A stretch of 26,975 bases of DNA from a virus: IMG/VR virus record IMGVR_UViG_3300035126_000446, positions 1 through 26,975 of that record; one strand, written 5' to 3'. The notes beneath the pieces were generated by a model. It did not search any database. It had not been told where the DNA came from and worked only from the letters and a program-made list of their open reading frames with translations. This document shows positions 1 to 26,975 of the stretch, in pieces. Within the stretch, counting starts at the first letter, position 1, and every line of letters begins with the position of its first letter. Made by a program: the position numbers and the translations under genes.

Positions 1-216
1 TTTAGATCCCGAACATCCCCATTTTTTACGAGACAGGGAATTTGGCGAATTTGGATCGGAGCGCCAGTCGCCTGCAATGTTGTTGCTGCGAGCACAATAC
101 GCATCAGCACGCTTGCTGCCAATAGGGCCAATTTTGCTGCCTTTTTGGCCGTATTTTACCGTCTTTTCACGGCCAGTATCAGGATTCTTGATCGTTTTAG
201 AGAACTTCTTTTCCAT
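1..216 (-). CDS. Small phage protein, 3' end cut by the window (DUF6321-like)
   Basis: The frame opens at ATG 216 and stays open to base 1, giving 72 residues without a stop, so the C-terminus is missing. The N-terminal half is basic (MEKKFSKTIKNPDTGREKTV), followed by YCARS and then DPNSPNSLSRKKWGC. This combination resembles small phage proteins grouped as DUF6321; I assign that from memory of the motif, not a search. No catalytic function is known to me. The start is preceded by an AT-rich leader without a Shine-Dalgarno sequence. It lies 49 bases downstream of the XRE regulator and is probably the next gene of the same leftward operon. Confidence 0.6.
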   Translation of the reverse strand, partial: MEKKFSKTIKNPDTGREKTVKYGQKGSKIGPIGSKRADAYCARSNNIAGDWRSDPNSPNSLSRKKWGCSGSK

Positions 217-265
217 ATAATTGATAGCTTATGGCTTTTTGCGATAGGTTGCAAGAGTGATTTTG

Positions 266-541
266 TCAAAGACATAGAATTGGACGAAGAAGCCTCTCTA
301 CGGAGCGAGCTGTCCATGGTCTTTTTCCACTTTCGAGCATGGATATGTACATTTTGCTGACACCCATGATTTTAGCAGCTCCTTCTTGGGATAGATTTAG
401 GTGTTCCCTGAATCTTTTGAGCACGCTAGTAAGGTTTCGGCTAGCGTGTTGAGCCAACTGCTCCAGCGAGGCAAGTTTATCCATTGCTTCTTGGAAGTCA
501 TCGCGAATTTTTGCCCATTCTTGTTCTTTTTCATCATTCAT
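266..541 (-). CDS. XRE-family helix-turn-helix regulator
   Basis: A 91-residue protein if the ATG at 541 is used. The first third is charged and helical. Residues about 38-75 form a Cro/CI-type helix-turn-helix with the typical run NLSQEGAAKIMGVSKMYISM followed by LESGKRPW. This fold binds palindromic operators in phage regulators. The start at 541 overlaps the TGA of the upstream gene by 8 bases, suggesting translational coupling; an in-frame ATG at 580 would add 13 residues and a longer overlap. It may bind the inverted repeats at 1387-1447 upstream of the operon, which is inference. Confidence 0.8.
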   Translation of the reverse strand: MNDEKEQEWAKIRDDFQEAMDKLASLEQLAQHASRNLTSVLKRFREHLNLSQEGAAKIMGVSKMYISMLESGKRPWTARSVERLLRPILCL

Positions 542-1334
542 AATCGTCTGCTTTTTGTCTTGATAAGAGATTTGAGTCATAAAGCTGCGGGTTATTTAGG
601 TATGGTTTGTTGGAGCGAATCATATTGCGAAGCTGAACCTCAACCGATTCCGAGGTAAATTTTCTCAACATGCTTTGGACCTGTTTAATATCTTGCTCAG
701 CTTGTTCTGGCGTCCACGCCCATTTATCACCTTCTGTTCTGATGCGAGAGCGTAGCGCCATGCGAACTCTCCAGTCGAAGCAATCTTGTAGCGCCTCAAC
801 AATACACATTGGAAGTGATGTTGGTATCTCAACTTTTTTTGCCGCCGTCGCCTCGGCTTTTAATTGCGTTTTCCAAGGTGGCTCATCCAATCCTTGATCT
901 TCATCCTTGATTTTTGGAGCATGGCGAAAAATCTGTCTTTCCGAGAAAAAAGCAATAAATGGTTCTTGTTCATGTGGGTGAGTTGGCGCTCCCCACCATT
1001 TAACTATCGCATGCCAAACCTGTTTATGGGCTGGACAGTGACGGCTCAAAACCCCGTACTGCTTTTGCATGAATTGGCTTAGCAGTATTGCTGTTCCTCC
1101 TGGCATCCAAATGGCATTATCGGAACCAAGTTGTTTTACATCGACACGGCTGAAGTCAGCACCATCACCAGCCACATCGTTAATTTTCTCAAGCTCCCAA
1201 TCCACTACACCAGCCTTGTCAGCTAAACATTCAAGAACGATAAGAAATGCTCGATGCCTAAACGATAAGCAGGCAAAGTCTTGATCTCTCCATCGGTTTG
1301 CGTCCAGCATGATATTGCGAGATGATTTTTTCAC
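534..1334 (-). CDS. Unknown phage protein coupled to the XRE regulator
   Basis: A 266-residue protein I do not recognise with confidence. The start shown is GTG 1334; an in-frame ATG at 1310 (MLDANRWRDQ) is equally possible. The first ~100 residues are rich in hydrophobic helix and strand segments that could be a winged-helix domain. The middle is a charged Lys/Ala/Glu linker. Residues ~175-250 are strongly helical, with ALRSRIRTEGDKW and a C-terminal SNKPYLNNPQLY. The wHTH-linker-helical layout recalls phage replisome organisers, but this is weak. It is the first gene after the operator region at 1387-1447 and overlaps the XRE gene by 8 bases, so the two are probably co-expressed. Confidence 0.55.
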   Translation of the reverse strand: MKKSSRNIMLDANRWRDQDFACLSFRHRAFLIVLECLADKAGVVDWELEKINDVAGDGADFSRVDVKQLGSDNAIWMPGGTAILLSQFMQKQYGVLSRHCPAHKQVWHAIVKWWGAPTHPHEQEPFIAFFSERQIFRHAPKIKDEDQGLDEPPWKTQLKAEATAAKKVEIPTSLPMCIVEALQDCFDWRVRMALRSRIRTEGDKWAWTPEQAEQDIKQVQSMLRKFTSESVEVQLRNMIRSNKPYLNNPQLYDSNLLSRQKADDYE

Positions 1335-1386
1335 GCTGAAAGATACACAATCTTGTTTATTTGTAAACTAATTTATTTACGAAATC

Positions 1387-1410
1387 ATTACCCTAGCTGA
1401 TTAGGGTAAT
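1387..1410. promoter_or_regulatory. Operator-like inverted repeat 1
   Basis: Perfect 9-base arms ATTACCCTA and TAGGGTAAT around a 6-base spacer. The inner 8-base arms and 6-base spacing are identical to the second site at 1426-1447. It lies about 55 bases upstream of the leftward gene starting at 1334. There is no T-run that would make it a terminator. A further imperfect palindrome of the form GTAAA-N8-TTTAC sits at 1363-1380, closer to the gene. Most likely a repressor binding site in the promoter region; the binding protein is unproven. Confidence 0.65.
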
Positions 1411-1425
1411 TCTGGTTGTTTGCTA

Positions 1426-1447
1426 TTACCCTATATTGCTAGGGTAA
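1426..1447. promoter_or_regulatory. Operator-like inverted repeat 2
   Basis: Perfect 8-base arms TTACCCTA and TAGGGTAA around a 6-base spacer of different sequence, the same architecture as the site at 1387-1410. The centres are 38 bases apart. Two copies with conserved arms and unconserved spacers are what a dimeric repressor operator pair would look like. The 91-residue XRE protein encoded by the second gene of this operon is the obvious candidate ligand. Confidence 0.65.
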
Positions 1448-1466
1448 CTCTCATAATTGAGAAAAC

Positions 1467-1700
1467 TCACTTCTCCTCCCAAAGTCTGGCATCAGGACCG
1501 CACAAGTCACGCGCGTCTCTCATTGTTCCACACATCCTCATGCGCTCAAATGGGTCGTTATCCCTACCAGTAACTCGGTCAAAAGCATCCACGCCTTTGG
1601 AGCGTATGGATACCTCATTACTGCAAGCATGAGATGCTCCGTGAGCAGATTTTTTTAATACACACCACCGACAATCAACACAGAATTTTAGCTTTTCCAT
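1467..1700 (-). CDS. Cys-rich small phage protein, probable zinc-binding
   Basis: A 77-residue protein with MEKLKFCVDCRWCV at the N-terminus, a Cys at about residue 26 (HACS), a third cluster (RMCGTMRDARDLCGPDARLWE) and an acidic/basic end. The CxxC followed by spaced Cys and a terminal CGPxARLW is typical of short phage proteins thought to bind one zinc ion; the activity is unknown. The start is ATG 1700. It is separated by a single base from the upstream DUF6378-type gene, so it is in the same operon. It is the last gene before the 132-base operator region. Confidence 0.65.
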   Translation of the reverse strand: MEKLKFCVDCRWCVLKKSAHGASHACSNEVSIRSKGVDAFDRVTGRDNDPFERMRMCGTMRDARDLCGPDARLWEEK

Positions 1701-1701
1701 A

Positions 1702-2160
1702 TCATTCAGCTTTGTTAAGTTTCACTGCGCACTCGGCATATCCGATGATGTCAACCAGGGTGTCTCGCTTTTTACTCGTCTTGGCTCGGCTGACTTTCAG
1801 AAGAATCATCATCTGTGCCACATCCCAAGGCTCAATGGTAGAGCCTGTGTAGGCGCTCCACAGATTTGCAATGCGAGCAAAAGATTCGTTCGCATCGCCG
1901 TAGTCAGATTGACGTTCTCCAGCGACGATTGCTGCGGCCTCCTCGGAGATGGATTGCTGTGAATCTGGGGTCGCATACCATGAGCAAAAGTCTGCATGGA
2001 GCATTGCTCTATTTGAACCTGCATAAACAGATTCATCCCATGTGTCTTCATCGGTAAACACGAGCAATCTGGTATCAAATGGAGCTTTTAATTCAGCCCC
2101 CTTAACGAGTTTAAATCCTGGAGGAGGCGTTGGTTTGTCGTGTTCTGTATTCATGATCAT
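1702..2160 (-). CDS. DUF6378-type phage protein
   Basis: A protein of 152 residues from the ATG at 2160, or 150 from the ATG at 2154 (MNTEHDKP). The C-terminal half (EEAAAIVAGERQSDYGD, then the region through WDVAQMMILLKVSRA and DTLVDIIGYAEC) carries the pattern of the DUF6378 family: YGD, a helix ending in IxxWDVA, an MMxLLKxxR helix and D..DIxGY. The family is common in phages and its role is not established; the helical acidic pattern recalls MazG-like folds. The ATG at 2160 overlaps the preceding TAA by one base (TAATG). I chose this over the longer open frame to 2283 because that would run through the upstream gene. Confidence 0.75.
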   Translation of the reverse strand: MIMNTEHDKPTPPPGFKLVKGAELKAPFDTRLLVFTDEDTWDESVYAGSNRAMLHADFCSWYATPDSQQSISEEAAAIVAGERQSDYGDANESFARIANLWSAYTGSTIEPWDVAQMMILLKVSRAKTSKKRDTLVDIIGYAECAVKLNKAE

Positions 2161-2381
2161 TACTTGGATTGTTTCTTGGAGCCAATCTTCCTTCCCTTGG
2201 GTAAGCAGCCACAGGACTGCACACTTCCAGAGGTGAGATTTTGATAATATACCTCGGTCTTGTTGCCGCACTCGCATTGGCACAGCCAGCGGCTATTGCC
2301 ATGAGTGTTGCGAGATACGAGTTCGACAACGATCAAGCTGCCGAAGGTTTCGTTGATAAGTGATTTTGGTGAGCGTCCCAT
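2160..2381 (-). CDS. Small CxCG/SCGC zinc-ribbon-like phage protein (paralogue of 3631-4107)
   Basis: A 73-residue protein. It has the layout INETFGSLIVVELV, then RWLCQCECGNKTEV, then SGSVQSCGCLPKG and a basic tail. This FGxLxV / WxCxCxCG / SCGC module often occurs alone or in front of AP2 or HNH domains in phages and probably binds zinc and DNA. No nuclease domain follows here. The start codon at 2381 overlaps the TAA of the upstream gene (TAATG), showing operon coupling. Confidence 0.7.
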   Translation of the reverse strand: MGRSPKSLINETFGSLIVVELVSRNTHGNSRWLCQCECGNKTEVYYQNLTSGSVQSCGCLPKGRKIGSKKQSK

Positions 2382-2617
2382 TAAGGTGTTAGGTTTGGAT
2401 GATTGTTGTCCGGCTCAATGAGGAACTCGCACTCAAAAGCGATAATCGCAGGCGGATGGATAAACGATATTAGCATCATATCTCCGCGTGGAGCGGTTCG
2501 GCGTAAACACGTCTCACAGCCTTCGCGCCAGTCCCAACTGCCGTTTTCATCGAATCCTACGCCATCACAGCGGGCCACGTCATTCGGAAGCCGAATCAAG
2601 TCGCTGTTGGTCTTCAT
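2381..2617 (-). CDS. Conserved small phage protein with RREGCETCLRR-type motif
   Basis: A 78-residue protein: IRLPNDVARCDGVG, then DWREGCETCLRRTAPR, then a hydrophobic strand with PPAIIAFECEFLIEP. The Cys pattern (RC, GCETC, FEC) is conserved in short proteins I have seen in proteobacterial phages and suggests a small metal-binding fold. Function unknown. The stop overlaps the next start by one base. Confidence 0.65.
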   Translation of the reverse strand: MKTNSDLIRLPNDVARCDGVGFDENGSWDWREGCETCLRRTAPRGDMMLISFIHPPAIIAFECEFLIEPDNNHPNLTP

Positions 2618-2641
2618 TTCAGGTTATTCATTTTTGTTACC

Positions 2642-3274
2642 TCAATACGCCCACTTGGCATCTCCAAGGATCTCGTCCGAGTCAGACCACCATTCGTCCC
2701 ACTGGCTATTTGTTGCCACACTCCAATCAGGAATGGTTGCGGCTGCATCTTTGCCGGTCAGCGAAACGGGAAGCCACTTGATGCGGTTGTTCGGGTAGAT
2801 TGCGATTTGGCCGTTGGCGAGCTTGATGACGTTGCCCTCCTTGTGCTCCTCAAGTAGCTCGGAGTCACCCACGTCCAGGAGGCCAGATGATTGCCCTTCT
2901 GGCAGGTGGTCGATGGTGAACCAGTAGTGGCCTCCTATCGGAGGATTACCTTTCCCAAGGTTAACCAAAACTGGCACGTCGGAAAGTTGGTCTTTGCGCC
3001 ATAGTTCGATGGAACCAGACAAGCACTCCCACATTTGCACCTTGTGTAGCGGAAGAGGCTTGTGATCATCTTCTGGTTCATACCAATAGACGCATTGAGG
3101 CGGGATTTTGTCGAAGCAGGCGGCGTATTTCTCGACCCATGCTTGGAAGCAGAATGGACGGTTACGCATCGCTCGAACAGATACAAGCCATGCGGGTTCA
3201 AATTCGTTTTCTGGACCACCGAAGGCGTCACAGCGGATGTATACTTTAGTTTTTGGGAGGTTTATGTTTCGCAT
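2642..3274 (-). CDS. Unknown 210-residue phage protein
   Basis: No family recognised. The N-terminus is strand-rich with many aromatic residues (WLVSV, PFCFQAW, CVYWYEPEDD); the C-terminus is Trp-rich and acidic. There is no signal peptide or membrane segment. Codon usage and the tight packing (3 bases to the next gene, 24 to the following one) support a real gene. The ATG at 3274 is preceded by AT-rich sequence. Confidence 0.65.
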   Translation of the reverse strand: MRNINLPKTKVYIRCDAFGGPENEFEPAWLVSVRAMRNRPFCFQAWVEKYAACFDKIPPQCVYWYEPEDDHKPLPLHKVQMWECLSGSIELWRKDQLSDVPVLVNLGKGNPPIGGHYWFTIDHLPEGQSSGLLDVGDSELLEEHKEGNVIKLANGQIAIYPNNRIKWLPVSLTGKDAAATIPDWSVATNSQWDEWWSDSDEILGDAKWAY

Positions 3275-3277
3275 ATT

Positions 3278-3574
3278 TTACCAGAGGTTGAGGGTTAGGC
3301 CGAGAGCTTCGGAGCGTTGGGCTGCGGTTGCGTTGGCAAACGCAAACAAAACAACCTCCCTATAGCTTGCTGGCGAACTTAACGGAACAAGCTCAAGAAC
3401 ATCGTTTAGGTGATAAACAAATTCAAACTGCTGATCATTCGTCAACTTATCTTGAATTTCTTGCACCGCGTTGAGGTCCGAGAAGTAGTCGGGTAAGCAT
3501 CGAGCCTCTTCCCAACCAGTTAAACCTTGAGCCTCAGCCAGCTTGATTCGTTTTTCTTGTTCTGTTAGTTTCAT
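3278..3574 (-). CDS. Phage ABA-sandwich-domain-like protein
   Basis: A 98-residue protein from the ATG at 3574 (MKLTEQEKRIKLAEAQG). The pattern is an N-terminal AEAQGLTGW, then CLPDYFSDLNAVQEIQDKL, then a helix-strand stretch ending FANATAAQRSEALGLTL. It matches phage proteins assigned to the ABA-sandwich domain (LPDY..DLNAM, AxxxQRxEAxLxxLxxW). Role unknown. An in-frame ATG at 3589 and a TTG at 3646 are alternative starts; the TTG would overlap the upstream gene and is less likely. Confidence 0.65.
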   Translation of the reverse strand: MKLTEQEKRIKLAEAQGLTGWEEARCLPDYFSDLNAVQEIQDKLTNDQQFEFVYHLNDVLELVPLSSPASYREVVLFAFANATAAQRSEALGLTLNLW

Positions 3575-3630
3575 ATCGTCATCAACCATCGCACACCGAT
3601 TCTGTCGATGCAACAAATACAATAAGATAT

Positions 3631-4107
3631 TTATCCTCTCAGCCAAATCGCAAGCTCATCCTTCATCGCCAGCTTGACGTAGAAATCCGTTGGCTTCTGA
3701 CCCTTGTAGGTGAGTCCTTTGACCCGGCAACGAGCGATACAGCGCCAGAGACGTTGATCGTTAAGGATGAGTTTTTTAGCCTCTGATACCACAGGCTTCT
3801 TGGAATCAACCAGCATCGCCTCAAGCTCAGCCAAATCACCAATAGGTTCTTCAGTAGCAGTTGGGCTTTCTGGCTTCACATCCACTGCTTTACCGCGAAG
3901 TAGATCGGTTCTAAGGCATCCACAGGAAAGAGACTTTCCCGTTGTTAAAGCGGTGTAGAACACGTTCTGCTTGATGCGCCCACAGTCGCACTGGCACCTC
4001 CAGGTTGAAGATCCTTTCCTACCTGTGGGAACATGGGAGAGAACCGTCCAGCGACCAAAGCGTTTGCCCGTGAGGTTTTTGAAGTTGGGATGGAATGATG
4101 AAATCAT
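3631..4107 (-). CDS. Zinc-ribbon-like phage protein with C-terminal extension
   Basis: The start at 4107 forms an ATGA overlap with the stop of the methyltransferase-like gene, giving 158 residues; a longer frame begins at 4182. The N-terminal ~70 residues repeat the module of 2160-2381: LTGKRFGRWTVLS, TWRCQCDCG and SLSCGCL. The next ~40 residues are an acidic, Pro/Glu-rich linker. The C-terminal ~50 residues (LILNDQRLWRCIARCRVKGL...) are basic and helical, possibly a second DNA-contacting domain. No AP2 or HNH catalytic motif is evident. Confidence 0.7.
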   Translation of the reverse strand: MISSFHPNFKNLTGKRFGRWTVLSHVPTGRKGSSTWRCQCDCGRIKQNVFYTALTTGKSLSCGCLRTDLLRGKAVDVKPESPTATEEPIGDLAELEAMLVDSKKPVVSEAKKLILNDQRLWRCIARCRVKGLTYKGQKPTDFYVKLAMKDELAIWLRG

Positions 4108-4688
4108 TGGGAAAGTAGTGTTGACCATTGTTTTGCCATTGCATCTGCGATTCCTTGGAAGGTTCGGCTTCTTTCTTTCCACCGCGTAGGACTTGGCGGC
4201 ATACGATGCACTCTCTGTTCCCTCCCATCTACAATATCAGTTGGCTGTAATATTGGTAGGTTTTTTAACCACAGACAAGTAGCCTTCGTTTCTCCGTGTC
4301 CAAACTGCCACGGCTGAATAATTTGGTCAGGCTTTCGTATCTTGGACGAGATGATGCTAACAGGGTTTTCCAATGCAATCCTCGGAATTGGAGCGGACAA
4401 CAGCATTTCCACAAAGTCCAACGCCTGCTGTTGCCTTCCATCAGCAATCTTTGCAGCGAAGTGCCTAGCTCCAGAAACTGCCAAGTGTGTGCAAGGCGGG
4501 TGACAAATCATTAAATCCCACCCATCGTGAAGAATTGATGTCACATCTTCTTTGATATGACGAGATGGATCGCCTTCACACGGCTCGAAATCACAACTCC
4601 AAGCGTCACATCCAACAGCCAAAAAAGCATCTCTGACTTTTGCCGAATACTCACATGCTATCAAAACTTTAGGCGGTGTCCTGTTCAT
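4104..4688 (-). CDS. Short DNA cytosine-methyltransferase-like protein
   Basis: 194 residues. VLIACEYSAKVRDAFLAVG is a SAM-binding motif I, and CDFEPCEGD follows as the next strand. ICHPPCTHLAVSG contains the PPC loop with the catalytic-type Cys, and RIALENPVSII holds ENP where canonical 5-methylcytosine enzymes have ENV. A conserved C-terminal block (KPDQIIQPWQFGHGETKATC, then WKERSRTFQGIADAMA) is shared with a large phage family. The usual target-recognition domain is absent, so true methylation and its target are uncertain. It may protect phage DNA or work on a modified base. First gene after the GC-rich gap; its stop overlaps the next start (ATGA). Confidence 0.75.
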   Translation of the reverse strand: MNRTPPKVLIACEYSAKVRDAFLAVGCDAWSCDFEPCEGDPSRHIKEDVTSILHDGWDLMICHPPCTHLAVSGARHFAAKIADGRQQQALDFVEMLLSAPIPRIALENPVSIISSKIRKPDQIIQPWQFGHGETKATCLWLKNLPILQPTDIVDGREQRVHRMPPSPTRWKERSRTFQGIADAMAKQWSTLLSQ

Positions 4689-5117
4689 CAGAAACGATAG
4701 CCAAGCAAACGGACGGAATCAAATGGTATAAGAAATAATTTAGAGGGAAAAATTGTTGAGGATGATTTTACAGAAAAGACCCCTGGGGTAGGCGAATAAA
4801 TAAATTAGACCCGGTGGTGGTAATGGTAGAAGATATTTATGTGGGGGAACTTTTATGAGGGGAGTGAATTTATACGCTACGCACGGGCCGACCGCCCGGT
4901 GCCTACTGCCACTCGCCCCGTGGCCTGCGCCCTGCGCTGCTGGCCACCGCCGCCGCTCTGCACCACCACCACCGCCCGCCACTGCGCTAGCTAGCAGTCT
5001 ATCCTGCCCCCATACCCTGACACAATCGGGGGAAAACTAGGCCGGGAATGCCGGGTAAATATATACATACTTACTACACCGAGCATGCAAAGTAGGACAT
5101 CACTGATAATCAACACT
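4689..5117. other. Gene-free region with a GC-rich, strand-asymmetric island
   Basis: No convincing gene in 429 bases. An AT-rich stretch (4730-4885) is followed by an island at about 4880-4990 that is roughly three-quarters G+C and C-rich on the + strand, including repeated CCACCGCC/CACCACCACC. AT-rich sequence with a near-palindrome at 5055-5074 comes next. Within the island CGGGC-N5-GCCCG at about 4886-4900 could form a hairpin. The minus strand has several closely spaced GG pairs that could make a two-tier quadruplex. It lies between two leftward genes, so it may hold the promoter of the methyltransferase operon, a structured RNA, or a packaging or origin element. Confidence 0.4.
5055..5074. 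promoter_or_regulatory. Imperfect 20-base palindrome
   Basis: GTAAATATATACATACTTAC matches its own reverse complement at 16 of 20 positions. It has GTAA/TTAC ends like the weaker palindrome at 1363-1380. It sits about 45 bases downstream of the leftward HTH gene, in the AT-rich flank of the GC island. A candidate protein-binding site only. Confidence 0.3.
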
Positions 5118-5660
5118 TTACACATCAACCACCTTATCAGTCTCAATAGCAGGTTCAAAATGAGGGGAAAAATCCATGGGTTGAGAGCTCAACACGTTCA
5201 CTTGGACAGCCTGCGCCTGATCCATCCCGCTGGCCTTGGCAACGATGTCCATCAGGGCTTTGACATCTTGCCAGCTTTGCACATCCGGCGGAGCAGCATT
5301 CGCTTGCTTTAGCCCTTTTCCCGCGATCTGAAGGGCTAGGAGACGATTCTGCTCTCCTAGCTTGGAGATGTTCTCGGACACCGTTAAGGCCACTTTCTGC
5401 GCAAGTGCTGACGTGCTGGAGGAACTGGAGGCTGGAACTGAAGGCAAATTAACCTCTTTTTGACCATCTGTGACAACATCTGTGACAATTGGTTTCAATA
5501 CTCCTTTTGCTGCCTGCCAAATCTCATCCCTGCAACGTCGTTGCCTGATGCTGCTCCTTTCGACGCCATAGGCTAAAGCGAGGTCTGCATCGCTAACTCC
5601 TTTAATGGAGGCAACCTTTAGACTCTCCCATTGTTCATCCGATAAAATAGCGTCTGGCAT
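5118..5660 (-). CDS. HTH DNA-binding protein, possibly small-terminase-like
   Basis: 180 residues. Residues ~8-45 (LSDEQWESLKVASIKGVSDADLALAYGVERSSIRQRRC) read as a helix-turn-helix, with GVSDADLALAYGV as the turn and recognition helix entry. A Pro/Ser linker with five Ser follows. Residues ~85-120 (LAQKVALTVSENISKLGEQN...) could form an oligomerising helix, and the tail is acidic. This layout fits either a small terminase subunit or a transcription factor. No large terminase gene follows in this window, so I do not assign it. It is transcribed divergently from the GP88-like gene across 149 bases. Confidence 0.6.
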   Translation of the reverse strand: MPDAILSDEQWESLKVASIKGVSDADLALAYGVERSSIRQRRCRDEIWQAAKGVLKPIVTDVVTDGQKEVNLPSVPASSSSSTSALAQKVALTVSENISKLGEQNRLLALQIAGKGLKQANAAPPDVQSWQDVKALMDIVAKASGMDQAQAVQVNVLSSQPMDFSPHFEPAIETDKVVDV

Positions 5661-5675
5661 GGTCTTATTTCTTCA

Positions 5676-5690
5676 CTTTGTTACACAAAG
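5676..5690. promoter_or_regulatory. Small inverted repeat near the leftward start
   Basis: CTTTGT-TAC-ACAAAG has perfect 6-base arms, 15 bases upstream of the leftward ATG at 5660. With CACTTTG at 5674-5680 and CAAAGTG at 5728-5734, the same AAAGTG word is oriented toward each of the two divergent genes. Possibly operator half-sites. Confidence 0.35.
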
Positions 5691-5728
5691 CCTTCCATCC
5701 TTTTCCCCTCTTTCGCAAATATATTTTC

Positions 5729-5759
5729 AAAGTGTCCTTTTTCGCTTGATAAAGTGTCC
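5729..5759 (+). promoter_or_regulatory. Direct repeats AAAGTGTCC spaced 22 bases
   Basis: AAAGTGTCC occurs at 5729-5737 and 5751-5759, one overlapping the predicted -35 box and spacer. A spacing of 22 bases places both on nearly the same helix face, as for cooperative regulator binding. Each is preceded by a TTTCGC word (one 18 and one 11 bases upstream). Confidence 0.4.
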
Positions 5760-5774
5760 GGTATCCTGTAGAGT
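5746..5774 (+). promoter_or_regulatory. Predicted sigma70-type promoter of the rightward module
   Basis: TTGATA at 5746-5751 (5 of 6 to TTGACA), a 17-base spacer, then TAGAGT at 5769-5774 (4 of 6 to TATAAT). The start point would fall near 5781, about 30 bases before the ATG at 5810. It is the only clear promoter-like pair ahead of the long rightward gene series. Confidence 0.5.
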
Positions 5775-5778
5775 TTGC

Positions 5779-5793
5779 GGGTTAGGATAACCC
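5779..5793. promoter_or_regulatory. Palindrome over the predicted transcription start
   Basis: GGGTTA-GGA-TAACCC has perfect 6-base arms and lies immediately downstream of the predicted -10 box, over the expected +1. A repressor bound here would block initiation. It could also form a small hairpin at the 5' end of the transcript. Its sequence differs from the 1387-1447 operators. Confidence 0.45.
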
Positions 5794-5809
5794 AACGAAA
5801 ACAAAACAT

Positions 5810-6523
5810 ATGAAACTACTTAGCACATCAAACGCAAAAACATCAAAAGGCGAGAAACTTGGATACCTCACCGGGGTTCTTTATTTGTCGCCAGCACGGG
5901 AGGCTGGCGGCCGCAATCTCTGCCAGAATGCATCGCCGGGCTGTCTTTCATCCTGTCTTTATACTGCAGGTCGAGGATTTTTCGACAACGTTAAAAATGC
6001 CCGACTTGCTAAGACTAGGCTGTTCCTCCAATCTCCAAAATCATTCGTGGAATCGCTGGCGATTGACATTGAATCGCTCGCAAAGAAAGCGGTTAAGCTT
6101 GGATTGATTCCAGCTGTCCGATTGAACGGCACATCCGATATTGCATGGGAAGTGCTAGGCGGTGAGATTGGAATCAACTTGATGGAACGTTTCCCACAGA
6201 TTCAGTTTTATGATTACACTAAAAATGCCGCCCGCGCCATCAAGTACGCGACTGGAAAGCTTCCACCCAACTACTTTATCGCCTTTTCACGATCTGAGTG
6301 CAATGCCAAGGGAGTCTCTGAAGTGATGGAATCCGGTGGCGCCGTTGCTGCAGTTTTCGCGACTAAAAAAGGCGATGAATTACCATCAACTTGGGGCGGT
6401 CGCAAAGTGGTCGATGGTGATGATCATGATGCAATCTTTGAGCACGGTGCCGGTGTCATTATCGGACTCAGGGCAAAAGGTCAGGCAAAGAAAGATGAAA
6501 GTGGATTTGTTATTCATGCTTAA
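5810..6523 (+). CDS. GP88-like phage protein with N-terminal Cys cluster
   Basis: 237 residues. It begins LLSTSNAKTSKGEKLGYLTG and has Cys38, Cys45 and Cys49 in LCQNASPGCLSSCLYTAGRG, followed by NVKNARLAKTRLF. This SxxNAKxxK / CxxxxxxC..CLY.aGrg / NV..aR layout is that of the GP88 family of phage proteins. The Cys trio suggests an iron-sulfur or zinc site, and alternating strands and helices suggest a barrel-like fold. Function is not established. First gene downstream of the promoter at 5746-5774, with an A-rich leader (ACAAAACAT) rather than a Shine-Dalgarno sequence. Confidence 0.7.
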   Translation: MKLLSTSNAKTSKGEKLGYLTGVLYLSPAREAGGRNLCQNASPGCLSSCLYTAGRGFFDNVKNARLAKTRLFLQSPKSFVESLAIDIESLAKKAVKLGLIPAVRLNGTSDIAWEVLGGEIGINLMERFPQIQFYDYTKNAARAIKYATGKLPPNYFIAFSRSECNAKGVSEVMESGGAVAAVFATKKGDELPSTWGGRKVVDGDDHDAIFEHGAGVIIGLRAKGQAKKDESGFVIHA

Positions 6524-6542
6524 ATTCAGAAACTTCATTCCC

Positions 6543-6644
6543 ATGAATCCACACGATACACCAGACATTATGATTGCCATGCTCATAGCATGGCTACTTG
6601 GAACCATTGCCCTTTTCGCCGTAGCAATAATGCTGTGGTACTAA
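6543..6644 (+). CDS. Tiny single-pass membrane protein
   Basis: 33 residues from the ATG at 6543: a short polar head (MNPHDTPD) then one continuous hydrophobic helix IMIAMLIAWLLGTIALFAVA ending IMLWY. An in-frame ATG at 6516 would overlap the upstream gene and add nine residues. Phages often encode such mini membrane proteins, but no function can be given. Support is the 19-base spacing after the GP88-like gene and the clear membrane segment. Confidence 0.45.
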   Translation: MNPHDTPDIMIAMLIAWLLGTIALFAVAIMLWY

Positions 6645-6671
6645 CAAAACAAAAACAAGAAAGATAAACAC

Positions 6672-6932
6672 ATGACAACCACCGAAACAACAGACCTCGC
6701 TAGCCTTTCTCTTTCCAGCATCGCACGCCTCATCCGCAAACATTGGGCAAAAGTTAATTTTGCCGCCGTGCCTTATCTTGATGCAATGTCCACATTGCAC
6801 AACATCGCCGACTCATACGGTTACGACAACGGAAAGGGCATCGTGCGTTATTTCTTGTCTAACGCCTCATCCTTTCGCGGTGACGTCGCTAAGCAGATCA
6901 AAGCAGAATTAAAGCGCCGCCTTTCCGAATAG
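6672..6932 (+). CDS. Conserved small phage protein (AVPYLDAM family)
   Basis: 86 residues, beginning MTTTETTDLASLSLSSIARL. It contains IRKHWAKVNFAAVPYLDAM, DSYGYDNGKGIVRYFLSNAS and an Arg/Lys-rich end (AKQIKAELKRRL). This pattern is one I associate with small proteins of phages and plasmids from several phyla; no biochemical role is known to me. The start follows an A-rich leader (AAAACAAAAACAAG). Confidence 0.65.
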   Translation: MTTTETTDLASLSLSSIARLIRKHWAKVNFAAVPYLDAMSTLHNIADSYGYDNGKGIVRYFLSNASSFRGDVAKQIKAELKRRLSE

Positions 6933-6942
6933 CCCGCGCCAG

Positions 6943-6990
6943 CGGCCTCACCGCAAAGGCGAGGCCGTAAGCGTGGACTAAACCGCCACG
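6943..6990 (+). other. Two consecutive hairpins between small genes
   Basis: CGGCCTC (6943-6949) pairs with GAGGCCG (6961-6967) over an 11-base loop, and CGTGG (6972-6976) with CCACG (6986-6990) over a 9-base loop. No T-run follows, so simple termination is unlikely; an RNA processing or stabilising structure upstream of the gene at 7011 is possible. Confidence 0.4.
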
Positions 6991-7010
6991 AACAAACCAA
7001 AACCAAACAC

Positions 7011-7160
7011 ATGAGAACAGAACCGAATAACCTACGCCTTCATTACCTAGCAGCCTCACGCCAGCGCCAGCGCCAGCAGTTCCACCGCCAAGTCATTCTA
7101 TGGCTCTGGCTCTTTGCCGTCGCGGGAATCATCGCCGGGGCCGCCGCGTCTGCGCTGTGA
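7011..7160 (+). CDS. Small basic membrane protein
   Basis: 49 residues. A basic N-terminal half contains an RQRQRQ stretch encoded by a GCCAGC-type triple repeat. One hydrophobic helix follows (VILWLWLFAVAGIIAGAAAS), so it should be a single-pass inner-membrane protein with the positive end in the cytoplasm. The ATG follows the leader AAAACCAAACAC, the same type as its neighbours. No family recognised. Confidence 0.5.
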   Translation: MRTEPNNLRLHYLAASRQRQRQQFHRQVILWLWLFAVAGIIAGAAASAL

Positions 7161-7202
7161 AGATCAAAGAAACTAAAACCAAAAACGAAAGACAAAAACA
7201 TT

Positions 7203-7487
7203 ATGAGAACATCAAAAAAGACACTCGAAACGCTTTGCCGCTGGATCAACGAACGCACGGGTTCACCATTGGAGCCGTACACTCGTGACGAGTCCGGAAC
7301 CCTGCGCGCCAACGTTGGCAATTACCACTTATCGGGCGCATACGGCGGAGTCTGTCTCCATCGCATGCACAACGAAAGCGGCGGAGTCACCACGCCGCTA
7401 ATTCATGGGCACGTTCCAAAACGCGAACTTGAAACGGCAATGCGTGCGTTCCTGGCTGGTATAGATACGGTTCAAGAGTCGAAGTGA
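7203..7487 (+). CDS. Conserved small phage protein (HLSGAYGGVCLHRM motif)
   Basis: 94 residues: a helical start (TLETLCRWINERTG), then NYHLSGAYGGVCLHRM and HVPKRELETAMRAFLAGI. The same motif string is familiar from short proteins in phages of diverse bacteria; function unknown. The ATG follows an A-rich leader. Two hairpins lie just after its stop. Confidence 0.65.
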   Translation: MRTSKKTLETLCRWINERTGSPLEPYTRDESGTLRANVGNYHLSGAYGGVCLHRMHNESGGVTTPLIHGHVPKRELETAMRAFLAGIDTVQESK

Positions 7488-7496
7488 ATAGTCGAA

Positions 7497-7534
7497 ACCG
7501 CTGCGGCGGTCTTTTCGGGTTAGCCTCCCGAAAA
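7497..7534 (+). terminator. Tandem hairpins, possible weak terminator or processing site
   Basis: ACCGC (7497-7501) pairs with GCGGT (7506-7510) over TGCG and is followed by CTTTT. Directly after, TTTTCGGG (7512-7519) pairs perfectly with CCCGAAAA (7527-7534) over 7 bases. The first could act as a weak terminator. The second uses the T-run as its own arm, so the two structures compete, as in attenuators. Confidence 0.45.
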
Positions 7535-7569
7535 CTGATGAGATAGGCTAAAACCAAAAACGAAAACAT

Positions 7570-7905
7570 ATGATCCTAAATCACAATCCCGCAGAATTCT
7601 GCGCCGTAAACTGCATCGTAGGGCTAGCCATAGACCGGCTTCCATCTGGAAAAATCATGGCATGCGAAGTCCGAAAAGATGAGGCTGGCGAGCTTCGAGT
7701 GCCCATCGAGCAGATGAGTCTGGAAGACCTTTACGCCTTAGCCGCTCGCCTCCATCTGGAAATCTTGCCATCCAAGTTCGCAAGCCGTCAAGAAATGGAC
7801 TCGCACCGGGCGCACGTCCGACGCTTGGCGGAGCGTTCAAACGAGGCACGAGAAATGCGAGGCGCTCGCGAAACTCCAGCGTGGGCCGTTCCTGATAAAG
7901 CCTAA
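7570..7905 (+). CDS. Unknown 111-residue protein
   Basis: No family recognised. A strand-rich N-terminus (FCAVNCIVGLAIDRLPSG), a middle helix (SLEDLYALAARLHLEIL) and a strongly charged Arg/Glu-rich C-terminal helix (HVRRLAERSNEAREMRGARE), ending Ala/Pro. The ATG follows AAAACGAAAACAT. A cytosolic, possibly nucleic-acid-contacting protein. Confidence 0.55.
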   Translation: MILNHNPAEFCAVNCIVGLAIDRLPSGKIMACEVRKDEAGELRVPIEQMSLEDLYALAARLHLEILPSKFASRQEMDSHRAHVRRLAERSNEAREMRGARETPAWAVPDKA

Positions 7906-7996
7906 ATATCGCCCGTTTGCTATCTTTGTGGACTGGACAGCCACCAAGATGGCAAGAGGGCGCGATTATGCGCCGAGAAAACAAGAAAGAAATACC

Positions 7997-8275
7997 ATGA
8001 TTTACAAAGTTGAATTATTCACGCTAAAGTACGAGCGCCACACGCTCAAAGAAAAAAAGCAAGTCGGCACAGTTTTTCTGTCCGACTACTCGCTAAACGG
8101 AAGATTTGACGATATGGCAAGGGTAGCTTGCCAGAAAGCAGGAGTAATGGCCGACTCGTTTCGCGCGGATGGCTTGCAATCATGCCGTGATCGTTACCAT
8201 CCAGACAATGATTTACCGCCTAGCTGGCGTCATTTACCGGGCAAATGGGAACCGGTAATGGCTGGCATCTTTTAA
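7997..8275 (+). CDS. Unknown 92-residue protein
   Basis: The ATG at 7997 (MIYKVELFTLKYERHTLKEK) is preferred over the in-frame ATG at 7928, because it follows the usual A-rich leader and gives a folded-looking N-terminus of alternating strands. The C-terminus is polar with several Trp and Pro (LPPSWRHLPGKWEP). No family recognised. Confidence 0.55.
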   Translation: MIYKVELFTLKYERHTLKEKKQVGTVFLSDYSLNGRFDDMARVACQKAGVMADSFRADGLQSCRDRYHPDNDLPPSWRHLPGKWEPVMAGIF

Positions 8276-8279
8276 ATAT

Positions 8280-8450
8280 ATGACAACAAAAGCCGACAAG
8301 CTCGCCGCCTTCTTCGCTCTCCTGGCACAACGCCAGCGGGAGCACGAAGCGCGGCAAGCGCAGGAAAGACGCAAGGCCGAGGATCGCAAACTCGCCAAGT
8401 TCAAGCCCTGGTGGCAGGAAAGTGGAACAATAGCCGAAAACGAAATTTAA
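8280..8450 (+). CDS. Small highly charged helical protein
   Basis: 56 residues: one long helix rich in Arg, Glu, Lys and Gln (LAQRQREHEARQAQERRKAE), then KFKPWWQESG. It starts four bases after the preceding stop, at TATATG. Its TAA overlaps the stop of the opposed endonuclease gene. Composition suggests a nucleic-acid- or protein-binding peptide. Confidence 0.5.
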   Translation: MTTKADKLAAFFALLAQRQREHEARQAQERRKAEDRKLAKFKPWWQESGTIAENEI

Positions 8451-8884
8451 GCCCCACAAGAGCCGAAGCCGCAATTCGCAAGACGAAGAATTTCTATCGC
8501 TAGTTTCTTGCGGTGTTCTGATCTGTTTTGCTGATTTCCGCTATAAGTAACTACACGCAAATTTGCAATGCTGTTATCTTTTTTGATGGCGTTCATATGA
8601 TCTATGCAGCCATTTGGTGGCTCGCCGTAATAATGAACCCAAGCCAAACGATGCGCCCAATGATAAGTTCTAAATACTTTTACCTTTAAGTAACCTTTAC
8701 TATCCTTTCCAGCAATTTTCCCACCCTTCATTACCTTGGTTGATGTTGGGTGCCACTTCCAAAGTAATATTCCGGTTAATGGATCATAATCGAACATTTT
8801 TCTAACCAATTCTGCGCTTGGTAATTCATTGGTCTTGCCAATATAATTAAATGGGATTACGATTTTTTTAGCTTCTTCATTCAT
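8447..8884 (-). CDS. HNH homing endonuclease (HNH_3 type)
   Basis: 145 residues from the ATG at 8884; the frame extends to 8959. Features are VRKMFDYDPLTGILLWKW, GKIAGKDSKGYLKV, then AHRLAWVHYYGEPP, CIDHMNAIKKDNSIANLRVV and a final SGNQQN. This is the complete signature of the HNH_3 family (HRLxW, DHxxxxKxDNxxxNLR, NQxN), which nicks DNA through a metal-bound His-Me finger. It lies backwards inside a rightward gene series and meets the neighbouring gene stop to stop, the expected position for a free-standing homing endonuclease that has inserted between genes. Confidence 0.85.
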   Translation of the reverse strand: MNEEAKKIVIPFNYIGKTNELPSAELVRKMFDYDPLTGILLWKWHPTSTKVMKGGKIAGKDSKGYLKVKVFRTYHWAHRLAWVHYYGEPPNGCIDHMNAIKKDNSIANLRVVTYSGNQQNRSEHRKKLAIEILRLANCGFGSCGA

Positions 8885-8910
8885 GACGTTTATGAGTGTT
8901 GGGGTTAGAG

Positions 8911-8939
8911 GCCGCGAAGAAAGTCCAATTCCTCGCGGC
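8911..8939. other. Inverted repeat upstream of the homing endonuclease
   Basis: GCCGCGA (8911-8917) and TCGCGGC (8933-8939) are perfect arms around 15 bases, 26 bases upstream of the endonuclease ATG. It may be a terminator or RNA structure of the rightward transcript, or part of the inserted element. Confidence 0.4.
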
Positions 8940-9039
8940 TTCGTTATAGTTGCACGCAAATGATAATTTTCAATCTGAAATTAGGGCTGAAAAACAAATT
9001 GCACAAAGCGGACGAATGATTTAATATTGAATATACTAT

Positions 9040-9261
9040 ATGACAACCAAACAAGAGCCGATGCCGCTACTAACATACACAGAGAGATATGAAAAAGCTG
9101 AAAAGCTATTGCAAGACATTCTCTCCAGAGCCGCCAAGCAATATACTGACGGCGGAGAACGCAAATCCGCCAAAATTGGCGCCATGAAAGCAATTATAAT
9201 GCGCTGGGCCGCTCGTGAGCCTGAGTGTATGGAATCTCTCGAATACCTTTCAGTCCACTAA
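9040..9261 (+). CDS. Unknown small helical protein
   Basis: 73 residues, almost entirely helical: YTERYEKAEKLLQDILSRAA, then SAKIGAMKAIIMRWAARE. No family recognised. The ATG follows TATACTAT, and the start MTTK resembles that of the gene at 8280, though the proteins differ. The stop is one base before the next start (TAATATG). Confidence 0.55.
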   Translation: MTTKQEPMPLLTYTERYEKAEKLLQDILSRAAKQYTDGGERKSAKIGAMKAIIMRWAAREPECMESLEYLSVH

Positions 9262-9262
9262 T

Positions 9263-9481
9263 ATGAACCTAGCAGCACTACTAAAAAAACACCTCGATGA
9301 AGGTCCACACGGATCAGCAACTAAAATGGCTCGACTGATCGGCACTGATCGCCAGCGCCTCTACGAATGGGCCAGTGGCAAAGTGAAGCCGCGCAAAGAA
9401 ACGGTGCCAACGATTGTGGAATATTTGCAATCTTTGAAAGCGCCGAAAAAGCAACTGGACAAAGCGGACAAATCAGACTAA
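9263..9481 (+). CDS. Small helix-turn-helix protein
   Basis: 72 residues from the ATG at 9263. Residues ~14-50 (GPHGSATKMARLIGTDRQRL, then YEWASGKVKPRKETV) match a compact lambda-repressor-like helix-turn-helix, with ATKMARLIG as helix 2 and DRQRLYEW as helix 3. The C-terminus is Lys/Asp-rich. Probably a Cro-like DNA-binding protein in the early operon. The longer frame from 9215 runs into the previous gene and is less likely. Confidence 0.7.
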   Translation: MNLAALLKKHLDEGPHGSATKMARLIGTDRQRLYEWASGKVKPRKETVPTIVEYLQSLKAPKKQLDKADKSD

Positions 9482-9505
9482 CATTACAACTCAACCCGAT
9501 AAAAT

Positions 9506-9856
9506 ATGACACCAAGAGAAGCACTAAATGAACTGGCCGATGCAGCCTATAAAAACGCATCAGACAAAGGATTCCACGACGCGGATTACGAATACTCATC
9601 CGTCGAACTCTACTCCAAATGGACAGCAAATCTTCACGGAGAAATCAGCGAACTTTGGGAGGCAGCACGCAAGGGCCATCTTGAAAGCCAGTGCGACAAA
9701 GATTGCCCGCTTACCTGCGAAGAAGAGGAGTTTGCAGACATTATTATCCGTGTTTTGGATTCGTCTAAAGCGCGTGGCATCGACATTGGCAAAGCCGTCG
9801 AATTGAAGATGGCCTACAACGCAGGTCGCGAATACATGCACGGAAAGCTGGCATGA
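9506..9856 (+). CDS. MazG-like nucleotide pyrophosphohydrolase
   Basis: 116 residues. NLHGEISELWEAARKG supplies the first acidic metal-binding helix (E..EL.EA) and CEEEEFADIIIRVLDSSKAR the second (EEExxDxxxxxLD); a third helix follows (GKAVELKMAYNAGREYMHGK). This is the all-alpha NTP pyrophosphohydrolase fold. The family removes unwanted or modified nucleoside triphosphates; phage members may protect DNA synthesis or alter alarmone levels. The stop overlaps the next start (ATGA). Confidence 0.8.
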   Translation: MTPREALNELADAAYKNASDKGFHDADYEYSSVELYSKWTANLHGEISELWEAARKGHLESQCDKDCPLTCEEEEFADIIIRVLDSSKARGIDIGKAVELKMAYNAGREYMHGKLA

Positions 9857-10014
9857 ATGTAGATCGCACTCCTGGCGTTATCGCCGCACTTGATTACCTT
9901 GGCATTGATGTTGGCACTATGCCAGTCATCGGACGCACTAACCATCCATTTCCAAAGCGCAAACCGAATAACTGGAAGAGCATTATAGCAGCATTCAAAC
10001 TTAGGTTTAGTTAA
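9853..10014 (+). CDS. Small basic protein coupled to MazG
   Basis: 53 residues: DRTPGVIAALDYLGIDVGTM, then a Lys/Arg/Asn-rich stretch (HPFPKRKPNNWKSI) and a short hydrophobic helix. It starts in an ATGA overlap with the MazG-like gene, which supports expression. No family recognised. Confidence 0.5.
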   Translation: MNVDRTPGVIAALDYLGIDVGTMPVIGRTNHPFPKRKPNNWKSIIAAFKLRFS

Positions 10015-10037
10015 TTTCTCACCCACATACAAAACAC

Positions 10038-10775
10038 ATGAGCGACAACAATACAGAAACAAAACCAACGATTAAACAGCCGACTCTCAAGGAGATGATC
10101 GGCGGAGAAAAGTTCCGCGAGCAAGTAGCATTGGCATTGCCGAAGCACATGACTCCTGAGCGGTTCTCTCGCATTGCTCTCACAGCATTGCAGCGCACAC
10201 CAAAGTTGCAGGATTGCACGCAGGCAAGCCTATTCAAATGCTTGCTAGACCTTTCTGCCGCTGGCCTTGAACCAGATGGACGACGTGCTTATCTGATTCC
10301 ATACGGATCTGAATGCACTCTGATTTTGTCATATATTGGTATGATCGAGCTTGTCCGTCGCTCCGGTGATGTTGTCAGCATTCGCTCTGAACTCGTGTGT
10401 GAGAATGATGAGTTCGTATGGGAAAATGGCAAAATCACGCACAAGGTCGAGTGGCGTAAACCTCGTGGAGAAATCCAAGCTGTGTATGCAGAAGCCGTTC
10501 TCAAATCCGGCGAGACTCAAACCGCTACAATGACCAAGGATGAAGTGGATGCTATCCGCAAGCGTTCACGCTCTGGTAACTCTGGTCCATGGGTTACGGA
10601 TTACGGTGAGATGGCAAAGAAGACCACTTTGCGCCGACTGTGCAAACTGCTGCCGCTTGCTAGCGAGATCGCAGAGCACATCGAGAAAGATGGCGATGTC
10701 GTTCTTGAGCGCGATGTAACTCCAAAACCAACAGCAAGCCTTGCGCTGCCATCAATGCAGGAGGTGGCAGCATGA
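10038..10775 (+). CDS. recT: RecT-family single-strand annealing protein
   Basis: 245 residues. LPKHMTPERFSRIALTALQR, then KLQDCTQASLFKCLLDLSAA, GLEPDGRRAYLIPYG and LILSYIGMIELVRRSG are the RecT core in its usual order. VWREKPRGE-type strands follow (here VEWRKPRGEIQAVYA), and the C-terminal half carries GPWVTDYGEMAKKTTLRRLC. RecT proteins anneal complementary single strands and pair with a 5'-3' exonuclease; here that gene follows directly, with a 4-base ATGA overlap. The start follows an A-rich leader with no Shine-Dalgarno sequence. Confidence 0.92.
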   Translation: MSDNNTETKPTIKQPTLKEMIGGEKFREQVALALPKHMTPERFSRIALTALQRTPKLQDCTQASLFKCLLDLSAAGLEPDGRRAYLIPYGSECTLILSYIGMIELVRRSGDVVSIRSELVCENDEFVWENGKITHKVEWRKPRGEIQAVYAEAVLKSGETQTATMTKDEVDAIRKRSRSGNSGPWVTDYGEMAKKTTLRRLCKLLPLASEIAEHIEKDGDVVLERDVTPKPTASLALPSMQEVAA

Positions 10776-11566
10776 TCATCCTAGACGAACAAACATACCG
10801 CTCTCATCCGGCTGCTAATTTCAGCAGCTTGAAGACGATCCTCAAGTCCCCAAAGCATTATCAGTCATCGCTCAAGAAATCCTTTGAGCCAACGATTGAG
10901 ATGACCATGGGGACGATTATTCACGAAGCTATTCTCGAAGGCAAACCATACAGCCACACCGTTAAGCCTGTTGATATTGATCTTCGGACCAAAGAAGGAA
11001 AGGCATGGCGCGATAAACACGCTGGCATGACCATTCTTTCTCTGGCTGAGCATGCAACAGTTGTCCGCACTGTTGAGGCTGTCCGCAATAGCCCAGATGC
11101 TCAATACATGCTCAACCTGTGTAAGCAGCGTGAGGTGGGTATTGTGAGCAATTACAAGGGTGTTGAGATCAAAGGGCGTCTCGACGCATACGGCCAGGAT
11201 GAAAGTGGTAAGCCTATCATCGTTGACTTCAAAACAACGAGTGAAGCTGATCCTGAGCTATGGGGACGCAAGGCATTTGGTCTGCGCTACATGATGCAGA
11301 TGCAGTATTACAAGGCGTTGCTCTCACTTGAGCTTGGCCTTGATGTGGAACCGGCCTATTTTTGGCTGGTTGCTGAGACAAACGAAGCCGCAGACGTGTG
11401 CATTTATCAGCCGCCACCAGAGGCAATTGCCATTGGTCAGGCTCAAATGGACTACGCCGTCGAAACTTATAAGAAGTGTCTTGAAACCGGACAGTGGCAA
11501 GGATACGGTAAAGGAATCATCTCACTAGATGTACCAATCTGGGAGCAAAAACGCTGGTTAAAATAA
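10772..11566 (+). CDS. RecE/ExoVIII-like PD-(D/E)XK exonuclease
   Basis: 264 residues. SSLKTILKSPKHYQ and MGTIIHEAILEG give the N-terminal helix and conserved His. GRLDAYG (about residue 134) and IIVDFKTTSEADP (about 147-159) supply the catalytic Asp and D-x-K. MQMQYYKALL (about 173-183) is the Q-x-x-x-Y-type helix. This is the order of RecE-type and Cas4-like nucleases, which resect one strand to load RecT. It starts with ATGA inside recT. A strong Shine-Dalgarno sequence, AGGAGGTGG, lies 6-8 bases upstream, inside the recT coding end. Confidence 0.88.
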   Translation: MIILDEQTYRSHPAANFSSLKTILKSPKHYQSSLKKSFEPTIEMTMGTIIHEAILEGKPYSHTVKPVDIDLRTKEGKAWRDKHAGMTILSLAEHATVVRTVEAVRNSPDAQYMLNLCKQREVGIVSNYKGVEIKGRLDAYGQDESGKPIIVDFKTTSEADPELWGRKAFGLRYMMQMQYYKALLSLELGLDVEPAYFWLVAETNEAADVCIYQPPPEAIAIGQAQMDYAVETYKKCLETGQWQGYGKGIISLDVPIWEQKRWLK

Positions 11567-11576
11567 CAAAAACAAT

Positions 11577-11888
11577 ATGCCAACACCAATCATCATTAAA
11601 CTAGACGTAACCAAGCTCAAAAAAGAGTGGTTTTTCAAAGGAGCTAAGGGCACTTACGTTGACCTTGTGCTTTACGAAAATGATCGTGAATCACCTTACG
11701 GAGATACTCACACACTCAAACAGTCCCCAAATAAAGAGGCTCGTGATGCTGGAGAAAAGGCAATCATAGCTGGTAATGGAAAATGGATGCCGCAAAAAGG
11801 CGGATCTCGTTCTGCGCCAAAAACAGCAACACCAGCTAGAGAGCATCCATTGATGAAGGACGAAGATACCACTGATATTCCCTGGTAA
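11577..11888 (+). CDS. ssDNA-binding-like phage protein with SSB-type tail
   Basis: 103 residues. The strand-rich N-terminus (IKLDVTKLKKEWFFKGAKGT, YVDLVLYEND) and KQSPNKEARDAGEKA resemble small phage proteins found next to recombination genes. The tail (MKDEDTTDIPW) copies the acidic D-x-IP-aromatic tip of bacterial SSB, which recruits recombination and replication proteins. It sits 10 bases after the nuclease gene, so a RecT/nuclease/SSB-like set is likely. An OB fold is not proven. Confidence 0.6.
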   Translation: MPTPIIIKLDVTKLKKEWFFKGAKGTYVDLVLYENDRESPYGDTHTLKQSPNKEARDAGEKAIIAGNGKWMPQKGGSRSAPKTATPAREHPLMKDEDTTDIPW

Positions 11889-11906
11889 TCTAAATCAACA
11901 AGCCCG

Positions 11907-11940
11907 TTGGCCGAGGGTTAAAATATCGGCCAAACTTTTT
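11907..11940 (+). terminator. Intrinsic-terminator hairpin abutting the next start
   Basis: TTGGCCGA (11907-11914) and TCGGCCAA (11926-11933) form a perfect 8-base stem over an 11-base loop, followed by AC and five T (11936-11940). The next ATG is at 11943, only two bases later. It closes the recombination block. If transcription continues, the hairpin would also sit where a ribosome must bind. Confidence 0.7.
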
Positions 11941-11942
11941 AT

Positions 11943-12413
11943 ATGAAACCACCAAATCAACGAACCGCAACGATTGGAGATATGCTGATATTTGCTTCAC
12001 AGCAAAATGGCAAGGCAACGTCGAAAAAAGCATCGGCAATCATCTCTTATTGCCTTAGCAACATCACTGATCTTCAGCCTCTTTCTGAATTACCATGGCA
12101 GTCTCGCAAGTGGGCAGTTCCAGCTTGGCATGAGATTCAGCGTGTTGGAATCTTGGATAGGCTAGAATTGCTAAGTCCAGAGAAACCAAAGCCACTAGGA
12201 TATATTTCACCACCAATCTATCGTATCCGCTATCTTTGCAATATTCTTGGGCTGTATTATGGCAAGATCAATAGCCGAACGCTGATCACTCGTCAGCCAG
12301 TTGAGCTAGTTCAATCTATCTCTCACGCTTGCGATTCTGAATCCGCTTGCTTCGCCATGGATATTGATCAAAACGCCAAACCAACAACGCTATGTACGCT
12401 TCAGAACTCATAA
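11943..12413 (+). CDS. Unknown 156-residue protein
   Basis: The N-terminal ~100 residues look like a winged-helix domain: TIGDMLIFASQQNGKATSKK, ASAIISYCLSNITDL, then AWHEIQRVGILDRLELL. Ile/Tyr-rich strands follow. The C-terminus is Cys/Ser-rich and polar. No family recognised; a DNA-binding role is only a guess. The end overlaps the next gene by 22 bases. Confidence 0.5.
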   Translation: MKPPNQRTATIGDMLIFASQQNGKATSKKASAIISYCLSNITDLQPLSELPWQSRKWAVPAWHEIQRVGILDRLELLSPEKPKPLGYISPPIYRIRYLCNILGLYYGKINSRTLITRQPVELVQSISHACDSESACFAMDIDQNAKPTTLCTLQNS

Positions 12414-12556
12414 TCGAACTGCAACGGCTCGTCAAAATTCATGGTGATGTAACCGTGAGATGCGAAAATGAAAGCTCTGAATCAACCGTTTCGGATGTTC
12501 GTTACAAAAGTGGCGGTCCACTAAATAAACCAATCATCAAAATCATCTCTCAATGA
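12392..12556 (+). CDS. Small protein of the MYASELIxELQ type
   Basis: 54 residues: MYASELIIELQRLVKIHGDV, then VRCENESSESTVSDVRYKSG and a final Ile-rich strand. Short phage proteins beginning with this helix followed by HGDVxV are common and uncharacterised. It overlaps the previous gene by 22 bases and the next by four (ATGA). Confidence 0.6.
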   Translation: MYASELIIELQRLVKIHGDVTVRCENESSESTVSDVRYKSGGPLNKPIIKIISQ

Positions 12557-12747
12557 AACTTACTATTGAACCAACAATCAATCCTCCGCGAGAAGGCATA
12601 CCATCACCAACGATCTCGATTGAGATTCCAGATGATGATATGACATGCCGAGCCACCATTATGGACTTGGTGTTTCCATTGCTCAGTGCTGCATATCCAA
12701 GTAGCAACGTGCGTAATTATTTCAATACAGACGAAATCGACCTATGA
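12553..12747 (+). CDS. Unknown small acidic protein
   Basis: 64 residues, with a strand-rich N-terminus (LTIEPTINPP, TISIEIPDDD) and a C-terminal helix and acidic end (FNTDEIDL). No family recognised. Its ATGA overlaps on both sides make it part of a coupled chain. Confidence 0.5.
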   Translation: MKLTIEPTINPPREGIPSPTISIEIPDDDMTCRATIMDLVFPLLSAAYPSSNVRNYFNTDEIDL

Positions 12748-12884
12748 CTCCCAGTAAAGAAAAGATCGCACTGTTTGATGACGCAATCGTCTATCACTCG
12801 TGCAAAGAGGAAATCAGCAAAGCTGAATCCGAATGGATTGAGTGGGCTAGAATTCGCGTGATTGAATTAGAAATGGAGGGATAA
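12744..12884 (+). CDS. Unknown small acidic helical protein
   Basis: 46 residues, mostly one amphipathic helix rich in Glu, Lys and Trp (EEISKAESEWIEWARIRVIE). It starts in an ATGA overlap. Its 3' end, ATGGAGGGATAA, provides a Shine-Dalgarno sequence for the GTG two bases beyond its stop. Confidence 0.45.
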   Translation: MTPSKEKIALFDDAIVYHSCKEEISKAESEWIEWARIRVIELEMEG

Positions 12885-12885
12885 T

Positions 12886-13233
12886 GTGACTCTAAATTAC
12901 CATGGAATCTTGCGACATTTCCCAAACGCCAGTCCCGATCTGCTCGCTTACAATTCCAAGCAAGTTACCATCATGGAACGAGATTCTAGGAATGCACCAT
13001 TGGGCAAGAAAAAAGTTCAAGGATCAACTAGCCAAAGAATTCTTGTCCGTGTTACGAGCGTCCGCAAACGACTTATCGACGAAGACAATTTGTGCGAAAA
13101 ATACCATGTCGATTTATGCAGATACGCTGGAATCATATCTGGCGATGAAGCAAGCAAAACAAAAATTGAGACAATCCAACGCAAGGCAGAAAAAGGCGAA
13201 GAAGAGCAAGTGATCATTGAGGTTTACCATTAA
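12886..13233 (+). CDS. RusA-like resolvase, C-terminal-type frame
   Basis: 115 residues from the GTG at 12886, which has GGAGG six bases upstream; an in-frame ATG at 12973 (MERDSRNAPLGKKK) gives 86. The C-terminal half (ILVRVTSVRKRLIDEDNLCE, YHVDLCRYAGIISGDEAS, then KGEEEQVIIEVYH) is the catalytic half of RusA-type Holliday-junction resolvases, with D-x-D-N-L and a later Asp. The first ~45 residues do not look like RusA; that part is encoded in the other frame (12902-13213). The TAA overlaps the next ATG by one base. Either a short resolvase, or the downstream part of a frameshifted product. Confidence 0.65.
   Translation: MTLNYHGILRHFPNASPDLLAYNSKQVTIMERDSRNAPLGKKKVQGSTSQRILVRVTSVRKRLIDEDNLCEKYHVDLCRYAGIISGDEASKTKIETIQRKAEKGEEEQVIIEVYH
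12902..13213 (+). CDS. Overlapping frame with RusA-like N-terminal half
   Basis: 103 residues in the frame one base later than 12886-13233. SLTIPSKLPSWNEILGMHHW, then ARKKFKDQLAKEFLSVLRA, matches the N-terminal strand, loop and first helix of RusA-like proteins. Beyond about residue 60 the sequence is a Thr/Lys/Ser-rich tail with no RusA motifs. A slippery A-AAA-AAG at 13009-13015 lies in this frame, and a -1 slip there would enter the catalytic frame to give a 110-residue fusion. Whether it is a separate protein, a frameshift product or a relic is open. Confidence 0.5.
   Translation: MESCDISQTPVPICSLTIPSKLPSWNEILGMHHWARKKFKDQLAKEFLSVLRASANDLSTKTICAKNTMSIYADTLESYLAMKQAKQKLRQSNARQKKAKKSK
13009..13015 (+). 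promoter_or_regulatory. Candidate -1 ribosomal frameshift heptamer
   Basis: A-AAA-AAG read in the phase of the ORF starting at 12902, the same heptamer as the E. coli dnaX site. A -1 shift joins the RusA-like N-terminal frame to the D-x-D-N-L frame. No strong downstream hairpin is visible beyond the short palindrome AAGAATTCTT at about 13033-13042, so efficiency is uncertain. The run of six A is also an indel hotspot. Confidence 0.4.
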
Positions 13234-13475
13234 TGCCCAACTCAAAACAACCATCCGCAGAATGTCGCCTACACAATCAACTGGCCCGCACACTTAATGG
13301 AACGAAGGCATCCAAGGACGAGACTACACAAGTTCTCATTCACCTGCTAGCCGTTCAAATCGCCAGCTACGACCCATTGATGCGCGATGCAGTCTGGGAA
13401 TGTGCTGTCGATACACTGGACGACATGGTTGAGGACATCGCAGCAGAGATCGACGTACACTTTATCAATAACTGA
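13233..13475 (+). CDS. Unknown small acidic protein
   Basis: 80 residues. The helical C-terminus is rich in Asp and Glu (VDTLDDMVEDIAAEIDVHF) after HLLAVQIASYDPLMRDAVWE. It starts in a TAATG overlap with the RusA-like frame, supporting that frame as the translated one. No family recognised. Confidence 0.55.
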   Translation: MPNSKQPSAECRLHNQLARTLNGTKASKDETTQVLIHLLAVQIASYDPLMRDAVWECAVDTLDDMVEDIAAEIDVHFINN

Positions 13476-13477
13476 AT

Positions 13478-13876
13478 ATGACATCGTTCCGACAAAATCC
13501 AGACTCAGACGAAAACGTCAAAGTTACGCGAGACAACGAGCGAGCGGTATTCGCTGCTAAAATGATGGCTATTCCACATGTGCGCGTCACTGAATGTGCT
13601 GACCCATGTTCTTCGCCACTAGGCCAGACGATGTTAAGCTATTGGAGCACTCTAAAGGAAATCAAGCTCATGCAAGAGCGTCTAAAGCTGCTTGGCGAGC
13701 AATGGGATGACATGAAAAACGAAATGCTTGAGGGCGACTTAAAGGATATGCTTGATTGGTGGCCGATGGGTAAAAACCATTACGTTGTCAGCGAGCGTTG
13801 GCATGCTGAAAACCCAGGCTGGAAGATGTCAGGACGCGGACTTGAGCGTGTTAAGGTTAAGAGCGGCAACCAGTGA
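13478..13876 (+). CDS. Unknown 132-residue protein
   Basis: No family recognised. The middle is a probable coiled-coil helix (LSYWSTLKEIKLMQERLKLL), followed by an acidic stretch and a Trp-rich C-terminus (WWPMGKNHYVVSERWHAENP) ending in a basic tail. It starts two bases after the preceding stop with the AATATG context seen at several genes here. Confidence 0.55.
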   Translation: MTSFRQNPDSDENVKVTRDNERAVFAAKMMAIPHVRVTECADPCSSPLGQTMLSYWSTLKEIKLMQERLKLLGEQWDDMKNEMLEGDLKDMLDWWPMGKNHYVVSERWHAENPGWKMSGRGLERVKVKSGNQ

Positions 13877-13907
13877 GTTTTAGTTTATACGTTAGAATTA
13901 CAATAAT

Positions 13908-14282
13908 ATGAATACACCAGAGACAGATGCGGCTGAGAAAATGGCTTTTGCCCAAGAATACATGGTTCCTACAGACTTCGCCCGTCAACTTGAGCTAGAA
14001 CGGAACAGTCTTATCACGAAATCTGCCGAATTGGAGCTTAAATGCCTCAAAATAGGTGAGGTGATCACCGAGTTAAACCAGCGCCTTCAAGAACGCCAGG
14101 AGAGCTTCCAGGCGCAACTGATCCGCATCGAGGATATATGGCGTGGTAAGCTGGTCGAATCGCGCAAGGATGCAGACAGGCTTTACAATTGTCTACTCGA
14201 AGCTCAATTTGGCGAAGCCTTGGACATTGCCTATGTGCAGAATGTGCTGGCACAGCACGAAGAACTGGCCGCGATTGGGTAG
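13908..14282 (+). CDS. Coiled-coil phage protein (NTPxTDAA...DFARQLE type)
   Basis: 124 residues: MNTPETDAAE, then VPTDFARQLELERNSLITKS and a long coiled coil to about residue 100. This start (TDAA ... P.DFARxLE) is shared by many short phage and bacterial proteins of unknown role. No membrane segment. The gene ends about 100 bases before the structured terminator at 14379. Confidence 0.6.
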   Translation: MNTPETDAAEKMAFAQEYMVPTDFARQLELERNSLITKSAELELKCLKIGEVITELNQRLQERQESFQAQLIRIEDIWRGKLVESRKDADRLYNCLLEAQFGEALDIAYVQNVLAQHEELAAIG

Positions 14283-14378
14283 TTTTTGTTGACTGGGTGT
14301 TTTGATGCAGTAGCGTTTTTGTGTCGAAGTTCTTGGGAGTAGTGTCCATCGTGAATTAGACGCCTTTAGAAAATCATT

Positions 14379-14451
14379 GGCCGCTCAGGCCGCTTCCTCG
14401 CCGGGTTAAAATCCGGGTCACTACCGGGGGAGCAACCTGAGCGGCCTTTTT
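14379..14451 (+). terminator. Structured RNA / terminator with 11-base stem
   Basis: GGCCGCTCAGG (14379-14389) and CCTGAGCGGCC (14436-14446) are perfectly complementary and followed by five T (14447-14451). The 46 bases enclosed can form further pairing: GCT-CC-CCGG against CCGG-GG-AGC, and CCGG/CCGG around GTTAAAAT. This is more elaborate than a plain terminator and could be a small RNA or attenuator. The next ATG (14461) is nine bases after the T-run. The bases 14283-14378 hold nothing recognisable. Confidence 0.7.
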
Positions 14452-14460
14452 GTTTTTAAG

Positions 14461-15114
14461 ATGCACAACTGGTACGCAAATCTCCTCCTTGATCACCGAT
14501 GGCTAGCGAAGCGCAAAGAAGCACTCCATCATGATCACTATACCTGCCAGAACTGTGGCAGGAAAAACCCAGAAGTAACGCTTTGCGTCCACCATCTTGG
14601 ATACGTTACTGGTTGGATGCCGTGGGATTACCCATTGACGCTTCTTCAAACACTGTGCCTTGGTTGTCATGATGAAGTTCACGCAGGACAGAAGCCGCAT
14701 TACGTCATTTGCACCACTTGTGGAGGTCTGACACCAGATTCAAAAGCCAACGGAAGAAATAACAAGCACGAGTGGATTTGCGAGGATTGCATACAAAAAC
14801 AAGCAGTTGAAGAAATTGCCATGAAAACTGCATTTGTTTACCTTATGAAGAACACTAGAAATGGTTTCATTAAAATTGGATTTAGTAAAAATCCTAAATT
14901 TAGAGAAAAAACTCTTCAGTCTGAGGAGCCTGAAATCGAATTGCTGGCTTCTATTGAGGGCACTATCGACCTTGAGAAGGAGCTACATGCTAGATTTTCA
15001 GCCTATCGAATCAGGGGAGAATGGTTTCGATTAAGCGAGTTTGAAATAGAAGACGCTAAGCAATACGTCATTTTTCACCACGGTAGAATAAAGCCATCAG
15101 GAGACAAATTATGA
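14461..15114 (+). CDS. HNH nuclease fused to a GIY-YIG (T5orf172/MUG113-type) domain
   Basis: 217 residues in three parts. Residues 1-75 are an HNH nuclease: Cys29/Cys32 (CQNCG), His44-His45, and Cys66, Cys69, His70 and His74 (CLGCHDEVH). Residues 84-110 form a zinc ribbon (CTTC ... CEDC). Residues 124-195 are a GIY-YIG-type domain: FVYLMKNTRNGFIKIGFSKN, EKELHARF and GEWFRLS. Both ends are families that cut DNA, so this may be a homing endonuclease or a phage defence nuclease. It ends in an ATGA overlap with the replisome organiser. Confidence 0.8.
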   Translation: MHNWYANLLLDHRWLAKRKEALHHDHYTCQNCGRKNPEVTLCVHHLGYVTGWMPWDYPLTLLQTLCLGCHDEVHAGQKPHYVICTTCGGLTPDSKANGRNNKHEWICEDCIQKQAVEEIAMKTAFVYLMKNTRNGFIKIGFSKNPKFREKTLQSEEPEIELLASIEGTIDLEKELHARFSAYRIRGEWFRLSEFEIEDAKQYVIFHHGRIKPSGDKL

Positions 15115-16046
15115 GCCTTAAAGCCATCAATAAATTCAAGATGTGCAAGATGTCACCAACTCAAAAGTTGGTAATGCTTTGCCTGTGTGATTGCCACAAT
15201 CAAGAGTCTGAGAGATGTGATCCAAGCGTGTCGCTCATCATGAGTTTTACAGGGCTTTCAAACCGGGCTGTAGCTACCGCTTTGAAGGATTTGGAGCGCC
15301 TAAAACACATCAAGATTAACCGTGGAAACGGATTCAAATCATCTTACAATATCGACATAACCAGTGAACCTCCTGCGGTGGTTGATTTAGCTAAACCAGT
15401 GAACGTCGTTCCACAACCAGTGAACCTGCCGCACCCCCGCAGCACGTTCACTAGTGAACCTCCTGCCATAACCAGTGAACCTCCTGCTGGGGTACCAGTG
15501 AACCTCCTGCCTAAACCAGTGAACGTCGTTCACACAAACAGAGAAGAACAGAGAATTAAACAGAGAATAACCGGAAGTACTGACAGGCTTGATTCGCCGT
15601 TGTTTGAAGAAACCGACTCACACGACTTTCGATCAACCATGGCAGAATGGTTTGAGGACAAGTCACAACGCAAACAGCGTTACACGCATCGTGGATGGAG
15701 GGCGCTCTTGACCACCTGTCGGCAAAAACCAATCGGCGTGTTGCGATGCGCTGTGAACAAGGCCATGTCGGGAGGCTGGCAAGGCATCCATTTTGATAAA
15801 ATATCAGCCGAAGATGCGGCTGCTTTCGAGCCAACTTCAACAATTGCATTTGCCGATCCAATCAAGGACAACCCTAATTTTATGGAATTTCAAGAATGGT
15901 TTGAAAAGCTTCCTCCAGAGCCAGAATCGACCATAGATGTCGATTTCAACAAAGTTTTGGAATCATACCGTGAAAATAATTCACCAGATGCCTCTATTTC
16001 GCACACAGATGGCCCTCAGAGCGTCGAGGAGGTGTCAGTATGGTAA
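15111..16046 (+). CDS. Phage replisome organiser / initiator with iterons inside the gene
   Basis: 311 residues. Residues ~10-80 are a winged-helix domain of the replication-initiator type (MSPTQKLVMLCLCDCHN, SLIMSFTGLSNRAVATALKD, LERLKHIKINRG). Residues ~84-141 are a low-complexity linker of TSEPPA and KPVNVV units encoded by seven repeated DNA elements. The C-terminal half is helical (WFEDKSQRKQRY, RGWRALLTTCRQKPIGVL), probably for helicase loading, and the end is acidic. The layout is that of the lambda O gene. It starts in ATGA after AGGAGA and overlaps the primase-helicase by 7 bases. Confidence 0.75.
   Translation: MSLKAINKFKMCKMSPTQKLVMLCLCDCHNQESERCDPSVSLIMSFTGLSNRAVATALKDLERLKHIKINRGNGFKSSYNIDITSEPPAVVDLAKPVNVVPQPVNLPHPRSTFTSEPPAITSEPPAGVPVNLLPKPVNVVHTNREEQRIKQRITGSTDRLDSPLFEETDSHDFRSTMAEWFEDKSQRKQRYTHRGWRALLTTCRQKPIGVLRCAVNKAMSGGWQGIHFDKISAEDAAAFEPTSTIAFADPIKDNPNFMEFQEWFEKLPPEPESTIDVDFNKVLESYRENNSPDASISHTDGPQSVEEVSVW
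15361..15531 (+). repeat. Seven iteron-like repeats, candidate replication origin
   Basis: Core ACCAGTGAACCTCCTGC or its variant CCAGTGAACGTCGTT. Copies begin at 15361, 15396, 15417, 15451, 15472, 15495 and 15516, with spacings of 35, 21, 34, 21, 23 and 21 bases. The 21-base unit at 15391-15411 is repeated exactly at 15511-15531. Copies fall in two reading frames (T-S-E-P-P-A and P-V-N-L-L-P), which argues for selection on the DNA. The encoded initiator probably binds them. Confidence 0.75.
15446..15459. promoter_or_regulatory. Perfect 14-base palindrome within the iterons
   Basis: GTTCACTAGTGAAC is formed by the fourth iteron joined to an inverted AGTGAAC half-copy. It is the only place in the array where the motif occurs in both orientations, so a dimer could bind here. 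Confidence 0.55.
15538..15567 (+). repeat. A-rich stretch with three ACAGAGAA repeats
   Basis: ACAGAGAA at 15538-15545, 15548-15555 and 15560-15567, immediately after the last iteron. It is A+T-rich and purine-skewed on this strand. It is in the position of the unwinding region that follows the iterons in lambda-type origins. Confidence 0.5.
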
Positions 16047-17785
16047 CGGTAGCTGATATTAGCCAAAAGCTCTCAAACAAGGCTTTAGAGGTCTGTAAGC
16101 TTCTTCTTCCTGGCGGCAAAGAAGATGGACAGTTTTGGGTGTGTGGAGACATTGCTGGATCGCCAGGAAAAAGCCTGAAGGTGGCTTTTGTTGGCAGTTA
16201 CGTTGGAAACTGGCGAGATTGGGCTGATGATTCCAATAAAGGTGATCTCCTCGACCTGTGGCGCATCACAAAAGGAATTACAGCGGCACAAGCCATCAAG
16301 GAGGCTAAACATTACCTTGGTATTAATGATCCAGTCGATGCAAAAAAGAAGGATTACCGCAAGCCTGTAAATTCCATACCTGAACTTGCCACAGAGGGTA
16401 GAGGTGTTGCATATCTCACAGGTTCCAGGCATTTGAAGATTGACATCATACGGAAATTTAAGGTTGAGGGAGTCCGCGAAAGACAGGCTATTGTTTTTCC
16501 ATGCTACGCGCCAGATGGCGAGTTGATCAATCGTTCATATCGTACTCTTACTGAACCTAAGCAGGTGTGGCAGGAAAAAGATTGCGCCCCATGTATGTTT
16601 GGATGGCATGCACTCAATGAACAAGCATATAAGGATAAAACAGTTCTCATTTGCGAGGGTCAAATCGACTGCATGACGTGGACTCAATGGGGAGTCGATT
16701 CTATCTCTATTCCTAATGGCACCGGCACATCATGGGTTGAGTACGAGTGGGATAATCTAGCTCCATTTGACACAATTTATCTAGCATTTGATCAAGACAA
16801 AGCCGGAAGAGAATTAACCGACAAGATCATCCAGCGTCTAGGTAAGCATCGTTGCATGATTGTCTCAATGCCTAAAAAGGATGCGAACGATTGTCTAAAA
16901 TCTGGCTACACTCAAAAGGACGCTTTAGATTGGATTGGAAATGCCAAGATGGCCGCAATCCATAAATTCGTGCGTGGTGATGAGTTGGAGGAACGTGTTG
17001 TGGCTTCATACACCCCCAAGGAGGAAGCCTTTACATTGCCATTTTTTAAGGGCGATTGGCATGAGGGTACTGGGTTTTATTTTCGACCAGGAGAATTGAC
17101 AGTATGGGGCGGCTTAGCCTTTGCTGGCAAGAGTACTATGCTTAACTTTTTGAAGGCAAACGTAGTCAGTAAGAGGAGATATATTTTTGAGGCAACCATG
17201 GAGATGTTGGTTGAGAATCAAATTGGCAGGTTAGCAAAGGTTTGTATGGGTCATGAGATCAACGAGCCGAAGTTGCGTCGATTCTGTCAAGAAATAGGTA
17301 GGTATCTTCTATTTGCTGATGTCGTTGGAAGTATAGCAATGGAAGAGTTGATGGAAATGCTATGGTTTGCCAATCGTAGATATGGATGCACAGATTTCAT
17401 TATTGACTCAATGATGAGAATTAAAGGTCAAGCTGACATGGAAAAGCAGGCTGAAATCGTGAACACTCTGCAAAATTTTGTCAAGGAAAGCGGCAGTCAT
17501 GTGCATCTCGTATGTCATTTTCGCAAGCCAGTTGAAGGCGAAAGACCAACAATGTATCACGTCAAGGGATCATCTGCACTCATCGACAATCCAGACAATG
17601 TTGCAATTATCATTAGAAATAAGGCGAAGGATGACGCTATCAAGGCTGGTAAATCTCGCGAGATAATCGACGCTATGCACGACACTGAAGTGATTATTGA
17701 GAAGCAGCGCGTTAGTGGTTGGGTTGGTAGCTTCAAGTTGAAGTACCATAAAAATACCTTTTCTTTTTCAGCGGCATCAAAATGA
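16040..17785 (+). CDS. Phage primase-helicase (TOPRIM plus DnaB/Twinkle-type ATPase)
   Basis: 581 residues. There is a primase-like N-terminus (VAFVGSYVGNWRDWADDSNK, GDLLDLW). The TOPRIM domain has the catalytic Glu in VLICEGQIDCMTW (about 205) and the D-x-D region YLAFDQDKAGRE (about 249). The hexameric helicase domain has Walker A GGLAFAGKST (about 356-365), Walker B CTDFIIDSMM (about 453) and a later HVHLVCHFRKP strand. It would unwind the fork and lay primers, as T7 gp4 or Twinkle. The usual N-terminal four-Cys zinc ribbon of primases is not visible. AGGAGGT lies seven bases before the ATG, inside the organiser gene. Confidence 0.88.
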   Translation: MVTVADISQKLSNKALEVCKLLLPGGKEDGQFWVCGDIAGSPGKSLKVAFVGSYVGNWRDWADDSNKGDLLDLWRITKGITAAQAIKEAKHYLGINDPVDAKKKDYRKPVNSIPELATEGRGVAYLTGSRHLKIDIIRKFKVEGVRERQAIVFPCYAPDGELINRSYRTLTEPKQVWQEKDCAPCMFGWHALNEQAYKDKTVLICEGQIDCMTWTQWGVDSISIPNGTGTSWVEYEWDNLAPFDTIYLAFDQDKAGRELTDKIIQRLGKHRCMIVSMPKKDANDCLKSGYTQKDALDWIGNAKMAAIHKFVRGDELEERVVASYTPKEEAFTLPFFKGDWHEGTGFYFRPGELTVWGGLAFAGKSTMLNFLKANVVSKRRYIFEATMEMLVENQIGRLAKVCMGHEINEPKLRRFCQEIGRYLLFADVVGSIAMEELMEMLWFANRRYGCTDFIIDSMMRIKGQADMEKQAEIVNTLQNFVKESGSHVHLVCHFRKPVEGERPTMYHVKGSSALIDNPDNVAIIIRNKAKDDAIKAGKSREIIDAMHDTEVIIEKQRVSGWVGSFKLKYHKNTFSFSAASK

Positions 17786-17843
17786 AGTTTTGAAATCCCC
17801 CTTGCATCTCAACCAAAAACGGACGTATAGTTAGATACCGAAT

Positions 17844-18077
17844 ATGAAAACCATTGATGAACTGCAAAAGATGCTACTCGAACTCTCATGGGTTCTAGTT
17901 GATGATCGCCTGCCAACCAAAGAAGACGCCAATAAATACGGCGATGTCGATTGGTCCGATGGCGATGACATCTGGGAGGGTGCGTATGACCGTGGTTATG
18001 ATCACGCAACGCATTGGAGGAAGATTGTGCTGCCGAACGACAAGGATCTGGCGCGGCGGGCGCAAGACTCTGAATAA
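17844..18077 (+). CDS. Small DUF551-like protein
   Basis: 77 residues: KTIDELQKMLLELSWVLVDD, then RLPTKEDANKYGD, an acidic middle and HWRKIVLPND near the end. The WVxVDDRLP and HWxxxxLP pair recalls the DUF551 family common in phages, but it is too short to be sure. The start follows ACCGAATATG. Confidence 0.5.
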   Translation: MKTIDELQKMLLELSWVLVDDRLPTKEDANKYGDVDWSDGDDIWEGAYDRGYDHATHWRKIVLPNDKDLARRAQDSE

Positions 18078-18127
18078 ACCAAACAGGCAACTTCCCGCCG
18101 TTGCCAGCATCCACTTGTTATCGCTTT

Positions 18128-18319
18128 ATGAATGATAAATATGACGAAATCGAAGTCGAATTGCCCTTGGGCTACCTTCTCGACAAATGCAACGACTGGG
18201 ATGACTTCTGCGAGGATACGGGGCTAAACCCGTGGCTTCTCAATGAGGGAATCGCAGACTCGGTAGACACGCACCCCGTAAAAATCGGGCTACTTCGCAA
18301 GCATGGTGTTTGGCGATAA
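18128..18319 (+). CDS. Conserved small acidic phage protein
   Basis: 63 residues from the ATG at 18128: EVELPLGYLLDKCNDWDDFC, then EDTGLNPWLLNEGIADS and KHGVW. This ELPLxYxLxxCxxWxxFCxxxGLNPWxLNEG pattern is familiar from small uncharacterised phage proteins. The frame extends to 18101, but 18128 gives the usual N-terminus. Confidence 0.65.
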   Translation: MNDKYDEIEVELPLGYLLDKCNDWDDFCEDTGLNPWLLNEGIADSVDTHPVKIGLLRKHGVWR

Positions 18320-18330
18320 CGCATAAGCTC

Positions 18331-18633
18331 ATGGATGCCGACCAATTAACGCCTGGACTCGCGCAGGATGCCCCTCGGCATTCCATGCAGCGCCTCGTTC
18401 GGCTTCTTCGTTCTGGATGGACACCTTACGCGGATGAAATATCTGCAATAATGGCAGATGCTGCGACACAGATCGAATCTCTAATGTCTCAGCGAAAAGA
18501 GTGGAAATGCACGGTAGGAGACGAGGAGTTTGTGACCGATCAAAAAGACATTGCTCAAGATTGGCGCGATGACGGGCTAGAAGTCGTGTCTTATTTTGTG
18601 CCTAACAATCAATCAGAGGCTCACCGCGAATGA
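18331..18633 (+). CDS. Unknown 100-residue protein
   Basis: From the ATG at 18331. HSMQRLVRLLRSGWTPYADE and ISAIMADAATQIESL form helices; the rest is acidic with alternating strands (KCTVGDEEFVTDQ). No family recognised. The stop overlaps the next start (ATGA). Confidence 0.55.
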   Translation: MDADQLTPGLAQDAPRHSMQRLVRLLRSGWTPYADEISAIMADAATQIESLMSQRKEWKCTVGDEEFVTDQKDIAQDWRDDGLEVVSYFVPNNQSEAHRE

Positions 18634-18899
18634 ATACCAAATCCAAGAACGATGTTGTCAGTGTTTCATCAGAAACCTTGTTAGGCCGTATGCTTTTTGT
18701 ATATGCGCTTAACGGAGTGATTAAATGCTTATCCGCTGACGAAATCCGCCAGTTTGAATCTGCGATGTTGGATGTTGGATGGAAGCATACAGCAACCATT
18801 GACCCTGCACGCTGGATTGAAGCGATGGCAAACGGGAAGGCCGAACCTTCTGACATGCTGGATGAACTACAATTTTGTCCGACTGACAATCAAGCGTAG
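18630..18899 (+). CDS. Unknown 89-residue protein, last rightward gene
   Basis: A Ser/Val-rich start, then a helix-strand pattern (GRMLFVYALNGVIKCLSADE, WKHTATIDPARWIEAMANG), ending acidic. No family recognised. It is the end of the rightward series; 18 bases later the opposed leftward gene ends, with no strong terminator visible between them. Confidence 0.5.
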   Translation: MNTKSKNDVVSVSSETLLGRMLFVYALNGVIKCLSADEIRQFESAMLDVGWKHTATIDPARWIEAMANGKAEPSDMLDELQFCPTDNQA

Positions 18900-18917
18900 G
18901 CTACAGCGGAAGTTTAG

Positions 18918-19559
18918 CTACTTCATCCAACAGTGATCAGGCCACTTGTCAGCCAACTCAGGTTCTCGCATTGCCTCTGTAGGACACCAGCACTTCATGC
19001 GAAGATCACAACTGCAAATCTGGCACGTCTTCAATAGCGGATCGCTAGGTGTGTGCCGAGTCGTTAAGAACGAGTTGATATGCCCAATAAGGCTACGAGT
19101 TGAGCAGCTAACGCAGAACTCTACAATCTTATCTGCGTTCTTGGGGCAAGTTGCACAAATAGCCGCTCTTCGATTTGCCTCCGCTTGATCAACAAGCTCG
19201 CCAGCCAAGTAAGGCTTTACGGCAGAGTTATAGAACCGCTTCATCATCTGAAACGCTCCAATCTTTGCCTCGCTATCAGGATCGCGCTCGACGCACAAGT
19301 CAGGACGATGCTGGCAAAATGCTTCCTGCATGATGAGGCCAAGATTCGCTGGAATCTCGATGCCATTTCCTTCCAGGTGCTCTTGAACGGATTTCGCTAG
19401 ATCACGCCAGCCGTATCTGACGAACACTGTATTTGTGGATTCAACGTGGTAGAAGAAGCCGTATGTATCGCCAGTGATGACAGCCGTTGGAAATAACTCA
19501 CGCAGCTTCGCGTGGTTAAATTCCTTTGGGATGGTATTTTTGCGGATGAGTTCTTGCAT
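18918..19559 (-). CDS. Cys-rich protein coupled to the giant gene
   Basis: 213 residues from the ATG at 19559, in a TGATG overlap with the giant gene; a GTG at 19562 is also possible. The N-terminal ~130 residues are mixed (FPTAVITGDTYGFFYHVEST, FVRYGWRDLAKSVQEHL). The C-terminal ~80 residues hold at least eight Cys in paired motifs (AICATCP, FCVSCS, CQICSCDLRMKCWCP) plus HCW, probably two or more zinc sites. Similar Cys modules occur beside phage structural genes. Function unknown; expression is tied to the giant protein. Confidence 0.6.
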   Translation of the reverse strand: MQELIRKNTIPKEFNHAKLRELFPTAVITGDTYGFFYHVESTNTVFVRYGWRDLAKSVQEHLEGNGIEIPANLGLIMQEAFCQHRPDLCVERDPDSEAKIGAFQMMKRFYNSAVKPYLAGELVDQAEANRRAAICATCPKNADKIVEFCVSCSTRSLIGHINSFLTTRHTPSDPLLKTCQICSCDLRMKCWCPTEAMREPELADKWPDHCWMK

Positions 19560-22500
19560 CACGTTGCTGGTTGATAGCCCCTATAGACCTTCTTGAGCGC
19601 CCTATCGCGCACTTCGTCAGCTTTGTCCAACAGGAATGCTCTAGCGCGTTCTGTGGGCATCTGGAGAGCACGCTGGCCGTATCGCAGAAGCATCTGCTTG
19701 TAGCCTTTACCGGTTTCAAGGCTGTAGTTGTCAGCTTCTTCCTGCGTAAGAGAGCGACGACGAGCGCCCTTGCCAACCATGCGGTGTTCGGCATTAGCAG
19801 GAGTCAGCCAGATTCCACGGGAATTGAGAGCACCGAGAACCTTGTAGGCCGGATCGGTTGGCTTCACCATGAACTCGCGGCTTCCAGGATACACATTGCG
19901 TTGGATTTGTTGGCCCAAGATGTCGTAGTACTCCTTGCCTTCGTAGCGACGATAAACAGGGATGTGCGAGGCTGTCTTCTCCCACAGTGTTTCGTATTTA
20001 CGCAGATTTGGATCTTGCGCGTAGTCGATGTCCTTCAAGAATCGAGGAACGAAGCCGCCAGCGTAGCTCGACATCACCTTGGCAAAACGCTCCATGCGCT
20101 TCTCGTTGGGGTCTTTGCTGGACAAGCTGTTGCCGAATAGCTCTTGGAACTGAGAAAGAGCAGGAATATCAGCGGCAGCAGCAGCGCCAGACATTGCAGC
20201 ACTTGCCATAATTTGAGCCACGTTTTTGTCATTCCATTGATCTGGCGAGAAGCGGATCAAGTCAGAAAGACTTCCGATAGCTGCAAGCGCAGATGAAATA
20301 GGCCAGTTGGCGTAATTGAACACCTTGCCATTGATGCCGATGGTGTACTCCTTCTCGCCAGCGGCCAGCTTTTGCTGCTTCTTCTCAGGCGTTAGGTTAC
20401 CCCAGCCGCCGTTGATGAACCAACCGCGCTTCTCGTCATCCGGCTCGTCTGCGATGGCTTTCAGGATTTGATAGCCAGCAACGGATAGCATCACTCCAAT
20501 AAGCTGATTGCGCCGAATTGAGTCGATGAATGCTTCTTTTCCACTGATGCGATTAGGATCAAATTCAGCCTCAAATGCGCGAGCGAAACCAATGCCTGGA
20601 ATTAAGCTCAGACCTTGGTTGAATTTGTTGCCAGCGAAACGTGCGAAGCGAACACCGCCAAAGTTGGCTGCATTGTAAGCAGCGAACTGCATGAAGTAGG
20701 CGAATGCCAATTCAAGTCCAGAGAGAATCCTATCGCCATTCTGCGCTGAGTCATTCCATCCGCGTTGCGCTTGCTTCAGGAATCTATCAGCACCCGCTTC
20801 AGCATTGGTCACAAGCGATCTGATCGCACGATAGCCGACACCACCAAGTCCAGATGGATCAAGCGTCATGGCACCTTGTTGACCGAAGAAGTTGGCGTTC
20901 TCGGACACGTTGCCTAGCTTGTCCAGTTCTGCCATCATGTCGGCCAGAGCGTAGGAATCAAGAATAGCCTTGTCGCGTGCAGACTTTGGAGGAGTATTTT
21001 TGAAGTCTTGCTGAATAATGGCGTCCTTGTAAGGCTTCAAATCAGACTTCTTCTCCATTTCAGCAATCTTAGCTGGATCAAGTCCAATCTGACGGAATAC
21101 GATGGAAAGCGAACCTTCCTTGGTGAGTCCGCTATTGAATACGTCGAGAGCAGTCAGTAAACGGCTAACAGTCCGCATAAACAAGCCTGCGCTCTTGACG
21201 AGAATCTTGTCAGACTTCGCCATTTGTTCTGCCAGCTTGTTGCTCTTACCGATATTGCCCCACTGCATATTCTCGGTCACATCGTTCATAGATGGATCAA
21301 GAAACACTGGATCTCCGCTAACAAGGTATTGCCACGCGATACGGGCTTGTCGTCCATAGGCACTCAGCAATCGAGCGAGTGTTTTATATGCACCAGCAAG
21401 CTCAGATGGAAGCTGCTTTGGATTGGTGAATCCAGCAATGAACACGCGAGACAATGCTGTAGAAAGCTCGAATGCACCGCTGGCAACAGCAAGACCAATT
21501 GAGACGATAGTATTTGGACCAGAGAGAACACTGGAAACCCAGAAGTCAGCGATCATCTTTACCACTGGAATCTTGAGTTCGCCTTGCAGAACTTCAAGCA
21601 GCTTGTAGGCCGCAACTTGGCGCTTCACAGCGTTCAAACCTTCGTCTTGAAGAACCTCAATAAGCGAATTGATCTTCTCGCGCTCAGTCTCGGTGAACTC
21701 GGATTTGATGCCGAATTTCTCTGCCATGCGCTTTGCCAGTTCATCGTTATCGAAGATGCCCAAGTTGATGTCCTCAACGATACGCATCCGTTGCGCTTGA
21801 AGAGCTTTAGCGCCTTCTTTGCTGAGATTACCTTTTGCCTCCTGCTCACGGATCAATCGCTCCTGCATGCTGTCGAGAATGCGTTTACGCTTGGTTTCCC
21901 ATGCTTCAGTAAAAAGTTCTGCGAGACGTGCCTTTTGCTCTGGTGTTGCGTTCTTGAGTGATTCGTTGGCAGAGATGGCGTCAAAGATGCGCTGACGGTA
22001 TTCTTCGACTGTTTTTGCGCTTTGCGAGAGAAGCTGACGCCAAGGGATAGGCGTCCTGAGAGGAATTTCCTCGCCACGGCGCATGTTGTTGATCTCATTG
22101 ATCATTCGTTGCAGAGCTTTTGGGCCTTGCAGAATGTTGAATGCAGCCATTGCTTCAAGATCGGTCTTTTCGCGCTCAGCAGTCTTGAATAGGCGTTCAG
22201 CCACATCAGGTGAAACATCCAATTTAGCGAGTCGTTCAGCAAACTTTGATTTATCAACTGGATCAGAAACTTGATCTTTGAAAGCCTTGTTAATGGAGTC
22301 ACCAGACGTTGATTTGGATAGGTCTTTGGAACCTTGGCGCAACCTTTCCTCAGTAGAGTAAATAAGTCTGGATGCCTGTTTATCGGCAATCTCAACTCGG
22401 CGCTTCTCGATTTTGAATTTCTTCATTCGAGCCAAGTCGGCACGCTCTCTGGATGCGGTTAGGAATAAGCGTTCAGAAACCTCTTCACCAACCTTGAGTG

Positions 22501-25500
22501 CGTCCAGTCGTTCTGCGAATTGCTCAAATGATACAGGGTTTTTAACCTGATCTCTAAATGCTCGAATGATGGAGTCTTTTTGCTCCTTTTTTGACATGCC
22601 TTCAGGTGGATTCTTGAATCCTTGGCGATACAATTCCTCAAAGCGATAGACGATTTGAGATGCCTTGTTTTCAGCAATCTCAATTTCGTTGGCGATCTCT
22701 TCTGCTGTTGGCTCAATAGGTTGACCTTCTGCAACACGTTTCTCCACCGTGTCGATGATCTCCTTGCGCTTCTTGCGTTTTTTCTTCTCTGTTGGCGTAT
22801 CGGTTGGTGATTCCTCTCCAAGCAACTTGCCCATAATGGAGCGAAACTCAGCCAAGTCTTTTGCTTTAGCCTTTTCACGCTCTGATTTTGGCATCGTGAG
22901 AATGGCATTTAGCTCATTACGTTCTGCATCAGTAATTGATGCCTTGGATGCAGATACCTTCTCGGTAGCTTCAGCCCTAGCATAAAACGCAAAGCGCCTA
23001 ACTAGAGCTTTTGCCCTTTCCCACAAGGTCTTATCTGCACCTTCAAATACCTGTTCACCTTCTTTGATTAATGCCCACTCATCATTGTTGACGACATCCT
23101 GAGCTATCTCATCAGCCGCCTGCTGATTGGCCTTATCAGAATTCTCATACGAGTTTTGCGTGAAGCTAGTCGCGTTCTCGCTTCCGAAGTTGGAAATTAG
23201 GATATTTGTTCTTGCCTCCTTCATCACCTTCTCTGCGATTTCACGAATGAACATCCAGCTATAACGAGCTTTGTTCACAAGATAGCGTCGTTGCCCAAGG
23301 TGTTGACCTTTCTTACTGCCTACGCCTTGCCAGAATGCAGATAGGCGCTCGCTAAGTTTGGATAGTTGCTTCTTTCTTCCTGGAGACTTTTCCTCGCGTG
23401 CAGCGTTGTCCACACGTTGACGGACTTCGATAGTCAGAGCGTCTTGGGCCATCAAGTCTTGCTCAATGCCAATGCTTTCAAGGAACACTGGCGAGATGAC
23501 TGAGTTGGCAATATCATCAAGCGAAACACCTTCCTTCTCAAGGTTGTTGACGTATTTGATGGCAGCATCGCTGTATTCTTCAGCAGATTTTACCGCGCGA
23601 TCAATTGGCATGAAGTTTGTGAACTGAACACCTCCAAACGGAGCCTTAGCTGTGCCACTGTTGATGTCCTTAATATTCTTCGCGAACTGCTTGGTTGCAG
23701 CGTCTTCAGGATCAATCATAGATGCCCTTGCGCCAGTCTGCTGATAAGCCATCGCCAGCATCATTTCAGTCTCGTTGATACGATTCTTGAGAATATCGCC
23801 AAACTCGCCAGCCTTTGCAGGAGCGATGGCATCACGAATCTTTTGTAGCATTTTCATCACGCGCTCAATGAAGCGGCGGAATAGCGATGCTTCCGAAACC
23901 GTTTGGTGCATGTCTTGCTGAATCATCTGGCGCACAAACTCGGACATCACTGAACTGATGTTACCCTTTGGAGATGAAAATAGCTCATCAATGTCACTTG
24001 GAGTTGCGCCTGCACCGTAAAGTTGGCGAGATGCTTGAATCGCATCAAAAAGTATCCGTGTTGCTTTTACTGGATCATTGCTTGATGCCACAACCTTTCT
24101 CATGTCTTCCAACATGGATTTGTCGTTGTCGATGGCAAATTCAGTAAACGGCTTACGCCTTCCGCTGGCAATCCATGCCTCACGTTGAACTGCAAGATCA
24201 GCCGCATGAATCAGTTCCTCTACCAAAGCATTGCCAATAGCTTCAATAGCTCCGTCTTCATCTAGGCCGAAGCTAGTTCCAGCCACCCTTTTACCAAGTT
24301 GTGTGGCATTGATGAGGATGGTTGTGGCCCCATTTCCATCCGCCATAGCAGCCAGTCCACCTCCGATGTCGTTAGAAACTTCCTGAACTCTTGCTCCAAT
24401 TCTGGACGCAATTTGAGCATAATCGGCAAAAGTGTAGCCACTACCTGCCATTCCCACATTAGGTCTGGCCCCGGCTTCCCTTTTTCGATTTTCCCTTCCT
24501 TCTGTAGTTGTCTCACGATTTCTAGAAACTTCTGAGTCGATTCTTTGAATTTCAAGATTCTCTCTTTCGACTTTATCTCGGAATGAAGCCCCGGTATCAA
24601 TCTGTCCAGTCCCGCCAATTCCAGAACCTTGTCGTAAATCTCTTTCAAGTCCGTCCTTCTGCTGGGTGTAATTATATCTACCGGCTTTAGTAGCGCCGTA
24701 TGATTGAATTGGTAAAGGGACTCTCCCTCCATTTGATATAAAATTCCTGAGTTGAGTAAGTACTGTATCATATAATTCTTGGTTGATTTCTCCAGATGGA
24801 GCCGGATTCGCAGCAGACATACCACGAAGCATGGAAATGACATCATCCTTAGTCATGTCGGTAGGCGGCATGATAATCGCAGATCCAGCGCGTTCGCCTT
24901 CGGTGGTGAAGGTGTTGATGTTGCCGCGAATGTCGTTACCAGTATCGAAACGCTGGCTAAGTGGGACGGGTTTACCATCTTTGTAGGTGATGTTTTTTAA
25001 GGATGGGAAAGGCATTCCTTTTGACTTCCACCATCTTTCCTTACCGCCAGTGTAAGCGTTTTTGGTTCCCTCTTCTCCAGAATCATACTGCTCACCATCG
25101 AGGGTGAAATCGGGATTATTCTCTTCGATAAGGTCTGAGTATTTAAGCTGCTTCTGTGTTTTTACCGTTCCCGCCTCCATAAGAGGCTCGGTATCAGAAC
25201 CAACATCTTCGACTACTGAGCCAGAAACGACAAATACTGGACGATTCTGAGCAACCAAGTCGCTAACTCCAGCCACGGCCTGTTCACTTCCAGTGGGGAT
25301 GACGTATTTGTCACGAACTGTATCATGCCACGCGCCGATGACCGACACTCCTTTTTCACGAATACCGCCGTCAAATCCAGTGGATGCAACTTGTGAGCCT
25401 TCCGTATTTGTGGGCGGATTACCAAATCGGATGAATGTGGCTGGGTAGAATTTATCCCCTAACATGACGGTGTTTCGCACAAAGTCAGAGTAAGCAGCGT

Positions 25501-26975
25501 CCACCATCGCTTGCTGCTTGGCAACGTCTCCTGACACCACGGCTTGCATGTATTGGGCGTCTTGTGCATCAACCGACTCAGCAACCTCACCTTCAATCAA
25601 TAGCGCCCCACTGTCCTCATACAAGCCTTGCAGGATGCGGCTGAACTCGGTTTCCGTCAGATCAGGCATCGACTGCTTAACGATGCTGAAAAGCTCGTCT
25701 AGAGGCACCGATGGGCCATTTGTCTTCGGAGCAATATCGTATGCTGCACGAATAGTAGAACGCACTTCCTTGTCGCGTTCGTCGTAGTCAGTGTTTCGAG
25801 CTACTTCAGCGCCACTGTTGAATGCGGCATCGTTGGGTGAGTCGTAGGTGACAACAGAGGCTTGAGTTCCACTGCCACCAAACATCATAATTGCGTCTTC
25901 CTTGGCGATGTTCTCGCTGGAGTATGGAGCGATGATTTTGCGTTGTTCAGGTGTCAGTTTTTGACGGGATTGGACATCGCGGGCTTCGATTTCGCCTGCA
26001 AGCAAACGATACAGCATGTCCAATCCTTCGTTTCGCTTATTTAAGACCCAAGATCCACCGAGCTTCGTATCAACAACATTTATCGCAGAAAGGAGAGATG
26101 ATCGTGTTGAATCCCGGTCAATGTTAAGGTTCTTTTTTTGATACTCCCATATAGAGTTAATCGAATCCTGAATTTTCGATATTGAGTCCTCAATGGATTT
26201 GATTGTTTTTTGATTCGGGCCACCAAAACCAATGAAAGATTTTTTGGATCGCTCTTGCTCTAGTGCAGTAACTAGGCCAGCTATTTCCGCTTTATATTTT
26301 TTAATGCCTCGGTAGGCATCTTTAAACTTAGCTGCATCTAAGATGTCAGCTTTTGTAATTAAGTTATCAGGAGTTCCCCCAATAGAGAAGCCTTCTTTCT
26401 TTTGAATAAAGTGCTGTAATTCATGAAGTATTGTCGATGTTGATTCATCACTAATTTGACCGTTTTTTCCAATCGCAACCGTTGCGGTAATGACATCGTT
26501 TCCATTAATTGTTCGGTAAGAACCTTGAACCACATTTCCGGCTATTGGGAAAAATGAAATATTTGCAGCATCAGGATATGCCGCAAAAAGATCATCGTGA
26601 CGATATACATCCGACAGTTTTAGTACCTTGCCGGAATTAATTCGATCTAATATAGAAGATACCGTCAATTGACTGAAAGCCGGACCACCATATATCTTCG
26701 TGGCTTTGTCCACAAAACTATTCACCTCTTCAAAAGAAGCCACCTCATCCGGAACTTCCCATCGCATCTTACCATCGTATTCGCCAGGAAACCATCCAGT
26801 GACGGCGCGAATCTCTTCGCTCGTCTTGCCTGCTGCGGCCATCACCTTTGCAGTGTCCAACGAGTCGCGCATGAACTGACGACGTTCTTCGGGAAGATTT
26901 TCAATGGAGGTTTCGCCTGCGTAACTCATCCGCACGCCGCCACCATTCACCAGCATGTCAGCATTAGCCTTCTCC
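19559..26975 (-). CDS. Giant phage large polyvalent protein, N-terminus cut by the window
   Basis: At least 2471 residues: an ATG occurs at 26956, but the frame stays open to the right edge, so the true start may lie outside. Positions are from that ATG. Residues 47-70 hold TGWFPGEYDGKMRWEVPD, a motif typical of these proteins. Residues 178-182 are HELQH in TILHELQHFIQ, a zinc-metallopeptidase signature. A second peptidase-like motif, EELIHAAD, is near 912. Two ~80-residue helical repeats lie near 1429-1515 and 1524-1600. Hydrophobic helices occur near 1800-1830, 2085, 2155 and 2220. Phage polyvalent proteins are thought to be injected with the DNA and to disarm host defences. Confidence 0.8.
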   Translation of the reverse strand, partial: EKANADMLVNGGGVRMSYAGETSIENLPEERRQFMRDSLDTAKVMAAAGKTSEEIRAVTGWFPGEYDGKMRWEVPDEVASFEEVNSFVDKATKIYGGPAFSQLTVSSILDRINSGKVLKLSDVYRHDDLFAAYPDAANISFFPIAGNVVQGSYRTINGNDVITATVAIGKNGQISDESTSTILHELQHFIQKKEGFSIGGTPDNLITKADILDAAKFKDAYRGIKKYKAEIAGLVTALEQERSKKSFIGFGGPNQKTIKSIEDSISKIQDSINSIWEYQKKNLNIDRDSTRSSLLSAINVVDTKLGGSWVLNKRNEGLDMLYRLLAGEIEARDVQSRQKLTPEQRKIIAPYSSENIAKEDAIMMFGGSGTQASVVTYDSPNDAAFNSGAEVARNTDYDERDKEVRSTIRAAYDIAPKTNGPSVPLDELFSIVKQSMPDLTETEFSRILQGLYEDSGALLIEGEVAESVDAQDAQYMQAVVSGDVAKQQAMVDAAYSDFVRNTVMLGDKFYPATFIRFGNPPTNTEGSQVASTGFDGGIREKGVSVIGAWHDTVRDKYVIPTGSEQAVAGVSDLVAQNRPVFVVSGSVVEDVGSDTEPLMEAGTVKTQKQLKYSDLIEENNPDFTLDGEQYDSGEEGTKNAYTGGKERWWKSKGMPFPSLKNITYKDGKPVPLSQRFDTGNDIRGNINTFTTEGERAGSAIIMPPTDMTKDDVISMLRGMSAANPAPSGEINQELYDTVLTQLRNFISNGGRVPLPIQSYGATKAGRYNYTQQKDGLERDLRQGSGIGGTGQIDTGASFRDKVERENLEIQRIDSEVSRNRETTTEGRENRKREAGARPNVGMAGSGYTFADYAQIASRIGARVQEVSNDIGGGLAAMADGNGATTILINATQLGKRVAGTSFGLDEDGAIEAIGNALVEELIHAADLAVQREAWIASGRRKPFTEFAIDNDKSMLEDMRKVVASSNDPVKATRILFDAIQASRQLYGAGATPSDIDELFSSPKGNISSVMSEFVRQMIQQDMHQTVSEASLFRRFIERVMKMLQKIRDAIAPAKAGEFGDILKNRINETEMMLAMAYQQTGARASMIDPEDAATKQFAKNIKDINSGTAKAPFGGVQFTNFMPIDRAVKSAEEYSDAAIKYVNNLEKEGVSLDDIANSVISPVFLESIGIEQDLMAQDALTIEVRQRVDNAAREEKSPGRKKQLSKLSERLSAFWQGVGSKKGQHLGQRRYLVNKARYSWMFIREIAEKVMKEARTNILISNFGSENATSFTQNSYENSDKANQQAADEIAQDVVNNDEWALIKEGEQVFEGADKTLWERAKALVRRFAFYARAEATEKVSASKASITDAERNELNAILTMPKSEREKAKAKDLAEFRSIMGKLLGEESPTDTPTEKKKRKKRKEIIDTVEKRVAEGQPIEPTAEEIANEIEIAENKASQIVYRFEELYRQGFKNPPEGMSKKEQKDSIIRAFRDQVKNPVSFEQFAERLDALKVGEEVSERLFLTASRERADLARMKKFKIEKRRVEIADKQASRLIYSTEERLRQGSKDLSKSTSGDSINKAFKDQVSDPVDKSKFAERLAKLDVSPDVAERLFKTAEREKTDLEAMAAFNILQGPKALQRMINEINNMRRGEEIPLRTPIPWRQLLSQSAKTVEEYRQRIFDAISANESLKNATPEQKARLAELFTEAWETKRKRILDSMQERLIREQEAKGNLSKEGAKALQAQRMRIVEDINLGIFDNDELAKRMAEKFGIKSEFTETEREKINSLIEVLQDEGLNAVKRQVAAYKLLEVLQGELKIPVVKMIADFWVSSVLSGPNTIVSIGLAVASGAFELSTALSRVFIAGFTNPKQLPSELAGAYKTLARLLSAYGRQARIAWQYLVSGDPVFLDPSMNDVTENMQWGNIGKSNKLAEQMAKSDKILVKSAGLFMRTVSRLLTALDVFNSGLTKEGSLSIVFRQIGLDPAKIAEMEKKSDLKPYKDAIIQQDFKNTPPKSARDKAILDSYALADMMAELDKLGNVSENANFFGQQGAMTLDPSGLGGVGYRAIRSLVTNAEAGADRFLKQAQRGWNDSAQNGDRILSGLELAFAYFMQFAAYNAANFGGVRFARFAGNKFNQGLSLIPGIGFARAFEAEFDPNRISGKEAFIDSIRRNQLIGVMLSVAGYQILKAIADEPDDEKRGWFINGGWGNLTPEKKQQKLAAGEKEYTIGINGKVFNYANWPISSALAAIGSLSDLIRFSPDQWNDKNVAQIMASAAMSGAAAAADIPALSQFQELFGNSLSSKDPNEKRMERFAKVMSSYAGGFVPRFLKDIDYAQDPNLRKYETLWEKTASHIPVYRRYEGKEYYDILGQQIQRNVYPGSREFMVKPTDPAYKVLGALNSRGIWLTPANAEHRMVGKGARRRSLTQEEADNYSLETGKGYKQMLLRYGQRALQMPTERARAFLLDKADEVRDRALKKVYRGYQPAT

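Follow-up and report, generated by a model that had tools for sequence, protein, structure and literature searches.

Two nested, overlapping phage genes that probably encode the halves of a RusA-type junction endonuclease

The locus described here probably encodes a RusA-type junction endonuclease composed of two polypeptides, specified by nested overlapping genes, for which we infer translation, assembly and DNA cutting from sequence. It lies in a window of 26,975 bases, the whole stretch of viral DNA that was analysed (IMGVR_UViG_3300035126_000446, positions 1 to 26,975). RusA is a dimer that cleaves Holliday junctions. In the proposed arrangement, two proteins, A and B, would be translated separately from one mRNA. 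Gene B would provide the catalytic half, preceded by an N-terminal peptide and a loose linker; this half extends from β2 to the C-terminus and would comprise β2, the catalytic helix with the Asp/Lys active site and the remaining strands. Gene A, beginning at its own ATG inside B and read in the +1 frame, would provide β1, the P-S-W-N loop, α1 and a basic C-terminal helix. A would pack on B and complete the RusA fold, and the complex would resolve branched DNA produced by the adjoining RecT and nuclease module. The N-terminal peptide of B, of the FPNAS or another type, may serve to dock the enzyme onto a partner. It also appears fairly likely that the two halves of one enzyme domain have come to lie on top of each other in overlapping frames, with the same bases encoding the end of a helix and the next strand, and that this state has been stable in phages whose hosts are Verrucomicrobia, archaea or, in many cases, unassigned.

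An earlier note on this DNA had placed the N-terminal features of RusA in one frame and its catalytic half in another, with partly common bases; the frame positions, the motif placement and the sharing of bases were all confirmed in the sequence, as was the GTG start of frame B with its Shine-Dalgarno element (Table 1). Frame A is the +1 frame relative to frame B. In the window sequence, A contains LPSWNEILGMHHW and the helix, and B contains RLIDEDNLCEKYHVDLCRYAG. The common DNA encodes not only the end of α1 in A and strand β2 in B, but also, unremarked in the earlier note, the FPNAS peptide of B and β1 of A. In the AF2 model of B, helices 5–11 and 17–22 are followed by a low-confidence region (23–50), a predicted strand (52–60), a helix (68–80) and two C-terminal strands (92–100 and 108–114). 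The AF2 model of A contains a helix at residues 33–57, which spans the dual-constrained segment, and a second one at 65–102. The bases of the end of the first A helix are those that encode the predicted B strand 52–60.

Table 1. Features of the nested gene pair and of the adjoining recombination genes in the window
Feature	Position	Strand	Description or basis
RecT ssDNA-annealing protein	10038..10775	+	Pfam RecT 9e-47
PDDEXK (DUF3799) exonuclease-like gene	10772..11566	+	Pfam 6e-21
Shine-Dalgarno GGAGG	12875..12879	+	Six bases 5' of the B GTG
Frame B gene	12886..13233	+	115 aa, GTG start; N-terminal FPNAS-type peptide, unstructured middle, putative RusA catalytic half
Frame A gene, nested in B	12902..13213	+	103 aa, ATG start; putative RusA β1/α1 half, basic C-terminal helix
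B-frame motif ILRxFPNASxxFLxxN	12907..12954	+	Overlies the A start; candidate docking peptide
A-frame β1 and P-S-W-N motif (SLTIPSKLPSWN)	12944..12979	+	A-half profile alignment to canonical RusA
A-frame helix α1 (HWARKKFKDQLAKEFLSVLRASAND)	12998..13072	+	Second positions of A conserved at codons −24, −20, −16 and −12; AF2
AAAAAAG heptamer	13009..13015	+	Six A at 13009–13014; not conserved
Dual-constrained segment	13036..13059	+	End of α1 (A) and strand β2 (B) from common bases
B-frame catalytic motif D65-x-D67-N ... K72 ... D76 ... D87	13078..13146	+	Invariant residues
A-frame tail, predicted basic helix	13094..13207	+	Out-of-phase reading through the B catalytic region; AF2 helix 65–102

Canonical phage RusA proteins of the single-chain type were aligned to serve as the reference for assigning the two halves. 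The profile of the A half aligns to residues 4–35 of canonical RusA (hhalign 76%, 2e-5), with β1, P-S-x-N and the α1 half present, and the profile of the B half aligns to residues 50–103 (97%, 3e-11). A chimera of window A through the helix and window B matches the RusA family phrog_1682 at 2e-6, whereas neither frame alone gave a RusA match in the same search. A corresponding chimera of the A helix and B from another contig (L145) matches phrog_34 at 4.5e-8. The canonical L269 protein matches phrog_1682 at 2e-22 and E. coli RusA (1q8r and 2h8c) weakly, with E values of 0.004 and 0.01. The catalytic residues D65, D67, K72, D76 and D87 are invariant in 20 diverse B sequences, in which the DxDN...K...D...D set is present. 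A stand-alone B protein (L264) scores 24.0 against the Pfam RusA cut-off of 22.8, the match covering profile positions 77–124, that is, the C-terminal half only. The window A, B and fusion sequences had no Pfam match, and direct comparison of the window proteins with Pfam, PDB and phage collections returned nothing useful. A Foldseek search with the B model gave no match, the confidence of the model being too low for the result to be informative. The membership of the window pair in the RusA family is supported by these profile bridges.

We considered whether both proteins are made while A acts as a regulator or partner that arose from the N-terminus of RusA, instead of as an enzyme half, which would account for the conserved basic C-terminal helix that distinguishes A from canonical RusA. 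B is devoid of the β1 and α1 elements carried by the canonical chains compared, however, and A supplies exactly those, making this role for A unlikely. The two-protein enzyme has points against it as well: the A start of the window group has no Shine-Dalgarno sequence, and a chain of such small size may be unstable alone.

Relatives were collected from viral contigs with A, B and the alignments of each as queries, which gave over a hundred contigs, and further ones came from two Verrucomicrobium isolates and one Verrucomicrobia MAG. In every relative carrying the A motif beside the catalytic half, frame A carries P-S/T-x-N and frame B carries DxD, at a spacing of about 35–37 codons (34.67–36.67). 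A script run over all loci found that the 100 distinct overlap sequences have one and the same phase, with A to B in a −1 relation. The conservation of the overlap, which the earlier note had left to be checked, is seen in every relative found, and the layout spans isolates of Verrucomicrobium, one archaeal virus and numerous metagenomic phages. Within clade 1, frame-B identity to the window drops to about 40%. Clade 2 is characterized by DPDGISAKA in B and LPTWNRILAMHHW in A and includes the Methanomicrobiales-assigned virus vir555. Between the two clades, the A halves are clearly homologous (hhalign 99%, 9e-18). In the vir555 record (L243 5840–6260, BK063671.1), only frame A is annotated, as a hypothetical protein (vir555_00024), and the catalytic RusA frame was missed.

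Continuous ORFs occur only in distant canonical RusA proteins (L269, L162 and those of Gordonia, Listeria and Lactobacillus phages), and never inside the lineage, although the earlier note had allowed that homologues might prove to be single ORFs. When 241 Verrucomicrobiota genomes were searched with phrog_1682, two matches outside the lineage were obtained, one of which is a canonical RusA (L162). Because every relative that has the A motif is split and none is a single chain, the window system, as judged from these comparisons, is a split derivative of RusA (PF05866) and not a canonical member.

The B motif ILRxFPNASxxFLxxN is kept in many relatives, and other N-terminal peptides substitute for it in others; a phage search with the FPNAS peptide found no match. 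Unrelated short B N-termini (L027, L031, L034, L046, L047, L099 and L145) precede the same catalytic half, among them FPNASxxFL, LPxHLxxQVxAQL, LRANGYDLQSDGSW and a CxxC zinc-like motif, in the manner of interchangeable docking tags. Just 5' of the A start, a short run of A differs in length between L035 (1430–1530) and L034 and L036–L038. Its length in L035 puts the N-terminal peptide in frame with A and not with B, which could reflect a variant, slippage or an error.

Coding constraint was examined in a diverse set of 40 non-redundant sequences (<88% identity to one another), whose common ancestry means that the counts are not fully independent. Codons were numbered from DxD, with negative numbers 5' of it. 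In the phase profile of these sequences, the freest position before codon −17 is the third position of A, and after codon −9 it is the third position of B. Both frames are held at codons −16 to −12, and the switch of variability falls within −16 to −9. The held second positions of A at codons −24, −20, −16 and −12 are hydrophobic and four apart, like one face of a helix. Substitutions were also compared in 21 close pairs, no sequence being common to two pairs. In the A half, 67% of the changes are silent in A and not in B (23% expected), and in the B half, 57% are silent in B and not in A (24% expected). An apparently stronger constraint on the A tail, from A-silent/B-silent sites, is based on few sites and is possibly inflated by transition bias, and was given no weight.

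Frame openness was compared with expectations from synonymous resampling with the codon usage of flanking genes. Frame A is open through the catalytic region of B in all 40 sequences, compared with 11.3 expected, and frame B is open through the A half in all 40 as well (12.2 expected). An A-frame ATG between the last A stop and β1 is present in 39 of 40, compared with 11.1 expected from shuffling and with 4 of 40 in the third frame as control. A nested second gene with its own start, and selection on both frames, are the hallmarks of an embedded overlapping pair, and the locus has them. At the level of sequence, conservation, start codons and openness mark both frames as coding.

In three contigs, the two halves are separated. 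A and B of L264, L265 and L266 (the same contigs as L270–L272) are two non-overlapping genes with an HNH endonuclease gene between them, and the stand-alone B of the L264 type has 69 aa. For the L264 A protein, the DNA suggests a TTG start. The stand-alone A is homologous to the overlapping A frames, including the tail (7e-8 to vir555, residues 5–83), and a comparison restricted to the tails of separate and clade 2 overlapping A proteins gave z scores of 2–9. The tail of the separate A retains YxxxIRPS, which in overlapping members is the out-of-phase reading of GILxDDSP of B. Because this motif is kept where A and B no longer share bases, the separated form is most simply explained, from these sequences, as a descendant of an overlapping ancestor. 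In L238 (around 1500–1600), a TAA within the A half ends frame B, which opens again with an ATG immediately 5' of β2, leaving a minimal B of ~70 aa. The HNH gene of the separated arrangement starts inside the A gene, in the former B frame (L270 3001–3888 and L272 3001–4418), and an SSB-like gene is located just upstream in L270 and L272.

A Shine-Dalgarno sequence precedes B in the window and in some relatives, and A has one in some members (GAGGAGG in vir555, GGGAGG in L268 and AAGGA in L248), whereas none is found near the A ATG of the window. The start codons of B and A are 4–20 bases apart in many members, so that one ribosome site could feed both. In E. coli, neighbouring starts in different frames are both used at AUGUG sites (PMC9841429). 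This ambiguous initiation resembles the present loci in having two close start codons in different frames; it differs in that the starts there form an AUGUG/GUGUG motif, whereas here they are usually 4–20 bases apart and their use is predicted. The window itself has an ATGTG at 12884–12888, in which an A-frame ATG, followed at once by TGA, overlaps the GTG of B, resembling the E. coli AUGUG sites.

The earlier note had left three options, of which two overlapping genes are supported, a programmed frameshift is not supported, and an indel is refuted by the conserved layout. A programmed −1 ribosomal frameshift would join A to B as one chain at a slippery site. The A-AAA-AAG heptamer at 13009–13015 is indeed in the phase that a −1 shift from A into B requires, giving a fusion of 110 aa as the earlier note had stated, and A lies 5' of the catalytic half of B, in the −1 relation, in every member. 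The likeness to dnaX-type −1 frameshifting ends with this in-phase heptamer, which is shared by the window and a few relatives: it is present at the window's site in 3 of 40 sequences, and any XXXYYYZ within codons −30 to −9 in 9 of 40. Contrary to what is expected of a dnaX-type site, A does not end soon after it but continues, in 40 of 40, to near the end of B; A also retains a separate ATG, and B starts at codons of its own, as in L238, or is on a separate gene, as in L264–L266. A −1 fusion would moreover have ~34 residues between PSWN and DxD, whereas 53 residues separate the Asn of PSxN from the first catalytic Asp in canonical RusA (two chains measured). Since the end of α1 in A and β2 in B come from the same bases, the fusion cannot hold both, and one of these conserved elements would be lost. 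We therefore regard the frameshift as improbable and the heptamer as probably incidental Lys codons. The PRFect study lists 'RusA/RuvC' among frameshift genes, and its one Holliday-junction reference (39) is the E. coli ruvC paper.

A shortened RusA working with B alone, A being a chance open frame, would be in keeping with the presence of all catalytic residues and a Shine-Dalgarno start in B. It is nevertheless very unlikely, because conservation follows the codon positions of A itself, and A begins at an ATG of its own, is open well above chance and persists as a separate gene. An ordinary single-frame rusA disrupted by an indel from sequencing or assembly, to which the run of six A at 13009–13014 might have pointed, was rejected and has a negligible probability, because one layout in constant phase recurs in 100 distinct sequences from independent projects and from isolate genomes, including those of Verrucomicrobium, with none in a single frame.

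With regard to the two-polypeptide resolvase, the RecT and PDDEXK nuclease genes of the window are consistent with a role in recombination. RecT and DUF3799 neighbours are common to close relatives only, so the context is uninformative for distant members. Elsewhere in the window, one protein (14461–15114) joins an HNH-like N-terminus to a T5orf172/MUG113 (GIY-YIG type) domain, and a 2465-aa open frame on the minus strand (19559–26956) carries, close to the N-terminus, a domain of the LPD23 'large polyvalent protein' type.

From these sequences, many phages of microbes from lakes, soil and elsewhere appear to make RusA as two halves. Because gene callers retain only one of the two frames, as in vir555, where the catalytic one was missed, such resolvases can be invisible in databases. 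The A/B pair offers a natural test of the capacity of DNA to encode two frames, of the assembly of a split enzyme and of initiation in two frames a few bases apart. In a literature search mostly covering sources outside subscription journals, which makes an absence weak evidence, we found no earlier report of a split or overlapping RusA, nor any account of one ancestral domain whose two halves are specified by overlapping frames.

In most overlapping gene pairs, the two proteins are unrelated and one of them is new. At this locus, the frames both appear to derive from a single old enzyme, so that each half restricts the changes open to the other. The spanins Rz/Rz1, which exist in embedded, separate and single-chain versions among phages (PMC6139136), likewise have a gene inside another gene in a different frame; their partners are different proteins with different roles, whereas the present ones are halves of one ancestral enzyme domain. 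In phage genes-in-pieces that homing endonucleases have split, namely Aeh1 nrdA with mobE and T4 topoisomerase with mobA, two polypeptides must reassemble (PMC2988022). They are similar in that one enzyme is encoded as two polypeptides, and in L264–L266 an HNH gene likewise separates the halves; the pieces of those split genes are free of overlap, whereas the halves of the window share DNA, and an endonuclease gene between the halves is absent from the window and present only in L264–L266/L270–L272. In comparison with RusA itself (PF05866; 1q8r, 2h8c; phrog_1682, phrog_34), β1-P-S-x-N-α1 is followed by DxDN...K...D...D in the same order, but the known members are one continuous chain, whereas these elements are here distributed over two overlapping frames and never found in one.
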